A stretch of 64,000 nt of DNA from NCBI GenBank assembly GCA_002786355.1, contig PGCO01000002.1:310001-374000 (forward strand), given 5' to 3'. The DNA is from Sediminibacterium sp. FEMGT703S. GTDB taxonomy: Bacteria; Bacteroidota; Bacteroidia; Chitinophagales; Chitinophagaceae. The notes beneath the pieces were generated by a model. The model searched no databases. It saw nothing but the letters and a program-made list of their open reading frames with translations, and was not told the origin of the DNA. Within the stretch, counting starts at the first letter, position 1. Each line of letters begins with the position of its first letter. The position numbers were made by a program, and so were the translations under genes. Shown piece by piece: positions 1-64,000 of the stretch.

Positions 1-558
1 AAAATCAACTTCTTTCCAGAGTTTATCTGCTCTTGCGGCAATCTCTTTTTCTTGTTTATTCCCGTTTTTAAAATACTGTCGAACACATAATAGCCCTTGT
101 AACATAAAAGAACTCTCCACTAAATCACCTCCATCATCATATTTACTAAAAGGCTTCACTTTACCAGTCTTACCATTCCACCAATGTGGCCAAGCCCCAT
201 GAAAACGATCTGCTGTTTCTAAAAAATGTAAAATGGTTTCTAATCTTTTTACTCCTTGAGCTCTAGTAATGAACCCCCGCTCTATTCCAACCAAAATGGC
301 CATCACGCCAAAGCCACCCCCGCCACTAGTAACAACGTCTTGGTCGTTTTGCGGATAAATATTATCAAGATGTACCCTTTCCCTTGCTAGCCCACTCACA
401 GGTTCAGCACCATCCCAAAAATATTGAAAAGTAGCTGCCTGCACCTTTCTAAATAAAGCAGTATCATTGGCTGCAATTGGATCTAAACTCGCTCGTTTAT
501 TTTGTGCAATTAAAGAGGAACATATTAGCAGTAGAATCAGCAATAAAGATTTTTTCAT
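1..558 (-). CDS. GH144-type glucoamylase-like glycoside hydrolase, C-terminus outside window
   Basis: The first 186 residues of a secreted enzyme run off the left edge. The frame is open from ATG at 558 to base 1. Residues 1-20 form a signal peptide ending near SSLIAQ. The following sequence has features of the glycoamylase-like family (PF10091; GH144 endo-beta-1,2-glucanases): ATFQYFWDGAEPVSGLARER, TSGGGGFGVMA, HGAWPHWWNGKTG, and the acidic motif GGDLVESS with Asp145 and Glu148 spaced as in the family. Family members cut beta-1,2-glucan in the periplasm. It follows the SusC/SusD/LamG genes on the same strand and is probably the enzyme of that locus. The family call is firm. The exact substrate is inference, because the remaining catalytic region is not visible. 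Confidence 0.82.
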   Translation of the reverse strand, partial: MKKSLLLILLLICSSLIAQNKRASLDPIAANDTALFRKVQAATFQYFWDGAEPVSGLARERVHLDNIYPQNDQDVVTSGGGGFGVMAILVGIERGFITRAQGVKRLETILHFLETADRFHGAWPHWWNGKTGKVKPFSKYDDGGDLVESSFMLQGLLCVRQYFKNGNKQEKEIAARADKLWKEVDF

Positions 559-580
559 AAAATAATTTTATCAATCTAAA

Positions 581-602
581 ATACCCGCCCTAAGGCGGGT
601 AT
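581..602 (-). terminator. Intra-operon hairpin between LamG lipoprotein and GH144 genes
   Basis: A perfect 9-bp inverted repeat (ATACCCGCC, 4-nt loop, GGCGGGTAT) lies between the stop at 642 and the start at 558. Read on the minus strand it is followed by only a short T run (TATTTTAG). It is therefore either a weak terminator that reduces enzyme expression relative to SusC/D, or an mRNA-stabilising hairpin. Confidence 0.6.
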
Positions 603-641
603 TCGTCAATAATAAACCCAGTATTCAAACCAAAAACAAAT

Positions 642-1568
642 CTATTTACCCGCTAACCCTAAATTATAAAGTGCGCGAATATGAGCATCAGGTAAAGCAA
701 TATTATAAATTCGTAACTCATCAATTACACCCGTCATTGCTGCAAAACTTGCATCAGCACTGACCGATTTACCAGGAATTACATTATAATTTCCACCAAT
801 GATTACTTCACTTGGTTCTGCGGCTCTGAAATTATTATTTCCAGTACCTCTGCTAGGAAATGCTCCCGCTCTTAACCCATTAATCCAGATATCAAAAAAG
901 CCATTACTAGCATTATAATTCAACGCTAAATGAACCCATTTGCCAGGGCCAATAGGTGGAGTAATATAAGGCATATAGTTTGGCGCCCCAGGTGCATCCC
1001 TCAATGTATTGATATTGTCTTGTGTACCTCCTCCAATAGTAATAAAAGTTGGCTGAACTTTAAGATCAGTTACATTAGACGCTGGAAATGATTGAGTGTT
1101 TAGCGCAAAGTTTAAACTACCATTAAAAATGCCAGGTCTAGTTAATTGAAACAACATAGTCCGCCTAGAACCATTATTAGAAATCTGTATCCAAGTACTT
1201 ATCGCAAAACTTCTAAAAACATCTGTTTTAAAAGCATTAAACTGGGTGGGGTAATATAAAAATCCAGCATTTAACCTTAATGCTTGTCCTTTAACACCTG
1301 TTGAAACATAACTATCGTTCAAAGAAGTTCCAGGTGCAGTATTTGATTTTGTTTCATTTTTTGAATTATCGAAAGGCCAATAAGCAACCAGGCTTTCTGG
1401 AAACACTTCATCTGAAGAAGTAAATCCATCAATTTTTCCAATATAATCAGCAGTAGATACAGGAGGTAAATTATTTGGATTACCGTCTTTTTTACAAGAT
1501 ACCATCCAACTACTCAAAGCAAATAAACCCCAAAGCGAAAAGCTTATTTTATTATTTTTAAATTGCAT
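642..1568 (-). CDS. LamG (concanavalin A-like) domain surface lipoprotein
   Basis: 308 residues. A lipoprotein signal ends with the lipobox-like MVSCKK around residue 25, so the protein is probably anchored in the outer membrane. The rest is a single LamG/pentraxin-like jelly roll of about 230 residues: SLVAYWPFDNS at the start, SFAISTWIQI, GKWVHLALNYN and DIWINGLRAG in the middle, and MTGVIDELRIYN at the end, the last being typical of LamG_3. It sits directly after susD (22-bp gap), the usual place for a surface glycan-binding protein in polysaccharide utilisation loci. It probably binds the same glucan as its neighbours. No catalytic motif is visible. Confidence 0.85.
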   Translation of the reverse strand: MQFKNNKISFSLWGLFALSSWMVSCKKDGNPNNLPPVSTADYIGKIDGFTSSDEVFPESLVAYWPFDNSKNETKSNTAPGTSLNDSYVSTGVKGQALRLNAGFLYYPTQFNAFKTDVFRSFAISTWIQISNNGSRRTMLFQLTRPGIFNGSLNFALNTQSFPASNVTDLKVQPTFITIGGGTQDNINTLRDAPGAPNYMPYITPPIGPGKWVHLALNYNASNGFFDIWINGLRAGAFPSRGTGNNNFRAAEPSEVIIGGNYNVIPGKSVSADASFAAMTGVIDELRIYNIALPDAHIRALYNLGLAGK

Positions 1569-1590
1569 ATTACGATTTTTAAAAGTTCAA

Positions 1591-3141
1591 TTAATAGCCA
1601 GGATTTTGTTTCAAAACCCCTGCAGTTAAATCAATCTGCGCCTGTGGTATAGGTAACAATGCATCTCTTGCCGCATTAAAATTTGATTTACCTGCTGCGT
1701 TCATTACATTTTGAGCAATACCCCATCTAACAATATCAAAGAAACGATCGTGCTCCATCGCCAATTCAATTCTTCTTTCATGTCTAATTGCATCTCTTAA
1801 AACAGATTGATCATTGGTAGTAACATCTGGAAGGATGGCATTATTTCCGGCCCTGGCTCTAAATCGAACACTATTTAAAGCTGCTTTTGCAGCAGTAATA
1901 TTATTTGCCCCTCCTATCTCATTTGCTGCTTCTGCATACATTAATACTACATCTGCATATCTTAGAATACGAACGTTATTCCACCAACCAAATCTATTCC
2001 CTACAGCGGCTCTAGTTGTAGGATTGGTATGTACTTTATGATTATACCTAGGATTGGGTAAACCAACAGGAGTCACTTCGCCAAAAATGGTTACACCAGG
2101 TGTAGTTGGCGTACTAGTAAATAAAATCGTTCTTGCTCTACGAGGATCGTTAGGCTCATACGCATCAGCTAAAACCGCACTAGGCGAATTCCATCCCCAT
2201 CCCAAATCCCATGGACCCGCGCCTCTTACCCCTTGTAAATTGGTATATTGGATTCCTTGAGAAGTAGGATTAATTGCATCTGCTCTTGCTTGAACTTCAA
2301 AAACAGACTCTTTACTATTTTCACCTTCCTCAGAAAATATGGTGTTGTATGGAGTATTCAAATTGTATTGACCAGAATTCATCACCATATTGGCTGCATT
2401 CATTGCTTGCGCCCATTTCTTTTGCGTTAAATATACTTTTGCTAACATACCATTTGCAGCTCCACTAGTAATTCTTCCCGGGAATTTCACTGCATCCCAG
2501 AATGCGGGCAAATAGGCAGCAGCAAAAATGAGATCATTCTCAATAAATGAATAAACTTGATCAACACTGCTTTGAGGAACATTATTTTGTGCCGCAGGAT
2601 CAGCAAACAATGTATCGATGATTGGAACCCTTCCAAATAGTCTGGTCAACATAAAGTAAGAATATCCTCGAATAAATCTTACTTCAGCCTGAGATTGCAA
2701 TTTGATAGCATCAGAAGCTACGATTTGTTTATTAGTACCAATTTGAAATAAAGTATTATTACATCTATTGATTAAACCGTAATAGCCCGTCCACAATCCA
2801 TTTGATCTTGAACTATTTGGCAATACAGGAAAATTATCCATACTAATAACGTCTGCTCCACCATCTGAAGGGGTACTTCCTTTATCCGCATCATCGCTTC
2901 TGATACTTGTTGCATTAATGAAACCATCTACGTGAACATTGTAATCACGTAAACTATTGTAAGCCCCAAAAATGTATTGGTCATAAGGTCCTGAACCTCC
3001 TGGATAAGGATAGTTTTCTTCATCATAACCACCTTGCCTTGTGGTATCCAAGAAATTCTTTTTACATCCTGTTAAAACAGAAATGGTTAATAGCAGTAAC
3101 ATCCATTTACCGATGCTTTTTCTATTTATTAAATTATTCAT
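1591..3141 (-). CDS. SusD-like outer-membrane nutrient-binding lipoprotein (RagB/SusD)
   Basis: 516 residues from ATG 3141. An in-frame TTG at 3165 would add eight residues ahead of the signal peptide and is less likely. The signal peptide ends at the lipobox SVLTGCKK. The family's TPR-like fold is recognisable from QAEVRFIRGYSYFMLTRLFG, ANGMLAKVYLTQKKWAQA, RYADVVLMYAEAANE and the C-terminal RHERRIELAMEHDRFFDIVRWG with LLPIPQ. SusD proteins cap the SusC barrel and capture oligosaccharides at the cell surface. The gene follows susC closely, as is standard for these pairs. Confidence 0.96.
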   Translation of the reverse strand: MNNLINRKSIGKWMLLLLTISVLTGCKKNFLDTTRQGGYDEENYPYPGGSGPYDQYIFGAYNSLRDYNVHVDGFINATSIRSDDADKGSTPSDGGADVISMDNFPVLPNSSRSNGLWTGYYGLINRCNNTLFQIGTNKQIVASDAIKLQSQAEVRFIRGYSYFMLTRLFGRVPIIDTLFADPAAQNNVPQSSVDQVYSFIENDLIFAAAYLPAFWDAVKFPGRITSGAANGMLAKVYLTQKKWAQAMNAANMVMNSGQYNLNTPYNTIFSEEGENSKESVFEVQARADAINPTSQGIQYTNLQGVRGAGPWDLGWGWNSPSAVLADAYEPNDPRRARTILFTSTPTTPGVTIFGEVTPVGLPNPRYNHKVHTNPTTRAAVGNRFGWWNNVRILRYADVVLMYAEAANEIGGANNITAAKAALNSVRFRARAGNNAILPDVTTNDQSVLRDAIRHERRIELAMEHDRFFDIVRWGIAQNVMNAAGKSNFNAARDALLPIPQAQIDLTAGVLKQNPGY

Positions 3142-3165
3142 GGTTGAATATTTTTTTGCGTTCAA

Positions 3166-6100
3166 TTAAAATGTAACATTTATACCTACAGAATATACCG
3201 CAGGAACAGGGAATACTCCATTGTCGGCACCACCGCCTAAAATGCTTCCAATTTGTGCTTCAGGTGAATAACCGGTAACTTGGCTCCAGCTCTTAATGTT
3301 TTGGCCATTTATAAATACACGGGCTTTAGAGATACCGATTCTTCTTAATGCAGCGTCAGAAAAAGTATACCCAACTTGTAAAGTTCTTAATCTCAAATAA
3401 TCTCCTGGCTCTAAATAATAACTACTGAATAAGAAGTTATTTCCTCTTGTATTGTCTAAGATAGGTTCTACGTTGGTTGTACCTCCACCAGTCCATGCAT
3501 TTAATCTATTCGCCTCGTAATTTAAAGTTGCAAAATTTGCAATTCTGCGTTGCGTATAAATTTTGTTACCTGCAACACCTTGACCTTCTATTGTAAAGTC
3601 AAATCCTTTATAAGCCACATTGATATTTAAACCATAACTATATGGAGGAAAGGGTGTACCTAAAAAAGTACGATCTGCAGGTGACAATAAACCATCCCCA
3701 TTAATATCTGCATAAGCAATGTCTCCTGGTAAAGAATTATTGAAACGAGCCATTTTACCTAACTCAGCAGTAGATTGATAAATACCAATTTGTCTATATC
3801 CAAAGAAATATCCAATTGATTGACCTGTTTCTGTTAAGTTGGCTCCACCATTACCAAAAAGCTGAAAATTTATTCTATCTCCAATTGAATTAACGGTGTT
3901 TTTATTGTAGCTGAAATTGGGTGAAATAGAATAAGTGATTTCTTTACCAATCTTATCAGTCCAGTTTAAACTTAATTCGACCCCTTGATTGGTTATTTTT
4001 CCTAGATTGGTGAAAAAACTTCTGGTTTCATTCGGCAGAGTTACTGCTGTTAAAATATCTGAAGTAGTTCTGTTATAATAGGTAAACTCAACATTCAAAC
4101 GATTGCGGAAAGTTTTTAAATCAAATCCAATGTCTAATCCTCTAACAACTTCCCATCTTAAATTTGGATCAGGTATGTAAGCAGCTTGTATTGCGGTGTA
4201 TACATTATTACCAAAAATAGCGGTTGAAGCATTTGAAATACCTGGTCTAAACAAGTTATCAGCAAAACCATTTGCATTACCTGTTTCACCCCATGCAGCC
4301 CTAAATTTTAGAAAATTGATAAAATTGAATTTTCTAACAAATAATTCTTCAGATGCAATCCATCCTAAACCAACAGAGCCAAATGTACCCCAACGATTCT
4401 GTGGTGCAAACTTTGAACTTCCATCTCTTCTTACGGTTGCATTGATTAAAAATTTATTTTGATAAGCATAACTTAATCTACCAAACATACCCATAATGGC
4501 GCTCTCACTTCCACCGCCGCCATACAACCCTGGATTATTGGGGTTAATGGTACTCAAGTACCAAAAATCTGGGTTATTTGGAACATTCACTGAAGTATCT
4601 CTTCTATTACCATTGATATTTGTACTTACACTATAAATAGAAGTGAAACCAACCAACGCAGTTAACTTATGACCATTTCTTAATTGCTTATCATATGTAA
4701 GCGTATGATCTTGCTGGTAACGCTTAAATTCTGCCATCTCCTGACTTACACCGGTTCTGATTGTATTATCAAAGAAAGTAGTTGTTGGTGCTGTGCCCTC
4801 TCCTAAATTGATAAAAGTAAATGGCAATGGAGTATATGACCTAGAATTATTAAATCCAAGATCAGCAAAGAAAGATGACTTAAAAGTGAAATCCTTTAAA
4901 AACTTCACTTCTGCATATAATGAACCAATAAACCTAAAACCTTTATTGATATCTGTTCCATTATTTCGGTTTAATGCGGCTATAGGATTGCCTACTTGTG
5001 CACGCTGAAAGGAAGGCATGCTAAAGTAAGTGGTTGCATTTTGCTGAATTGGGACAATTGGTGCAGCCCATAATGCATTGGTTAAACTAACTCCTGCAGG
5101 ATTTTGAATCCAATGAAATGCATTGACTTCTCCACCAACTTTAATATTACTATTGAAACGAACTTCATGATTCAAACGAATCATATACTTCTCATAACTA
5201 TTGAATTTTACTACTCCGTCTTGTTTATTATATCCAATATTGAGATAAGTACTACTCTTTTCTGAATTATTAGAAACACTTAAGTTATTGGTTGTTAGCA
5301 ATGCATTCTGTAAAATTTCATTTTGCCAATTGGTATTTGCAGTGTAATTGCTATAATCGAATGGAGCAGCATTAATATTAGCCAATTGAGCGTCATACAA
5401 TTTTTTAAAACCAGCCGCATCGGTTACTTTAATTTTATCAACAACTTTTTGAAAGCCTACCGTACTTTGGAAATTGATTCTTGTTTGACCTCTTGCTGCT
5501 TTTTTAGAAGTGATAGCAATCACACCATTAGCTCCTCTTAAACCATAAATTGCAATGGATGAAGGATCCCTTAAGATATCAATCGTCTCAATATCTGCCG
5601 GATTTAAGAAATCTATATTGTCCTGTAAAATACCATCCACAACATAAACTGGGCTTGCACTATTTGTACTGTTCACGCCTCTTATTCTTACAACCGGACT
5701 TGCACCAGCAACACCAGAATTTGCTACCGTTAATCCAGCAACCCTACCCTGAAGTGAGCTAATTGGGTTGGTATTAGGCATTTTTGCCAAATCATCTCCC
5801 TTGATTGTTGTAACAGAACCGGTTAGGTCTCTTTTACGTTGAGTACCATATCCAGTTACTACTACTTGTTCTAAATTATTAACCGCAGCAATTAAAGAAA
5901 CATTCAAATCTCTTTTACCAGCAACTGGAATTTCTTGTGAGTCATATCCGACTGATGATATAAGTAGTTTAGCATTGTCATCTGCGACGGTAATGCTGAA
6001 TGCTCCATTATTATCTGTTGTGGTACCGACTTGTGTTCCTTTCACTTGAATGGATGCGCCACTTAAGGGTTCTCCTGAAGCAGATGTTATTCTACCCTTA

Positions 6101-6498
6101 ACAACAATCTCAGCTAATTCCTTGGTTGAGTTACTAGTTTCTTTTAGAACTACTAAATTAGTACCGAGTACTTTATAATTAATTCCAGTATTAACTAATA
6201 GCTTACCCAAAATTTCATCTAAAGTAGCATCCACCATGTTAATGGTTACTTTGGGCTTCCCTTTTACAACCTCTTCAGCAAATAAAAACCGATAATCCGT
6301 TTTTTTCTCTACTTCAAACAATGCTTTTTTAAGATCAAGAGAAGCCATCTTTATAGTAATCCGGCTTTGTGATAAACCGATTGCGGAAACTTGCATACAT
6401 ACAAGTAGCAGTAAAGCAGTAGTTATTTTCATGATTCGGGCAAGCTTTTGTATAAAAAGATCTTTGTGTGAAACAACAGGTGTTTCAATATTTTTCAT
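3166..6498 (-). CDS. SusC/RagA TonB-dependent transporter with STN signalling domain
   Basis: 1110 residues. A cytoplasmic stretch and signal peptide (residues about 1-45) come first. An STN secretin/TonB domain follows (about 50-115: ITIKMASLDLKKALFEVEKK, YRFLFAEEVV). Next are a carboxypeptidase-D-like domain (about 135-215: VKGRITSASGEPLSGASIQV), the plug (about 215-330, with VVTGYGTQRKRDLTGSV, SVYVVDGIL-type and DPSSIAIYGLRGANGVI), and the 22-strand barrel to the C-terminal Phe. It imports oligosaccharides with SusD using TonB. The STN domain allows contact with a FecR anti-sigma factor, and one is encoded just upstream, so transport and gene induction are probably coupled. Confidence 0.97.
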   Translation of the reverse strand: MKNIETPVVSHKDLFIQKLARIMKITTALLLLVCMQVSAIGLSQSRITIKMASLDLKKALFEVEKKTDYRFLFAEEVVKGKPKVTINMVDATLDEILGKLLVNTGINYKVLGTNLVVLKETSNSTKELAEIVVKGRITSASGEPLSGASIQVKGTQVGTTTDNNGAFSITVADDNAKLLISSVGYDSQEIPVAGKRDLNVSLIAAVNNLEQVVVTGYGTQRKRDLTGSVTTIKGDDLAKMPNTNPISSLQGRVAGLTVANSGVAGASPVVRIRGVNSTNSASPVYVVDGILQDNIDFLNPADIETIDILRDPSSIAIYGLRGANGVIAITSKKAARGQTRINFQSTVGFQKVVDKIKVTDAAGFKKLYDAQLANINAAPFDYSNYTANTNWQNEILQNALLTTNNLSVSNNSEKSSTYLNIGYNKQDGVVKFNSYEKYMIRLNHEVRFNSNIKVGGEVNAFHWIQNPAGVSLTNALWAAPIVPIQQNATTYFSMPSFQRAQVGNPIAALNRNNGTDINKGFRFIGSLYAEVKFLKDFTFKSSFFADLGFNNSRSYTPLPFTFINLGEGTAPTTTFFDNTIRTGVSQEMAEFKRYQQDHTLTYDKQLRNGHKLTALVGFTSIYSVSTNINGNRRDTSVNVPNNPDFWYLSTINPNNPGLYGGGGSESAIMGMFGRLSYAYQNKFLINATVRRDGSSKFAPQNRWGTFGSVGLGWIASEELFVRKFNFINFLKFRAAWGETGNANGFADNLFRPGISNASTAIFGNNVYTAIQAAYIPDPNLRWEVVRGLDIGFDLKTFRNRLNVEFTYYNRTTSDILTAVTLPNETRSFFTNLGKITNQGVELSLNWTDKIGKEITYSISPNFSYNKNTVNSIGDRINFQLFGNGGANLTETGQSIGYFFGYRQIGIYQSTAELGKMARFNNSLPGDIAYADINGDGLLSPADRTFLGTPFPPYSYGLNINVAYKGFDFTIEGQGVAGNKIYTQRRIANFATLNYEANRLNAWTGGGTTNVEPILDNTRGNNFLFSSYYLEPGDYLRLRTLQVGYTFSDAALRRIGISKARVFINGQNIKSWSQVTGYSPEAQIGSILGGGADNGVFPVPAVYSVGINVTF

Positions 6499-6561
6499 AT
6501 TTTCAAATTGAAAGGGTTATGAATTACATACAGATTGAACAGTTTGTTTTTTTCTAAACCT

Positions 6562-6591
6562 GGCGGAGTTCCGCGCCAACGGAACTTCGCC
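6562..6591 (-). other. GC-rich hairpin in the fecR-susC intergenic region
   Basis: Two 11-bp arms (GGCGGAGTTCC and GGAACTTCGCC) separated by 8 nt pair with one mismatch or wobble, in an otherwise AT-rich 137-bp gap. There is no T tract after it on the minus strand, so it is not a plain intrinsic terminator. It lies in the probable 5' leader of susC or the 3' end of the sigma/anti-sigma transcript and may limit read-through. Confidence 0.6.
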
Positions 6592-6635
6592 CAATTTTAT
6601 GTTGAATTCAGTCTTAATCTCATATGGCAGCAATT

Positions 6636-7730
6636 TTATTGGTAAATAATAATCGTATTTCCTTTTTGGATTGTCTTAAATGGTATAATTAGTTTTAAGG
6701 CTTCTATTGCTTGGTCAACCGTTTCTTTTTCAAAATTTCCATTCATTCTGTTCAATTTTAGACCTTCAGATTGAATTTCAATCTTCACATTATACCAGCG
6801 TTCCATCATTATGGCGAGCTCTTCAAATGTTTGGTCTCTAAAAACGAGCTTATTTTCTACCCATTGATTTTCTGCTACAGAACTATCTGGTGTAATAAAC
6901 TTCAGCTTATTAATAGATACCGCAGGCAAAAGGTCAATTGTTTTTTGCTTTTTTTGTGCTTCAATCAATTCATTTTCAACTATCAATTTTTCATTGGGAG
7001 ACAAAATGATTTTATCGTCTGGTCTATTTTTGATAGTGACTTCAATTCTTCCTTTTATAAGACTTGTTTCTGTTTGTTTGTCTTCAGGATATGCTTTTAC
7101 ATTAAACACTGTACCCAGCACTTTTATCCTGATACTTTTGGTATTAATAATAAAGGGAACTTCCTTATTTTTTACAACATCAAAATACCCCTCTCCTGTT
7201 AAGGATACTTCACGTGTTGTTTTACCAAAATCCTTTTGATATTCAAGTTTGCTCCCTCCATTTAACCATACAACAGATCCATCAGGTAATTTTACTTGAG
7301 ACTTTGACCCCAATCTTGTAGAAATTTCATTCAACGCTGGTTCCTTCTTTACAATTGATTTTATTGTTGTCTCTTTAGTAAAAAAATAGAACACACCAAT
7401 AATCATTATCATTGAAGCTGCAGCATAATAGGCCCATTTAGGAATAAATTGAGATAGACTAAACTTTGGCGGATGGAGAGAAATAATATTATCCTTTTTT
7501 AAATCAAATTGATCGTTTTCGGCCAATTTATTTAAATGAAGCATAAATGCATCTTCAGCTTTTTCTTTATTGTAAACCGGGGGAATTTCCCAGATATTCT
7601 CAAGCTGTTGAACTGCAAACTGCCATTCAGGATGGTCCTTAATAGATTGGTTAAGCTCAATAAGTTCTTGCTCATTAGCTTCGTTTGCAATCTTTTTAGC
7701 AATTAATAACCAAAATCGTTCCTGACTCAT
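6636..7730 (-). CDS. FecR-family anti-sigma factor
   Basis: 364 residues. The N-terminal cytoplasmic part (1-95, beginning ERFWLLIAKKIANEANEQE) is of the DUF4880/FecR N-terminal type and would bind the sigma factor. One membrane segment is at about 99-117. The periplasmic FecR domain follows (about 140-235: RLGSKSQVKLPDGSVVWLNG, REVSLTGEGYFDV, VLGTVFNVKAYPEDK). The C-terminal DUF4974 domain (about 280-364: LVFRDQTFEELAIMMERWY, MNGNFEKETVDQAIEAL) contacts STN domains. It sits between its sigma gene and susC, the usual trans-envelope cell-surface signalling arrangement. Confidence 0.95.
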   Translation of the reverse strand: MSQERFWLLIAKKIANEANEQELIELNQSIKDHPEWQFAVQQLENIWEIPPVYNKEKAEDAFMLHLNKLAENDQFDLKKDNIISLHPPKFSLSQFIPKWAYYAAASMIMIIGVFYFFTKETTIKSIVKKEPALNEISTRLGSKSQVKLPDGSVVWLNGGSKLEYQKDFGKTTREVSLTGEGYFDVVKNKEVPFIINTKSIRIKVLGTVFNVKAYPEDKQTETSLIKGRIEVTIKNRPDDKIILSPNEKLIVENELIEAQKKQKTIDLLPAVSINKLKFITPDSSVAENQWVENKLVFRDQTFEELAIMMERWYNVKIEIQSEGLKLNRMNGNFEKETVDQAIEALKLIIPFKTIQKGNTIIIYQ

Positions 7731-7791
7731 TGTTTTATTTAGTTCCTATACTATAACAACTGAGTAGTGCTTTTACCCCTAAGAAGATAAA

Positions 7792-8400
7792 TTATTTTTT
7801 AATTTTTTTCTCTAAAACCGGTTTGGGTTGAAGGTCAACCGGCATACTTTGAGCCATTCTACGCATTGCGATGGCCATTTGCGCCTCTACTGTTTTTACA
7901 GAAATAGATAATAATTCTGCAACTTCTCTGTATTTTAATCCATCCTCTTTAATTAACTTGAATATCAACCTGCAGCGATTCGGAAGGCTATTAATGGCCA
8001 TTTTGATTTTCAAAACCATGTCTTCTGTAATCATTAATAAGTCGGGCCTAAAATAAATACTATTTAACTGAACCTGCCATTCGTCCATTGAAAGCCCTGC
8101 TCTTCTCTTTTGCTTTTTTAATAAATTCAATGACATATTTCGAACAGTTGTATAAAAATAATACAACGGAGACTCTAGCTGACAAAGCTGTTCTTTCCGT
8201 TGTATAATTAAAATAAATAATTCAGAAACAATATCTTCTGCTTCTTCTTCAGACCTTACAATAGAAAAAGAAAATTGCTTTAATTTCCCGTGTAATTGAA
8301 TAAATAAAGTACGATATGCCGACTGATCATTGTTATAAGCAATCGCAATCAGCAAATCTTTAATTTCCTCATTTCCCCCTACTGAATTCGAAGAATGCAT
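7792..8400 (-). CDS. ECF (sigma-70 family) RNA polymerase sigma factor
   Basis: 202 residues. Region 2 is visible at about 25-95 (AYRTLFIQLHGKLKQFSF, SEEEAEDIVSELFI, YYFYTTVRNMSLNLLKKQ). Region 4 is at about 130-185 (INSLPNRCRLIFKLIKEDGL, YREVAELLSISVKTVEAQM). It should direct polymerase to the susC promoter when released by the FecR protein encoded 61 bp downstream. The ATG at 8400 lies inside the 3' end of the upstream S10 peptidase gene (32-bp overlap). No later Met precedes region 2, so the overlap seems real. Confidence 0.95.
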   Translation of the reverse strand: MHSSNSVGGNEEIKDLLIAIAYNNDQSAYRTLFIQLHGKLKQFSFSIVRSEEEAEDIVSELFILIIQRKEQLCQLESPLYYFYTTVRNMSLNLLKKQKRRAGLSMDEWQVQLNSIYFRPDLLMITEDMVLKIKMAINSLPNRCRLIFKLIKEDGLKYREVAELLSISVKTVEAQMAIAMRRMAQSMPVDLQPKPVLEKKIKK

Positions 8401-9862
8401 CTACGTCTTTTTTAAATTGCACTAGTGATGGTTTGTGAATATAGTACATATGACCTGATTCGTAAAAATAGAACTTCACATTTTTTCTTTGTTCGGGTCT
8501 TAAAAACATATGTTCAATATCGTATTGGGCAGTAAAATAAGGTGTCGCAAAATCATAGTAACCAGCTCCCATATATACTTTTAAATCTGGGTTCTTACTC
8601 ATGGCATCTCTTAAACTTTCAGCAACATTTAAAAATTGGTTTTGAACATTACTATAATTCCAAGGATAAACTTCTCCAAAAATATTGTACCCGTTTTCTT
8701 CTTTAAAGTTTAATTCTCTTTGAAAATAATCATTTATTGTTGCCGTAAAAGGCCCATCAATATTGGCAAAGGATGGATCAAAGCTGTTGACTTCACCAGC
8801 ATCATCTAAATCTCTTCCTGTAAACCTAGCATCTAAACGGCCGATGCTTAATCCATCTTTTCGTCTAAGCTCTTTATAAAATCGGCTCTCTTCTACTCTT
8901 AAGTTTGCTTGCAAACAATACTCTTTAGACAAACCAGTATAATAACTCATTTTCTCGGCAATGGCATTCTTTTCAGATTCGGTTAACCACCCGCCTTTAA
9001 TCAGTGCAGACGCATAAGGTCCAATTGCAAAAGCTTCCGCTTCTTTCAAAGCATTTTGCAAATTAGCTTGTAAAGCTGGAGCTAATTTTTTATGGTACCA
9101 TGCTGCAGCTGTATAAGAAGGAATATATAAAGCCCTTGGCAAATCATTCCCCACATAATAATCATTAGTGCCAAAATTAAGCACAGCTGATATCATGAAA
9201 ATTCCATTTAAGTAAATTCTGTGCTTGTCTTGTAAATATTTGGATAACCCAGCAGCCCTTGTTGTACCATAACTTTCACCAGCTAAGTATTTTGGAGAAC
9301 CCCATCTTTCATACCTAGATAAAAAATGTCTGATGAATGATGCCATAGAAGCAACGTCTTCGTTAAACCCATGAAACTGTTTAGGATTCTCACCTGGAGC
9401 AGGTCTGCTAAAACCTGTTGAAACCGGATCAATAAAAACCAAATCGGTTTTGTCTAACCAACTGTATTCATTGCTAATAAAAGAATACGGAGGACCTTCA
9501 GAAAACCCTTCATCGTTAAACTGAACTCTTTTAGGGCCTAATCCTCCCATATGCAACCAAACAGATGATGAACCAGGACCACCATTAAAAGTGAATGTAA
9601 CAGGTCGCTTTATGGCATCATCTCCGTCTTTTTTGTAATAAGTAAAGAACATTTTTGCTATTAACTTACCGGTATCATTTTTCAAATGCAAGTAACCGGT
9701 GTAAGCAGTATAGTCTACTTTTTTTCCAGCAATTGTAACACTATTCTTTGTTGTTACTACTGAAACACCTGCAGGTGTAGGCTCAATAACAGGCGCAGTT
9801 TTTTGTGCTTGTAAAAAAGAAATGGGCACGAATAAAATAAAAAAGAAAAGATACTTTTTCAT
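8369..9862 (-). CDS. Secreted serine carboxypeptidase, peptidase family S10
   Basis: 497 residues with a clear signal peptide (MKKYLFFFILFVPISFLQAQ). S10 alpha/beta-hydrolase motifs are present: the oxyanion segment TFNGGPGSSSVWLHMGGLGP at about residue 90, the nucleophile motif GESYGTTRAAG at about 190, the Asp in YYDFATPYF near 435, and the His in YESGHMYYIH near 470. Together these form a Ser-Asp-His triad. It probably removes C-terminal residues from peptides in the periplasm. Its 3' end overlaps the sigma gene by 32 bp, so the two may be cotranscribed, although a functional link to the glucan locus is not evident. Confidence 0.93.
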   Translation of the reverse strand: MKKYLFFFILFVPISFLQAQKTAPVIEPTPAGVSVVTTKNSVTIAGKKVDYTAYTGYLHLKNDTGKLIAKMFFTYYKKDGDDAIKRPVTFTFNGGPGSSSVWLHMGGLGPKRVQFNDEGFSEGPPYSFISNEYSWLDKTDLVFIDPVSTGFSRPAPGENPKQFHGFNEDVASMASFIRHFLSRYERWGSPKYLAGESYGTTRAAGLSKYLQDKHRIYLNGIFMISAVLNFGTNDYYVGNDLPRALYIPSYTAAAWYHKKLAPALQANLQNALKEAEAFAIGPYASALIKGGWLTESEKNAIAEKMSYYTGLSKEYCLQANLRVEESRFYKELRRKDGLSIGRLDARFTGRDLDDAGEVNSFDPSFANIDGPFTATINDYFQRELNFKEENGYNIFGEVYPWNYSNVQNQFLNVAESLRDAMSKNPDLKVYMGAGYYDFATPYFTAQYDIEHMFLRPEQRKNVKFYFYESGHMYYIHKPSLVQFKKDVDAFFEFSRGK

Positions 9863-9894
9863 AATGCTTTCATTTGGGCTTTAAATTAAGTTAA

Positions 9895-11562
9895 TTATTG
9901 TTTTGCATCAAGCACTTCAATATCAAATACTAATACACTATTTGCTGGGATGTCTTTGCTCCTACTTCTAATCCCATAAGCTAGACCAGAGGGGATGATT
10001 ACTTTAATGGTTCCGCCAACATTAATTTTTGGAACTGCTAACTGCCATCCTTTAATTAACCTATTCAATGGGAAAGTAGCAGGCTTCTCCTTTGTTTGAT
10101 CAAAAATACTGCCATCGGAAAGCAATGATCCCTTATAGTAAACAGTTACGGTATCAGTAACTTTAATTGGCTTTCCAGCCCCTTGTTTAAGTATATGATA
10201 GTAAACCGAAGACTCATTTCCAGTAGTATCAAGGGTTCCTTTACTTACCGCTGCTTTTATAGATTCTTGATCTAGTTTAGCCTGAACCAAAGAATCTGAA
10301 TTTCTGTTTAAATCTACATTGGGTCTTTGACCTGTAGGTTGCCTGAATAAGCTTTGGCCAAATTGAATATTAGCTGGCTTAAATCCACCATGACTCAAAT
10401 AAAATTGTTTCCCATCAACCCCAGCACTATAATCAATACGATGTCCTGCTTTGCCTGTAGCATCGTAGGAAAATTTACTGGTCAATAATTCTTCCCATCG
10501 ACCATTTGATTTTTGAATCCACTGATTTCCAAAATAAGCCTTGCGTTCTAGCTGACCATTTAAGCCCCAAAAATTTTCACTAAAAGAATAAAGATTTTTT
10601 AAATAGTTACCATCTTTTGGTGCACGAAAACTTGCTATTAATTTCCATTTCCCTGTTTCAGGAATAAAAAAGTATCCTGAATAAATAGTATTTGAATGAA
10701 CACTGTCGGTTAAAGCAAAAACCATGAACTGATATTTTTCTCCTGTTTTCCAAGGATACACAAAATGACTATGCCCCCCTGTGCCTTCATTCCCAAAATC
10801 ATTCGCAACTACATTGTATCCTTTAGCCAATAGTTTTACTTTATTTGAATCGGGCACTTTGTTGCGATCAATTGCTTCATTGCCTGCATCCCAAACAGAA
10901 AAAATAACCCTTCTCTCTGATGGGCTATTAACTTGTATACCAAAATATCCTCTTTTAAAACCACAAGCCATATAATAACTGTACAGATGATCTGCTCCAT
11001 CGGGTACCACCATTTCACTATAAAAAGCCATCGCTTTAATTGAATCTTCCAATGGATATTTCAAATGAACTGATGCTGCATTTCTTCTTTCTACTGGATT
11101 AAAATGGATTCCATCTGTTGCGGCTCCCTTTAATTCTAATGATTGAATATTTGCAATGGATTTTCCTGCTTTTTTAATATTAGAAATAGTAATTGAATAA
11201 AAACCAGTATCAGTAATGATAACTTTTCCCACTAAGGTTTTCTTTAGTGCTGACCCTGAAACCAGTTTAGTTCTAAAGGTTTTTCCCGCTACAGCAATTT
11301 CAATGGTAGAACCCGTATTTATTTTAGTAGACAATAAACTCAATTGAAGTTCTCCTGGATTTTTTATATAAAAAAACCAGCTTATTTTCTGTTGTGGATC
11401 AATCCAATTTTGTACCCCATTTTTAGCAGAAAACAATTGGGCATCTTCTTTTTCTGCAGGAACAGCATAGCCAGTATAAGCAGGAATTAATACTGTTTGA
11501 GCAGATAGATTCGTTACGGTAAAATAAAGGCAAAACAATAATAGAAAACGAGTCATAAGCAT
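9895..11562 (-). CDS. Secreted DUF5077-DUF3472 protein fused to an FKBP peptidyl-prolyl isomerase
   Basis: 555 residues with a signal peptide (ATG 11562, or the second ATG two codons later). Residues about 25-150 resemble DUF5077. Residues about 155-345 carry the DUF3472 pattern (YSYYMACGFKRGYFGIQVNS, RRVIFSVWDAGNE, GGHSHFVYPWKTGEKYQFMV). The C-terminal 105 residues are a complete FKBP domain: VTVYYKGSLLSDGSIFDQ, FPLNRLIKGWQLAVPKI, GGTIKVIIPSGLAYG, and NSVLVFDIEVL. The FKBP part should catalyse prolyl isomerisation. The DUF3472 part is of unknown function and is often found in carbohydrate-related contexts. The gene lies 32 bp upstream of the S10 peptidase on the same strand. Confidence 0.88.
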   Translation of the reverse strand: MLMTRFLLLFCLYFTVTNLSAQTVLIPAYTGYAVPAEKEDAQLFSAKNGVQNWIDPQQKISWFFYIKNPGELQLSLLSTKINTGSTIEIAVAGKTFRTKLVSGSALKKTLVGKVIITDTGFYSITISNIKKAGKSIANIQSLELKGAATDGIHFNPVERRNAASVHLKYPLEDSIKAMAFYSEMVVPDGADHLYSYYMACGFKRGYFGIQVNSPSERRVIFSVWDAGNEAIDRNKVPDSNKVKLLAKGYNVVANDFGNEGTGGHSHFVYPWKTGEKYQFMVFALTDSVHSNTIYSGYFFIPETGKWKLIASFRAPKDGNYLKNLYSFSENFWGLNGQLERKAYFGNQWIQKSNGRWEELLTSKFSYDATGKAGHRIDYSAGVDGKQFYLSHGGFKPANIQFGQSLFRQPTGQRPNVDLNRNSDSLVQAKLDQESIKAAVSKGTLDTTGNESSVYYHILKQGAGKPIKVTDTVTVYYKGSLLSDGSIFDQTKEKPATFPLNRLIKGWQLAVPKINVGGTIKVIIPSGLAYGIRSRSKDIPANSVLVFDIEVLDAKQ

Positions 11563-11599
11563 GAATTAACCTTAAACTTAGGAAAATCAACGCAGACTT

Positions 11600-12991
11600 T
11601 TACAAAAGCAGTCCTGCTAAAAAAAGATAAGCAAAACTAAAATAGATAATCAAACCAGTTACATCTACTAAAGTTGCAACAAATGGTGCAGAAGAAACCG
11701 CAGGATCAGCCCCAAGTTTTTTTAATAATATCGGTAACATCGAGCCTGTTAGGGTTCCCCACAAAACGACGCCAATAAGGGAGAAACCAACTGTTGCTCC
11801 AATCATTGCCCAATGAGGACCATACACATTAGGGATAATAGCGTGCCAAATAGCTACTCGAAAAAAACCTAACAATCCCAAAACCGACCCTAATAAAATA
11901 CCACTAATAATTTCTCTTTTTAGAACTCTCCACCAATCTGATATATATATTTCGCCAACGGCCATTGCTTGAATAATCAAAGTAGAAGCTTGCGATCCGC
12001 TATTGCCCCCACTAGATATAATTAAGGGAACAAATAAAGCCAATATCAAGGCCTTGGCAATTTCATCCTCAAAATGCCCCATTGCAGTTGCAGTAAGTAA
12101 TTCCCCAATAAATAAAACGATCAACCACCCTACCCTTTTTCTAAATAGTTTCAATAATGGAATATCTAAATAGGGTTCATTCAACGCTTCGGTTCCACCC
12201 ATTTTCTGCATGTCTTCACTGAACTCTTCATTGGCTACCCACAACATATCGTCGATGGTTACAATTCCTAATAAAATATTGTTTTCATCAACAACAGGTA
12301 ATGCTACTCGATTATTCATTTTAAATACCTGACTAGCATTTTCTTGGTCATCATTAACCTGTAAAGAAACAACCCTTCCATCGATTACATCTTCAATCCT
12401 TTTTTCGGGAGATGCCAAAATAATGTCCCTAATTCTTACATCATCAATTAGTAGCCCATTCTCATCAATTACGTAAATCACATCAATGGTTTCACTATTT
12501 CTAGCGTATTTGCGAATGGTTTCAAACACTTCGGTCATCGTATTATGTGAGTATACATACACATAATCGGGTGTCATTAATCGGCCAACACTATCTTCTG
12601 GATAACCCAATAATGATAGGGTAATTTTTCTTTCTTCAGGATCTAATAATTTAATTAAATCTCTTATAGCTGCTTTGGGTAGTTCTTCTAAAAAGTCTGT
12701 TCGATCGTCCGCTGGCAGTTCGTTCAATAATTCTGCCGTTTTTGCAGAAGGCAATTCTTTGACAATATCTTTTTGTTGTGCAATATCCAAGATTTTAAAC
12801 ACGCTGGCTGCCCGATGTATAGCCATATTAGCCACAATTCGAGCTTCGTATTCGGGATATTCATTAATCAAATCTGCAACATCACTAATATTTTGATCAT
12901 TCAAGAATTCCCTTATTTCAAGGGTATCTTCTTTTTGAATTAATAATTCAAACTGTTCAAATAAATTAAGTTGTTCCAGCTCCAAAGACAT
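11600..12991 (-). CDS. mgtE: MgtE family magnesium transporter
   Basis: 463 residues, full length for MgtE. The N-domain of helical repeats is at about 1-130 (LPSAKTAELLNELPADDR, FLEELPKAAIRDLIKLLDPE). Two CBS domains lie at about 135-255 (SVGRLMTPDYVYVYSHNTM, VALPVVDENNILLGIVTIDD). A five-helix membrane domain runs from about 285 to 463 and includes the conserved SGGNSGSQASTLIIQAMAVGE. It is a Mg2+-gated channel in the inner membrane. The gene starts 8 bp after prfB and is probably cotranscribed with it. Confidence 0.96.
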   Translation of the reverse strand: MSLELEQLNLFEQFELLIQKEDTLEIREFLNDQNISDVADLINEYPEYEARIVANMAIHRAASVFKILDIAQQKDIVKELPSAKTAELLNELPADDRTDFLEELPKAAIRDLIKLLDPEERKITLSLLGYPEDSVGRLMTPDYVYVYSHNTMTEVFETIRKYARNSETIDVIYVIDENGLLIDDVRIRDIILASPEKRIEDVIDGRVVSLQVNDDQENASQVFKMNNRVALPVVDENNILLGIVTIDDMLWVANEEFSEDMQKMGGTEALNEPYLDIPLLKLFRKRVGWLIVLFIGELLTATAMGHFEDEIAKALILALFVPLIISSGGNSGSQASTLIIQAMAVGEIYISDWWRVLKREIISGILLGSVLGLLGFFRVAIWHAIIPNVYGPHWAMIGATVGFSLIGVVLWGTLTGSMLPILLKKLGADPAVSSAPFVATLVDVTGLIIYFSFAYLFLAGLLL

Positions 12992-12999
12992 AACTAAAA

Positions 13000-14089
13000 T
13001 TAACTGTTTTCTTGTTGCATCATTAAATAGGCTTTAATAAACCCATCAATTTCTCCGTCCATAACAGGTGCTATATTGCCTACCTCATAATCTGTTCGAT
13101 GATCTTTGATCATTTTATACGGATGAAAAACATATGATCGGATTTGACTTCCCCATTCAATTTTTTTCTTGCCGGCATTGGTTGCATCAATCGCTTCTTG
13201 TCTTTTCCTTAATTCTTCTTCATACAAACGGCTCTTCAACATTTTCATGGCCAATTCTCTGTTCTCACCCTGTGTTCTTGCCTGCTGACATTCAACAATG
13301 ATACCACTAGGCAAGTGTTTAAGCCGAACGGCTGTCTCTACTTTATTTACATTCTGGCCACCACTACCACCACTTCTATAAAAAGCCCATTCTAAATCAC
13401 CAGGGTTAACATTTATTTCAATGCTCTCATCAATTAGTGGATACACAAATACAGATGCAAAAGAAGTATGCCTTCTTGCATTGCTATCAAATGGAGATAT
13501 ACGAACCAATCTATGCACTCCACTTTCTGCTTTTAAAAACCCATACGCAAAGTCTCCATCAAACTGTAATGTTGCACTTTTAATGCCAGCTCCGTCCCCT
13601 TCCTGAAAATCAAGTTCAGTGACTTTCCATCCTTGCTTCTCTCCATACATACGATACATCCTGAGCAACATTTCTGCCCAATCCTGACTTTCAGTACCGC
13701 CTGCGCCAGGATTAATTTGCAGTACAGCGGGCAGTTCGTCTTCCGGTTTATTTAGTGTGCTTTTGAATTCAGCTTCTTCAATTTTAGATAGTGCGGAATG
13801 ATATGCTTCTTTTGTTTCCTCTTCTGAAGCATCTCCTGCTTTCCAAAAATCGAATAAAAGTGCAAAATCTTCTACCGCATTATCTAATTGCTTGTATAAT
13901 TTAAGCCAATACTCATTGACTTTAATTTCTTTCATGATTGCGGTAGCACGTACATTATCATCCCAAAATCCTGGTGATAAAGAAAGTTGTCGATCTGTTT
14001 CTACTTTGTAAAGTCGGTTATCAACGTCAAAGAAACCTCCTCAGAACCAAAACGCGGTCCCTCATAAATTTAACTTGCTCTTGTGTCAT
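13000..14089 (-). CDS. prfB: Peptide chain release factor 2 with programmed +1 frameshift
   Basis: The protein is encoded in two frames. The first 20 codons run from ATG 14089 to an in-frame UGA at 14027-14029. Shifting +1 and reading GAC at 14026-14028 opens the main frame to 13000, giving about 362 residues, the normal RF2 length. The main frame contains [14 protein letters not shown], with the SPF stop-recognition motif of RF2, and [17 protein letters not shown], with the GGQ peptidyl-tRNA hydrolysis loop. It releases peptides at UGA and UAA codons. Treating ATG 13935 as the start would lose part of the N-terminal domain. mgtE follows after 8 bp. Confidence 0.97.
14026..14041 (-). promoter_or_regulatory. 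prfB: prfB autoregulatory +1 frameshift site
   Basis: On the minus strand the order is AGG AGG TTT CTT TGA C. It consists of a Shine-Dalgarno-like AGGAGG (14036-14041), the slippery CTT codon (14030-14032) and the UGA stop with a following C (14027-14029). This is the classical RF2 arrangement: low RF2 leaves the UGA unread and promotes slippage of peptidyl-tRNA-Leu into the +1 frame. Confidence 0.97.
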
Positions 14090-14124
14090 ACCACAAAAGT
14101 ACAAAAGATGTAGCAGGAATATTA

Positions 14125-17100
14125 TTAGAGTTTAATAAACTGTTTATGAGCAATGATTCTGCCCGAACCGGTTACTATTTCAATAGCGTATACTCCTTTA
14201 GGTAACTGGGTTAATGTTAAATCATAAACCATATTCCCGAAAATATTACTGGTGTTGATTTGCTTATTCATCATCACTAAGCCCCCATTAGATACTACTT
14301 TTATAAATGTTTTATCGTTCGCCAAAGGCTTAAAAACAATTTTAGTAGAATGCTGAACAGGATTGGGGAACAAATACATTTCTTGTTCAGCAGCAAGTGC
14401 TGCTTTTATTTCTAAAGTATCAGAATTTGCAATGCATTTATTTGTGTCTGTAATAACAAAATGGTATTTCCCAATGGTAGAATAAAATACGAATAACCGA
14501 TTGGCAGTATCTGGTAAAGCGGAAAGTTTAGTCCCGTTTCGATACCAAGTAAATTTATTCTTGGTCCGATTAGAATCTGCTAAAGATTTTAAAATAGTAG
14601 TATCCCCCGGCATAATATTTTGATTGCCCACAATAGATAGTTTTGCAACGGGCAAAGGTCTAGTTGTAACGGTAATTTTTTGTCTTACACTTTCGCATCC
14701 AAAAGAAGGATTTAAACTCGAAACCCAGTAATTAGTATTTCCAATATAAGCAGTTGATGGCAAAGGCGGAGTTAAAGCCCCAACACCACCATTGGCAACA
14801 GAATACCAACGAAGCCTGTCTCCAGTTGCTACCAAGGGCTTAGGTGTTTCATTTAAACAATATTGAACATCAATCCCAGTAGGCTTTGCAGGAATAAGAC
14901 CAGAATCTAGAATGAAATTATCTGATCGAGCCGCACAGCCATTAAATAAATTTGCTTGTGCACTATAAATACCTCTAACAGGAGGATTAAAAGAAAAAGT
15001 ACTATCGGCAAGTACATATCGTTGAATTCTAAAATTATTCAAATCGGAAACGTATAAATTTCCGTTCATATCAACAACTGCATTTGCAGGAGCATCTAAT
15101 TGATTAGCATTGTCACCTTTAATTACTCCACCTACAATTACAGAACCAGTATCAACTCCAATTTCCCAACTCTTTACTCTGTTAAATGTTCCAGATTCGG
15201 TAATAATTAGCTGATTATTACCGTCTAGAAACACACTTGTTGGATTAACCAATTGATTAGGATTGTTCCCTTTACCATTACCACCAGCAACAGTAGTACC
15301 GATTGATTCGCCTAATTTCCATCTTTGCACACGATCATTCTGTGCGTCAGCAATATATATATTCTCTCGGGGGTCTACAAAAACGCCCAAGGGATAACTT
15401 AATTGACTTGCACCAGCACCAGCAAAATTTCCTCCTGCTACTGTTTTACCACTCAAGCTTTCTTTTTCCCAAAGTTGAACTCTTGCATTTAACGCATCAG
15501 CAATAAATATTGAACCATATGGATCAACAAAAATTCCTGTAGGAAAAGCCAACTGATTAGCTTTATCACCTCTTCCATTGCCACCAGCAACTACTTTACC
15601 TGTAGAGTCACCTTGTTTCCATAAAAGAACTCTATCGTTATCGCTATCTGCTATATATAATAATCCATCAGCAGTAATAAAAATACTTTGTGGGTTATTT
15701 AATTGACTCAATCTATTTCCTGCCCCTTTTCCACCAGCAATGGTTGTCCCTATTTTTGCACCTGGCAACCATTTTTGTATGCGATTATTTTTTTTATCGC
15801 AAACATAGATATGATTATTTTGATCTACATATACATAATTAGGTTGACCAAATTGTGCAGTATCAGCACTAATTGACTTCCCAATAATGGTTTCACCCGA
15901 ACTACTAAAACTAGTATTCTTGAATACTAAATTATTATTATTCAAAGTCCATAGAACATTTCTGACTTTTGGGCTTGTAGACAATCTCATTGGTTCAGCA
16001 GAAATACAAGAAGGGCTAACAATACTAATTACAGGCTTTTTATAAACAGTAATTACAACATCAGCTGTTGCCTTACATCCACTTACAGAAGAAGCTTCTA
16101 CTGTATATTTTGTTGTTGTTAAAGGTCTAACAATAACAGTATCGCTCTTGCTAGAGTTGAACACAGTGGTAGGTGACCATTTATAATTATTGGACCCTGT
16201 AACAAACAATCTTGTTTGAGTTCCTTCGCAAATTGTGGATGAGTCTGTTTTAACTTTTAGTTGAGGAGCCACTACCACAAATGCATTTCCAGAATTAGTT
16301 ACACAGCCCGAAAAAGAAGTTGATTTTGCTATATATGTTCCAGGAATTCTAGTTTGTAAAACAGAGTCTGTTCCTGCTGCAATACTATATTGTAAAATTC
16401 TGATATTTCTTGTATCAGCTACAATCATATTACCCAATTGGTCAAACCCAATTGAATTGGGTAATTGAAATTGGTCTAAAGAAAAACCTGAAATTCCATT
16501 GACTGATCCAGCAACCGTTACTCCAGTTGTATCAGAAAAACCCCACCTTTGAATTCTATTATTTCCCCGATCAGTAATGAATAGATTACTATTCGCATCT
16601 ACATAAATACCCGTAGGAAAATTCAATTGGTTCATTAAAATTCCCGAACCTTTATTACCAGCAACCACTGAAATACTTAATTTGGTTTGGTCATACATTA
16701 GTACCCTGTGATTTTCGGCATCTGCAACAAAAAGATTATTGCGTTGATCTACGAAAAGCCCCTGGGGATTATTTAAACTTGAAACGCCATTCCCAGGCAA
16801 TCCATTTCCTGCAACTGTAATCACTTCATTTCCAGAATTACTCCATTTCTGCACTCTATGGTTACCTGCATCAGCTACATAAATATTTCCATATTGATCA
16901 ACAAAAACACTTGATGGAGAATTCAATTGATATTTACCATTGCCTATACCGTATCCACCAGCTACGGTTCTTCCAGTGGTATCACCTCTTGCAAAAAATT
17001 GTACTCGATGATTATTTTGATCTACAACATAAATATTGCTACTTGCATCTACAAATACATTCGTTGGATAATTTAACTGTTCATTTCCAAAGCCTTGACC

Positions 17101-18849
17101 TTTACCACCTGCAACAGTTCTTCCAAAAGTATCGCCCTTCTTCCAAAATTGAATTCGATTGTTAACAGCGTCAGCAACATATATATTTCCTTGTTGATCA
17201 ACAAAAGCACTGGTTGGCAACCCAAACTGATTGGATTCAACCCCAATTCCATTAGCACCTGCGAATACAGACCCTACTTTATTCCATGTTGGGAATAGGC
17301 TTCCAGCACTAATATCAGGACTTCGATAAAAATTTAAACTAGCTGCTCTTTGCCCTACAATGGTAGTGGTGATTTTAGAAGCATCAGGAGAAAGACAAAC
17401 AGAAGGGGTAATAATTGGAACAGATTTAAGTCCTACATTAACGGTAAAGAAACGAGTAGTTACACATCCGCTATCAGAGGAGGAGCTTATATTATAAGTG
17501 ATACTAGAGTCGGGCTTAACCAAAAAAATACTATCATTAATTTTAGTAACCCATTTATTAGGACTCCAATTATAATTCCTGCTTCCCTTTAATTTAATTT
17601 CAGTAGATTCTCCTGAACATAATGTTGTATTTCCACTAATATTAATTGCACCCTTAGGATTAACATTAATGAAATTAGATTCTTGAACACAGCCAGCAAA
17701 AGTAGTTGCCCTTACAGAATACAAACCTCCTTGCAAAGGTTTAAAAAATGCATCTACGGTATCAACTACATATTGTTGTACCCTAGCATTTTGTTGATCT
17801 AAAATGTATAAATTACCAGAAATATCAAAAGTAAATCCGGTTGGATAATTTAATTTTTCAGAATTACCTAAAATCGTTTTTATTTTTGCATCTTGAATCG
17901 ATAATTGTTGAACCCTACTATTTCCTGCTTCTAATACATAGACATCTCCAAAAGCATCTACTAAAATATCTACCGGTTGGAATAAATTTTCAACGCCAGT
18001 TCCTTTTCCCTTCTGCCCCATAATGGTTGTTCCAATACTTTGGTTTGGTCTAAATTTTTGAACCCGATGGTTAGCAGAATCAGCTACATAAATATGATCA
18101 TTTTTATCTACTGCAACTCCTTGCGGACTATTCAACCTTAAAGAATCTGAACCCGCACCTAACCCACCTGCAACTGTAACACCAGAAATGCCTCCTTGGG
18201 CCCATTTTTGAATTCGATGATTCCCTGCATCAGCAATATAAATAAATCCTTGCGCATCTACATATACATCTCTTGGATCACTTAACTGATTAGGAGCACC
18301 ACCTTTGCCATTTCCTCCTGCTACCAAAAAACCATTTGTAGAGCCAGGGGCAAAACGTAAAATTCTATTATTGTACTGATCGGTAACAAATAAGTTACCC
18401 AAATTATCTATGAACAATCCAGCAGGCTTATTTAATTGACTTGGCAAATTTCCATTCCCATTTCCGCCCGCTACCACCACTCCATTAGGGTTATTATTAC
18501 TGAATGCAACAACACGATTGTTAAGAGTATCCGAAACATAAATATTACCATTATTGTCTACGGCAATACCATGTGTCCCAGTAATTTTGGGTTGGGTTGC
18601 TAAATTCCCACTAACAATAGAGCTACCAACTGTTTTTAAAACAACTTTGGATTTTTGAACAACCACATTATTGTGAACCCATTCAATTTGATAAGGGTTC
18701 CTACTGAAAGTAGCGGAAATATTATTTTCTCCAGCACACTTGGGGCCTTTAATATTCACAAACACACATTGTGCAGAAAGCTGTTGAATTCCTATTGTTA
18801 AGAATAATAACAGCAGCGTTTTCATTTTATTTCTAAACACATAAGACAT
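14125..18849 (-). CDS. Giant secreted NHL beta-propeller protein with T9SS sorting domain
   Basis: 1574 residues. A signal peptide is present (best from the second Met, MKTLLLLFLTIGIQQLSA). Three NHL-repeat propellers lie at about 83-357, 527-820 and 994-1283. Their blades repeat patterns such as GNIYVSDTLNNRVVAF and NHRVQKW followed by a VAGGNGKG-type spacer. Between and after them are Ig/PKD-like modules beginning with GxY-type strands and paired cysteines. The last 85 residues (EQEMYLFPNPVQ to HKQFIKL) form a type A T9SS C-terminal sorting domain, so the protein is exported across the outer membrane and probably attached to the cell surface. The ligand is unknown; NHL propellers usually bind proteins or glycans. 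Confidence 0.93.
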   Translation of the reverse strand: MSYVFRNKMKTLLLLFLTIGIQQLSAQCVFVNIKGPKCAGENNISATFSRNPYQIEWVHNNVVVQKSKVVLKTVGSSIVSGNLATQPKITGTHGIAVDNNGNIYVSDTLNNRVVAFSNNNPNGVVVAGGNGNGNLPSQLNKPAGLFIDNLGNLFVTDQYNNRILRFAPGSTNGFLVAGGNGKGGAPNQLSDPRDVYVDAQGFIYIADAGNHRIQKWAQGGISGVTVAGGLGAGSDSLRLNSPQGVAVDKNDHIYVADSANHRVQKFRPNQSIGTTIMGQKGKGTGVENLFQPVDILVDAFGDVYVLEAGNSRVQQLSIQDAKIKTILGNSEKLNYPTGFTFDISGNLYILDQQNARVQQYVVDTVDAFFKPLQGGLYSVRATTFAGCVQESNFINVNPKGAINISGNTTLCSGESTEIKLKGSRNYNWSPNKWVTKINDSIFLVKPDSSITYNISSSSDSGCVTTRFFTVNVGLKSVPIITPSVCLSPDASKITTTIVGQRAASLNFYRSPDISAGSLFPTWNKVGSVFAGANGIGVESNQFGLPTSAFVDQQGNIYVADAVNNRIQFWKKGDTFGRTVAGGKGQGFGNEQLNYPTNVFVDASSNIYVVDQNNHRVQFFARGDTTGRTVAGGYGIGNGKYQLNSPSSVFVDQYGNIYVADAGNHRVQKWSNSGNEVITVAGNGLPGNGVSSLNNPQGLFVDQRNNLFVADAENHRVLMYDQTKLSISVVAGNKGSGILMNQLNFPTGIYVDANSNLFITDRGNNRIQRWGFSDTTGVTVAGSVNGISGFSLDQFQLPNSIGFDQLGNMIVADTRNIRILQYSIAAGTDSVLQTRIPGTYIAKSTSFSGCVTNSGNAFVVVAPQLKVKTDSSTICEGTQTRLFVTGSNNYKWSPTTVFNSSKSDTVIVRPLTTTKYTVEASSVSGCKATADVVITVYKKPVISIVSPSCISAEPMRLSTSPKVRNVLWTLNNNNLVFKNTSFSSSGETIIGKSISADTAQFGQPNYVYVDQNNHIYVCDKKNNRIQKWLPGAKIGTTIAGGKGAGNRLSQLNNPQSIFITADGLLYIADSDNDRVLLWKQGDSTGKVVAGGNGRGDKANQLAFPTGIFVDPYGSIFIADALNARVQLWEKESLSGKTVAGGNFAGAGASQLSYPLGVFVDPRENIYIADAQNDRVQRWKLGESIGTTVAGGNGKGNNPNQLVNPTSVFLDGNNQLIITESGTFNRVKSWEIGVDTGSVIVGGVIKGDNANQLDAPANAVVDMNGNLYVSDLNNFRIQRYVLADSTFSFNPPVRGIYSAQANLFNGCAARSDNFILDSGLIPAKPTGIDVQYCLNETPKPLVATGDRLRWYSVANGGVGALTPPLPSTAYIGNTNYWVSSLNPSFGCESVRQKITVTTRPLPVAKLSIVGNQNIMPGDTTILKSLADSNRTKNKFTWYRNGTKLSALPDTANRLFVFYSTIGKYHFVITDTNKCIANSDTLEIKAALAAEQEMYLFPNPVQHSTKIVFKPLANDKTFIKVVSNGGLVMMNKQINTSNIFGNMVYDLTLTQLPKGVYAIEIVTGSGRIIAHKQFIKL

Positions 18850-18859
18850 CTATAGATGT
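18846..18859. promoter_or_regulatory. 14-bp perfect palindrome over the NHL gene start
   Basis: ACATCTATAGATGT is a perfect palindrome that includes the ATG at 18847-18849. If translation begins at the second Met (18825), the palindrome lies 20-35 bp upstream and could act as an operator. The function is inferred from symmetry only. Confidence 0.35.
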
Positions 18860-18881
18860 TCTAATTAAAATATAAAAAAAA

Positions 18882-19247
18882 CCATAAACCTCGTAAGCCG
18901 GATTCTGTTTCAACTCCATCATTTATCTGGCCGCAACATTACTGTTGCGATCTTGCTGCCTACCCTGGATAGCGTTCCAATAAATTGGAAACGAGAACGA
19001 GCCGCCCTCAAACAATCCTTTACATGGCATTACAGTACCCAAGGTTTACCCGCGGTAAGTGTTACCACCTACCACCGTGAGCTCTTACCTCACGTTTTCA
19101 TCTTTTCCACGTTTTACCATGGTAGTTATTTTCTGTGGCACTCTCTCTTTCCCAATAAATTGGGAAGCCGGCGCTTAACCGGTGGGTTGCTCTATACTGT
19201 CCGGACTTTCCTCCCCAACAAGTTGGAGCGATGGTTCGGGTTTATAG
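18882..19247 (-). ncRNA. rnpB: RNase P RNA, bacterial class A
   Basis: About 366 nt on the minus strand. It contains the conserved 5' segment GGGGAGGAAAGTCCGGACA (from about 19219 downward) and the conserved 3' segment AATCCGGCTTACGAGG. The ends were set by pairing of P1: CTATAAACC at the 5' end with GGTTTATGG at the 3' end. A run of seven T residues follows, so P1 plus the T tract probably terminates transcription. It is the catalytic RNA that trims tRNA 5' leaders. A TATCTTTA box about 10 nt upstream (19256-19263) is a possible -7 element. Confidence 0.96.
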
Positions 19248-19278
19248 TCAGATAAAGATACAGAAAGCTGTAATAGCG

Positions 19279-20304
19279 TTAATATTTAAAAAAAACTTGG
19301 GTTGCGCCAAAACCAAATCGGGAATCGTATTGATTATAAAAATGTTTTACTTCTCTTTTGGTTTTAAGCAATTCATGTACTTCTTCTCTTAGTTTGCCCG
19401 TACCCATACCATGAATTACAACCATATCCGCTTGACGATGGGCCACAGCAATGTCTAACCATTTCTCTAGTTCGGTTAATTGAAGTGTCAAAATTTCGAA
19501 GTTACTCATGGTTGAATGGGTATCTGTAAGCTTTTCTATATGCAAGTCAATGACAGAACGTGCAGGTGGTAAATATTCTCTTACTTTTCCTGCATCATAT
19601 ATTTTATATCCCTTTGCTCGCAAACTATCCAGTGGTAAAGTGTCTAAGGCTTTATCGGGATAGTCATTAAAAAGAGCGTACGAAAAAGTGGGCTCGTTGT
19701 TTTCTTTGAGTATTTCAATTTTTTGAAAAACCTGTTTGGGTTTTAGTTTTAATTGAACTTCGTAATGATCTGCCTTCCCTTTTTGTGGATTGAGTAAACT
19801 AAAATCAAATGAAAAGGAAGGGGTATCATTAACTGCTTCAAATTTAATATCGTGTAAATAAAAATCATGGAATGGTTGAATTTCATTTTTCAACGAAAAA
19901 AATTCCTCCCCATTAAAATATTGATGATATAAAAATTGATACCCTTGACTGGTTTTATTTACTAAATGTATTTTTAGTAACTCTACTATTTCGTCATTAA
20001 AATCATCTAACGCAAATTTGGGAATAAAAGACAACCATACTCCATCTGAAACCTTAATTTGATTGGGCTGTGGCTTTTCTTTTGGCAACTGATCTACATA
20101 AGTTTTAGTCTCAATTTTTTTAGACGGGATATTTTTTTTCTCTGTAAATCTTTTGAAATAAGGGAAGTCAATCTGATCCATATAAGCTGGAAACTTCACT
20201 CCTCTTACTTCAATCATCACCATTTTATCGTTGATGATTTCAATTACCTTACCCTCTTCATTGCTATGCAACACTAAAATATCATCCCCTATTTGGTACT
20301 TCAT
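19279..20304 (-). CDS. DUF2027-Smr domain protein (MutS2-type C-terminal nuclease domain)
   Basis: 341 residues. The N-terminal part starts MKYQIGDDILVLHSNEEGKV, a beta-barrel of the kind seen in DUF2027 proteins of Bacteroidota. The central DUF2027 region is at about 95-230. The C-terminal Smr domain runs from about 255 to 341: VIDLHIEKL (DLH motif), then VVIHGMGTGKLREEVHELL (HGxGxG motif), ending GFGATQVFFKY. Smr domains nick DNA or RNA. The cellular role in this family is not established. Its start overlaps the stop of the upstream permease gene by 4 bp (ATGA), indicating translational coupling. Confidence 0.9.
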   Translation of the reverse strand: MKYQIGDDILVLHSNEEGKVIEIINDKMVMIEVRGVKFPAYMDQIDFPYFKRFTEKKNIPSKKIETKTYVDQLPKEKPQPNQIKVSDGVWLSFIPKFALDDFNDEIVELLKIHLVNKTSQGYQFLYHQYFNGEEFFSLKNEIQPFHDFYLHDIKFEAVNDTPSFSFDFSLLNPQKGKADHYEVQLKLKPKQVFQKIEILKENNEPTFSYALFNDYPDKALDTLPLDSLRAKGYKIYDAGKVREYLPPARSVIDLHIEKLTDTHSTMSNFEILTLQLTELEKWLDIAVAHRQADMVVIHGMGTGKLREEVHELLKTKREVKHFYNQYDSRFGFGATQVFFKY

Positions 20305-21998
20305 GATTGAGCCAGTTTGCTTTTGTTTTTACCGTAAAAGAAATAAATAATTAACCCTAACGCCATCCATCCAAAAAACCACAACCAACTAATTGCAGGT
20401 ATTTCAATCATCAAGTACAAGCAACATAGCGCCCCTGCAACTGGAATAAATGAGTACGACCTAAGAAAACTAAATACAGCTGTTACGGTTGCAATCACCA
20501 TGAATACAAGGAACAATATTTCTTGAAATCCTTCATTGCCCATATTTACAAAAGCATCATTAATGCGTTGTCTAAACAAATAAGTAATCAGTAAAACAAT
20601 TGCTGGAATAATATATTTACCATTGATATAAGGAAGTTTAAACCCTTTTCTTCCAGCGCCCTCAGCCATTTTAGGCAATACCAACACACCAAAACAAACC
20701 AATACAAAAGCAAACAATGTTCCGATACTAGTAAGGTCGGTCATAAACCCACTACTGATGAATAAAGAGGGTATACCTACTAATAATCCGGTAACAATGG
20801 TTGAAAATGAAGGAGTCTGATATTTAGGATGTACTTGTGCAAATTTTTTAGGTAATAACCCATCCCTACTCATGCTCATCCAAATACGTGGTTGCCCCAT
20901 TTGAAAAACCAGTAAAACACTGGTAGTAGCAACTACTGCACTCACAGAAATCAAGTAACCAATTTTATTCATATTCAACTTATCAAAAACATAAGCCAAA
21001 GGATCATCTACTTTCAGTTCACTGTAATGCACCATTCCTGTTAAAACCAATGCCACAAGAATGTATAATACGGTACAAATTAATAAAGAGTACATCATTC
21101 CTTTTGGTAAATCTCTCTGTGGATCTTTACATTCTTCAGCAGTAGTAGAAATAGCATCAAATCCAATATAGGCATAGAAAACAGCAGAAACCCCTGCTAA
21201 GACACCTCCAAATCCATTTGGTAAAAATGGGGTCCAATTATTAGTATCAACATAGAAAAATCCAACAATAATGATTCCAATAATTACAGCTAATTTAAAT
21301 ATTACCATGATATTGGTACTTCGCTTACTTTCTTTAATACCTATATAAGCCAACCAAGTAATCATCATAACAATAAAAAATGCAGGAACATTTAAAATAA
21401 CTTTCCATGAACCAATCATAGGGGCATTCATAATAGCATCATAGCCCAATTTTGCATGCTTGGTCATCGTTTCAGGTGCTTCACCAGCAGCTAAAGCCTT
21501 CACTGCTTCTTCGTATCCTAATTGTGCATTGCTTGCATTCGTAGACAACCATCCTGGTAAATGAATATGAAAGCCTTCTAATAAATTATTAAAATAGCCG
21601 CTCCAACTAATGGCAACAACAATATTGCCAATAGCATATTCTAAAATAAGCGCCCAACCTATTATCCAAGCAACTACTTCACCAAAAGAAACATAGGCAT
21701 AAGTGTAAGCACTCCCAGAAATAGGAATTCTACTTGCAAACTCTGCATAACATAAAGCACTGAAGCCACAAGTGATTGCGGTAATCACAAACAAAATTGC
21801 AATCCCAGGCCCGCCATTGTATGCAGCGGATCCGATGGTAGAAAAGATGCCAGCACCAATAACAGCTGCAATCCCCATAAAAGTAAGGTCTTTAACGCCT
21901 AAAACTTTTTTAAGTCCACCGGCATGAGAATCACTTATACCAGCTGCAGCATCAGCAGTAATTTTATCTAATGATTTCTTTCTAAACAAAGAAGACAT
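20301..21998 (-). CDS. APC-superfamily amino acid permease (CAT-like)
   Basis: 565 residues with about 12-14 hydrophobic helices. The first helix carries the unwound substrate-binding motif IGAGIFSTIGSAAYNGGPG at about residue 45, followed by GFSALCYAEFASRIPISGSA, both typical of the cationic amino acid transporter branch. SAVFYAYIGFDAISTTAEEC in helix 6 is also characteristic. It should import amino acids by proton or cation coupling across the inner membrane. An insert of about 50 residues after helix 4 (roughly 145-200) is hydrophilic. It is coupled to the downstream Smr gene; the specific amino acid cannot be read from sequence. Confidence 0.93.
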   Translation of the reverse strand: MSSLFRKKSLDKITADAAAGISDSHAGGLKKVLGVKDLTFMGIAAVIGAGIFSTIGSAAYNGGPGIAILFVITAITCGFSALCYAEFASRIPISGSAYTYAYVSFGEVVAWIIGWALILEYAIGNIVVAISWSGYFNNLLEGFHIHLPGWLSTNASNAQLGYEEAVKALAAGEAPETMTKHAKLGYDAIMNAPMIGSWKVILNVPAFFIVMMITWLAYIGIKESKRSTNIMVIFKLAVIIGIIIVGFFYVDTNNWTPFLPNGFGGVLAGVSAVFYAYIGFDAISTTAEECKDPQRDLPKGMMYSLLICTVLYILVALVLTGMVHYSELKVDDPLAYVFDKLNMNKIGYLISVSAVVATTSVLLVFQMGQPRIWMSMSRDGLLPKKFAQVHPKYQTPSFSTIVTGLLVGIPSLFISSGFMTDLTSIGTLFAFVLVCFGVLVLPKMAEGAGRKGFKLPYINGKYIIPAIVLLITYLFRQRINDAFVNMGNEGFQEILFLVFMVIATVTAVFSFLRSYSFIPVAGALCCLYLMIEIPAISWLWFFGWMALGLIIYFFYGKNKSKLAQS

Positions 21999-22029
21999 GT
22001 ATAATTATTTTGGTAGGAAGATAAGCAAA

Positions 22030-22995
22030 TTAAACATCTCGTTGAATCAAGAAGTTAGCCAATTCTTTCAAGGGCAGTTTTCTGCTAGAAACAACCGCAA
22101 TATCTTCTAGGTGTTTCAAAGCAGTATTTAAGTAGTGTTCTTTTAAAGTATTAGCCCAAGCATCTACCCCACAAGCCTTATAAATAGATAATACTTTATC
22201 TACTTTTCCTGCAGACTGATCTTTCATTAATTGTATTAACTGATGACGCTGTTCTTCAGGAGCAACTTCAAGGGTATGCAATAACAAAAATGTTTTTTTG
22301 TTTTGGCGGATATCACCCCCCACTTCTTTACCAAATTTTTCAGGATCGCCAAAAGCATCTAAGTAGTCGTCTTGAATTTGAAAAGCAATCCCTAAATTCT
22401 TACCAAACTCGTATAAATGTCGGCAATTACCCTCGCTAGCACCACCAATGATGGCCCCCATTTCTAAACTAGCTGCCAGTAAAACAGAAGTTTTCAGGGT
22501 AATCATTTGAATATATTGATCAAGAGAAACCATGTCTTTTTGTTCAAAATCCATGTCTAACTGTTGACCTTCACAAACTTCTTTAGCAGTAGTATTAAAT
22601 ATGCGGAGAATCTTTTGCAAATAAGGACCATTCATCTTATTAATGTATTCATAAGACTTGATCATCATCACATCGCCCGCCAAAATAGCCGTGCTATTAT
22701 TATACTTCGTATGCACCGTTTCCATGCCCCGTCTTAAAGCAGCTGCGTCCATTATATCGTCATGGATTAATGTGAAATTGTGAAATAGCTCAACAGCAGT
22801 AGCTAATTGATATGCATCCCCATGAATTTCATTAAACAGTTCATTTCCCATTAAACATAAGATGGGTCTGATTCTTTTACCACCAATCGTTAAAAAATAA
22901 TTACAAGGATCATACAACGATGCAGGTTCACTATCAAAATGAGTTGCTGCAAACCCTTCACTAAACTTTGTTACTAATTCTTTAAATGAATACAT
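22030..22995 (-). CDS. Polyprenyl (farnesyl/geranylgeranyl-type) diphosphate synthase
   Basis: 321 residues, all-helical trans-prenyltransferase. The first aspartate-rich motif is LIHDDIMDAA at about residue 90 and the second is QIQDDYLDAFGDPEKFGKE at about 215. GGKRIRPILCLMG near residue 35 binds isopentenyl diphosphate. It condenses IPP with allylic diphosphates to make precursors for menaquinone side chains, undecaprenyl carrier or carotenoids. Chain length cannot be assigned with certainty; the residues before the first motif (TAVELFHNFTL) suggest a short- to medium-chain product. Its 5' end is divergent from the outer-membrane protein gene at 23106. Confidence 0.93.
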   Translation of the reverse strand: MYSFKELVTKFSEGFAATHFDSEPASLYDPCNYFLTIGGKRIRPILCLMGNELFNEIHGDAYQLATAVELFHNFTLIHDDIMDAAALRRGMETVHTKYNNSTAILAGDVMMIKSYEYINKMNGPYLQKILRIFNTTAKEVCEGQQLDMDFEQKDMVSLDQYIQMITLKTSVLLAASLEMGAIIGGASEGNCRHLYEFGKNLGIAFQIQDDYLDAFGDPEKFGKEVGGDIRQNKKTFLLLHTLEVAPEEQRHQLIQLMKDQSAGKVDKVLSIYKACGVDAWANTLKEHYLNTALKHLEDIAVVSSRKLPLKELANFLIQRDV

Positions 22996-23105
22996 ACTAC
23001 AAACCTAATTTAAAAAAAAGGGAACTACTCAGCAGCTTAACAATTTTTTTACTGATTCAGTTGATAATTGGCATGATTTTGTTGGGTAAAAATAAAACAA
23101 CGACT

Positions 23106-23582
23106 ATGAGAAGAGCACTTGCACTATTCGCCGCCATACTGATTGGGGGAACCATTTACGCTCAAAATAATGGAACGAGTTATCAAACAGCCTTGGGGGT
23201 AAAAATGTATCCAGGAGCTATTTCGGTAAAACATTTTGTTGCAAAAGACAAAGCCATTGAAGGTTTGGGCTATATTTCAGATGATGGATTTAGACTGACT
23301 GGTTTATATGAGCTCCACTTTCCCATCGCTGGTGCCGAAGGTTTACAGTGGTATGTAGGAGGTGGCGGACATATTGGAATATGGAGCAACAATTGGAAAA
23401 ACAGGTATCCAACAAGGCCTGGTGGACTGGCAATAGGAGTAGATGGTGTTTTAGGATTAGATTATAAGATTAAAGGAGCACCGCTCAACCTCAGTTTTGA
23501 TTGGCAGCCCTCCTTTAATATTATTGGATACAACTATTTTGAAGGCGGCTGGGGTGGCCTAGCCGTTCGTTATACTTTCTAA
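23106..23582 (+). CDS. Small outer-membrane beta-barrel protein
   Basis: 158 residues from ATG 23106, which begins an evident signal peptide (MRRALALFAAILIGGTIYAQ). An upstream in-frame ATG at 22986 would overlap the prenyl synthase gene and put 40 odd residues ahead of the signal. The rest alternates polar and hydrophobic residues with many Gly and aromatics (LQWYVGGGGHIGIWS, GWGGLAVRYTF) and ends in a C-terminal Phe, as outer-membrane barrels do. Function unknown. The 3' end overlaps the convergent gene at 23579 by 4 bp. Confidence 0.8.
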   Translation: MRRALALFAAILIGGTIYAQNNGTSYQTALGVKMYPGAISVKHFVAKDKAIEGLGYISDDGFRLTGLYELHFPIAGAEGLQWYVGGGGHIGIWSNNWKNRYPTRPGGLAIGVDGVLGLDYKIKGAPLNLSFDWQPSFNIIGYNYFEGGWGGLAVRYTF

Positions 23583-23989
23583 AAAAATAATTGAGACAGT
23601 AGATTGGCCGGGTCGTTTGTTGCTGGTTTTAAACCTAAAAACTTATTCATTTGGTTTTTCAACAAAATCCCGGTCAATTTAGATTTTAGCCCTTGAAATA
23701 TGCCCATTTGGCGTTGTGTATATTCTGCAGGATTGGTTTTTTGTTTCGCAATAATCTGTGCTTTTTGAGTTAAATACTCAGTGATTGCAGTAGTCACTTT
23801 AGGTTTTTGTGCAGCAGTAAGCACTAGCGCGGGGGATAATTTCCCCATAATTCCACTGGTTAAACTGTTCACATCAAAGCCTACAGCAGAAGTAGCTGCC
23901 TTCGCTTTATCTAATACATTTCCTAACTGCGCATTGGTCTCAATTGAAACAATTGCCAAAACGGCCAATAAAATGAATCCTTTTTTCAT
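23579..23989 (-). CDS. Secreted protein of unknown function
   Basis: 136 residues with a signal peptide (MKKGFILLAVLAIVSIETNA). The mature part is predicted helical (VLDKAKAATSAVGFDVNSLT, AAQKPKVTTAITEYLTQKAQ, FQGLKSKLTGILLKNQ) and has no cysteine. I do not recognise a family. It lies 5 bp downstream of ftsY and probably is the last gene of that operon. Its stop overlaps the stop region of the convergent gene ending at 23582. Confidence 0.75.
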   Translation of the reverse strand: MKKGFILLAVLAIVSIETNAQLGNVLDKAKAATSAVGFDVNSLTSGIMGKLSPALVLTAAQKPKVTTAITEYLTQKAQIIAKQKTNPAEYTQRQMGIFQGLKSKLTGILLKNQMNKFLGLKPATNDPANLLSQLFF

Positions 23990-23994
23990 AATGA

Positions 23995-24957
23995 TTATTT
24001 TTGAATAGAAAATAATGTGTCAACAAAAGCTTCTTTATTAAAGAGGAGTAAATCTTCAACTTTTTCACCTACTCCAATATATTTTACAGGAATACTGAAT
24101 TGATCTGCAATAGCCAGTACAACCCCGCCCTTTGCCGTACCATCTAATTTAGTGATGGCTAAGGCCGTAACATTGGTTGTAGCAGTAAAATGGCGTGCTT
24201 GTTCTACAGCATTTTGACCAGTAGAACCATCTAAAACCAATAAAACTTCATGCGGACCATCAGGAACAACTTTTTGAATTACCCGTTTAATTTTGTTCAA
24301 TTCATCCATTAAATGAGCTTTATTGTGTAAACGACCTGCAGTATCAATAATAACGATATCCGCATTTTTAGCAACGGCACTGGCCACTGTATCATATGCC
24401 ACTGCACTAGGATCTGAGCCCATAGCTTGCTTTACAATCGGCACCCCCACTCGTTCACTCCAAATGGTCAATTGGTCTACAGCAGCAGCTCTAAATGTAT
24501 CTGCCGCCCCAAGAATAACTGAATTACCTGCTGCTTTAAAGCGGGAAGCCAGCTTACCAATAGTTGTTGTTTTACCTACACCATTTACCCCCACTACCAA
24601 TATGATATACGGCTTTTTACCTTCAGGTGCAGTAAATCCAATTAGAGAATCCGCAGGTGCATCTACTAAAACTGATGCAATTTCTTCTTGAAGTATCTTA
24701 TTTAACTCGCTAGTACTAAGGTACTTATCAGTTTTTGCTCTTTGTTCAATTTGTTTGATAATCTTTAAGGTAGTTTCAACCCCAACATCTGCACCAATCA
24801 ATGCTTCTTCTAAATTATCCAGCACTTCATCGTCGATGGTGGTTTTACCAACAATTGCTTTGGTTATTTTAGACAAAAATCCTTCCTTGGTTTTTTGTAG
24901 CCCTTGGTCAAGACTTTCTTTCTCTTTTTTACCAAATAATTTATCGAAAAAACCCAT
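23995..24957 (-). CDS. ftsY: Signal recognition particle receptor FtsY
   Basis: 320 residues: a short helical N-domain (about 1-100) and the SRP GTPase G-domain. Visible motifs are GVNGVGKTTTIGKLASRF (G1), DTFRAAAVDQL (insertion box), VIIDTAGRLHN (G3), ALAITKLDGTAKGG (G4) and YIGVGEKVEDL (G5). The long acidic A-domain of enterobacterial FtsY is absent, as is usual outside Proteobacteria. It docks SRP-ribosome complexes at the membrane. It is downstream of rpmB-rpmG-DUF4295, the standard Bacteroidota order. Confidence 0.98.
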   Translation of the reverse strand: MGFFDKLFGKKEKESLDQGLQKTKEGFLSKITKAIVGKTTIDDEVLDNLEEALIGADVGVETTLKIIKQIEQRAKTDKYLSTSELNKILQEEIASVLVDAPADSLIGFTAPEGKKPYIILVVGVNGVGKTTTIGKLASRFKAAGNSVILGAADTFRAAAVDQLTIWSERVGVPIVKQAMGSDPSAVAYDTVASAVAKNADIVIIDTAGRLHNKAHLMDELNKIKRVIQKVVPDGPHEVLLVLDGSTGQNAVEQARHFTATTNVTALAITKLDGTAKGGVVLAIADQFSIPVKYIGVGEKVEDLLLFNKEAFVDTLFSIQK

Positions 24958-24982
24958 AGTTCAAGTATTTATGGTTTAATAC

Positions 24983-25015
24983 AAAAAAGCCTCCGACGAT
25001 GATGAGGGAAGCTTT
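24983..25015 (-). terminator. Intrinsic terminator after the ribosomal protein genes
   Basis: Minus strand: AAAGCTTCC, 12-nt loop, GGAGGCTTT and a T tract. The 9-bp stem has one G-T wobble. It lies between DUF4295 and ftsY, so ftsY may receive only partial read-through. Confidence 0.8.
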
Positions 25016-25036
25016 AAGATTATTAACAGCAAAAGA

Positions 25037-25210
25037 CTACTTGGTTGAGATAAACTCGTTTACCTTGTCTTTGTGTATGATTTGTTCTTTGAAAGTATAT
25101 GCACCAGTTTTAGGGCTACGAACGGCCTTAATTACTTTGGTCCAGTTCTTTGCTTCAGCTGCTGCTTTTAAGTCTTTTACCTTCGCGTTTTTGGAAGCTA
25201 CTTTAGCCAT
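25037..25210 (-). CDS. DUF4295 small basic protein of the L28/L33 cluster
   Basis: 57 residues, beginning MAKVASKNAKVKDLKAAAEA and ending KVNEFISTK. It is Lys-rich with the family-like SPKTGAYTFKEQIIHKDKV. In Bacteroidota a protein of this family regularly follows rpmG and precedes ftsY, and the same order is seen here (2 bp after rpmG). The size, charge and position suggest a ribosome-associated protein, but its function is not established. Confidence 0.9.
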   Translation of the reverse strand: MAKVASKNAKVKDLKAAAEAKNWTKVIKAVRSPKTGAYTFKEQIIHKDKVNEFISTK

Positions 25211-25212
25211 GA

Positions 25213-25395
25213 TTATTTGATTTCTTTATGAACGGTTACTTTTTTCAAAATTGGGTTGAATTTCTTCAATTCAATACGCTCAGGCGTATTTTTCTTATTC
25301 TTGGTGGTAATATAACGACTTGTACCTGCCTGACCGCTGGTCTTATGCTCAGTACACTCTAATATTACTTGGACCCTGTTACCTTTCTTTGCCAT
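25213..25395 (-). CDS. rpmG: 50S ribosomal protein L33
   Basis: 60 residues: [38 protein letters not shown] and [15 protein letters not shown] match L33. Like most L33 proteins of this phylum it has only one Cys (ILECTEH), so it is the zinc-free type. It follows rpmB by 24 bp. Confidence 0.98.
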
Positions 25396-25419
25396 TTTGT
25401 AGGTAGTTTACTTGTTTAG

Positions 25420-25656
25420 TTAGATTTTAGCGCCGTTGGCTCTCATTTCTTTGATTACTGTACTAAGACCATTCTTATTAATGGTTCTGAGAGCGTCAGT
25501 AGACACTTTCATAGTTACCCAACGGTCTTCTTCTGCAAAGAAGAAACGCTTTTTTTGCAAATTAGGTAAGAAACGACGCTTGGTTTTAATGTTTGAGTGA
25601 GAAACACTGTTACCAACTATTGGCTTTTTACCGGTTATCTGACATACTCTTGCCAT
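25420..25656 (-). CDS. rpmB: 50S ribosomal protein L28
   Basis: 78 residues: [40 protein letters not shown] and [20 protein letters not shown] match L28. Only a single Cys is present, so no zinc ribbon is expected. First gene of the rpmB-rpmG-DUF4295 unit, with a strong promoter just upstream. Confidence 0.98.
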
Positions 25657-25690
25657 GACTCAAATGTTTTTTTCCGATTTTTTCGGACGG

Positions 25691-25720
25691 CAAAGGTAAG
25701 TAAATCCACCAAAATAACAA
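25691..25720 (-). promoter_or_regulatory. Promoter of rpmB operon
   Basis: Minus strand TTG (25718-25720), 19 nt, then TACCTTTG (25691-25698). This matches the Bacteroidota consensus of TTG-N19-TAnnTTTG exactly, about 35 bp before the rpmB start. Confidence 0.8.
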
Positions 25721-25994
25721 GCGTAAAATGGTTTTTTTCGATTTTTTTTTCAAAATCAACCCTAAGAGCGCTTTTCAGCAACCTTTTATCAAGTGTGAAA
25801 ATAGCATTAACAATTCTCATCACAGCAAAATACCCCTTAACATTTCTTGAACAAATTGCCTGAAAACAGCTACAGTAGCCAATTTCAGCGACTTATACAA
25901 AAAGCTGTTCACCGCCTGTCTTACCATTCATCTAAATGCCCCCTATTGCAATGTAACCTATCACAATTGACTTCGTCTGATATATACAAGCAAG
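25721..25994. other. Intergenic region with no recognised feature
   Basis: Between the divergent promoters of rpmB and the gene at 26040. It is AT-rich with homopolymer runs near 25735-25750. I see no RNA gene, repeat, or open frame with coding character. Confidence 0.6.
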
Positions 25995-26002
25995 TAGTTT
26001 TG
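25995..26002 (+). promoter_or_regulatory. Putative -7 box of the PepSY-like gene
   Basis: TAGTTTTG fits TAnnTTTG, 37 bp before the ATG at 26040. No good TTG lies at the expected -33 distance; the nearest is 25 nt upstream. Confidence 0.45.
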
Positions 26003-26039
26003 ACTTGTAAATATTAAAAAACAAACAAAAAATAAAGAA

Positions 26040-26477
26040 ATGAAAAAGATTTTAATTGCAGCAGCCATTTTATTAAGTACCAGCAGTTTTGCTACTACAA
26101 ACAATGATTTGAATGACAAAGGGAACCTAAAAAGTTTATTAGGAAAAGTTTCAAGCGTACAGTGGAAATCTGCCGCCAATTATGAAAAAGCCAGTGTTTT
26201 AGTAGAGGAACAAAAAGTGGATGTTTATTACAATACAAATGGGGATTTAATTGGTACGACCCGTTACCAAGATTTTGATAAACTTCCCAAAAACGCCCTT
26301 AAAACAATTACGAAAAATTATACCTATCCTGAATACAGTTTACAAGAATGCATCTCGTTTGTAGACAGCTCAAATGAAAAGACTTATTATGTATCAATGG
26401 TAAGCGAGAACAGTTACCTTGTTTTGGCAATTACAGAGTACGGAGAAGTAAACGTTTTTGCAAATAATAAAAAATAG
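26040..26477 (+). CDS. Periplasmic PepSY-like (BLIP-like) protein
   Basis: 145 residues with a signal peptide (MKKILIAAAILLSTSSFA). The mature part has the pattern of PepSY-like beta-lactamase-inhibitor-type proteins (PF11396): VQWKSAANYEKASVLVEE, KVDVYYNTNGDLIGTTRYQD, LPKNALKTITKNYTYPEYSL, then strand-rich YYVSMVSEN and GEVNVFANN. Such proteins are common in Bacteroidota and are thought to bind or inhibit partners in the periplasm, with no firm role. It is a single gene with its own terminator. Confidence 0.8.
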   Translation: MKKILIAAAILLSTSSFATTNNDLNDKGNLKSLLGKVSSVQWKSAANYEKASVLVEEQKVDVYYNTNGDLIGTTRYQDFDKLPKNALKTITKNYTYPEYSLQECISFVDSSNEKTYYVSMVSENSYLVLAITEYGEVNVFANNKK

Positions 26478-26505
26478 CTCACTAGCAATTTGGTTTAAGA
26501 AGAGA

Positions 26506-26535
26506 GGCCGCACCCGAAAGGGGGCGGCTTTTTAT
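26506..26535 (+). terminator. Intrinsic terminator
   Basis: GCCGCACCC, GAAA tetraloop, GGGGGCGGC and then TTTTTAT. The stem has 9 positions with one mismatch. It ends the PepSY-like gene and overlaps the stop of the convergent anmK gene. Confidence 0.88.
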
Positions 26536-27737
26536 TTAGGGAAACTGATTTTTCCCATCGTTACCGCAGGAATACCTGCTTTTCCACCACCAATTTCAAA
26601 CGCCCCGCCAGCTACATGTTCATTCGCTAAAATGGCAAATAAAACTGCTTCTTTGGCATCGGGATGAATATGTAAAGCATCGGTGGTAAAAAAAGATGAT
26701 TCGGGTAAAGCCGATTGAATATGTTCCATAATCAATGGATTATGCATTCCTCCACCACTGCTATAAATAGATAAATTTTTATGCCCTATCAATTCCTGTC
26801 CTTTCTGAATTGCCTCTACAATAGATATTGCAGTGAGTCTATTTAAAGTAGCCATGATATCGTAAACAGAAATACCATTTTGCCCTGTAGCTTCTATTGC
26901 ATTTTCTAAATAAGCAAGGTTAAATAATTCAGGTCCAGTTGTTTTTGGAAAAGGCTTCGCAAAAAAATCTTCTTCTAATAATATATTTAGTAAAGCGTGA
27001 TTTACAGTACCTTTTTTTGCAATAGCAGCATCTTTATCGTAAGGCAGATCAAAATGTTTTTGTGCCAACTGATCCATCAAAGTATTCCCAGGACCAGTAT
27101 CGGTACTAAAAATTTTGGAAGCATCTAAACTACCTGGTAAAAATGTATAGTTAGCAATCCCACCAATATTTAGCATGATCCGATCTTCTCCTTTTTTGCT
27201 AAAAATAAAATAGTCCCCATATACAGCCAATGGAGCACCCTCACCCCCAGCAGCAATATGCTTTTGTCTAAAATCGCTAATAGTAATAATGCCTGTTTTA
27301 ACTGCAATATGATCCCCGTCTCCTATTTGCAAAGTACCATTTCCAAAATCAGGATGACCATGCAAAATTTTGGGGGCATGATATACCGTTTGCCCGTGAC
27401 TGGCAATTAAATCTATTTCGGAGGGATTGATCCCCCAGCCCTTTAAAGTGGCTAATATAATGGACGCATGTTTCTCAGCCACCCAAGGATTTAATAAACA
27501 CAATTGCTCAAAGTCAACTATTTTCTTAGAAAAAATAGATCGAATGGCAGTCTTGAAATCCTCTTCAAATGAAACAGTAGTAAAATTTTTCAGCACCACT
27601 TCAGTTTCCATTCCACTTCCAGTTACTTCACAAAGGGCAATATCCAATCCATCCAATGAAGTACCACTCATCAAGCCGATAATAGTTCTTTTTTCCGCAG
27701 CTCCCATTCGAGCCAATTGAGCAATATATTGGTTCAT
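26532..27737 (-). CDS. anmK: Anhydro-N-acetylmuramic acid kinase
   Basis: 401 residues. The N-terminal motif RTIIGLMSGTSLDGLDIALC is diagnostic, followed by DLIASHGQTVYHAP, GDGDHIAVKTGIITISDFR, MLNIGGIANYTFLP, STDTGPGNTLMDQL and SGGGMHNPLIM. The enzyme phosphorylates and opens 1,6-anhydroMurNAc released by peptidoglycan turnover, yielding MurNAc-6-phosphate. The first ten residues before AAEKRT are poorly conserved, so the start could also be Met11 (27707). It stands alone, convergent with the PepSY-like gene. Confidence 0.96.
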   Translation of the reverse strand: MNQYIAQLARMGAAEKRTIIGLMSGTSLDGLDIALCEVTGSGMETEVVLKNFTTVSFEEDFKTAIRSIFSKKIVDFEQLCLLNPWVAEKHASIILATLKGWGINPSEIDLIASHGQTVYHAPKILHGHPDFGNGTLQIGDGDHIAVKTGIITISDFRQKHIAAGGEGAPLAVYGDYFIFSKKGEDRIMLNIGGIANYTFLPGSLDASKIFSTDTGPGNTLMDQLAQKHFDLPYDKDAAIAKKGTVNHALLNILLEEDFFAKPFPKTTGPELFNLAYLENAIEATGQNGISVYDIMATLNRLTAISIVEAIQKGQELIGHKNLSIYSSGGGMHNPLIMEHIQSALPESSFFTTDALHIHPDAKEAVLFAILANEHVAGGAFEIGGGKAGIPAVTMGKISFPK

Positions 27738-27788
27738 GCTTGATAATTTTACCTAAAATACGCAAATAGCCGCAAATAAAAGTACCGA

Positions 27789-29627
27789 TTACGCAATATT
27801 CTGCAAACTACCTCCTTTGGCAAAAATTCGATCAATTCGTTTTTCAACAGCAGGGTCTTTTTCTACTGGTGGAGCATGATGTGGTTTAATTCTTGCATCA
27901 ATTACCAATGGCCCTTCACAACCCCAATGCTTATTTACAAAACTTTCCTTAATTCCATGCATATCATGCGATGGATTACACCTTGTATAAGTTACCCATA
28001 AATAATTTCGCATATTGGCAGCAACAAAATCAGCATCATCACAAACAACGATAATGGCCACTCCTTTCAACTGATCAATCGCATCGTGCAATTGATAGTT
28101 CAACATTTTCATTTCCTCTTTCACTGTTGTGTAATCGGCAAAAGGTTTGGTTTTAATAGCAACTACCCCTGGCATGACCAATTTTGGATTTTCGAATTGG
28201 ATTAGCCCATTTAAAACAGTCGGAACTTCTGTAGAAAGCTCACGAATGGGTGCTCCATAAGCAGCCAATACCACTTTACTGCCCGTATTTAAACCAGTAC
28301 CCGAATAATCTAATGTATCAATGGTAGTATTCGTATGAAAATGAATATCTCTTTGCAGGTTGATTCTTTCCAATACATATTTCATGAAATCGAACACATG
28401 ATGCGCTTTCAATTGATTGGTATCATCGGCAGCAATAAATAAAAATTTGGCTAAACTTAATTGTCCTGTACCCAATACATGATTCGCAATGGTTAACAGT
28501 TCTGCAGGTTGTTTGGTAGGTGTATAGGGAGTATAACGCTCGCTTCCCACAGCTAATAATAAAGGGTGAACCCCCGCAGCATCTACTGCATGTACTTCTT
28601 TTAGACCAGGCACTTCTTGTGGAATAGCAGCACCAGTAATTTCGTGAATCAACTCTCCAAAACTGGTATCTTCTTGAGGAGGTCTACCCACTACGGTAAA
28701 TGACCAAATCGCATTTTTTTTAGCATATACTTTATGCACTTTCATTAAAGGGAAATCATGTTGTAAACTATAATACCCCAAATGATCTCCAAAAGGCCCT
28801 TCGGGTTTATTTTCCCCAGGATACACTTCACCAGTAATTACAAAATCCGCATCGGTGCTGATGCAAAACCCATCCTCATAGGTATACCTGAATCTCCTAC
28901 CGCCCAACACCCCAGCAAAAGTCATTTCACTGATTCCTTCTGGCAATGGCATTACAGCAGATAAAGTATGCGAAGGAGGTCCACCAACAAAGCAACTTAC
29001 TTTCAATGGTTGTCCTTTGGCATTGGCCTTGGTTTGGTGCACGCCAATACCTCTATGCAATTGATAATGCAGTCCAATTTCTTTATCCTTAATATAATCA
29101 TTCCCATTCAGCTGAATCCGATACATGCCCAAGTTAGATTTCATGATGCCGGGCTGATCAATATCTTCAGTATATACTTGAGGCAAAGTAACAAATGCAC
29201 CTCCATCCATCGGCCAATGTTGAATCAAGGGCAAATCACTGATCTTAATTTCTTCATACATCACTGGTTTAGACCATGGGTTTTTTAAAGGCAAAGCTTT
29301 TAAAGCAGCCAAAGCAGCAGACGCATTCTGCAAAGGAGATTTAATGGCTTTGATAGGATCATTTTTTAATTCAATCAATTGTTGCACAGATGCAATCGTA
29401 TCCCTAAAAATGAATTTTGACCTTTCAAGGGTACCAAAAATATTGGATGCTGCCCTGAATTTGCTTCCCTTCACATTTTCAAATAATAAGGCAGGGCCCT
29501 TTGCTTCGTATACCCTTAAATGAATGGCTGCCATTTCTAAATATGGGTCAACTTCTTCTTTTATTCTAACTAATTGACCATTTTTTTCCAGATCAATTAA
29601 ACAAGCTTCTAATGATGGATAGTTCAT
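27789..29627 (-). CDS. UbiD-family decarboxylase
   Basis: 612 residues, the long Bacteroidota form. It contains AAIHLRVYEAKGPALLFENV, QHWPMDGGAFVTLPQVYTED, LGMYRIQLNGND, GIGVHQTKANAKGQPLKVSC and GPFGDHLGYYSLQHDFPLMK. The last includes the E/D-x-G-D region that coordinates metal and prenyl-FMN. UbiD enzymes use prenylated FMN from a UbiX partner to decarboxylate aromatic or unsaturated acids. In this phylum the orthologue is usually assigned to menaquinone biosynthesis. No UbiX gene is visible in the window. Divergent from pdxJ. Confidence 0.93.
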   Translation of the reverse strand: MNYPSLEACLIDLEKNGQLVRIKEEVDPYLEMAAIHLRVYEAKGPALLFENVKGSKFRAASNIFGTLERSKFIFRDTIASVQQLIELKNDPIKAIKSPLQNASAALAALKALPLKNPWSKPVMYEEIKISDLPLIQHWPMDGGAFVTLPQVYTEDIDQPGIMKSNLGMYRIQLNGNDYIKDKEIGLHYQLHRGIGVHQTKANAKGQPLKVSCFVGGPPSHTLSAVMPLPEGISEMTFAGVLGGRRFRYTYEDGFCISTDADFVITGEVYPGENKPEGPFGDHLGYYSLQHDFPLMKVHKVYAKKNAIWSFTVVGRPPQEDTSFGELIHEITGAAIPQEVPGLKEVHAVDAAGVHPLLLAVGSERYTPYTPTKQPAELLTIANHVLGTGQLSLAKFLFIAADDTNQLKAHHVFDFMKYVLERINLQRDIHFHTNTTIDTLDYSGTGLNTGSKVVLAAYGAPIRELSTEVPTVLNGLIQFENPKLVMPGVVAIKTKPFADYTTVKEEMKMLNYQLHDAIDQLKGVAIIVVCDDADFVAANMRNYLWVTYTRCNPSHDMHGIKESFVNKHWGCEGPLVIDARIKPHHAPPVEKDPAVEKRIDRIFAKGGSLQNIA

Positions 29628-29637
29628 AAAATATAAA

Positions 29638-29645
29638 CAAAGCTA
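29638..29645 (-). promoter_or_regulatory. Putative -7 box of the ubiD-family gene
   Basis: Minus strand TAGCTTTG, ten bases before the ATG at 29627, implying a very short leader. No clear -33 element is present. Confidence 0.5.
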
Positions 29646-29656
29646 AACCCCAAAAG

Positions 29657-29685
29657 TTGATATGCGAATAGTTTACATAATTTTG
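29657..29685 (+). promoter_or_regulatory. Promoter of pdxJ-purE
   Basis: TTG (29657-29659), 18 nt, TAATTTTG (29678-29685). The ATG of pdxJ is at 29690, only four bases after the -7 box, so transcription would begin at or next to the start codon. Confidence 0.65.
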
Positions 29686-29689
29686 TGTC

Positions 29690-30412
29690 ATGACAAAGCT
29701 TAGTGTCAATATCAATAAATTAGCCACGCTTAGAAATAGCAGAGGTGGAAATAATCCAAACCTAGTAAAATCTGCCCTAGATATAGAGCAATTTGGAGCC
29801 GATGGGATCACAGTTCACCCCAGACCAGACGAGCGACATATTCGTTATGCAGACGTTTATGATTTGAAGAAAGTATTACATACCGAATTCAACATTGAAG
29901 GGAACCCCACAGAAGAAAAATTTGTAGACTTAGTCTTGGCTTCAAAGCCTGCTCAAGTAACGTTGGTACCCGATGCATTAGGACAATTGACGAGTAATCA
30001 TGGTTGGAATACCATAGAACACCAAGCATATTTACAAACGATTATAGCAGTATTTAAAAAAGCAGGCATTCGCGTATCTATTTTTGTAGACCCTGATGTT
30101 TCAATGGTAGAAGCCGCAGCAACAACGGGTACCGATCGTATTGAATTATACACGGAATCTTATGCAGTTGAATTTGCGAATGGCCATAAAGAACAAGCGA
30201 TTGCACCATTTAAAGCAGCCGCAGAAGCCGCTAGGTCATTGGGTTTGGGGCTGAATGCAGGTCATGATTTGGACCGATTTAACTTAGGTTTTTTTAGTAA
30301 AGAAATTCCTTGGTTAGATGAAGTCAGCATTGGGCATGCATTAATTTGTGATGCTATTTATTTAGGATTAGAAAACACCGTACAATTATATAAAAGACAA
30401 TTAACGCATTAA
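29690..30412 (+). CDS. pdxJ: Pyridoxine 5'-phosphate synthase
   Basis: 240 residues, normal length. The start [17 protein letters not shown] aligns with known PdxJ N-termini, which supports ATG 29690. Other motifs are [56 protein letters not shown] and [10 protein letters not shown]. It condenses 1-deoxyxylulose-5-phosphate with 3-amino-2-oxopropyl phosphate in the DXP-dependent vitamin B6 pathway. purE follows after 10 bp. Confidence 0.98.
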
Positions 30413-30422
30413 TTACAACAAT

Positions 30423-30941
30423 ATGAACAATCAACCTCAGGTAGGCATCATCATGGGCAGCGATAGCGATTTACCAATCATGCAAGCAGCTGCCGAAGTG
30501 CTTACTGAAATGGGTATTGCTTTTGAACTAACCGTAGTATCTGCACATAGAACCCCACAGCGAATGATGAACTATGCTTCATCTGCTGCACATAGAGGAT
30601 TGAAAGTAATTATTGCTGGTGCTGGCGGTGCGGCACATTTACCAGGAATGGTAGCTTCGGTAACTACCTTACCAGTAATTGGTGTCCCCATCAAATCATC
30701 TAATTCAATTGATGGATGGGATTCTGTTTTATCGATATTACAAATGCCCAATGGGGTTCCAGTTGCAACAGTGGCTTTGAACGCTGCAAAAAATGCAGGA
30801 TTATTGGCCGCACAAATTATTGGCGCTTTTGACGCAAGCATTGCATCAAAAATGGCTGACTATAAAACAGATATGAAACATGCTGTTGAAGAAAAAGCAG
30901 CAGGCATGAAATCAAAATGGCCAAATCAGTTTGATCAGTAA
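30423..30941 (+). CDS. purE: N5-carboxyaminoimidazole ribonucleotide mutase, class I
   Basis: 172 residues. [57 protein letters not shown] and [11 protein letters not shown] are class I PurE motifs; the SAHR His is catalytic. It converts N5-CAIR to CAIR in purine synthesis. The partner purK is not in the window. It shares the pdxJ promoter. Confidence 0.98.
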
Positions 30942-31054
30942 TTTTTCGGAAAGAATTTTTCTAAAAGTATCGTAACAAAGTAAAATTTAAAAGGAACGGA
31001 TTAGCTCGCTTCGCTCGCTGATTACCGAATAGTGGGTCTTACCCAAAGTCTCAA

Positions 31055-31082
31055 CATCGCCTTCGGCGATGAAGGCTTTTTT
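31055..31082 (+). terminator. Terminator of pdxJ-purE with two alternative hairpins
   Basis: GCCTTC (31059-31064), loop of 6, GAAGGC (31071-31076), then TTTTTT gives an intrinsic terminator. An overlapping stronger hairpin, CATCGCC (31055-31061) with GGCGATG (31065-31071) around a TTC loop, would prevent it from forming. Confidence 0.65.
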
Positions 31083-31134
31083 ATTTGGTTCACTCCCGAA
31101 AGCAAGCTTTCGTCGCTCACAAATAAAAAAGCCT
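31073..31134. repeat. Nested inverted repeat
   Basis: Outer arms AGGCTTTTTTATTTG (31073-31087) and its exact complement (31120-31134) enclose an inner hairpin CGAAAGC-AA-GCTTTCG (31097-31112). The outer arms reuse the T tracts of the purE terminator and the tRNA-Leu terminator. Confidence 0.75.
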
Positions 31135-31157
31135 CTCTGAAATCTCAGAGAGGCTTT
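31128..31157 (-). terminator. Intrinsic terminator of tRNA-Leu
   Basis: 13-bp perfect stem (AAAGCCTCTCTGA against TCAGAGAGGCTTT) with a 4-nt loop, followed on the minus strand by a T tract. It begins two bases after the tRNA 3' end. Confidence 0.92.
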
Positions 31158-31158
31158 G

Positions 31159-31244
31159 TGCCCCGGAACGGAGTTGAACCGTTACTCGCGTTGCGGCGAA
31201 CAGGATTTTAAGTCCTGCGTGTCTACCAATTCCACCACCGGGGC
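31159..31244 (-). tRNA. tRNA-Leu (anticodon TAA)
   Basis: 86 nt. The acceptor stem GCCCCGG pairs with CCGGGGC and the discriminator is A. The D-arm is TGGTAGACAC and the T-loop is GGTTCAACTCC. The anticodon loop reads CTTAAAA, anticodon TAA. A long variable arm (TGTTCGCCGCAACGCGAGTAACG region) is typical of class II Leu. CCA is not encoded. Confidence 0.97.
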
Positions 31245-31251
31245 TGCCATG

Positions 31252-31285
31252 AAAAAATCCCGACCCATTAAGAGCGGGATTTTTT

Positions 31286-31286
<1 letters not shown>
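31252..31286. terminator. Bidirectional terminator between tRNA genes
   Basis: AAAAAATCCCG and CGGGATTTTTT arms with a 12-nt loop, T-rich on both strands. On the minus strand it ends tRNA-Gly, so tRNA-Leu is probably transcribed mainly from its own promoter or by read-through. Confidence 0.8.
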
Positions 31287-31361
<75 letters not shown>

Positions 31362-31387
31362 GATTTGTAAGAACTAAATTGGGAGTG

Positions 31388-31416
31388 CAAAAATAGCAAT
31401 CTATAGTTCATAACAA
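31388..31416 (-). promoter_or_regulatory. Promoter of tRNA-Gly
   Basis: Minus strand TTG (31414-31416), 18 nt, TATTTTTG (31388-31395), ending 27 bp before the tRNA 5' end. Confidence 0.7.
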
Positions 31417-31429
31417 AATTTTTTTTCGA

Positions 31430-31633
31430 CTATTTATACTCAGGCTTGTATTTAGAGCTGCTTTGTACTTCTACTTTGGGTTTTCCTTTGTAGCGTTGGT
31501 TGTACATACGGTAACAACCACCTAATACAAATGCTAAAATGCAAAATACTTGCAGATAGAATAAGAATCTAGATGAATTAACCCAGTTATTCTTAATGTC
31601 TTTTTGTTTGTGTTCTAATATTTCTTGTGACAT
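31430..31633 (-). CDS. Small single-pass membrane protein, function unknown
   Basis: 67 residues. A charged N-terminus (SQEILEHKQKDIKNNW) is followed by a hydrophobic span at about 23-42 (FLFYLQVFCILAFVLGGCY) and a basic tail (RYKGKPKVEV, SSKYKPEYK). It has a -7-like TATTTTTG about 15-20 bp upstream of the start. No family recognised. Codon use resembles neighbours, and a dedicated promoter supports a real gene. Confidence 0.7.
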   Translation of the reverse strand: MSQEILEHKQKDIKNNWVNSSRFLFYLQVFCILAFVLGGCYRMYNQRYKGKPKVEVQSSSKYKPEYK

Positions 31634-31677
31634 AGTAAGTTATTGCTTTGCAAAAATAAGGTATGCAACTAAAATTA

Positions 31678-32700
31678 TCATCCCTTTGTGGATATAATTT
31701 CAAGAAAACGTTTTTTATTCCGAACAAAATAGTTCCAAACAACAGAACCATGGTAAACACCTTGAAGGTTTTGCATGGGAGTTTTTACAGATGCTGCGCT
31801 CCAATACCTTGTTAAAAACCACCAACCAAAAGCCATATGGGCTTTCATAATTGCGGTGAAAAAATAAAAATCGCCGGAAAACACCCCCTTCCAAGCAGAT
31901 ATTGCATCTAAGAAAAACCGGAAAGGAAGTTTCCAAACCAATTCCTTGAATGGCAAATTTTTAGCCAGCATAATTAGGTTATTCCTAAAATTCAAGAATA
32001 CTTTACGACCGCCTCTAGGTAAAGTGCCCCCGCCAACATGATATACTTCTGATGCAGGGCAAGCCATTATTTTATAACCAGCCAATTGCATTCTCCAACA
32101 TAAGTCAATCTCCTCTTGATGAGCAAAAAAATAAGGATCAAAGCCGTTCATTTCATGATATACCGAAGCTCTTACAAACATGGCAGCACCTGAAGCCCAA
32201 AAAATAGGTTCCGCACGATCAAATTGTCCTTCGTCTATTTCACATATATCAAATACCCTTCCTCTTGAAAATGGATAACCTAAAAAATCAATCCAGCCAC
32301 CGGCTGCACCAGCATATTCAAATAATTCAGGATCATGAAAGGAACGCATTTTGGGCTGCGCAGCAGCAATGGTTTTATCTTGCTCCATTAAATCAATCAC
32401 AGGATTGATCCAATCACTACTCACTTGAACATCTGAATTGAGCAAAACATAATAATCGGCATCTACCCTTTGCAAGGCCCAATTATAACCACCTGCAAAT
32501 CCTTCATTGGTATGGTGATCTAGTATTTGTATATGCGGATAGGTTGCTTGTACAAATTTGATAGAATCATCTGTGGATCCATTATCTGCAACAATAATTT
32601 TTAAATTAAGGTAATTGCTTGCCATTACCGATGGCAAAAATTGCGCAAGGTGTTTTTTACCATTATAATTTAAAATGACAACAGCTACCGATGGGCTCAA
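31678..32700 (-). CDS. Family 2 glycosyltransferase
   Basis: 340 residues. A GT-A fold is evident from SVAVVILNYNGKKHL at the N-terminus, IIVADNGSTDDSI (nucleotide binding, residue about 37), YVLLNSDVQVS (DxD-like NSD at about 90), and ASGAAMFVRASVYHEMNGFD with HQEEIDLCWRMQLAGYKI (acceptor region, ED-like). It resembles rhamnosyl- or galactofuranosyl-type transferases acting on cell-surface polysaccharide. The C-terminal 90 residues are hydrophobic and amphipathic. Sugar and acceptor cannot be assigned. Confidence 0.93.
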   Translation of the reverse strand: MSPSVAVVILNYNGKKHLAQFLPSVMASNYLNLKIIVADNGSTDDSIKFVQATYPHIQILDHHTNEGFAGGYNWALQRVDADYYVLLNSDVQVSSDWINPVIDLMEQDKTIAAAQPKMRSFHDPELFEYAGAAGGWIDFLGYPFSRGRVFDICEIDEGQFDRAEPIFWASGAAMFVRASVYHEMNGFDPYFFAHQEEIDLCWRMQLAGYKIMACPASEVYHVGGGTLPRGGRKVFLNFRNNLIMLAKNLPFKELVWKLPFRFFLDAISAWKGVFSGDFYFFTAIMKAHMAFGWWFLTRYWSAASVKTPMQNLQGVYHGSVVWNYFVRNKKRFLEIISTKG

Positions 32701-32734
32701 AATATCCTTTTTGGCGAAAGTACAATCAAAATAG

Positions 32735-33871
32735 TTAACTATTAAGCCCCCAATTAATTAATGCCCTGACTTCTCGAGGAACTGTTAGCACTCGTTCCTT
32801 AGAAGCTTTATGAGCTAATCGAACAATAATGATTTTTTTTGAGGGAATGGCTATAATGTATTGCCCCAAGATTCCTCTAGCATAAAAAATCTCTGGATGT
32901 TGAGGGTCTAACCACCACTGATAACCATAGTAAATGCATTCCAACCCTTTTTCATCCTTAATTTTACAAGCAGTGATAGACTGCTTCCAGTAAGCACTAT
33001 CTATTACAGGCACTCCATTAATTTTACCAGAATCAAGCATGAATTTTCCTATACGCGCAAAATCTCTAGCATTGGTATTAAAACAACAAAAAGCTTTAGT
33101 GTTTCCATTTTCGCCGTCAGTACTCCACAATGCATCATGGCTTGCACCCAAAGGCTGCCATAATTTTTCAGCCGCATATTCACTTAGTTTTTTGCCAGTC
33201 ACTTTTTCTAAAATAAGCCCCAATAATTGGGTATCTCCGCTTTTGTACTTATGAAAAGTGCCAGGCTGACTATCCATTTTTACTTCAGTAGCAGTTTTCA
33301 CCAAATCGGAACCATAATATGCTTCAGCCGTTACAGCCAAAGGATTCCAGTAACTTTCATTCCAATTGGTGCCGCTACTCATGGTTAACAAATCTTTTAT
33401 CTTAACAGCAGCTTTATCTCCTATTGCAAATGCAGGTAAAAAATCACCAACAGGCTGATCTACCGATTTAATCTTCCCTTCTTTAATGGCAACACCAATA
33501 AGTATGCTAGTAATACTTTTTGCAACAGAAAAAGAACCCGACAATGAACTATCACTGTAGCCATCCCAATATTTTTCAAAAAGAATAGAATCATTTTTGA
33601 TCATCAATACCCCCACTGTTCTTAGCTCTTCTAATAAATTATTTAAACTATCTGGATAAGCTTGTTTATTGTATTGATTTGCCAAGGGCCAGGGTTTCTC
33701 TAATTTGGCTTTGGCCACGATATTATTTTTAAAAATGGTATAATCATCAATGGCAGAAAAATTATAATAAGCCGCCTTAAATAAATAAGTTTTACCAGAT
33801 AATACGGCATAACCAGAGAATACTCCAATTAGTATAATCAGCGTAATAAACACAAATTTCAATAAACGCAT
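32735..33871 (-). CDS. Beta-lactamase-fold serine hydrolase (class C / AmpC-like family)
   Basis: 378 residues with an N-terminal membrane or signal segment (residues 5-27). Ser-x-x-Lys is seen in SGSFSVAKSITSILIG at about residue 130. The second motif is HKYKSGDTQLLG at about 205, with Tyr in the YxN-like position, and NTKAFCCFNTNARDFARIG lies downstream. The third motif region is near the C-terminus (FYARGILGQYIIAIPSKKI). Family members are esterases, D-aminopeptidases or penicillin-binding-like proteins. A true beta-lactamase role is not supported. Confidence 0.9.
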   Translation of the reverse strand: MRLLKFVFITLIILIGVFSGYAVLSGKTYLFKAAYYNFSAIDDYTIFKNNIVAKAKLEKPWPLANQYNKQAYPDSLNNLLEELRTVGVLMIKNDSILFEKYWDGYSDSSLSGSFSVAKSITSILIGVAIKEGKIKSVDQPVGDFLPAFAIGDKAAVKIKDLLTMSSGTNWNESYWNPLAVTAEAYYGSDLVKTATEVKMDSQPGTFHKYKSGDTQLLGLILEKVTGKKLSEYAAEKLWQPLGASHDALWSTDGENGNTKAFCCFNTNARDFARIGKFMLDSGKINGVPVIDSAYWKQSITACKIKDEKGLECIYYGYQWWLDPQHPEIFYARGILGQYIIAIPSKKIIIVRLAHKASKERVLTVPREVRALINWGLNS

Positions 33872-34078
33872 AAGGATGAATTTAAGATTGAATATAATTA
33901 ATTATCTTGCATCTATGCTAAACATGCATTTTCTACATTTTAACCTTGATTTTCTTGACCATCCTGTGGGTACTAGATAAATACTCCTATCCAGTTTTGT
34001 GTATATCCCGTGTAGCGTATTCCTTTTATTATAACTAAAACGCTTCGGATTTTTATTTTACTTTATAAATTTTAATCA

Positions 34079-35311
34079 ATGGAAACTGCGTTATTATCGC
34101 CAGTTACTGCTGCCTATTTGCAATTAGAAGAGCAATATGGCGCACATAATTATCATCCACTACCTGTAGTCTTAGAAAAAGGGGAAAGTGTATTTTTATG
34201 GGATGTAGAAGGGAAACGTTACTATGATTTCTTGAGCGGATATTCTGCTGTGAATCAAGGTCACTGCCATCCACGCATTATTGAAAGCTTGATTGAACAA
34301 GCAAAAAAACTCACCCTTACTTCTCGTGCCTTTCACAATAACTTATTGGGCAAATATGAGCAATTCATCACAGAATACTTTGGCTATGACAAAGTATTAC
34401 CCATGAATACAGGAGTAGAAGGTGGAGAAACTGCCATCAAATTGGCAAGAAGATGGGCTTATGCCAAAAAAGGCGTTGAAGAAAATAAAGCTAAAATCAT
34501 TTTTGCTGAAGGCAATTTTTGGGGAAGAACACTGGCGGCTATTTCTTCGTCAACCGACCCTAGTAGTTACCACCAATTTGGTCCGTTTATGCCTGGTTTT
34601 GAATTGGTTCCTTACAATGATTTAATTGCGCTGGAAAAAGCATTGCAAGATCCAAATGTAGCAGCCTTTATGGTGGAACCTATTCAAGGGGAAGCAGGAG
34701 TAGTTATACCAGACGAAGGCTATCTAACGAAAGTACGTGCATTATGTACCCAATACAATGTGTTGTTTATTGCCGATGAAATTCAAACAGGATTAGCGAG
34801 AACAGGTAAGATGCTGGCCTGCGATCATGAAAGCGTTAAGCCCGATATATTAATTTTAGGCAAAGCATTAAGTGGTGGTGTTTTACCCGTATCTGCTGTA
34901 CTTGCAGACGATTTTATCATGATGAATATCAAGCCAGGAGAACATGGCTCTACCTATGGTGGAAACCCATTGGCATGTGCGGTTGCAATGAGTGCATTAA
35001 CTGTGATAAAAGAAGAAAAATTGGCTGAAAATGCAGAAGCCATGGGGCAACTCTTACGCAATGAATTAAGTAAGCTCAACTCCCCTTATATTAAAACTAT
35101 TAGAGGAAAAGGATTACTCAACGCAATCGTTATTAATCATCCAAACCCAGAAGCAGCTTGGGATTTTTGTTTAATCTTAAAAGAAAAAGGGTTGTTGGCA
35201 AAACCAACCCATGGAGACAAAATTCGCTTTGCTCCTCCATTAGTAATTAATGAAGCACAGATAATGGAATGTGTTGCAATTATTGCTGCTGCTTTGAAAG
35301 ATCTATCTTAG
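34079..35311 (+). CDS. rocD: Ornithine-oxo-acid aminotransferase
   Basis: 410 residues, class III PLP aminotransferase. It starts [19 protein letters not shown], typical of ornithine aminotransferases. Other motifs are [52 protein letters not shown], and the Schiff-base lysine in [17 protein letters not shown]. It moves the delta-amino group of ornithine to 2-oxoglutarate, giving glutamate semialdehyde, linking arginine and proline metabolism. It has its own upstream region of about 200 bp. The last 32 bp overlap the convergent gene at 35280. Confidence 0.96.
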
Positions 35312-35675
35312 GTAAGAAAGACATTATCATTGTAATGGCCGAGAAAGCAAGTAGGAGAAATAATCCTATTTGTTTTTTCGGACATTCACCTGCAGCACAA
35401 GTGGTAAGTATTAAATAATTTCTTACAGCCCATGCAAAGACCATCGCAGTTAAAAAAACATTGACTCTTTTAGCCCAAATTTTGGGTATTAAAAATAATA
35501 GCGCAGCAATGCTCCCCATATAAACAATAAACATTCCAGGGCGACCAAATCTAGTACCTTCTGCTTTAAATCCGGTAATGGTCATATTTCTACTTTCAAT
35601 AAAAACCCAAGGCATAAAGCATACTAAAATAGCCAGTACCACTGCAATAAATCCGATGGTTTGAGAATGTTTCAT
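35280..35675 (-). CDS. Four-helix integral membrane protein, function unknown
   Basis: 131 residues with four hydrophobic spans (about 7-25, 45-64, 70-90 and 104-122). A Cys pair occurs in the loop before helix 4 ([15 protein letters not shown]), and the tail is DLSKQQQ. No family recognised with confidence. It overlaps the end of rocD by 32 bp on the other strand. It is 26 bp downstream of the Crp/Fnr gene and could be the last member of the sulfur operon, but nothing in the protein itself shows that. Confidence 0.75.
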
Positions 35676-35701
35676 TGGTTTAATTATCGCGCAAAGATAA
35701 C

Positions 35702-36334
35702 TTAAAAGTCTTTCAGCAGTTTAATCTCATTTCTGTATAACAAAATACGCCCATCATTTTCCAATTGCTTTAACAATCTAGAAATTACAACCCTTGATGT
35801 AGCCAGTTCATCCGCAATTAAGTAATGAGATGCTTTAATCACGCTAGAACCTGAAACCTGCTTTTTCTCCCGCAAATAGGCAATCAATCGTTCGTCTAAT
35901 TTATGAAACGCAATAGATTCAATATTCTTCAGTAATTCTAAGAATCGCTCATTAAAACTGCGCATGATATAATTTTTCCAACTTGGATATTTACACAACC
36001 ATTCTTCTAACTTGATATGAGGTATGGCCAATAATTCAACATCTTCTTCTGCAATGGCTTTAACTTCACTTTTTTTAGCTTCTACACAGCAACTATATGC
36101 CATAGAACAACTTTCATTGCTGGTCAAATAGTATAATAATAATTCCTTGCCATTTTCATCTTTACGCAAGACCTTGATAGTGCCTTTTAATATCAAAGGC
36201 ATATAACGGATATACTTACCGTAATCCATAATCAGGTCTCCCTCTTTAAATTGCCTTACTTCACCAAATTGGTACATTTCTGTTACCAAGGCTGGTTCAA
36301 ATATTGCATCAAATGGTGTCACATTTTTATTCAT
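35702..36334 (-). CDS. Crp/Fnr-family transcriptional regulator with a cysteine cluster
   Basis: 210 residues. The cNMP-binding-like beta-roll is at about 15-120 (VRQFKEGDLIMDYGKYIRYM, LILKGTIKVLRKDENGKELL). The dimerisation helix follows at about 125-150, then a winged helix-turn-helix at about 165-205 (SHYLIADELATSRVVISRLL, QLENDGRILLYRNEIKLL). Cysteines at about 76, 82, 83 and 114 could sense redox state or sulfur species. It is the last gene of the eleven-gene operon starting at 43466, 2 bp after the porin gene. It is the obvious candidate to bind the GTAAC-N4-GTTAC repeats upstream of the island's promoters, including its own. Confidence 0.93.
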   Translation of the reverse strand: MNKNVTPFDAIFEPALVTEMYQFGEVRQFKEGDLIMDYGKYIRYMPLILKGTIKVLRKDENGKELLLYYLTSNESCSMAYSCCVEAKKSEVKAIAEEDVELLAIPHIKLEEWLCKYPSWKNYIMRSFNERFLELLKNIESIAFHKLDERLIAYLREKKQVSGSSVIKASHYLIADELATSRVVISRLLKQLENDGRILLYRNEIKLLKDF

Positions 36335-36336
36335 GC

Positions 36337-37761
36337 TTAAAAATGGTAGTTCAATACAAAGTTATACAGAACCATGTTCACTTTATTCATTTCATATTTT
36401 GCTTGATGGTACGTTTCGCCTTGATTCAATTTCCCAACAATCAATAATTGCGCATCCATTCCTTGAAATAACCCAGTAAATGCATAACGCACATCTGCAT
36501 TGATTTGTACATAAGATGGCATCCCAAATTTATTCAAGACTGTATTGGTAACATCGGGCATGTTAAAATACCCCCCAGCCAAATTAAACTTCAATCTTTT
36601 CTGAGGGATTGCATACGCCGCTTTTGCAACCACTGCGTGTACATCTCCAAAACCCTCATTACGCTCTCTTGGCATGAAAGTGAAAAATGGATCTCTACCC
36701 CACTCTCTTGGCATTAAATACCGTCCTTCTTTTGTTATTCGATTATAATTCAAAGAGAAATCCCAAATGGGTGTTTTATATCCAACCCTTGCACCAAAAC
36801 TGAAAGCCCCATTATCTTTTTCGATGAATCTTTTTGCAGGATCTTCATTCCCTCCATCTTTTAATGCATGTTGTTTAACCGCTTGTAAGGAACCATAATA
36901 TTGATGACCCTTTTGTTGTGTAGGCAGGGTATAATCCAATTGTAGCAATGCAGCATTAAAAACTTTAGGCACCATTAAATTCCATGCATGCAAAGTTGTA
37001 TTTGTTGAAATTTCACGGTGAATACCTACTTGTACTAAATTACTTGCTTCTACATTTCCTGGATAACCCGACTTAGAACCATCCGTATTAATTCCAGCCG
37101 GATATATTCCCATTGATTCACCCACTCCATACCATTTTACGGTTCCCCGTGGAGAAATAGCATACAATAAGCCTCCCTCAATTTTAGTTTTGGGCAAATC
37201 ATTTATTTCCACCCACACCCCTTCTACACCTGTTGGTCGCATACGACCATCTTGTAAATTAATAAAGGGGGTATTAATCAATTGTCGTCCAAAACTGATA
37301 TGTGATTTTTTGAAATTATATTTTAAATAAAACTCTTCTAACCGATCTAAATCCATTTTATTATTTGGATCTTCTATATCAAATAAAGTGGTTTCATATC
37401 GGCTTCCCAAACCCGTTAATGGATCTTTTTTTGCTAAGTCGGATGAGCCAATATTAAAAATATAAAAACCACTTACCGCAAACTGAAACCCTTTATACTT
37501 AGCCGTTTCATATCTTATACCACCGCCAGCTGCATTAGCATAAAAATTAGTGAGCCCTTTTGCGTTATCGGTTGACATAAAAAAATACCGAAAATGTCCA
37601 TTCACTGTCCCCGATTTAAAGGCATACAGCAATGAACTAGTGTCTACCATATTTTCTTGCTTACCCTTCCACATTTCTGGTTTCGTAGCAATTTCTTGGT
37701 GTTGTGAAAATGCAGTGGCAGAGCATAGCAATAATGCTATTACTAAATATAAAAAACGCAT
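36337..37761 (-). CDS. Outer-membrane porin-like beta-barrel protein
   Basis: 474 residues with a signal peptide (MRFLYLVIALLLCSATAFSQ). The remainder has amphipathic strands with aromatic girdles, such as GFQFAVSGFYIFNIG, HISFGRQLINTPFINLQDGR, WDFSLNYNRITKEGRYLMPR and FNLAGGYFNMPDV, and a C-terminal strand ending NYHF. FGRQLINTPF and MRPTGVEGVW resemble OprD/OprB-like substrate-specific porins. In this operon it may admit thiosulfate, tetrathionate or related anions to the periplasm; that is inference from position. 17 bp separate it from the SoxB-like gene. Confidence 0.85.
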   Translation of the reverse strand: MRFLYLVIALLLCSATAFSQHQEIATKPEMWKGKQENMVDTSSLLYAFKSGTVNGHFRYFFMSTDNAKGLTNFYANAAGGGIRYETAKYKGFQFAVSGFYIFNIGSSDLAKKDPLTGLGSRYETTLFDIEDPNNKMDLDRLEEFYLKYNFKKSHISFGRQLINTPFINLQDGRMRPTGVEGVWVEINDLPKTKIEGGLLYAISPRGTVKWYGVGESMGIYPAGINTDGSKSGYPGNVEASNLVQVGIHREISTNTTLHAWNLMVPKVFNAALLQLDYTLPTQQKGHQYYGSLQAVKQHALKDGGNEDPAKRFIEKDNGAFSFGARVGYKTPIWDFSLNYNRITKEGRYLMPREWGRDPFFTFMPRERNEGFGDVHAVVAKAAYAIPQKRLKFNLAGGYFNMPDVTNTVLNKFGMPSYVQINADVRYAFTGLFQGMDAQLLIVGKLNQGETYHQAKYEMNKVNMVLYNFVLNYHF

Positions 37762-37778
37762 ACTTGTTTATTTAATCA

Positions 37779-39470
37779 TTAACGAAATTCATAATCCACC
37801 CCTGTAACTTGAGATAACAATGTATCTGGAGCATCCAGAATAATTGCATTTTTTTCAGGAGAGGGTGTTACTGGTGAATTCTTCTTCAAATAATCTAACA
37901 TAGTGCTATGCAAAGTATAAGGAGTATTCTGTGGATTCTTCACATTACGCATTCTACATAACATATCAGCAGGATCACCATCTCTTTCGCAAGCACAAAT
38001 GGTATAGGTTCTATTGATATCTAATAGTGAACTACCCACTTTAACTTCTTTCACTCTTTTACCCTTTTCTGCAAATGCTTCAAATTTTACTATCATCCCT
38101 TTAAACTTAATCACCCATCCACCAAATCGTTCTACTGCATCTTTAGCAAAAACATTATTCAGTTCTTTTTCTAACCAATCCAATATTTGTTTGCCAGTTA
38201 CTGCACCTGTTCTAACCGTGCTATCAACTGGAAGCATATCAAAAATAAATCCTTCTGTAATGGGTATATTTCCTGTTGAATCAGGGGTTGTTCTTGGAGG
38301 ACAAAACCTAAAGCCATTAGATAGAACAATATCTGTTTCAGGCAGCTTCCATTTTAATGCATTGAGGATTAAAGTATCAATTGGATTCTCTACAACAAAA
38401 TATCGATACAAAGGAATGGTACTGTATCCTGCTACCTTATAAATTTGATTAGCAAAGGGTTGCTCATATTGGTTGATTAATGAAGTCATCTGTTTATCTG
38501 CTTTATAAATAGAAGCATCTACTTCATCTAAACTATATTGATCATCAATTAACTTTCCATCTTTAAAACTCAATTGCAATTTGCCAACAAAAGAGCCAAA
38601 AGCCCCTGGCTCCACTACTTTAGCATATTTGCACACAATCGGTTTTCTAACTCGTTCATGTGTATCTCCTCCTAAAATATAATCTACTCCATTACATTCA
38701 GGCTGATTGGCCAAATGCAATTGCTGAGACAAACCCAAATGGGCAATCACCATAACAGCAGCACATTGCTCTTGGTTTCGCAGAACATCTACATAATGTG
38801 CTAAATTTTCTTCTGGCTTAGTATAAATAATTCCTTTGCTGTAATTGGGCGATTGTCTTAATGGAACCAGTGGATCGGTATACCCAATGAATCCAATTTT
38901 AACCCCATTAGAATGCCAAATATGATAGGGAGGAAAGATCAATTCCCCCTTTTTACCTTCTCCTAAATCATGATACATATTGGCGCATACTTTAGGGGCA
39001 TGCAATGCTCCCAATAAAGTTTGCATGGCTTTCTTATAATAAATCACTTCCCAATTCCCCGGTAAATACAAGTCATAATTTAATGCATTTAAAATAGGGA
39101 CCATTGCTTTACCCAATGTTTTAACCGACAACTCACTTCCCTGAAACATATCCCCTGTATCAATTAAAAAACTATTGGGATTTTTCTTTTTTTCCTTTGC
39201 TAAATAAGTTGCTAAATGGGCATACCCTCCGGTCTTTCGAAAAACAGCCTTTCCATTCTCCCAAAATAATTCATCGTGTGGATGTACTTGACAATGAACA
39301 TCAGTAGTTTGAAGAATGGTTAATATTGTTGTTCCGTTTGCTTGAATTAAACCAGCATCAACTTGATTTTCTACTGCAGCCACCGCTTCATTCATCCCTG
39401 TTGCAGAAACCAATCCAACTCCACCCAACGCACCAATTTGTTGTATGAATTTTCTTCTATTATTAGACAT
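37779..39470 (-). CDS. SoxB-like Tat-exported metallophosphoesterase (5'-nucleotidase family)
   Basis: 563 residues. A twin-arginine signal is present (NNRRKFIQQIGALGGVGL). The metallophosphoesterase domain (about 47-300) has TTDVHCQVHPHD (Asp57, His59), LIDTGDMFQGSE, LPGNWEVIYYKKAMQ, VIAHLGLSQQ and LGGDTHERVRKP. The C-terminal 5'-nucleotidase domain (about 330-550) has NGFRFCPPRTTP and FDMLPVDSTVRTGAVTGKQI. The GNWE motif, with Trp in place of the GNHE histidine, resembles SoxB thiosulfohydrolases rather than nucleotidases. SoxB releases sulfate from SoxY-bound thiosulfonate. No SoxYZ is encoded here, so the true substrate is open. Confidence 0.82.
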   Translation of the reverse strand: MSNNRRKFIQQIGALGGVGLVSATGMNEAVAAVENQVDAGLIQANGTTILTILQTTDVHCQVHPHDELFWENGKAVFRKTGGYAHLATYLAKEKKKNPNSFLIDTGDMFQGSELSVKTLGKAMVPILNALNYDLYLPGNWEVIYYKKAMQTLLGALHAPKVCANMYHDLGEGKKGELIFPPYHIWHSNGVKIGFIGYTDPLVPLRQSPNYSKGIIYTKPEENLAHYVDVLRNQEQCAAVMVIAHLGLSQQLHLANQPECNGVDYILGGDTHERVRKPIVCKYAKVVEPGAFGSFVGKLQLSFKDGKLIDDQYSLDEVDASIYKADKQMTSLINQYEQPFANQIYKVAGYSTIPLYRYFVVENPIDTLILNALKWKLPETDIVLSNGFRFCPPRTTPDSTGNIPITEGFIFDMLPVDSTVRTGAVTGKQILDWLEKELNNVFAKDAVERFGGWVIKFKGMIVKFEAFAEKGKRVKEVKVGSSLLDINRTYTICACERDGDPADMLCRMRNVKNPQNTPYTLHSTMLDYLKKNSPVTPSPEKNAIILDAPDTLLSQVTGVDYEFR

Positions 39471-39475
39471 AGGAA

Positions 39476-40558
39476 TTATTTTTTTGCTTTTTCAGCAATT
39501 GGTTTAAATGGACCGTATTTATGTTGTTTTTCTGAAAAAGGATCTGCATATGGACCAAATGGATGATCAATAGGCTTTTTAGTAATATCAGGCCAATCAT
39601 TGGGCACTGCAATATGTGGCCGTGCTTGCGCTAATACATAAGCTGAAACATCCCATGCTTCTTCATCCGTTAACTGTGGGTTTTCATGGGTAATTCCCAA
39701 TGGCATATTGTATTTAATAAATTTCGCAAAGTTGGTAATTCGGTAAAGCCCAGCTTCATCATTAAAACTATGTTTACCCCAAAGCGGCGGAAAACTATAT
39801 TCAATTTTGTCTGGATTCAATACCCCTTCTCCATTAGCTTGGTGACAACTCTGACATTTAGTTTCATAAACTGTTTTGCCTTTAGTTGGGTCAGCAGCGC
39901 GATCTAAGAAAGCCAACTCTTTTAAACCAGAACCAACTGCCTTCTCTCCTATAGGAACATTTGATCCAATATGATTGATATAGGCTACAATAGCTTGCAT
40001 TTCTTTGCTAGCAGTATCTAAAGCTTTGCCGTTTAAACTTCGTTCAAAACAATCGTTCACTCTTTTGTAAATATTTTCTGAAGTGCCGCTTCTTGCCCTA
40101 AACTTTGGGTAAGTAGCCGCCACCGATCCGTAGTTATTTCCAAATACCATAGTGCCTGCTTGCAAATGACAGTTTTGGCAATTTTGTCCATTGGTTATTT
40201 GCAAAACAGATCCATTGGGTCCTAAATATTTTGCAGTATGTGCAATTAATTCTCTGCCGTAATAAACTTGCTCTTTTAATGCAGGATCTGCTACTGCGTC
40301 CATGGCTTTGGGTTGCCAGAATGCTTCAGTAGTCGTTTCCTTGGATGTCTTATTTGCAGTTTTAGTTTCGGGAAATGGCGGGGTAACCGCTTTTATATTG
40401 TTAGGTTTAAACCAACTTAATACAGTGTCTACATTGTAAATCACCAGCGGCAATAACACAATAAATGCAACAAGCACAATAATCAAGTTCAGCATTCGCT
40501 GAATCATTTTAATTAAACCTTGCTCTTTATTGTTCGATTGATTGGTTTCCATTTTCAA
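39476..40558 (-). CDS. tsdA: TsdA-like di-haem cytochrome c (thiosulfate dehydrogenase / tetrathionate reductase)
   Basis: 360 residues. One N-terminal membrane anchor is at about 22-42, so the haem domains are periplasmic. Haem 1 binds CQNCH (127-131) and haem 2 binds CQSCH (235-239). Between them, RVNDCFERSLNGK places Cys170 where TsdA proteins use Cys as an axial ligand. YNMPLG supplies Met285 as a likely ligand of haem 2. TsdA interconverts thiosulfate and tetrathionate. Electrons could pass to the respiratory chain. It lies 5 bp upstream of the SoxB-like gene. SoxA is an alternative but shares fewer of these features. Confidence 0.87.
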   Translation of the reverse strand: MKMETNQSNNKEQGLIKMIQRMLNLIIVLVAFIVLLPLVIYNVDTVLSWFKPNNIKAVTPPFPETKTANKTSKETTTEAFWQPKAMDAVADPALKEQVYYGRELIAHTAKYLGPNGSVLQITNGQNCQNCHLQAGTMVFGNNYGSVAATYPKFRARSGTSENIYKRVNDCFERSLNGKALDTASKEMQAIVAYINHIGSNVPIGEKAVGSGLKELAFLDRAADPTKGKTVYETKCQSCHQANGEGVLNPDKIEYSFPPLWGKHSFNDEAGLYRITNFAKFIKYNMPLGITHENPQLTDEEAWDVSAYVLAQARPHIAVPNDWPDITKKPIDHPFGPYADPFSEKQHKYGPFKPIAEKAKK

Positions 40559-40570
40559 TTGTGTATTAAA

Positions 40571-40984
40571 TTAATGAGGGAGCTTTTTCATAAAAACGCC
40601 GTATAAGTAGGTGCCTACAATGGCAAAAAAGAAAACTACAATCATAGACAAAAAGCCATATCCAATATTAACTACCATTGGACCAGGGCATGCTCCACTT
40701 AAAGCCCATCCTAATCCAAAAATGATCCCCCCAATTAAATAGCGAGTAACCGATTTTTCTTTTGGATAAAACAAAATTGGGTTACCATGAAAATCCCTGA
40801 TTTTGAATTTCTTAATGATAGCAACTCCTATTACACCAAGCGTTACTGCTGTCCCAATAATTCCATACATATGAAATGCTTGAAAACGAAACATTTCTTG
40901 AATTCTAAACCAAGAAATGGCTTCAGATTTTGCCATTACTATCCCGAATACAATTCCTAACAATAAAAATTTTATAAACTTCAT
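40571..40984 (-). CDS. DUF6691 / YeeE-YedE half-transporter
   Basis: 137 residues with four hydrophobic spans. GGIIFGLGWALSGACPGPMV around residues 90-110 has the conserved Cys of YeeE/YedE proteins. It is one half of the canonical single-chain thiosulfate transporter; the other half is encoded 3 bp upstream. An internal segment, KIRDFHGNPILFYPKEKSVT, is the hydrophilic linker. The pair would bring thiosulfate or another sulfur anion across the inner membrane. Confidence 0.88.
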   Translation of the reverse strand: MKFIKFLLLGIVFGIVMAKSEAISWFRIQEMFRFQAFHMYGIIGTAVTLGVIGVAIIKKFKIRDFHGNPILFYPKEKSVTRYLIGGIIFGLGWALSGACPGPMVVNIGYGFLSMIVVFFFAIVGTYLYGVFMKKLPH

Positions 40985-40987
40985 TAT

Positions 40988-41545
40988 TTAAAAAATTAAA
41001 GGCATGATTAAATAAGTCATTACTAGCCCTCCTATAAAAAATCCAATAACTGCAATTAAAGAAGGCAACTGTAAGTTTGATAGCCCACTGATGGCATGTC
41101 CGGATGTACAACCACCTGCATACCTAGAACCAAAGCCAACCATCAAACCACCGAATGCTAAGATTAAGAATCCTTTTAAGCTAAATACGGCATCCCATCC
41201 AAATAATTCTTGTGGCTGCATTGATGCTGGTGCTGCAATCCCCATTTTACTTAGATCATGAATGGTAGCGGCAGATATTTCAACAGGTTGCCCGCTCGAT
41301 AAAAATTGGGAAGCGATATAACCGCCAATGATAGACCCAATTAAAAAGGCCATATTCCAAGTTTGTGCTTTCCAATTGAAATCAAAGAATTTAGTTTTCT
41401 TACCTAACCCAGCCGCAGCACAAATAGTGCGTAAATTAGAAGAAAATCCAAATGACTGACCAAAATACAATAGGAAAAACATAATACTAGCAATCATGGC
41501 TCCAGAGAACCACCAAGCCCAGGTTTGGGTAATTAATTCGCGCAT
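40988..41545 (-). CDS. YeeE/YedE family sulfur transporter subunit
   Basis: 185 residues, five or six hydrophobic spans. The conserved Cys is in GFGSRYAGGCTSGHAISGLS near residue 145, and a second Cys is in the cytoplasmic or periplasmic loop (LRTICAAAGLGK). E. coli YeeE (TsuA), about 350 residues, covers both halves in one chain. Here they are two genes 3 bp apart. Expected role: inner-membrane passage of thiosulfate or persulfide-type sulfur, feeding the rhodanese and thioredoxin encoded upstream. Confidence 0.92.
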   Translation of the reverse strand: MRELITQTWAWWFSGAMIASIMFFLLYFGQSFGFSSNLRTICAAAGLGKKTKFFDFNWKAQTWNMAFLIGSIIGGYIASQFLSSGQPVEISAATIHDLSKMGIAAPASMQPQELFGWDAVFSLKGFLILAFGGLMVGFGSRYAGGCTSGHAISGLSNLQLPSLIAVIGFFIGGLVMTYLIMPLIF

Positions 41546-41557
41546 ATCTATAGTTTA

Positions 41558-42397
41558 TTATTTTAAGTGAAAAGAAATAATTGGTTTAAATAAATGGTTA
41601 ATTAATTTTTCGGTAGAACTCTGATGAAGCACCCCACCTTTTCCGTGCGTACCAATACAAATCATATCCATATTATTCATTTGATTAAAATGAATGACTC
41701 CATTTTCAACATCCTTATCATTAATGATATGGCATTCAAATTTCTCAATTGAATTTAAATTAGCAAACTGCTTCATATTCAATTCGATTCCTTCTTTATC
41801 GGCAGCAACTTCACCTGAGACAATTTGCAATAAGTGTAATATTGGATTAAATGCTTTCAAAATCTTATGCATTAACGTTAAGTTCTCTGCTGTAGGCTTC
41901 GAAAAATCGTGAACCAATAATAAATGATTAATGGTCAAATCTGAACGATCGCACATCAAAGACAATACGGGAATGGTTGATTTCCGAGCAACCATTTGTG
42001 TTGAAGTTCCAGATAATTTCTCTTTCAAACCCCATGCTCCTTTTGTTCCCATTACCACTAAATCCATATTGGAAGAAGCAGCATAAGCAACTATTGAATC
42101 AGTTGTTTTACCTAGTAATAAATGGGTATGTATTGCTGAACCGTAAATATTTTTTAAATTTGCCAACTTTCTTTCGGCTATTTCTTTTTGCTTTTCTACA
42201 TAGGTTACATCAATTTCACCACATGTACTAATATTACCTGCTGTATCCATGGTAACCGTATCGGGCACAGACAAAACGTGCAAAAAATGAATTTCTATAT
42301 TGATTTTTTCTTCTAACTTTTTTACCATTAAATAAGCAAACTCGGCTTGAACAGAAAAATCTGTTGGTATTAAAATTTTCAAGGTTTCCATTTTCAT
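41558..42397 (-). CDS. Tandem universal stress protein (UspA family)
   Basis: 279 residues with two Usp domains. The first (1-145) has ILIPTDFSVQAEFAYLMVKK, LVVMGTKGAWGLKEKLSGTS and TQMVARKSTIPVLSL, the ATP-binding type with G-x2-G-x9-G-S/T. The second (150-279) has HLLLVHDFSKPTAENLTLM and MICIGTHGKGGVLHQSSTEK. Usp proteins often accompany redox or anaerobic regulons. 12 bp before the YeeE gene. A second in-frame Met two codons in (42391) could also be the start. Confidence 0.94.
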   Translation of the reverse strand: MKMETLKILIPTDFSVQAEFAYLMVKKLEEKINIEIHFLHVLSVPDTVTMDTAGNISTCGEIDVTYVEKQKEIAERKLANLKNIYGSAIHTHLLLGKTTDSIVAYAASSNMDLVVMGTKGAWGLKEKLSGTSTQMVARKSTIPVLSLMCDRSDLTINHLLLVHDFSKPTAENLTLMHKILKAFNPILHLLQIVSGEVAADKEGIELNMKQFANLNSIEKFECHIINDKDVENGVIHFNQMNNMDMICIGTHGKGGVLHQSSTEKLINHLFKPIISFHLK

Positions 42398-42405
42398 TAT
42401 TTAGG

Positions 42406-42717
42406 TTAGTGAACAAATTGGGCTACATTTTGCCAAGTACCGGCATTAATAACATTTTTGAATCCTTGTTGCGCTAACAATGATTTGGCCATACCACTTC
42501 TATTTCCACTTCTACAAAAAACAATAATATTTTTCTTGTCACGGAATTTTGCAATTTCCTTTGTTAGGTTATCAAGGGGAATATTAACTGACCCTTTAAC
42601 ATGTCCATCGGCAAATTCTCCTGGAGTTCTAACATCTACCAAAAAAGCGCCTTCTGCTATAACAGACTTTAGGTCTACTGAAGGTCCACCTCCAAATAAT
42701 TGACTAAATATACTCAT
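42406..42717 (-). CDS. Single-domain rhodanese (sulfurtransferase)
   Basis: 103 residues. A full rhodanese domain: AFLVDVRTPGEFADGHVKGS, NIPLDNLTKEI, and the active-site loop VFCRSGNRSGMA, where Cys can hold a persulfide. Six-residue loop CRSGNR is the size used for sulfur rather than phosphate substrates. No signal peptide, so cytoplasmic. It probably takes sulfur from imported thiosulfate or protein persulfides and passes it to thioredoxin, encoded 8 bp upstream. Confidence 0.95.
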   Translation of the reverse strand: MSIFSQLFGGGPSVDLKSVIAEGAFLVDVRTPGEFADGHVKGSVNIPLDNLTKEIAKFRDKKNIIVFCRSGNRSGMAKSLLAQQGFKNVINAGTWQNVAQFVH

Positions 42718-42725
42718 GGCTTTAT

Positions 42726-43019
42726 TTATTTAAATTGTTGTAAAATATTCACTAATCCTGATTTTGGCACTACACCGCTTTGTCTCCATACGGCTTGTCC
42801 TTTTTTAAATACGATTAAAGTAGGTACCCCCTGAACTTGGTAAGCAGCTGCTGCTTGTGGGTTTTTGTCTACATCTACTTTAATAATTGTCACTTCGTCT
42901 CCTAAACTGTCTTTTACTTCTTTCAAAATTGGCGACATCATTTTACAAGGCCCACACCATTCTGCAAAAAAATCTACTAAAACAGGTTTTTCCGATTGTA
43001 TCATTTCATTAAATGTCAT
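42726..43019 (-). CDS. Thioredoxin
   Basis: 97 residues, classical thioredoxin fold with VLVDFFAEWCGPCKMMSPIL and the cis-Pro motif QGVPTLIVFKKGQ. No signal peptide. In this operon it is likely the reductant for persulfides on the rhodanese, releasing sulfide or carrying sulfur further. 8 bp to the rhodanese gene. Whether it is the cell's main thioredoxin cannot be told. Confidence 0.96.
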   Translation of the reverse strand: MTFNEMIQSEKPVLVDFFAEWCGPCKMMSPILKEVKDSLGDEVTIIKVDVDKNPQAAAAYQVQGVPTLIVFKKGQAVWRQSGVVPKSGLVNILQQFK

Positions 43020-43030
43020 AACTCTAAATT

Positions 43031-43246
43031 TTATTGATTAGCTGCAGTTGATTTTACTTCCTTTTTAAACATACCAAGCAATAATGCTCCCATCATTGCT
43101 CCATATAAGGTACTATTTAAAGGCTTTGAAGTAATGGCACAGGTTCCTGAAATGCAACCAATTTGCTGCCAATAAAAATACCCTCCAATAGCGCCTAATA
43201 AAGAACCAATCAAGTAAAGCTTATTATTATTTAACCACTTCTTCAT
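43031..43246 (-). CDS. DUF6132-like small membrane protein
   Basis: 71 residues from ATG 43246 (MKKWLNNNKLYLIGSLLGAI). A longer upstream in-frame extension overlaps the neighbouring gene and lacks conserved character. Two hydrophobic spans at about 10-25 and 45-62 flank the loop QQIGCISGTCAITSKPLNST, which holds a Cys pair and ends in SLYGAM-like sequence. The layout resembles DUF6132/YtxH-sized proteins often found with thioredoxin and rhodanese genes. Function unknown; the Cys-x4-Cys pair could bind sulfur or metal. Overlaps the DUF2892-like gene by 20 bp. Confidence 0.82.
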   Translation of the reverse strand: MKKWLNNNKLYLIGSLLGAIGGYFYWQQIGCISGTCAITSKPLNSTLYGAMMGALLLGMFKKEVKSTAANQ

Positions 43247-43466
43247 AACTGATCTCCTCTGTTGATTTTGTTGTTTTTTTAATTGGTGTATAACATCCCC
43301 CTGTTCCACAACAACCCGTATTGAACAAGGCCATAATAGTGAATAAAAAACCTGCCACTCCAAATACAGCGTCTTTGTTGGCAATTGCTTGAATAATAAT
43401 TGCAATACCTGCCAGTAAGCGAATTACTCTCATAAAACTCCAATTGTTAAATATTACTTCTTTCAT
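43227..43466 (-). CDS. DUF2892/YgaP-type small membrane protein with a Cys cluster
   Basis: 79 residues from ATG 43466 (MKEVIFNNWSFMRVIRLLAG). Two hydrophobic spans at about 12-30 and 34-50 make the YgaP-type membrane hairpin seen beside rhodaneses. They are followed by FNTGCCGTGGCYTP with three cysteines and a Thr/Lys/Glu-rich cytoplasmic tail. First gene of the eleven-gene sulfur operon, starting about 20 bp after the -7 box of its operator-promoter. An upstream in-frame extension to 43583 would run into the promoter and is rejected. Confidence 0.82.
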   Translation of the reverse strand: MKEVIFNNWSFMRVIRLLAGIAIIIQAIANKDAVFGVAGFLFTIMALFNTGCCGTGGCYTPIKKTTKSTEEISYEEVVK

Positions 43467-43488
43467 AAAACTGGCTATTAATTGAATA

Positions 43489-43532
43489 CAAATGTAAAAT
43501 AGCAAAACGGGCAAATTGGTAACAAAGGTTAC
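43489..43532 (-). promoter_or_regulatory. Operator-promoter A of the eleven-gene sulfur operon
   Basis: Inverted repeat GTAAC-AAAG-GTTAC (43519-43532, both arms perfect), then exactly 22 nt on the minus strand, then TACATTTG (43489-43496), a perfect TAnnTTTG box. There is no TTG at -33. The repeat centre lies about 29 bp before the -7 box, near -41, as for a class II activator. The repeat overlaps the stop codon of the MFS gene. Confidence 0.75.
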
Positions 43533-44764
43533 ACAGCTGGCATACACTCTTGCGAGCGCCAAAATAACTTTAATGTACAACACATTCTTAGGTTAGCCAG
43601 TACACCTGCCCCGGCTGTTATTGCCGCAACGGAATACAATGCCCAATTCAACCCCATCCAATCTGCTAATAAACCGCTGATTAAAGCACCTATTACGTAT
43701 CCGCTATCCCTCCAAAATCTAAACACGCCCATTACTTCAGCCCGTTGGGTAGGATGCGCGTTTTCTGCAACAACGGTCAAGAAATTGGGGTATACCAAGC
43801 CTGTACCCAAGCCCAATAAAACGGCAGCTACAATCGCCCCGGCAAAAGAAGAAAACACAACCAATAAAACTATTGCCAAAGCTTGTAATAACATACCAAA
43901 TGTTATCAATTGCTTTTTACAAAAATGATCACCCATTTTTCCTGTAAACAATTGAGAAACGCCCCATATCACCGGATAAAGACCAGCCACTAAACCGACT
44001 TGTTCTATGCTAAAAGATCGTTGAACAAGCAGCATTGGAACCAGCCCCCACATTACCCCATCATTCAAATTATTCACTAATCCATTAAAGGTAACTGAAC
44101 CTAAATTACGGTGCTTCCAACTAGTAGATGCCCAAATATTTTTTAATAAAGGAATATTACTATGTTGCGTTTCTGATTGAATAAATGGGGCTGTATCTTT
44201 TATCCAGAAAAGAGCAATAACCAACCCAAATAAAACGAAGAATAAGCCTGGAATAAATGGATAAAATGCATATCCATAATCAGAAGCTATTCGTGCAGAA
44301 AGATAAGCAGCCAACCCTACCGATAAGTACCCGGCAAATTCATTAATACCCATAGCTAGCCCCCTATTCTTGCCCCCTACCAAATCTATTTTCATTACAA
44401 CGGTAGTGCTCCAAGTAAGCCCTTGACTGATACCCAAAAAGATATTGGCTATAATGATCCAGTTCCAATGGTTTGCATACATCAGCATAAAAGGAACAGG
44501 GGAGGCTATTAACCAACCTGTTACTAGAATTTGTTTGCGAGTAAATTTTCTAGATAAAACGCCCACTGCATAATTACTGATTGCTTTACTGATACCAAAA
44601 GCAATAATAAAACTAGTAAGCGCTGAAGCTGCAGATAAAGAAAACAATGTTTTTCCAAACTCAGGCAAAATTGACCGCTCCATCCCAACCATTGCTCCTA
44701 CAAAAGCATTTACCAATACTAATAGTAGAAACTGGGTTTTATTTTCTTTTAGGCCTTGCATCAT
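43529..44764 (-). CDS. Major facilitator superfamily transporter
   Basis: 411 residues, 12 hydrophobic spans. MFS features: SNYAVGVLSRKFTRKQILVT in loop 2-3, GLTWSTTVVMKIDLVGGKNR, NEFAGYLSVGLAAYLSARIA, and in the second half LFTGKMGDHFCKKQLITFG and AHPTQRAEVMGVFRFWRDSG. It is a single-gene unit with operator-promoter B. Being inside the sulfur regulon, it may export or import a sulfur anion. The family does not settle the substrate or direction. The C-terminus ends with three Cys residues (MCCTLKL and ECMPAV). Confidence 0.93.
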   Translation of the reverse strand: MMQGLKENKTQFLLLVLVNAFVGAMVGMERSILPEFGKTLFSLSAASALTSFIIAFGISKAISNYAVGVLSRKFTRKQILVTGWLIASPVPFMLMYANHWNWIIIANIFLGISQGLTWSTTVVMKIDLVGGKNRGLAMGINEFAGYLSVGLAAYLSARIASDYGYAFYPFIPGLFFVLFGLVIALFWIKDTAPFIQSETQHSNIPLLKNIWASTSWKHRNLGSVTFNGLVNNLNDGVMWGLVPMLLVQRSFSIEQVGLVAGLYPVIWGVSQLFTGKMGDHFCKKQLITFGMLLQALAIVLLVVFSSFAGAIVAAVLLGLGTGLVYPNFLTVVAENAHPTQRAEVMGVFRFWRDSGYVIGALISGLLADWMGLNWALYSVAAITAGAGVLANLRMCCTLKLFWRSQECMPAV

Positions 44765-44777
44765 TTAGAAATTACTA

Positions 44778-44821
44778 GCAAGGTAGAATTTTCAAAACCC
44801 TTGTTTGGTAACAAAAGTTAC
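44778..44821 (-). promoter_or_regulatory. Operator-promoter B of the MFS gene
   Basis: GTAAC-AAAA-GTTAC (44808-44821, perfect arms), 22 nt, then TACCTTGC (44778-44785), matching four of the six fixed -7 positions. Start codon 13 bp further. Confidence 0.7.
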
Positions 44822-44831
44822 GCAAAAGAAG

Positions 44832-45269
44832 TTAGTATAAGAAAGGAATCAACTTATATGATTTTGCTCGATATTGTTGGTAATTGGGAAATTGCTGCAT
44901 AAGCATTTTTTCTTCCCAATGCAATTTGACTAATAATACAATCAATAAACTGCTCCAAATAGCAACTTTATAGCAATTAAAATAAGCAATACTTAGCCCT
45001 GCAGTAAATAATAGCACTGCGGTATACATGGGATGCCGAATTAAACGGTAAGGGCCATTGGTAACCAATTCTGCTTGGATATCTGGCATGGGTAAAATAC
45101 GAATTTTACTCACACGCATTACCCACAATGACCATGAACCAAGGATGATGCCAATTGCACAAACAACAAAGGCAATCAGATTCAAATTAAATGGATAAGC
45201 CGATTTAATCAACCAACCAATTGCAGAAAATTGAAACACAACCAGTAAATAGGCTAAAGGCTTATCCAT
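44832..45269 (-). CDS. Isoprenylcysteine carboxyl methyltransferase-like membrane protein
   Basis: 145 residues, four hydrophobic spans. The SAM-binding signature is ELVTNGPYRLIRHPMYTAVL followed by a C-terminal WEEKMLMQQFPNYQQYRAKS, as in ICMT/PEMT-type bacterial methyltransferases. Substrate unknown; thiols or lipids are typical possibilities. Last gene of the CstB-OsmC-methyltransferase operon, 13 bp after osmC. Confidence 0.88.
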   Translation of the reverse strand: MDKPLAYLLVVFQFSAIGWLIKSAYPFNLNLIAFVVCAIGIILGSWSLWVMRVSKIRILPMPDIQAELVTNGPYRLIRHPMYTAVLLFTAGLSIAYFNCYKVAIWSSLLIVLLVKLHWEEKMLMQQFPNYQQYRAKSYKLIPFLY

Positions 45270-45282
45270 ATGAACTCAATAA

Positions 45283-45726
45283 TTAATGATGAGCAACTTT
45301 AACGATCGCATCTAACTTAACGGTAGACTTAATTGAGTTGGATATTAAACAGGCTTTTTCTGTTTTCTCCAATACTCGCATGGCACGCTCTGCTTGATGT
45401 TCATCTGTAATAACCAATACTGGTTTTAACAAAACAGTTGTCACCATGTATTTACCCTCTGGTTGCTCTAACAAGCCAACGGCTTTACAATCCAACGAAA
45501 CAAAATCTAACTTAGAATTTTCAGCTATTGCTAAGAAAGTAGTCATATAACAAGAATTCACCGCAGCAACCAACAAATGCTCTGGAGACCAGATTCCAGG
45601 AATTCCTTTAGGAAACTCAGGAGGAGTAGCTACTTCTATTGAGCTATTCAATACGGGTGAACTAATAGTTCCTTTTCGATCATTTGTCCATGTTAAATCA
45701 ACTTCGTAATGATGTGCGTTATTCAT
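45283..45726 (-). CDS. OsmC family peroxiredoxin-like protein
   Basis: 147 residues from ATG 45726 (MNNAHHYEVDLTWTND), 5 bp after the upstream stop. An upstream alternative start at 45759 overlaps that gene. The OsmC fold is shown by GIWSPEHLLVAAVNSCYMTT (first Cys and Glu) and AERAMRVLEKTEKACLISNS (second Cys). These two Cys form the thiol peroxidase site. OsmC/Ohr proteins reduce organic hydroperoxides and some act on persulfides, fitting the neighbouring persulfide dioxygenase. Confidence 0.93.
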   Translation of the reverse strand: MNNAHHYEVDLTWTNDRKGTISSPVLNSSIEVATPPEFPKGIPGIWSPEHLLVAAVNSCYMTTFLAIAENSKLDFVSLDCKAVGLLEQPEGKYMVTTVLLKPVLVITDEHQAERAMRVLEKTEKACLISNSIKSTVKLDAIVKVAHH

Positions 45727-45731
45727 AATGA

Positions 45732-47153
45732 TTAAATTTTCATAAGTTTTGAAGGACAAACAAAATCAGTTTTTGGGATGGATGTTTCTACAATTGCTTT
45801 GTAGCCACCAGCTATTTCTGTAAAGTTTCTATACCCTCTAGCTTGTAGAATACTTGCAGCAATCATACTTCTATATCCGCCTGCACAATGCATAAAAAAA
45901 TGTTGTTTAGGATTTATATCTTTTATCCAATCGTTAATGTAAGACAATGGTTTATTATATGCATTTTCAATATGCTCTGCTGAAAATTCTGATTCTCTTC
46001 GTATATCAATTACCTGGTCGGTTTGGGGATCGTAATTTTCTTCAAACAACTGTGCATTAATCCTTTCAATGGTATCAACTGGCTTACCAGCTTTCAACCA
46101 TGCTTCATATCCGCCAGATAAAAATCCAATCACATGATCAAAACCTACCCTACTCAATCTTGTCACAGCTTCTTCTTCTTTGCCTTCATTGCAAACTAAT
46201 AATAATGGTTGATTAACATCTACTATTAGCGCACCCACCCAAGGAGCAAAATCACCACTTAATCCAATATTGACCGACTGAGGAATATACCCTTTAAAAA
46301 AAGTATCAGGATCTCTAGTGTCTAAAATAAGCGCTCCTGTTTCTTCAGCAGCTGCTTCAAAAGCTTCAACAGCCAATGGTCTTGTTCCTTCATTCAATAC
46401 TTTATCAAATGATGCATAGCCTTGTTTATTCATTGCTACATTCATTCCAAAATAGCCTGGAGGTGGCAATAATCCATCTGTAACTGCTTTAATAAAGCTT
46501 TCTTTATTGGGCTGATTCAAAGCATAGTTTACTTTTTTTTGATTACCCAAAGTATCCACCGTTTCGGTCATCATATTTTTTCCACATGCACTGCCTGCGC
46601 CGTGTGCCGGATAGACAATGAGATCATCAGATAATGGCAGAATTTTATTCATTAAACTATCATATAATAATCCAGCCAATTCTTCTTGTGTCATATTAGC
46701 CGCTTTCTGCGCTAAATCAGGACGACCTACATCACCTAAAAACAAAGTGTCGCCACTAAAAATGCAATGTTCTTTTTCATTTTCATCAATTAATAAAAAC
46801 GTACTGCTTTCCATGGTATGTCCTGGCGTATGCAAAACTTTAATGGTGATATCCCCCACTTTAAATAAATCACCATCGTTGGCTGTAATGCATTCAAAAG
46901 AAGCTTTTGCAGTAGGGCCATATACAATTGTAGCACCCGTTTTATTACCAAGGTCTACATGACCACTCACAAAATCTGCATGAAAATGCGTTTCAAAAAT
47001 ATACTTGAGTTGCACATTGTCTTTTGCTAATCGATCTAGATAAGGTTTTGTTTCGCGTAATGGATCAACAATTGCCGCTTCTCCATTAGACACGATATAA
47101 TACGCACCTTGTGCCAAACATCCGGTATAAATTTGTTCGATTTTCATAACCAA
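45732..47153 (-). CDS. CstB-like persulfide dioxygenase-rhodanese fusion (copy 1)
   Basis: 473 residues. An N-terminal metallo-beta-lactamase domain (1-250) has IFETHFHADFVSGHVDL, LHTPGHTMESSTFLLIDE, CIFSGDTLFLGDVGRPDL and YPAHGAGSACG. The middle rhodanese-like domain (about 265-365) has LLVCNEGKEEEAV. The C-terminal rhodanese (about 375-473) has the active-site Cys in FFMHCAGGYRSMIAAS. CstB-type enzymes oxidise low-molecular-weight persulfides to sulfite and thiosulfate with a mononuclear iron. In the metal motif the last His of HxHxDH is Phe, as in the paralogue at 47662. First gene of the operon with OsmC and the methyltransferase. Confidence 0.93.
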   Translation of the reverse strand: MVMKIEQIYTGCLAQGAYYIVSNGEAAIVDPLRETKPYLDRLAKDNVQLKYIFETHFHADFVSGHVDLGNKTGATIVYGPTAKASFECITANDGDLFKVGDITIKVLHTPGHTMESSTFLLIDENEKEHCIFSGDTLFLGDVGRPDLAQKAANMTQEELAGLLYDSLMNKILPLSDDLIVYPAHGAGSACGKNMMTETVDTLGNQKKVNYALNQPNKESFIKAVTDGLLPPPGYFGMNVAMNKQGYASFDKVLNEGTRPLAVEAFEAAAEETGALILDTRDPDTFFKGYIPQSVNIGLSGDFAPWVGALIVDVNQPLLLVCNEGKEEEAVTRLSRVGFDHVIGFLSGGYEAWLKAGKPVDTIERINAQLFEENYDPQTDQVIDIRRESEFSAEHIENAYNKPLSYINDWIKDINPKQHFFMHCAGGYRSMIAASILQARGYRNFTEIAGGYKAIVETSIPKTDFVCPSKLMKI

Positions 47154-47173
47154 TGATTATAATTTTAAAAATG

Positions 47174-47217
47174 TAAAATTCTATAAGAATTCATTGCTTA
47201 TCCGTATCAAAAGTTAC
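47174..47217 (-). promoter_or_regulatory. Operator-promoter C of the CstB-OsmC-methyltransferase operon
   Basis: GTATC-AAAA-GTTAC (47204-47217, one mismatch in one arm), 22 nt, then GAATTTTA (47174-47181), which keeps A and TTT of the -7 box (four of six fixed positions). The weakest of the five sites. Confidence 0.55.
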
Positions 47218-47234
47218 ATTTCCTCTTATCAAAA

Positions 47235-47555
47235 TTATTTTTTTGCAGTATATGCTTCTGGCGATTTCAAGAATTCCTCTTTGCATTCTGTAGCACAGAA
47301 ACCATATACTTTATCCTTATAGTGGGCGGTGTCTGCAATTCCAGCAGTTACTGGCATACCGCAAATAAAATCTCTTTTATTGCTAACCATTTCGGCCGTG
47401 TATTTTGGTAAAGAATCGGAAACAGCAACCTTCATTGATGAACCATGTTTTACAGGCTCTAAAGAAGGAGTTGAAGCAGTTTCATTATTAGCACATGAGG
47501 TTAATAAAAAAGTGACAAGAACAGCTGAAAAAAAGAATTTTAAATGCATTTGCAT
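47235..47555 (-). CDS. YHS-domain lipoprotein
   Basis: 106 residues. Lipobox LLTSCANN at about residue 21. The YHS domain lies at about 60-104: RDFICGMPVTAGIADTAHYK, VYGFCATECKEEFLKSPEAY, with four Cys/His-type metal ligands. YHS domains bind copper or other metals, often next to metal pumps. Here it sits between two persulfide dioxygenase genes, as a single transcription unit. Function is unknown. ATG at 47549 (two codons in) is an alternative start. Confidence 0.9.
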   Translation of the reverse strand: MQMHLKFFFSAVLVTFLLTSCANNETASTPSLEPVKHGSSMKVAVSDSLPKYTAEMVSNKRDFICGMPVTAGIADTAHYKDKVYGFCATECKEEFLKSPEAYTAKK

Positions 47556-47569
47556 AATTTAATTTTTTA

Positions 47570-47577
47570 CAAAGTTA
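47570..47577 (-). promoter_or_regulatory. Putative -7 box of the YHS lipoprotein gene
   Basis: Minus strand TAACTTTG, 14 bp before the ATG. A GTAAC half-site overlaps it but has no partner arm at the usual spacing, so this unit may be outside the Crp/Fnr regulon. Confidence 0.5.
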
Positions 47578-47613
47578 CAAGACAAGCAATCGCTAAAAAA
47601 TGAGTATAATCAT

Positions 47614-47640
47614 AAAAAAAGCTGCCCGGGGGAGGCAGCT
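47614..47640 (-). terminator. Intrinsic terminator of the second CstB-like gene
   Basis: AGCTGCC, 6-nt loop, GGGCAGCT and seven T residues on the minus strand, 20 bp after the stop at 47662. Confidence 0.9.
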
Positions 47641-47661
47641 CTAATTAAACTTTGGTAAGCT

Positions 47662-49062
47662 TTAACCCACAACCGGCTCGCCGGCATTCACCCACTCATT
47701 CATACCTCCAGAATAATTAACAATATTTTTAAATCCATTTTTTGCAAGGATTGAATAAGCGATTGCTGCTCTATCTCCTCCCTGACAATGAATCATTACT
47801 TTCTTGTCTTTACTGAACTTGTCTAAGTTATTCGGTAAAGTTCCCACAAATACATTCTCAGCATCTTTGATATGGCCAGCATTGAATTCTGCTACCCCAC
47901 GCAAATCAACCACTTGAACAGTTGAATCATTTGACAATACTTTTGCTTCGGCCAATTCAACTAGATTCACTTTTTCTAGCGTACCACCTGCATTAGTATA
48001 TTCCGATACAGAAGGTAAATAACCAGCAATATTATCTAAGCCGATTCTCATTAATTTTCTAGTTAAATCGTCTAGCATTGATTCGTCGGCTAAAATCATA
48101 AACGGCTCATCATAAGTTAAAAACCAACCTGCCCATGTAGCAAATGAATTGTTGCCTTGAATATTTAAACTACCTGGAATAAAGCCTGCAGCGAACTCGG
48201 TTTTAGGTCTCGCATCCAACAGTTTTACTCCCTTTGCCATTTGGGTATTTACTTCTTCAATAGACAATTTTTTAAGCTTTGGAACTTCAGTTAACAAAGG
48301 ACGATCTACTTTATTTAACTTTTTCATCATTGCAAAATATTTTGGCGGTTCGGGTTGATCTGCCAATAAATACTTTGTAAATCCAGTTTCATCTGTTGGA
48401 TATTGAAATGCCCAATTACGCGCTTTCTCATAACCCACAGTAGTACTTGGAACAGCGCCCAAAGCCTTACCACAAGCTGATCCTGCACCGTGTCCAGGCC
48501 ATACTTGAATATAATCTGCTAGTGCATTAAACTTTTTAATGCTCTGGTACATTTGCTTTGCACCCTTATCTTGAGTACCCACCATACCAGCAGCTTTCTC
48601 CAATAAATCTGGTCGTCCAATATCACCTACAAAAACAAAGTCGCCGGTAAATAACATCACTGGCTCGTTGCTAGCAGGATGATCAGTTAATAAGAAGCTA
48701 ATACTTTCTGGGGTATGCCCCGGAGTATGTAATACTTTAAAACTTAGGTTACCCAATTTTACAATATCGTTGTCTTTTAACCCTACATGTGGAAATTCAT
48801 ATTCCCAACCTTCTCCACCCTCATCAGACAAATACAATTGCGCTCCAGTTAATTGCGCCAACTCTCTTGAGCCCGCTAAAAAATCTGCGTGAATATGCGT
48901 TTCAAAAATATGTGTAATAGTCATATTGTTGGCTTTCGCAATTTCTAAATAGGTATCCACATCTCTTTTAGCATCTATCACTGCTGCAACCCCTGCTTTT
49001 TGACAGCCAATAAAATAACTTGCTTGCGCTAAACTCTTGTCGTAAATGTGTTGAAAAAACAT
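47662..49062 (-). CDS. CstB-like persulfide dioxygenase-rhodanese fusion (copy 2)
   Basis: 466 residues, same three-part layout as copy 1. The metallo-beta-lactamase domain (1-250) has IFETHIHADFLAGSRELAQL, LHTPGHTPESISFLL, MLFTGDFVFVGDIGRPDLLE and VWPGHGAGSACG. A middle rhodanese-like domain (about 265-360) has no Cys in its loop (MILADESML), so it is a pseudo-rhodanese. The C-terminal rhodanese has VMIHCQGGDRAAIA. A single-gene unit with operator-promoter E and its own terminator. It probably oxidises persulfides to sulfite and thiosulfate. The downstream TauE/SafE exporter could remove sulfite. Confidence 0.93.
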   Translation of the reverse strand: MFFQHIYDKSLAQASYFIGCQKAGVAAVIDAKRDVDTYLEIAKANNMTITHIFETHIHADFLAGSRELAQLTGAQLYLSDEGGEGWEYEFPHVGLKDNDIVKLGNLSFKVLHTPGHTPESISFLLTDHPASNEPVMLFTGDFVFVGDIGRPDLLEKAAGMVGTQDKGAKQMYQSIKKFNALADYIQVWPGHGAGSACGKALGAVPSTTVGYEKARNWAFQYPTDETGFTKYLLADQPEPPKYFAMMKKLNKVDRPLLTEVPKLKKLSIEEVNTQMAKGVKLLDARPKTEFAAGFIPGSLNIQGNNSFATWAGWFLTYDEPFMILADESMLDDLTRKLMRIGLDNIAGYLPSVSEYTNAGGTLEKVNLVELAEAKVLSNDSTVQVVDLRGVAEFNAGHIKDAENVFVGTLPNNLDKFSKDKKVMIHCQGGDRAAIAYSILAKNGFKNIVNYSGGMNEWVNAGEPVVG

Positions 49063-49096
49063 ATCGTTTTGTTTTAAGTTTTTAAAATTTATACTG

Positions 49097-49140
49097 CAAA
49101 TATCATTCTGATAATATAGTCGTTTGGTAACATTTGTTGC
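49097..49140 (-). promoter_or_regulatory. Operator-promoter E of the second CstB-like gene
   Basis: GTAAC-ATTT-GTTGC (49127-49140, one mismatch), 22 nt, GATATTTG (49097-49104), five of six fixed -7 positions. Confidence 0.65.
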
Positions 49141-49142
49141 AT

Positions 49143-49958
49143 TTAGTGGCCAGTTCCAGCAGGAAAAAACAATTCCTTAACAATGATGTAAATTCCCATG
49201 ATGAGTACAAACCAACCAAAAGCTTTCTTCAATTTTTCACCAGGTATTTTCTTTGAAAGTAATATTCCGCCAAAAATCCCTACCACAGCAAATCCAGTAA
49301 AAGTCAACAACAATTTCCAATCAATTACTTGTGACCCTTGCAAATCGCCTGTAAATCCAATTAAAGACTTTGCTGCGATGATAAATAGTGAAGTTCCTAC
49401 TGCAAGTTTCATGGGCATTTTTGCTAATAATACCAAAGCTGGTATAATCAAAAATCCACCACCTGCCCCTACAAGTCCTGTTAGAACACCAACAATCGTT
49501 CCTTCTAAAAGAATCATAGGATAATTGTAAACCATTGGTGTAGATTCACTTATTTCAGTTTTCTTACCTGGCTTGATCATACTTACCGATGCAAGAATCA
49601 TGACCACGGCAAACAATAGCATCAAAGCAATAGACTTTGTAATTACGATACCACCAATTGATGCAACTTCAGCAGGTATTAAAGGAACAATCCATAATCT
49701 AGTTGCATATACAGCTAGAATAGAAGGAATTCCAAAAATTAATACTGTTTTAAAGTCTACTCTTTTTTGAGTTGCACTTTGCACTCCACCTACTAAAGCG
49801 GTAGATCCTACAATAAATAAAGAATACGCGGTTGCTAACACAGGATCTACTCCCATTACATAGACAAGTATGGGAACTGTTAGTATAGAACCTCCACTCC
49901 CAATTAAACCAAGGGATATCCCTACTAACGCTGCCAATAAAAAACCTATAATGACCAT
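49143..49958 (-). CDS. TSUP (TauE/SafE) family sulfite/sulfonate exporter-like protein
   Basis: 271 residues, eight hydrophobic spans. Two TauE halves begin LLAALVGISLGLIGSGGSIL and LLEGTIVGVLTGLVGAGGGF, the typical internal repeat with GSGGS/GAGGG loops. TVPILVYVMGVDPVLATAYS and MKLAVGTSLFIIAAKSL follow each. It transports sulfite or another sulfur anion across the inner membrane. Its upstream operator-promoter F puts it in the same regulon. It probably removes sulfite made by the CstB-like enzymes. Confidence 0.93.
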   Translation of the reverse strand: MVIIGFLLAALVGISLGLIGSGGSILTVPILVYVMGVDPVLATAYSLFIVGSTALVGGVQSATQKRVDFKTVLIFGIPSILAVYATRLWIVPLIPAEVASIGGIVITKSIALMLLFAVVMILASVSMIKPGKKTEISESTPMVYNYPMILLEGTIVGVLTGLVGAGGGFLIIPALVLLAKMPMKLAVGTSLFIIAAKSLIGFTGDLQGSQVIDWKLLLTFTGFAVVGIFGGILLSKKIPGEKLKKAFGWFVLIMGIYIIVKELFFPAGTGH

Positions 49959-49976
49959 TTAATTTAGTTTAGAGAA

Positions 49977-50020
49977 CAAAGTTGCATCATCCTGACCTAC
50001 AAAATGGTTACAAAAGTTAC
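49977..50020 (-). promoter_or_regulatory. Operator-promoter F of the TSUP gene
   Basis: GTTAC-AAAA-GTTAC (50007-50020, one mismatch to the symmetric form), 22 nt, CAACTTTG (49977-49984), five of six fixed -7 positions. Start codon 18 bp further. Confidence 0.65.
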
Positions 50021-50035
50021 ATATAAGCAGACAAT

Positions 50036-50065
50036 AAAAAAGGACCACCTAATAGGTGATCCTTT
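50036..50065 (-). terminator. Intrinsic terminator of tRNA-Cys
   Basis: 12-bp stem (AAAGGATCACCT against AGGTGGTCCTTT, one G-T wobble), 3-nt loop, then a T tract on the minus strand. Confidence 0.9.
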
Positions 50066-50069
50066 TGAG

Positions 50070-50140
50070 AGGTCCCGAGCGGATTCGAACCGCTGTGGAA
50101 GCTTTTGCAGAGCTCTGCCTAGCCACTCGGCCACAGGACC
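50070..50140 (-). tRNA. tRNA-Cys (anticodon GCA)
   Basis: 71 nt. The acceptor stem GGTCCTG pairs with CGGGACC (one G-T) and the discriminator is T. The D-arm is GGCCGAGTGGCTAGGC, the anticodon loop CTGCAAA and the T-arm GCGGTTCGAATCCGC. CCA is not encoded. A TATTTTTG -7 box is at 50153-50160, 12 bp upstream. Confidence 0.97.
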
Positions 50141-50227
50141 ATTGCGGGGATGCAAAAATAGCGTAAACAAACTAATTTTAAAATTCTAAATAAGAAATAC
50201 CGAATTTTACTTCATAAAAAGTAAAAA

Positions 50228-51103
50228 ATGACAAGAATTGGGGAAAGTGAACTAATAATCAATAATAGAGGAGCTGTTTACCACTTAAATTTAAGACCGG
50301 AAGAATTAGCCAATACAATCATTACCGTTGGCGACCCAAGCAGAGTGGGTGAAGTAAGTAAATATTTTGACCGCGTAGAAGGCAAACTTGAGCACAGAGA
50401 ATTTATTACCCATACCGGATTTATAGGAAACAAAAGAATTTCTGTTGTTTCAACTGGGATAGGTCCAGATAATATTGATATAGTTTTGAATGAGTTGGAT
50501 GCTTTAGCAAATATTGATTTTGAAACCCGAACCATCAAACCTAGTCAAACAAGATTAACCATTGTTCGAATGGGAACTTCAGGCTCTTTGCAGGCTTCCA
50601 TACCAGTGGATAGTTTCGTAGCCAGCACACATGGGCTTGGAATAGACAACTTACTCAATTTCTATAAATTAATGAACAACGAAGAAGAGTTGCAAATTGC
50701 ACAAGCATTCAATGTTCATACGCAGATCGGACAAAATGGGCTTCAACCTTATATTGCATCTGCTTCCACGCATATTCTTAAGGAATTTGTCACAGGATTT
50801 CACCAAGGCATCACGGTTACTTGTCCTGGGTTTTATGGACCGCAAGGCAGAATTCTTCGACTTCCTTTACAGTTCCCAGACCTGATTAACCAATTAACCA
50901 GTTTTAGATTTGGCAATCATATCATTTCTAATTTTGAAATGGAAACAAGTGCGATATATGGATTGGGTAAATTGTTAAATCACCATTGCCTTAGCCTCAG
51001 TGCAATTGTAGCCAATAGAGTTCAGCAAACCTTTAGTAAAGACGGAGCTAAAGCAGTAGAAAACTTAATTCAAAAAAGCCTAGAAATACTAGCAAAAATT
51101 TAA
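50228..51103 (+). CDS. Nucleoside phosphorylase (uridine phosphorylase type)
   Basis: 291 residues, PNP/UDP family I. TIITVGDPSRVGEVSKYFD binds phosphate near the N-terminus, RMGTSGSLQASIPVDSFVAS is the central glycine motif, and NFEMETSAIYGLGKLL carries the Glu and Met that hold ribose. The enzyme cleaves nucleosides to base plus ribose-1-phosphate. Uridine or purine specificity is not fixed by these motifs. 8 bp before dapF, so possibly cotranscribed with dapF-corA-nudix. Confidence 0.93.
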   Translation: MTRIGESELIINNRGAVYHLNLRPEELANTIITVGDPSRVGEVSKYFDRVEGKLEHREFITHTGFIGNKRISVVSTGIGPDNIDIVLNELDALANIDFETRTIKPSQTRLTIVRMGTSGSLQASIPVDSFVASTHGLGIDNLLNFYKLMNNEEELQIAQAFNVHTQIGQNGLQPYIASASTHILKEFVTGFHQGITVTCPGFYGPQGRILRLPLQFPDLINQLTSFRFGNHIISNFEMETSAIYGLGKLLNHHCLSLSAIVANRVQQTFSKDGAKAVENLIQKSLEILAKI

Positions 51104-51111
51104 TAGTTACG

Positions 51112-51909
51112 ATGGAACTGGTATTTTACAAATATGAAGGGACTGGCAATGATTTTATTTTAATCGACAATAGAAATGGCGATATCCAACTAAGTCAAGA
51201 TGAAATTGCTCATTTATGTCATAGAAGATTTGGTATAGGGGCAGATGGATTGATGCTGCTGAATCTTCAAGCAGGTTATGATTTTGAAATGGAGTACTAT
51301 AACTCGGATGGTGCAGTAGGGAGCATGTGTGGCAATGGGGGAAGATGTTTAACTCAATTTGCATTTGATTGCGGTATTCAACAGGAGCGATTCAATTTTA
51401 TAGCATCGGACGGTCCACATGAAGCAATAATTGAAAAAAAAGGATGGGTTAAATTAAAAATGAAAGACGTGACTAGTATCAAGAAAGATCATCAAGCTTC
51501 TATTTTAAATACCGGATCACCCCATTATATTTTGCCAGTAAGCCAACTCAAACAAATGGATGTATATTCAGAAGGAAAAAAAATCCGGTACAGTGAGCCT
51601 TTTAACAAAGAAGGCATCAACGTCAATTTTGTTGAACAGCTTGCGGATGATCAATTACTAGTAAGAACATATGAGAGAGGAGTAGAGGATGAAACCTTCA
51701 GTTGTGGCACTGGCGTAACCGCTGCTGCATTGTCTAATCCTAAGGCAACTGTTGGGAAAAATACTACTCAAATTAATACCAAGGGAGGGAACCTAACAGT
51801 AGAGTTTGAAAAAATAGACCAACAAAATTTTAAACAAATTTGGTTATGCGGACCAGCAAAATTTGTATTTAAAGGGACCATAGTTTTATCATCAACCCAA
51901 AGGCATTAA
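51112..51909 (+). CDS. dapF: Diaminopimelate epimerase
   Basis: 265 residues. FYKYEGTGNDFILIDNRNG at the N-terminus, GSMCGNGGRC with one catalytic Cys, NTGSPHYILPV, and DETFSCGTGVTAAAL with the second Cys form the cofactor-independent epimerase site. It converts LL- to meso-diaminopimelate for lysine and peptidoglycan. corA starts 2 bp after its stop. Confidence 0.97.
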   Translation: MELVFYKYEGTGNDFILIDNRNGDIQLSQDEIAHLCHRRFGIGADGLMLLNLQAGYDFEMEYYNSDGAVGSMCGNGGRCLTQFAFDCGIQQERFNFIASDGPHEAIIEKKGWVKLKMKDVTSIKKDHQASILNTGSPHYILPVSQLKQMDVYSEGKKIRYSEPFNKEGINVNFVEQLADDQLLVRTYERGVEDETFSCGTGVTAAALSNPKATVGKNTTQINTKGGNLTVEFEKIDQQNFKQIWLCGPAKFVFKGTIVLSSTQRH

Positions 51910-51911
51910 GC

Positions 51912-52850
51912 ATGATTCAGTATTTCAAAAACGTGAATGGTCAAACCATAGAAATTCCAAAAGCAGATCAGGGAGTTTGGGTCAACTTAGTCCCTCCTTT
52001 CAAAGAGGAAGAGTTTATAGAACTTAGTAACGAATTAGAAATACCCATCGAGTTCTTAAGAGATTCACTAGATATAGATGAGCGTCCTCGATATGAAATG
52101 GAAGATAATGTTAGAATTATCATCATCAAAACACCTACAGAAAACAACTCGTTCAACGACTCAGATGCTTTTTATATTACCATACCCATTTGCATCATCT
52201 TAACCCATAATCAAATTATTACAGTAAACTCTTTCGATAATGGTGCCATTAAAAAATTCTTGAACACTTTTCAGAAAAGACATCCAGACAAAAGAAATAT
52301 GATGGTTTTAAAAGTGTTTGAAAAAGTGGTTCAAACTTTTTTAGATTACCTAAAAGAAATCAATCATAGTAGAAACCAATACGAGCAAAGTTTATATGAT
52401 AGTAATAGTAATGTAGACTTACTAAAATTAATGCGAGTGCAAAAAAGTCTAGTGTATTTTGTTACTGCACTCAGAAGCAATGAAATGCTGATGATGAAAA
52501 TGGAAAGAACAAATTTTCTTGGCTTAAATGAAGACGAAAGAGAATTTTTACAAGACTTGATTGTAGATACTAGCCAGGCATTGGAAATGGCTAATATTTA
52601 TACCAATATATTAAGTAGTACAATGGATGCTTTTGCAAGCATCATCAGCAATAACTTGAATAATGTGATGAAGCGATTAACTTCTATCACTATTATACTT
52701 TCATTGCCCATTTTAGTGACTAGCATTTACGGGATGAATGTAGACCTCCCCTATCAGCATTCTAATCATGCGTTTTATATTCCAGTAATCATTTCGCTTT
52801 TCATATCAATTGTTATTGGAGGATATTTTTATAAGAAAAAATGGTTCTAA
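51912..52850 (+). CDS. corA: CorA-family divalent cation transporter
   Basis: 312 residues. A cytoplasmic funnel domain (1-240) is followed by two membrane helices at about 250-270 and 287-307. The selectivity motif is in SIYGMNVDLPYQHS at the end of helix 1. C-terminal residues FYKKKWF give the usual basic cluster. Conducts Mg2+ or Co2+/Ni2+. The genome thus has both MgtE and CorA-type systems. Follows dapF with 2-bp spacing. Confidence 0.96.
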   Translation: MIQYFKNVNGQTIEIPKADQGVWVNLVPPFKEEEFIELSNELEIPIEFLRDSLDIDERPRYEMEDNVRIIIIKTPTENNSFNDSDAFYITIPICIILTHNQIITVNSFDNGAIKKFLNTFQKRHPDKRNMMVLKVFEKVVQTFLDYLKEINHSRNQYEQSLYDSNSNVDLLKLMRVQKSLVYFVTALRSNEMLMMKMERTNFLGLNEDEREFLQDLIVDTSQALEMANIYTNILSSTMDAFASIISNNLNNVMKRLTSITIILSLPILVTSIYGMNVDLPYQHSNHAFYIPVIISLFISIVIGGYFYKKKWF

Positions 52851-52851
52851 A

Positions 52852-53310
52852 ATGCCTCTATTCAATGTTCGAGTTTATGGTTTATTAATTGATCAATACC
52901 AGCGTTTATTGGTAACAGACGAGTTTATCCGAGGAAGTTATATCACCAAACTGCCTGGAGGTGGATTAGAATTTGGAGAAGGTACTCGAGATTGTTTACA
53001 AAGGGAATTCATGGAAGAAATAGGCATTCATGTAAATGTGGGTGCCCATTTTTACACTACCGATTTTTTTCAAATATCAGCGTTTAACCATAAAGATCAA
53101 ATCATATCCATATACTATATCGTCCATACTGCAGACACTACTCAAATTAAAACTTCAGATATCCCCTTCAATTTCAATAAAGACCAAATTGCCGATCCTA
53201 ACGGAGAATCAGAAGTATTTAGATGGATTCCCATCAGAGATTTAACCCAAGATTCGGTTACACTCCCGATAGATAAAGTGGTTATTCAACTATTAAAAGA
53301 AAACGCCTAA
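52852..53310 (+). CDS. NUDIX hydrolase
   Basis: 152 residues from ATG 52852, one base after the corA stop. An in-frame ATG at 52810 would overlap corA. The Nudix box GGGLEFGEGTRDCLQREFME with EIG fits GX5EX7REUXEEXGU. The N-terminus has VRVYGLLIDQYQRLLVTDE. Substrate (a nucleoside diphosphate derivative) unknown. Its 3' end overlaps the convergent epimerase gene by 18 bp. Confidence 0.92.
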   Translation: MPLFNVRVYGLLIDQYQRLLVTDEFIRGSYITKLPGGGLEFGEGTRDCLQREFMEEIGIHVNVGAHFYTTDFFQISAFNHKDQIISIYYIVHTADTTQIKTSDIPFNFNKDQIADPNGESEVFRWIPIRDLTQDSVTLPIDKVVIQLLKENA

Positions 53311-54306
53311 TCCAGGTTTATTAGATAGAATTACTTTCCCATGATCAAACGCAACTCCTTTTGCATTTGCTTCAGCAAGCAACAAAGGCCCATCCATATC
53401 TACATAATCTAATTGGGGTAAAAAATGTGCAATTGCAGCTGAACCAATCACAGATTCATTCATACTCCCCATCATAACTTTTAATCCTAATGAACGTGCT
53501 TCTTGAATCATTCTTCTAGCAGGAGTGATACCACTGCATTTGGTTAACTTGATATTAATTCCATGAAAAAAACCTAGACATTTTGCCACATCTTGTTCAT
53601 TTACACAAGACTCGTCTGCTATCAATGGCAAACTTGAATTGTTAAATAATATTTTCATCCCCTCCCAATTGTCTTTAGCCAAAGGTTGTTCTATGAATTC
53701 AACACCTAGTTGAGCTAACGCTGGTATAAGTTTTAAAGCTTGCTCCGTTGTCCAACCGGCATTGGCATCTACCCTAAAAATGGCATCCGTATGTTTACGA
53801 AGTGATTCAATAATATCTATATCATCAGGGGTTCCAAGTTTTATCTTATAAATTGGCCAAGGCTTTGCCTTCATCTTTTGAACCATTTTTTCAACGGAAT
53901 CAATTCCTATCGTGTAATCACATTCGGGTAATTCGGTTGTCCATTCTGTATTCCAAAGCTGATACAAAGGCTTTGCTTTCATTTGACCATATAAATCCCA
54001 TCCTGCCATATCTAAAGCAGCAACCAAAAAGGGATTCTGAGGAAATAAATGATGCAAATAATGCCAATAACGCTCAGGGTCGGTTAAGGCAAATTTTTCA
54101 ACTAATTTTTGTTTTTTAGTTAAGTCGTCGATCATTTGCTCAACAGTAATATTATAATAAGCTATCGCTGGTGCTTCGCCATAGCCAATAAAAGGGCCTA
54201 CTGATAATGCCACCAACAAAGCAGCTTGATGAGTCTTGGTTCTTCCATTAGAGATCGTAAAAGGATCTATAAATGGCAGATTGGTTTGTGTATATTGAAG
54301 TATCAC
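53293..54306 (-). CDS. Dipeptide epimerase (enolase superfamily, muconate-lactonizing subgroup)
   Basis: 337 residues. The two-domain enolase fold with the catalytic KxK motif YKIKLGT (about 160), metal ligands in FRVDANAGW, FIEQPLAKD and IADESC, and the second catalytic Lys in INIKLTKCSGI. The pattern matches L-Ala-D/L-Glu-type dipeptide epimerases rather than o-succinylbenzoate synthase. It probably epimerises dipeptides from peptidoglycan turnover. It follows malQ after 9 bp. Confidence 0.85.
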   Translation of the reverse strand: MILQYTQTNLPFIDPFTISNGRTKTHQAALLVALSVGPFIGYGEAPAIAYYNITVEQMIDDLTKKQKLVEKFALTDPERYWHYLHHLFPQNPFLVAALDMAGWDLYGQMKAKPLYQLWNTEWTTELPECDYTIGIDSVEKMVQKMKAKPWPIYKIKLGTPDDIDIIESLRKHTDAIFRVDANAGWTTEQALKLIPALAQLGVEFIEQPLAKDNWEGMKILFNNSSLPLIADESCVNEQDVAKCLGFFHGINIKLTKCSGITPARRMIQEARSLGLKVMMGSMNESVIGSAAIAHFLPQLDYVDMDGPLLLAEANAKGVAFDHGKVILSNKPGLGVFF

Positions 54307-54315
54307 TGCATTAAT

Positions 54316-57198
54316 TTATCGACCTGATTTTTTAATAAAACTTTTTAGCTCACTATTAAAATCAGATTCTTCTATTAGTGATTCAATTGAGACATGCATC
54401 CTGTAACACCAATAGTGGTCTGGATTTGCGGGCACATTAATTTGTTCTGCTAATGGATTATCCCTTCTAATTTTTTCATTTATACCCATCAAATCTTGAA
54501 TCTGGAAAACACTCCACATGGCTGGTGAAAACAAGTGTTGAATAACAATAGCTTTGTTGATCCATGCTTCGCAATAATGAGGAGCATCACCCCATTGTCC
54601 TAATTCTTGATTATAAAAATGTTGAATGAGCGCTTTATCTTCTTCCCACCACCCTCTAATCGTACTCATATCGTGAGTTGAGGGAGTTACAACACTTAAG
54701 TAAGGAGCATCGTTGGGATGAAAAAATTGTTTTTCAGGATTTTTGGGCATTCGTTGAATTTCTAAACTCAATAATCCTAATTGTTGCATCACTTCAGGCA
54801 CACAAGAAGGGACCATTCCTAAATCTTCGCCGCAAACCAACATATTCGTAACTCTTTTTAAAGACGGTAGTTTCTTGTAAGCCTCTTTTTTCCAAAAATC
54901 ATCCTGTTGCTTAAAGAAATAATTCACATATAAACCTCGTAGTTGCTCTTGTGTAGTGTACTCCAAATTCTTAAAAGAAGTAGTATGCTCTATTCCAAAT
55001 CTAAAATGAAAATATTGTCCTGTTCCATCTGAATCAAATAATAGAACATTACTTATTAAACTAAAAATACCTTTTTTGATTTTTTGGTGATACTGATCTT
55101 GATCTAACGTAGTAAAATGTTGCTCCACCAATCTTTGGGTTTCAAAACCTGGCTTTAAAGAATAGGTGCCATTTTCGTGATGAATTAAAAACATACTTTT
55201 CACTAATTCATTATCGTACCCAAAAATTTCCCAGAGTACTGCATCAGTGATATAGGGCTTTGTATATCGATCATAATTAAACCAAATCCCATTGTCTGCA
55301 AAAGTGGATGCAGCAATCGGTATAGCAGGAACAAAATGCCCCATAATTCCTTCTACGGCATCAAGTGGAATACTCCATATTCTAAAGAATCCGAGTATAT
55401 GATCAATTCTAAATGCATCAAAATAGTGACTCATTTGTTCAAAGCGCTGCTTCCACCAGGCAAAACCATCTTCTTGCATCCGCTGCCAATTGTATGTTGG
55501 AAATCCCCAGTTCTGACCCGTTACTGCAAAATCATCTGGTGGCGCACCGGCTTGAAAATCCATATGAAATAAATCAGGATGTTGCCAAGTATCTGCACCA
55601 TATCGATAAACACCAATTGCGATATCCCCTTTAATAATGATCCCCTTCGAATGAGCGTAAGCAGCAGCTTCTTTTAGTTGCAAGTGTAAATGATACTGTA
55701 AAAAATAATGAAACGCAATATCATCGTACGCTCTAGAATCAGGATGAACCAATGCTTCAATATCCTGTTCTTTATAATGCTTGTAAGCAGGCCATTTACT
55801 AAAATCGACTGTTCCATATTCATCCCTTAAATAACAGAATACAGCGTAAGGAACTAACCAATGTTTATTCTGTTGATAGAATGCTAAAAAAGAAGATTGC
55901 TGTAATAATTCCTTACCATTTGCTTTGTAAATTTTTCTAGCAAAATTGAATTTCAATTGTATTACTGAAGCATAATCAACTGTAGCTAAAGCATTCAATT
56001 GAAGTCGCTCTTTTTCTAATTGTTGTAATTGTTTAACCTGCGTTTTATTTACAATTTTACTGAGATTTAAATACAAAGGATGTAAGGCAAAAGCAGATAT
56101 TGCCGCATAAGGGTAAGAATCCTTGTTGGTATTTGTAGCAGTAGTATCATTTACAGGAAGTAATTGGATCATTTTTAAACCAACTTGTTCGGCCCAGTCA
56201 ACCATTTTAATTAAGTCAGTAAATTCTCCTACCCCAAAACTTGATTGAGTTCTTAAACTAAAAACAGGAATGGCAACTCCAGCACCCTTCCATGTTTGAT
56301 TGGGCAAATAAGTAAACCCATCATTCACAATCGTTAGTTGATCTTTTATAACCGGATGATGTAATACTCGATTATCTCCAGCTTCAAACTGAATTAATTT
56401 ATTTAATTCAATATCATATATACCATATTTATAGGCAATTGGAAATTGGTCTTTACTTAAATTCAAGCTTAGTTCAAAGAAAGGAGATGATGCTGTTTTC
56501 CCCATTATTAATAGATGGGTATCTGACCAGTTATCAGCATCTTTAAATGAACCAGATAAACAAATAACTTGATTTTTAGAAAGTAAGGGGCTTTTAACCC
56601 TAAAAATATGAGTAGCTTGTTTGGTCGCTTTAACCTTGTATTCAGTTTTAGATTCAGCTAACAATACTTGCTGAAATGCTTCTGTATAAAAACTATTTTC
56701 AAAATAACCAGCATGATTCCAGGTATCTACTACTTGTATTTGGCTAGTTTTATACGCTTGTAAATCTAACACTCTGTCTGTACCCCAATCAATCACTGCT
56801 GTTCCATCAGCATTCACTAAAACATAATTGTATTGAATAGATTCTTTATTGGCTTCATTTGGCCAATCAATATTTACTGTCCAAGTTTGATCATTCAAAT
56901 ATTGCATTGGAACAGCATTGCCAATATCTCCATTACCTAGTAGTACATGATTGCCTGTCAAAAAAATATTTTGACCAAATGCTGTATGATATCTTATTTG
57001 AAATTGCAGTTTCAATTGCGCCTTAGTTGCAGCTTTTTTAGGAGCAGCTTTTTTTTCTACTACTTCATTCTTAGAAGTAGTTTCCTTTTTTTTCGGCGCA
57101 GCTTTTTTTGGTGCAGCTTTTTTCGGTGCAGCTTTTACTTTTTTTTCTACAGCAGTAATATCTGCCTTTGCAGCAATCGTTTTTTTAGAGGTAGCCAA
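54316..57198 (-). CDS. malQ: 4-alpha-glucanotransferase with tandem CBM20 domains (GH77, DPE2-like)
   Basis: 960 residues. Residues about 1-60 are a Lys/Ala/Pro-rich tail containing the AAPKK unit several times. Two starch-binding CBM20-like modules are at about 65-170 (IRYHTAFGQNIFLTGNHVLL) and 195-300 (KNQVICLSGSFKDADNWSD). The GH77 catalytic domain (about 305-960) has FDAFRIDHILGFFRIWSIP with the nucleophile Asp, VCGEDLGMVPSCVPEVM with the acid/base Glu, and TPSTHDMSTIRGWW. It disproportionates maltooligosaccharides or handles glycogen side chains, in the cytoplasm. The DPE2-type layout is common in Bacteroidota. Confidence 0.95.
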   Translation of the reverse strand: MATSKKTIAAKADITAVEKKVKAAPKKAAPKKAAPKKKETTSKNEVVEKKAAPKKAATKAQLKLQFQIRYHTAFGQNIFLTGNHVLLGNGDIGNAVPMQYLNDQTWTVNIDWPNEANKESIQYNYVLVNADGTAVIDWGTDRVLDLQAYKTSQIQVVDTWNHAGYFENSFYTEAFQQVLLAESKTEYKVKATKQATHIFRVKSPLLSKNQVICLSGSFKDADNWSDTHLLIMGKTASSPFFELSLNLSKDQFPIAYKYGIYDIELNKLIQFEAGDNRVLHHPVIKDQLTIVNDGFTYLPNQTWKGAGVAIPVFSLRTQSSFGVGEFTDLIKMVDWAEQVGLKMIQLLPVNDTTATNTNKDSYPYAAISAFALHPLYLNLSKIVNKTQVKQLQQLEKERLQLNALATVDYASVIQLKFNFARKIYKANGKELLQQSSFLAFYQQNKHWLVPYAVFCYLRDEYGTVDFSKWPAYKHYKEQDIEALVHPDSRAYDDIAFHYFLQYHLHLQLKEAAAYAHSKGIIIKGDIAIGVYRYGADTWQHPDLFHMDFQAGAPPDDFAVTGQNWGFPTYNWQRMQEDGFAWWKQRFEQMSHYFDAFRIDHILGFFRIWSIPLDAVEGIMGHFVPAIPIAASTFADNGIWFNYDRYTKPYITDAVLWEIFGYDNELVKSMFLIHHENGTYSLKPGFETQRLVEQHFTTLDQDQYHQKIKKGIFSLISNVLLFDSDGTGQYFHFRFGIEHTTSFKNLEYTTQEQLRGLYVNYFFKQQDDFWKKEAYKKLPSLKRVTNMLVCGEDLGMVPSCVPEVMQQLGLLSLEIQRMPKNPEKQFFHPNDAPYLSVVTPSTHDMSTIRGWWEEDKALIQHFYNQELGQWGDAPHYCEAWINKAIVIQHLFSPAMWSVFQIQDLMGINEKIRRDNPLAEQINVPANPDHYWCYRMHVSIESLIEESDFNSELKSFIKKSGR

Positions 57199-57250
57199 GG
57201 GTATAAATTTATTGACGCTAAAATAGTAAACAATGTGTAATTATGACATA

Positions 57251-58855
57251 TTAATTATCTGAGAGTATCATGGATGCAGCTTTTTCTGCAATCATAATAG
57301 TAGCCGCATTGGTATTACCAGACACAATAGTAGGCATAATAGAAGCATCTACTACCCTTAGCCCTTTTACTTTTTTAACTTTTAAAGTATGATCGGTAAC
57401 TGCCATATTATCAACCCCCATTTTACAAGTCCCCACAGGATGGTAAAGTGTTTCAAGGGTTTTATGAATATGGTCTACAATTTCTTCATCTGTTGCTGTT
57501 GAAGAAGGAAAAGTAGTATTGTTATCTGAGAATACTTGTAATGCAGGAGCAGAAAAAATAGCCATAGACTTTTTAATCGCTTGAACAAGCAAATGCTGGT
57601 CTTTAACTGAACTCAATACCTGATGATTAATATTGACGGTATCCAAAGGATTGGCAGATCTTAAGCCAATAGTCCCTCTACTTTCAGGATGTAATAAAAT
57701 AGACATGATACCTATCCCATCAGTAGTTGGAAAAGTATTTAAATTGTATATATCCGTTGAATAATCAGTAGCAATTCCGATTGGAGCAAAATGATACTGA
57801 ATATCTGGCCGATTTAAATTTTCTTGTAACTGAATAAATGCATTTGCTTCTAAGGGACTATTACTCAATGGCCCTTTTTTAAACAATACATGTTGTAAGA
57901 TTGCTTTGGTTTTGTTCCATGGTTTTAATAATGAGTTAGCAGAGGGAATATTTGTTTGAACAGTCACCCCGCTCCAAAAATGATCTTGCAAATTTTTACC
58001 TACACCCGGTAATGAAACTAACACATCGATCCCTACCCGCTTTAATTCTGTTGGATCCCCAATTCCTGAAAGCATCAGCAATTGAGGAGATTGAATTGCA
58101 CCTGCAGAAAGTAAAACTTCTTTATTGCAATTGATTCTTTCTGAATTGGTATTGCCTGAAGTAATTTCAACTCCAACAGCAGTTCCATTTTCAATTAGAA
58201 TTCTCTTTACACGCGTATTTGTTTTTACGACTAAATTCTTTCGATTTAATACAGGCTTTAAAAAAGCCGCTGCAGCACTATATCGTTTACTATTTTTTAT
58301 ATTGAATTGTAATAGATGGGCTCCTTCTTGCACAGCCCCATTATAATCTCCATTTTTAGGAATACCTATTTGTTCACAAGCCTCAATAAATGCTTCCGCA
58401 AATACACTTGGCTGCTTGGCATAACTAATATGCATGGGTCCCTCTTGACCATGAAAAGTAGATTCAATATTTTCATTGAATTCTGATTTAATAAAAAATG
58501 GTAGTACATTTTTATATCCCCAACCAGGATTTCCTAATGCTTCCCATTCATCAAAATCAGCCTTATTGCCCCGCACATAAGCCATTGCATTGGTTGAACT
58601 GCTTCCTCCCAATGTTTTTCCACGTGGTATATATAATTTTCGATTATTCAAAGCAGGCTGTGGTGTACCCCAGAATTGCCAATCTACTTCAGTACGATGC
58701 AATTCGCCATAAGCCCCAGGTATATATATCTCAGATTTATTGTCTGGGCCTCCAGCCTCTAGTAAAAGCACTTTGTTTTCAGGGTTTTCTGATAATCGAT
58801 TAGCCAATACTGAACCTGCTGAACCTGCCCCAATTATGATAAAGTCGTACGTCAT
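57251..58855 (-). CDS. GMC family FAD-dependent oxidoreductase (choline dehydrogenase-like)
   Basis: 534 residues. N-terminal Rossmann [20 protein letters not shown] binds FAD, then [14 protein letters not shown] signature 1 is [20 protein letters not shown] and signature 2 is [21 protein letters not shown]-terminal [10 protein letters not shown] holds the catalytic His, and [20 protein letters not shown] completes the FAD site. Oxidises an alcohol; choline, sugars or aliphatic alcohols are possible. No signal peptide. Alone between the divergent carboxylase gene and malQ. Confidence 0.93.
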
Positions 58856-58880
58856 ATCTTAAATATACTTAAAGTACACT

Positions 58881-58888
58881 TATATTTG
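58881..58888 (+). promoter_or_regulatory. Putative -7 box of the carboxylase gene
   Basis: TATATTTG, 21 bp before ATG 58910. No -33 TTG at the expected place. Confidence 0.5.
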
Positions 58889-58909
58889 CAAACTAACAAC
58901 TGTTCGTAT

Positions 58910-60538
58910 ATGAATTTGAGTCAAAACCGTAATGAAGATTGGATGAAATTAATGCTGAGCGAAATGAGACAGCGCATGGAAAAGATTGCATTAGGAGGTG
59001 GCAAAAAAGCAATTGAAAAGCAGAAAGAAAGAAATAAGCTAACTGCAAGAGAACGTATTGCTTATTTATGTGATCAAGATAAACCATTCTCAGAAATAGG
59101 TGGCTTTGCAGCATTCGGAATGTATGAAGAAGAAGGCGGTTGTCCTGCAGGAGGAACAGTTGCGGGTGTAGGCTATATAAGTGGAAGACAGTGTGTTATT
59201 GTAGCCAATGATCAGACGGTAAAAGCTGGAGCTTGGTTTCCGATAACAGGCAAAAAGAATTTACGTATGCAAGAAATTGCAATGGAAAATAAATTACCCA
59301 TCATTTATTTAGTGGATAGTGCGGGCGTTTTTTTACCGATGCAAGACGAAATATTTCCTGATAAAGAACATTTCGGAAGAGTGTTTAGAAACAATGCAAG
59401 AATGAGTGCAATGGGCATTACTCAAATTGCTGCAGTGATGGGAGCATGTGTTGCGGGCGGAGCATATTTGCCGATTATGAGCGATGAAACACTGATGGTA
59501 GAAGGGAATGGAAGTATTTTTTTAGCTGGATCCTATTTAGTGAAAGCTGCAATTGGAGAAGACATTGACAATGAAACACTGGGGGGCGCAATCACACATA
59601 CAGAAATTAGTGGCATTGCAGACTATAAATTTAAGACAGAGCATGACTGTCTTGACCATATCAAAAAAATTATTAGTAAAATGGGAGCCCCTGAAACTGC
59701 AGGGTTTGATCGGATAGCTCCTATTGCACCAGCAAAAAATCCAGAAGAAATTTATAGCATTATTCCAGAAGGTAATTTGAAACCTTATGATATGCTTGAA
59801 ATTATTGAGCGAATGGTAGACAATAGCGAGTTTGATCAATTTAAACAAGACTATGGCAAAACCATTTTATGTGGATATGCGCGCATTGAAGGATGGGCTG
59901 TGGGCATTGTAGCGAATCAACGTTTGGTTTGCAAAAGCAAAAAAGGTGAAATGCAAATTGGTGGTGTTATTTATAATGATAGTGCAGATAAAGCAGCACG
60001 ATTTATTATGAATTGTAATCAGAAAAAAATTCCATTGGTTTTTTTACAAGACGTTACCGGCTTCATGGTGGGTAGTAGAAGTGAACATAGCGGCATTATT
60101 AAGGATGGAGCTAAATTGGTGAATGCAGTGGCCAACTCAATTGTTCCAAAAATCACCATTGTAGTTGGTAATAGCTATGGTGCAGGCAATTATGCAATGT
60201 GCGGCAAAGCGTATGATCCAAGATTTATTTTTGCATGGCCATCTGCAAAGATTGCCGTAATGGGCGGTGATCAAGCCGCTAAAACCCTTGCACAAATTCA
60301 GGTTGCAACCATGAAATCAAAAGGAAGAGCAGTGACTCCTGAAGAAGAAAAAACATTACTAGATACCATTAAAGATAAATACTATCAACAAACTACCCCG
60401 TATTATGCTGCGGCTAGATTATGGGTAGATGAAATCATTGATCCAATCAATACAAGACAATTAATTGCTGAAAGTATTACAGCTGCAAACCACAACCCAC
60501 ATTTAGCGCAATTCAATACAGGTGTGTTTCAGGTATAA
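58910..60538 (+). CDS. Acyl-CoA carboxylase beta subunit (methylcrotonyl-CoA carboxylase-like)
   Basis: 542 residues from ATG 58910; an in-frame TTG at 58886 lies in the -7 box and is rejected. It is a carboxyltransferase with duplicated crotonase fold: NKLTARERIAYLCDQDKPF, PAGGTVAGVGYISGRQCVIV, IYLVDSAGVFLPMQDEIFPD in the first half and VFLQDVTGFMVGSRSEHSGI, VGNSYGAGNYAMCGKAYDPR, FAWPSAKIAVMGGDQAAKTL in the second. The second half closely follows MCC beta. It transfers CO2 from biotin to acyl-CoA. The alpha (biotin carboxylase) subunit is not in the window. rnhA overlaps its stop by one base (TAATG). Confidence 0.93.
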   Translation: MNLSQNRNEDWMKLMLSEMRQRMEKIALGGGKKAIEKQKERNKLTARERIAYLCDQDKPFSEIGGFAAFGMYEEEGGCPAGGTVAGVGYISGRQCVIVANDQTVKAGAWFPITGKKNLRMQEIAMENKLPIIYLVDSAGVFLPMQDEIFPDKEHFGRVFRNNARMSAMGITQIAAVMGACVAGGAYLPIMSDETLMVEGNGSIFLAGSYLVKAAIGEDIDNETLGGAITHTEISGIADYKFKTEHDCLDHIKKIISKMGAPETAGFDRIAPIAPAKNPEEIYSIIPEGNLKPYDMLEIIERMVDNSEFDQFKQDYGKTILCGYARIEGWAVGIVANQRLVCKSKKGEMQIGGVIYNDSADKAARFIMNCNQKKIPLVFLQDVTGFMVGSRSEHSGIIKDGAKLVNAVANSIVPKITIVVGNSYGAGNYAMCGKAYDPRFIFAWPSAKIAVMGGDQAAKTLAQIQVATMKSKGRAVTPEEEKTLLDTIKDKYYQQTTPYYAAARLWVDEIIDPINTRQLIAESITAANHNPHLAQFNTGVFQV

Positions 60539-61032
60539 TGCGCAAAATGTATTTATTTCGCGCCATGTCTCATCAATTAATGATTTATACTGACGGAGCG
60601 GCAAGAGGGAACCCAGGACCTGGAGGCTATGGAATTGTACTTATTTGGGGCCAAAAGAGAAAAGAAATTTCAGCTGGCTTTAGATTAACTACCAACAATC
60701 GTATGGAGTTAATGGGAGTTATTGTTGCATTGCAATCCTTAACCAAAACAGCAATTCCTGTAACCATTTATACGGATAGTAAATATATTGTAGATAGTGT
60801 GCAAAAAGGATGGTTACAGAATTGGATAAAAACAGATTTTAAGGGAGGCAAAAAAAACAAAGACCTCTGGTTACAATACTATGAGTTAGCCAAACAGTAT
60901 CAAGTTAGATTTGTTTGGGTTAAAGGGCATGCCGATAATGCAATGAATAATAGATGCGATGAGTTAGCAACTCAGGCAGCAGATGGAAAACATTTGTTGA
61001 TTGACGAAGTATATGAAGCAGAAAATGCTTAA
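60538..61032 (+). CDS. rnhA: Ribonuclease HI
   Basis: 164 residues from the ATG that overlaps the previous stop (TAATG). The ATG nine codons later (60565, MSHQLMIYTDGAARG) gives the more usual 155 residues. Catalytic Asp in IYTDGAARGNPGPGGYG, Glu in NNRMELMGVIVALQSL, Asp in IYTDSKYIVDSVQKGW and the late Asp in CDELATQAA. It removes RNA from RNA-DNA hybrids. The last 4 bp overlap the convergent gene at 61029. Confidence 0.95.
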   Translation: MRKMYLFRAMSHQLMIYTDGAARGNPGPGGYGIVLIWGQKRKEISAGFRLTTNNRMELMGVIVALQSLTKTAIPVTIYTDSKYIVDSVQKGWLQNWIKTDFKGGKKNKDLWLQYYELAKQYQVRFVWVKGHADNAMNNRCDELATQAADGKHLLIDEVYEAENA

Positions 61033-61592
61033 GCCAAATTTAATTTAGCAGCATTGCGCTTGATGAAATACCATGTTCCAAAAAGTACCAAGCTAAAAAA
61101 TATTGTAGAGTAGATACTATTTGGATAGAAGGGTAAACCATCAGCATAAGTCATCATCAATCCTTCAATTGATTTAGGTCTGTGAAATCCTCCACCACCT
61201 AACCAAACAAGCCCGTTTGAAAGGATAAAATAAATGGTAGGCGCTGCAACTGACGCACCTGCAATTGATGAAACTTTATCTTGTTTAACCAAGAACCCAA
61301 TGCTCGTTAAACCAATAATTAATAAATAGTTCTTCCATTGACCATCATAAAAACCAGTGATTTCTGTAAGTCCATTCATATACAGAATATGATATAATCC
61401 ATCTGAAATAAACATAGAAAGCAAAGGAAGTAAAAAAGCTAATTTTTTGTTTTTTACAAAAAGAGATCCGGCAAAAACCGCAATAGCCATTTGGGGTGCA
61501 AAGCCCATTGGTCGATTAGGAAACACACGGTAAATTGCAGATGCAAGAACCATTAATACTAGAGAAAATATAAATTGTTTGTTCAGTTTCAT
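61029..61592 (-). CDS. DUF6580-like integral membrane protein
   Basis: 187 residues, five or six hydrophobic spans. The start is YRVFPNRPMGFAPQMAIAVF and the loop FYDGQWKNYLLIIGLTSIGF. GAPTIYFILSNGLVWLGGGG is typical of a Bacteroidota membrane family (DUF6580) that resembles ECF-transporter substrate subunits. Function not established; vitamin uptake is a guess from the fold type. A single gene convergent with rnhA. Confidence 0.8.
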   Translation of the reverse strand: MKLNKQFIFSLVLMVLASAIYRVFPNRPMGFAPQMAIAVFAGSLFVKNKKLAFLLPLLSMFISDGLYHILYMNGLTEITGFYDGQWKNYLLIIGLTSIGFLVKQDKVSSIAGASVAAPTIYFILSNGLVWLGGGGFHRPKSIEGLMMTYADGLPFYPNSIYSTIFFSLVLFGTWYFIKRNAAKLNLA

Positions 61593-61670
61593 TTCAGTCT
61601 ATTTCGGGAACAAAAATAAGGCTATTCATCAAAGAATGGTTTTCATTTTTACCCATTATGTGAATAATCC

Positions 61671-62879
61671 TCAAATAGATGGAACAAAAGCTTTAAAAAT
61701 AGTCGAATTCCCTGTTCCATTCAATTCATAAGGGGTATCCGCTAAGACAGCTGCAGCCTCCCCTTTCTTTAAAACAAGGTGTTGATTTACGATTACTGCT
61801 CCTTCTGTTACAATCATAATTTCTAAAGAAAAACTTTTACCGAAATAGTTCTCTCCCGTTTTCAATTCAATTTTACTCAAACCAAAATCAGGAACGGGAC
61901 AAGGATAAACAACTTCTCCCCCAGCCCCTGGATTGCCTTTCATTACATTAGGTACAACCGATTCAAATAAAGTATGTTTCATTAATTCTGGAACATCCAC
62001 ATGTTTAGGTGTTAATCCACCCCTTAAGACATTATCGCTATTGGCCATTAATTCGATATTCTGCCCCTCTAAATAAGCATGGGGCACTCCAGCTTTTTGA
62101 AAAACTGCTCCACCTTTATCTACATAAACAATGTTGAAAAAATAAATCGAAAAAATACCTCGATCGATGTTTTCCGTAATTCCATTTTCTTCATACAACT
62201 TAGCTGCCCACCATCCAGGATTAGTTTTATCAATGCTTCCTTCTTTTTTTAACCGTATAGCCCTTTTAACAAGTGGAGCAAGCATATTATTAACATCTTC
62301 TTGTTCCATTTCCATTACAAACTGATACAAGCCTTTTATACCAGCTTGTCTAAATAATGGTAATAAAATTTTCAATTCTTGTGTGTCAATCAACACTTCT
62401 TCTAAAGCTTCTTTAGACTTAAAACCATGCAACAACCAGAATTCACTTAATGCAACCATCACTTCTGGTTTATGGTTTTGATCTTTATAGTTTCGATGAG
62501 GGGCATTAATCGGAATACCTGCTTTATTTTCTTCAGCAAATCCGATTTCAGCTGATTCTTTTGTAGGGTGTACCTGAATTGAAAGCATATCTTTCACATC
62601 CAATACTTTAAACAAATAGGGTAATTCGCCAAATCGCCCCATTACTGATGTAGTTATAGTTGTTGCAGGATCTTCTGTAATTAGCTGATTTAATGATACC
62701 CAATCTTGACCAACTAAGAGCTTTGAAGGTGCCGAAGGATGTGCCCCCATCCAATATTCTGCGGATGGTTTATCAGTAGGTTCATCACTATTTAATAATT
62801 GGGGAATAAATAAATGACCACCCCAAGCATAATGCTGGATAACTCCTTTTAATTTAAAAATCCGTTCGTTCAGCTGCAT
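61671..62879 (-). CDS. manA: Mannose-6-phosphate isomerase, class I
   Basis: 402 residues from ATG 62879 (MQLNERIFKLKGVIQHYAWG). An in-frame extension to 62948 reads through the divergent yraN start and is rejected. Zinc-site motifs: LSIQVHPTKESAEIGF, NHKPEVMVALSEFWLLHGF, FQKAGVPHAYLEGQNIELMA with SDNVLRGGLTPKHVD. It interconverts mannose-6-phosphate and fructose-6-phosphate, supplying GDP-mannose for surface glycans. Confidence 0.96.
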   Translation of the reverse strand: MQLNERIFKLKGVIQHYAWGGHLFIPQLLNSDEPTDKPSAEYWMGAHPSAPSKLLVGQDWVSLNQLITEDPATTITTSVMGRFGELPYLFKVLDVKDMLSIQVHPTKESAEIGFAEENKAGIPINAPHRNYKDQNHKPEVMVALSEFWLLHGFKSKEALEEVLIDTQELKILLPLFRQAGIKGLYQFVMEMEQEDVNNMLAPLVKRAIRLKKEGSIDKTNPGWWAAKLYEENGITENIDRGIFSIYFFNIVYVDKGGAVFQKAGVPHAYLEGQNIELMANSDNVLRGGLTPKHVDVPELMKHTLFESVVPNVMKGNPGAGGEVVYPCPVPDFGLSKIELKTGENYFGKSFSLEIMIVTEGAVIVNQHLVLKKGEAAAVLADTPYELNGTGNSTIFKAFVPSI

Positions 62880-62933
62880 ATTTAAGTGTTTATACTTGTA
62901 ATTAACGATAAAATGACCATTATCTTGTTTATC

Positions 62934-63293
62934 ATGCAAAAGAATCATTTAGAAACTGGTACAGCAGGCGAAGAAATAGCTGTTGCTTTCTTATTAGAAA
63001 AAGATTATTTGATTATAGAGAGAAACTGGCGTTGTAAACATTTTGAAATTGATATTATCGCCTCAATTCAAAACTTATTGGTATTTGTTGAAGTAAAAAC
63101 CAGAAAGTCAATGGATTTTGGTTATCCGGAGGAAAGTATCAGTAAAATTAAAATGAAAAGGCTCAAATTAGCTGCCGCATTTTATCATTATCAAAACCCA
63201 CAATATAAAAGAATACAATTTAATGTCATAGCTATACAATTATTGCCCAATAAACCTACTTCAATTGAAATGTTTGAGGATGTATATTTTTAA
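62934..63293 (+). CDS. yraN: UPF0102 / YraN family endonuclease-like protein
   Basis: 119 residues from ATG 62934 (MQKNHLETGTAGEEIAVAFL). An upstream in-frame ATG at 62886 adds hydrophobic residues without family character. The endonuclease-fold motif IIERNWRCKHFEIDIIA, then LVFVEVKTRKS, is conserved in the family (E...D...ExK). Its role is unknown; it usually lies near rnhB or lepB. Confidence 0.92.
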   Translation: MQKNHLETGTAGEEIAVAFLLEKDYLIIERNWRCKHFEIDIIASIQNLLVFVEVKTRKSMDFGYPEESISKIKMKRLKLAAAFYHYQNPQYKRIQFNVIAIQLLPNKPTSIEMFEDVYF

Positions 63294-63360
63294 AGACAAA
63301 TTGCCATTTATTTAGGATAGGCACAAAACTTGTTGCATACACAATTGTAATTATTATTCT

Positions 63361-63651
63361 ATGAAGAAGTTTCAAGCAATTATTCATTTTAAAATGGACG
63401 ACCAGTTCATGACACTGGTGCCAGCTCATCGAACTTATATTAATTTCTTAATGAATAAAGGTATCATTGATAGTTATGCAGTAAGTATGGAATCTCAAAC
63501 CTGTTGGATTACTATGAATACAGATACTAAGGAAGCGGCAGACCAGTATTTAGTTAAAACCCCATTATATAAATATTGGACTTATACCATTGAAGAGTTG
63601 TTTGTTTATGATAGCCAACACTATCGATTACCGGCCCTACAACTCAATTAA
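63361..63651 (+). CDS. YciI-like dimeric alpha/beta-barrel protein (putative)
   Basis: 96 residues. The pattern KFQAIIHFKMDDQFMTLVPA, HRTYINFLMNKGIIDSYAVS, CWITMNTDTKEAADQYLVKT, PLYKYWTYTIEELFVYDSQH fits a YciI or muconolactone-isomerase-like ferredoxin fold with one swapped strand. No catalytic residues can be assigned with confidence. It may act on a small molecule or be a stress protein. A single gene, with AT-rich leader and no clear -7 box. Confidence 0.7.
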   Translation: MKKFQAIIHFKMDDQFMTLVPAHRTYINFLMNKGIIDSYAVSMESQTCWITMNTDTKEAADQYLVKTPLYKYWTYTIEELFVYDSQHYRLPALQLN

Positions 63652-63663
63652 TCCGAAATCAAC

Positions 63664-63671
63664 TACTTTTG
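63664..63671 (+). promoter_or_regulatory. Putative -7 box
   Basis: TACTTTTG, 22 bp before ATG 63694. No TTG at -33. Confidence 0.5.
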
Positions 63672-63693
63672 TCTACTAATTTTATAGACTTAT

Positions 63694-64000
63694 ATGCGTC
63701 CAGCAATTCTTTTCTCGTTTTTATTCCTCTCCAGCTTATCCATTCATGCGCAGCATTCATTTAACCCATTGGGTGAATGGAGGGGCATTTTTCCGTTATA
63801 CAATGGGGAAGAGATTCCATTTAATTTCTCTGTTAGGGTCGACAGCGCAGGAGATTATAAAGTTTATTTTATCAACGGACCGGAAGAGTATTTTGGTGGC
63901 CAATTAATACAGGTAAAAGATAGCTTACAAATATGGATCAATCAGTTTGATCGGCTGATGACCATCGGGATAAATAATAATAAAATATTAAAAGGCTCTT
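63694..64000 (+). CDS. Secreted protein cut by the window end
   Basis: 102 residues from ATG 63694; the right edge truncates it. A signal peptide is clear (MRPAILFSFLFLSSLSIHAQ). The following GEWRGIFPLYNGEEIPFNFS and YKVYFINGPEEYF suggest a small beta-barrel like the N-terminal domain of Bacteroidota TlpA-type thioredoxins. That domain assignment is tentative because the catalytic part would lie outside. Confidence 0.7.
   Translation, partial: MRPAILFSFLFLSSLSIHAQHSFNPLGEWRGIFPLYNGEEIPFNFSVRVDSAGDYKVYFINGPEEYFGGQLIQVKDSLQIWINQFDRLMTIGINNNKILKGS

Follow-up and report, generated by a model that had tools for sequence, protein, structure and literature searches.

The loci closest to the one described here are PULs in which SusC and SusD are combined with GH144 for the use of beta-1,2-glucan and which, according to the available part of the report, are among the abundant PULs of Bacteroidetes (Nat Commun 2019, PMC6499787). 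The added gene of their marine members is, in the same part of that report, a sulfatase and not a gene for an Exo_endo_phos protein (EEP), a GDPD or an SGNH hydrolase. In the endo-beta-1,2-glucanase CpSGL of Chitinophaga pinensis (PDB 5gzh, 5gzk) mutation of D135, D139, E142 or E211 strongly lowers activity (PMC12102758). Clan residues named in the literature include those that correspond to Y367 and F286 of XcSGL. For the beta-1,2-glucans in Gram-negative envelopes, the substituents on record in the accessible text of two papers are phosphoglycerol, succinate and phosphoethanolamine (PMC10514313, PMC11842490). An enzymatic route by which other bacteria undress osmoregulated periplasmic glucans was not found described in the open-licence papers searched.

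The window analysed here is a 64,000-nt stretch from Sediminibacterium sp. FEMGT703S (contig PGCO01000002.1, positions 310,001 to 374,000), and the locus lies at its left edge (Table 1). As in the PULs of PMC6499787, SusC/SusD are accompanied by GH144. Unlike in the available description of those PULs, the locus holds one GH144, EEP and SGNH, with GH3 and GH30 placed in a separate locus. This type of polysaccharide locus is already known; the new part is its dedicated phosphoesterase, with a substrate that we infer.

The gene order on the minus strand is ECF sigma factor, FecR, STN-bearing SusC, SusD, LamG lipoprotein and GH144. An earlier note on this DNA had given these six genes in this order on one strand, and coordinates and Pfam agree for each of them; its statement that GH144 runs on past the left edge is borne out by the full 448-aa gene read there. 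The susC and susD genes adjoin and a CAZyme gene is found on the same strand, the arrangement that defines a PUL. GH144 is followed by EEP after 2 nt and EEP by SGNH after 6 nt; the next gene is of Crp type. The note had also placed any beta-glucosidase past the left edge and proposed to look there for GH3 and GH144 partners. No GH3 is present in the sequence read there, where EEP and SGNH are found in its stead; the genome codes for four GH3 proteins, the nearest on this contig about 70 kb away, and holds one PF10091 match only. The GH3 gene (at C15) and the GH30 gene that correspond to those in GH144 loci of relatives are neighbours on a contig other than this one. The signalling architecture proposed in the note is consistent with Pfam, which identifies the domains for trans-envelope sigma/anti-sigma regulation in the sigma factor, in FecR and in the STN domain of SusC.

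Table 1. Features of the locus; positions are those of the window, or of the stretch L002 where so marked.
Feature	Position	Strand	Basis or remark
ECF sigma-70 factor, 202 aa	7792..8400	-	Pfam Sigma70_r2/r4
FecR anti-sigma factor, 364 aa	6636..7730	-	Pfam FecR + FecR_C
Terminator-like hairpin, fecR-susC gap, antisense to susC	6562..6591	+	similar hairpins in other susC leaders
SusC/RagA TonB-dependent transporter with STN signalling domain, 1110 aa	3166..6498	-	STN/Plug/TonB barrel
SusD-like glycan-binding lipoprotein, 524 aa	1591..3165	-	SusD_RagB + SusD-like_3
Candidate LamG-fold lipoprotein, 308 aa, likely surface glycan-binding protein	642..1568	-	Laminin_G_3
GH144 endo-beta-1,2-glucanase (predicted), N-terminal part (5' part of gene)	1..558	-	PF10091, 276 bits
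Whole GH144 gene, 448 aa	L002:16213-17559	-	runs off left edge of window
EEP gene, outside window past left edge	L002:15368-16210	-	genome sequence
SGNH/GDSL hydrolase gene, outside window, after EEP	L002:14693-15361	-	PF13472, 55 bits

The substrate of the locus is very probably beta-1,2-glucan, as the earlier note had deduced from a GH144-type enzyme. The predicted enzyme exceeds the PF10091 cut-off of 27 bits about tenfold (Table 1), is homologous to CpSGL over its full length (residues 23–447; phmmer E 2e-211 or better against the CpSGL chains), and retains the same acidic catalytic residues, D141, D145, E148 and E217 aligning with D135, D139, E142 and E211. Pfam describes PF10091 as "Putative glucoamylase" and three solved relatives bear this name, which would fit an enzyme specific for something other than beta-1,2-glucan. 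Such a specificity is hardly to be expected, since among solved relatives CpSGL, a characterised endo-beta-1,2-glucanase, comes closest and the catalytic residues are conserved. Exo-acting GH144 homologues exist, yet in the available text of the reports they act on beta-1,2-glucan chains (PMC11842490, PMC8861115). An initial lipobox rule proved overly stringent for GH144 copies in general. Under a relaxed rule 61 of 67 long copies were accepted, yet so were 75 of 140 short ones; the idea of long-type GH144 as a general surface lipoprotein enzyme was therefore dropped.

Gene neighbourhoods were compared in a survey of 61 GH144 places, namely the own one (L002) and 60 from the family, hand-picked among the matches listed in 56 genomes, four of which gave two places each. 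L002 covers the left side only, so that its SusC, SusD, LamG, FecR and sigma genes are outside the counts. The 40 control loci were picked from about 150 SusD places among the matches listed; their stretches, four of them shorter, are shifted downstream of SusD. Three E-value cut-offs were used because the counting profiles derive from the very 61 GH144 neighbourhoods under comparison and so favour the GH144 side. In this sample of the matches listed the LamG family is present in 39/61 GH144 neighbourhoods and in 0/40 controls. The LamG protein carries a lipobox, by our own rule, and a predicted lectin-like jelly-roll fold, making it a plausible surface glycan binder. In its fold search, receptor-binding domains from clostridial neurotoxins rank at the top together with domains of a GH43 arabinanase (TM ~0.5), matches that reflect, for the modelled structure, the common jelly-roll fold only. 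A peptide of CpSGL matched no ORF in the fetched neighbourhoods, where its own locus was sought.

Plain counting in the same sample of listed matches gave EEP in 5/61 GH144 and 1/40 control neighbourhoods at E 1e-20, which is not significant (p 0.23); a subfamily test was therefore made, and the association of EEP with GH144 rests on it. EEP matches above 300 bits occur in 13 of 394 family genomes, the own one included. A GH144 ORF lies no more than about 10 kb from each of the 12 non-self matches of this strength and is directly adjacent in nine cases; such an ORF is present in one of 12 neighbourhoods fetched for weaker matches (3 from the family, 9 from the class; Fisher p 5e-6). The class-level EEP places number 13, and two outside the family (G777 and the third one in G701) were left out. 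In a tree the 11 in-cluster EEPs form one clade (support 100/99) that contains none of the 26 other rows, which were at first taken as unlinked because no GH144 place lies near them among the matches listed. GH144 is absent from the 1.5-kb flanks of all 26 (0/26) and from the wider stretches viewed for six of them (0/6), the remaining 20 being known from these flanks alone. By sequence, EEP is thus assigned to a subfamily tied to GH144. Among its relatives with a named function, the nearest is BT3783 (PDB 4c1r), a mannosyl-6-phosphatase, which has the same fold (model TM 0.86–0.90), is 38% identical over 266 aligned columns and has conserved motifs in common with EEP. Catalytic roles are ascribed to these motifs. 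Unlike BT3783, EEP belongs to another subfamily, located with GH144. PDB 3mpr is a relative from B. thetaiotaomicron.

Accessory genes at the place of EEP and SGNH vary. Some relatives with the same SusCD have there a GDPD or an alpha/beta esterase, and most GH144 loci lack both EEP and GDPD. No GDPD is coded in the own locus, and the genome's only GDPD match is 23–27% identical, in long alignments, to the GDPDs of relatives' loci. The SGNH protein displays by eye the blocks GSSS, GEND and DNLH, corresponding to the Ser, GxND and DxxH blocks of the family.

The explanation that we somewhat favour is that a Sediminibacterium-like bacterium uses this PUL on beta-1,2-glucans of foreign origin whose decorations are acyl and phosphate-containing groups, for example osmoregulated periplasmic glucans or cyclic ones; the chances that the glucan is decorated at all appear evenly balanced. 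In the course that we infer, with regard to decorations, EEP and SGNH reactions, regulation and secretion sites alike, glucans shed by other bacteria would be captured by SusD and LamG and imported by SusC, whose STN domain would pass a signal through FecR on to the sigma factor. GH144 would cut the backbone in the periplasm, where EEP would take off either phosphate or a group bound by a phosphodiester and SGNH would release ester groups; GH3 and GH30 of the second locus would finish the oligosaccharides to glucose. A search of the genome for MdoG gave no match, and its single PF10091 match is this GH144; there is therefore no sign of own glucan synthesis, cyclic glucan synthases presumably carrying a PF10091-like part. 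A more tentative proposal is that Chitinophagaceae have in this phosphoesterase subfamily a specialist for beta-1,2-glucans decorated with phosphate, which could perhaps be exchanged for a lipoprotein GDPD and which, with SGNH or alpha/beta esterases, undresses osmoregulated periplasmic glucans. If true, shed envelope glucans would be food over which neighbours compete, and such public food is a possible reason for the commonness of GH144 loci. The locus and its relatives give a short list of candidates for substituent removal: EEP, GDPD, SGNH and esterase.

Two further explanations were weighed against that of a decorated glucan, which has against it that the closest named EEP relative acts on mannose phosphate. 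The glucan may be undecorated, EEP and SGNH being accessory genes that are carried along and have an unrelated or general use. The low EEP count in the GH144 sample given above fits this possibility, as does the distribution within the genus, where EEP is found at E 1e-72 in two of 10 genomes (the own one and G370) and is absent from eight. Seven loci of near relatives extend beyond GH144. All have SGNH and six have EEP, which speaks for a decorated glucan; the one broken EEP among the six and its absence elsewhere speak for a plain one. EEP is interrupted by a stop in L156 (Sediminibacterium, from the same record as G370/L288) and is missing from L157. The near confinement of the EEP subfamily to GH144 loci as one clade, the gaps of a few nucleotides and the enrichment of SGNH, found in 27/61 GH144 neighbourhoods versus 0/40 SusD controls (E 1e-20; sampled among the matches listed), make this possibility rather unlikely.

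Considerably less probable still is that the target is a larger heteroglycan with beta-1,2-glucose as just one of its linkages, GH144, EEP and SGNH, together with GH43, GH30 and a sulfatase in relatives, attacking different portions of it. Among the sampled matches listed, GH43 with F5/8C domains is found in 28/61 GH144 neighbourhoods and GH30 in 17/61, and this frequent GH43 is not explained by beta-1,2-glucan; a sulfatase is present in the L047 locus, as reported for marine GH144 loci in the available part of PMC6499787. Against it, Pfam detects no GH43 from the sigma factor to SGNH and no glycosidase family besides GH144, the sole glycosidase thus being a member of a beta-1,2-glucanase family.

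The hairpin in the fecR-susC gap has a short T-run, CAATTTTATG, and looks like an intrinsic terminator on the strand opposite the susC leader. Similar hairpins were located in 32 cases; 29 were aligned with the window's own, and pairs were counted on 22 rows after shifted or oddly shaped ones had been dropped (L080, L117, L124, then L214, L056, L162, L205, L059, L065, L130, L209). The percentage of pairs leans high, the rows having been selected as hairpins. No plus-strand match to a promoter consensus, presumably the relevant one, was found near susC, sigma-70 and Bacteroidota promoter patterns showed no clear excess over shuffles, and an Rfam scan of positions 1–9000 gave no match except a sub-threshold sroH fragment. 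DonS-type cis-antisense RNAs of Bacteroides PULs are, in the accessible text of the source, 78–128 nt long and, on a similar scale, antisense over the susC leader (PMC7366714); unlike DonS, the candidate here is known from the terminator-like hairpin alone. From its sequence, the conserved hairpin is possibly the 3' end, or terminator, of a DonS-like antisense RNA. At the other end of the locus, an S10 peptidase gene shares 32 nt at its 3' end with the sigma factor ORF.

The genome (16 contigs, 3.22 Mb, 99.97% complete) carries the window at positions 310001-374000 of contig C8. ORFs and Pfam matches place genes for an ECF sigma factor, FecR, SusC with an STN domain, SusD, a LamG protein and GH144 in this order on the minus strand, which bears out the six-gene order described in the earlier note. 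Past the left window edge follow genes for an Exo_endo_phos protein (EEP; PF03372), an SGNH/GDSL hydrolase (SGNH; PF13472) and a Crp-type regulator. The successive gaps are of 61 (sigma-FecR), 137 (FecR-SusC), 0 (SusC-SusD), 22 (SusD-LamG), 83 (LamG-GH144), 2 (GH144-EEP), 6 (EEP-SGNH) and 60 nt (SGNH-Crp). By our own lipobox rule, applied by reading the sequence rather than with a dedicated program, GH144, EEP and SGNH have signal-peptide-like leaders without lipobox, and LamG and SusD appear to carry one.

Coordinates of individual features (L002, left side of the locus; L106, contig C15 stretch; L047, GH144 locus of a relative)
Feature	Position	Strand	Remark
Terminator-like 12-pair hairpin, then CAATTTTATG	6562-6591	+	fecR-susC gap, antisense to susC leader
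EEP	L002:15368-16210
SGNH	L002:14693-15361
C15 GH3	L106:8139-10409	-
C15 GH30	L106:10437-11840	-	27 nt from GH3
Sulfatase (PF00884)	L047:15496-17001	+	after GH3

The GH144 protein matches chains 5gzh and 5gzk of the Chitinophaga pinensis endo-beta-1,2-glucanase CpSGL (phmmer E 1.4e-211 and 2e-211); weaker matches are putative glucoamylases and BDI_3064. Its residues D141, D145, E148 and E217 align with CpSGL D135, D139, E142 and E211, whose mutants strongly lose activity; the general acid is assigned to the E211 position, and E142 is favoured as base (PMC12102758, in extract). The assignment to GH144, already made in the earlier note, is thus supported at the sequence level by the CpSGL match and the aligned acidic residues.

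A GH144 match at E 1e-60 was found in 120 of 195 genomes of a family sample. The own neighbourhood and sixty taken from the matches listed, most of them covering ~20 kb, were compared with 40 other SusD neighbourhoods of the same family, using profiles built from the GH144 loci themselves and Pfam names taken from representatives. By these counts SGNH and LamG stand out as genes that accompany GH144, and neither EEP nor GDPD shows a significant association by this count alone. At a looser E 1e-5, SGNH, EEP, GDPD and esterase occur in 2, 2, 1 and 2 of the control neighbourhoods.

Gene families in GH144 and control neighbourhoods (E 1e-20)
Family	GH144 (of 61)	Controls (of 40)	p
LamG	39	0
GH3	34	3
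SGNH	27	0	6e-8
GH43	27	1
GH30	17	2
Alpha/beta esterase	12	0
EEP	5	1	0.23
GDPD	4	0	0.13

A search of 98 family genomes with the EEP of the locus yields 47 places at E 1e-20. Leaving aside the EEP's match to itself, the top three (63, 58 and 52% identity) are GH144-linked and the remaining ones reach at most 46%. A 41-row tree gathers all 11 in-cluster EEPs (own, L150, L151, L152, L154, L155, L046, L067, L095, L071 and its duplicate L170) in a single clade (100/99 support), from which the 26 rows treated as unlinked are all absent. Also outside it are four further rows labelled as GH144-near, one from Fulvivirga and three from Pedobacter, the latter on the opposite strand. GH144 is found in the 1.5-kb flanks of 0/26 unlinked rows and in 0/6 wider stretches examined; the unlinked rows include one with a GH30-like neighbour (L235) and one with an SGNH-like neighbour (L247). 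At E 1e-72, 16 of 394 family genomes have a match, 13 of them, own included, above 300 bits. All 12 non-self EEPs above 300 bits have a GH144 ORF in the ~20 kb around them, directly adjacent in nine, in the same gene run in L071 and ~3 kb away in L289 and L290, where opposite-strand genes intervene and GH144 is 45-48% identical to the own one. Among weaker matches, some in short stretches, GH144 is near 0/3 in the family (248-266 bits) and 1/9 class-level places outside it (254-291 bits; L301), giving Fisher p 5e-6 for strong versus weaker matches. Against a tie of EEP to GH144 counts its presence at E 1e-72 in only 2 of the 10 genomes covered from the same genus. In two class loci (L297, L299) EEP is paired with a GDPD-like ORF beside SusC. 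The EEP model (pLDDT 92) matches 3mpr, 3g6s and BT3783 at TM ~0.86-0.92, a predicted fold like that of the mannosyl-6-phosphatase BT3783.

SusD alignment retrieved 79 loci, contig-end-cut ones included, with GH144 in 69, LamG in 54, alpha/beta esterase in 24, SGNH in 21, EEP in 11 and GDPD in 9. This survey and that of neighbourhoods are not independent because they share records (e.g. L163 = L065, L168 = L050). The own SusD is 90-93% identical to those of five Sediminibacterium loci (L152-L156) and two Sphingobacteriia MAGs (L150, L151), which makes the bacterium a Sediminibacterium or a very close relative. Near relatives reaching past GH144 (L150, L151, L152, L154-L157) have SGNH in 7/7 and EEP in 6/7, EEP being missing in L157; L153 ends at SusD. 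In L156 (Sediminibacterium sp. C3, same record as L288) a stop interrupts the EEP ORF at 178 aa and 399 nt separate fecR from the SusC ORF, so that the start of SusC may be disturbed as well; decay or sequencing error would account for this. Where the same SusCD occurs in other genera, GH144 is followed by GDPD (L163, L174, L176, L205; a fragment in L162), esterase then GDPD (L166, L168) or esterase alone (L158, L159, L167, L172, L206); L170 has GH3-EEP-SGNH-GDPD further down. Among 47 loci with GH144 and SusD of at least 57% identity, 17 have EEP or GDPD, a number that includes the three Pedobacter EEPs on the opposite strand; SGNH or esterase is present in 32, and 10 lack both groups. The full-length GDPDs found here share 52-67% identity with the one in L065, and most are lipoprotein-like by eye; the single GDPD match of the own genome is distant from them.

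The beta-glucosidase expected beyond the left edge is replaced there by EEP, SGNH and the Crp-type gene, and the matching GH3 is found on contig C15. Of the four GH3s in the genome, this one best matches most of those that lie near GH144 in relatives (32/38 hits at 55-78% identity, others down to 32%). BT3567 (5xxl), which presumably acts on beta-1,2-oligosaccharides, is among its closest solved relatives, not the very best. Such a B. thetaiotaomicron enzyme is mentioned in the available part of PMC11842490. The adjacent GH30 matches 27/27 GH30-classed ORFs of GH144 neighbourhoods (29-60% identity, the best fourteen 55-60%). Because this pair matches the relatives' GH3s and GH30s, the genes of the beta-1,2-glucan system are probably divided between two loci here. 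The beta-1,6 branches that Group 1 osmoregulated periplasmic glucan (OPG) carries (PMC10514313, in extract) would be a fitting target for GH30. MdoG has no match in the genome and PF10091 matches only the own GH144; because of both results the glucan is probably foreign to this bacterium.

Within the proposed mechanism, gene content, order and conservation have direct support. From protein families and partially accessible literature on OPG and cyclic beta-1,2-glucan substituents, we infer the EEP and SGNH reactions, the decorations of the real substrate and induction. GH144 loci that target beta-1,2-glucan have been described before and are abundant (PMC6499787, in extract). A search of open-licence literature, which leaves out most subscription papers, returned no paper joining GH144 with an exonuclease phosphatase or GDSL; GH144 with a phosphodiesterase appears there only in PMC6499787, whose available part concerns loci without known CAZymes.

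The fecR-susC gap has one terminator-like site versus 0.5 expected. Similar hairpins lie ~70-105 nt upstream of many, not all, family susC ORFs, and nearer in a few. In 22 rows, chosen as hairpins so that the percentage leans high, 90.2% of cells pair on the antisense strand; both-side changes occur at 12/12 pairs, and one column off pairing is only 51-53%. The covariance model finds seven places outside the rows it was built from and the discarded ones (E 0.004 to 0.14). Five are at a susC start on the antisense strand (L049, L060, L091, L099, L145), L091 matching on both strands; in L049 and L091 the match overlaps the start of the called ORF. Two are away from it (L141, a second one in L049). 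The own genome gives one match among 150 of 231 first-look candidates scored. Rfam has no match in window 1-9000, and a promoter consensus has none on the hairpin's strand near susC. DonS RNAs of Bacteroides are 78-128 nt long and encoded divergently to susC (PMC7366714, in extract). Whereas DonS are antisense RNAs, here a terminator-like hairpin is read from sequence, and it likely suits the terminator of a candidate DonS-like cis-antisense RNA.

Relatives' GH144 loci have further features. GH43 with an F5/8C domain (four representatives tested) is frequent near GH144 (28/61 neighbourhoods), which is odd for pure beta-1,2-glucan. The L047 sulfatase is a further possible decoration enzyme. A ~1100-aa protein (FG-GAP/ASPIC in one representative tested) lies beside one or two GH30 genes in L055, L066-L070, L095, L283-L285 and others. 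L068, L072, L076, L081 and L096 extend into a module with a GFO/IDH/MocA dehydrogenase and a ROK kinase, so the sugars may have another fate there. Some loci are under another regulator, because a ~960-aa gene replaces sigma/FecR upstream of SusC in L084 (Reg_prop repeats, weak LuxR match) and, by size only, in Pedobacter loci.
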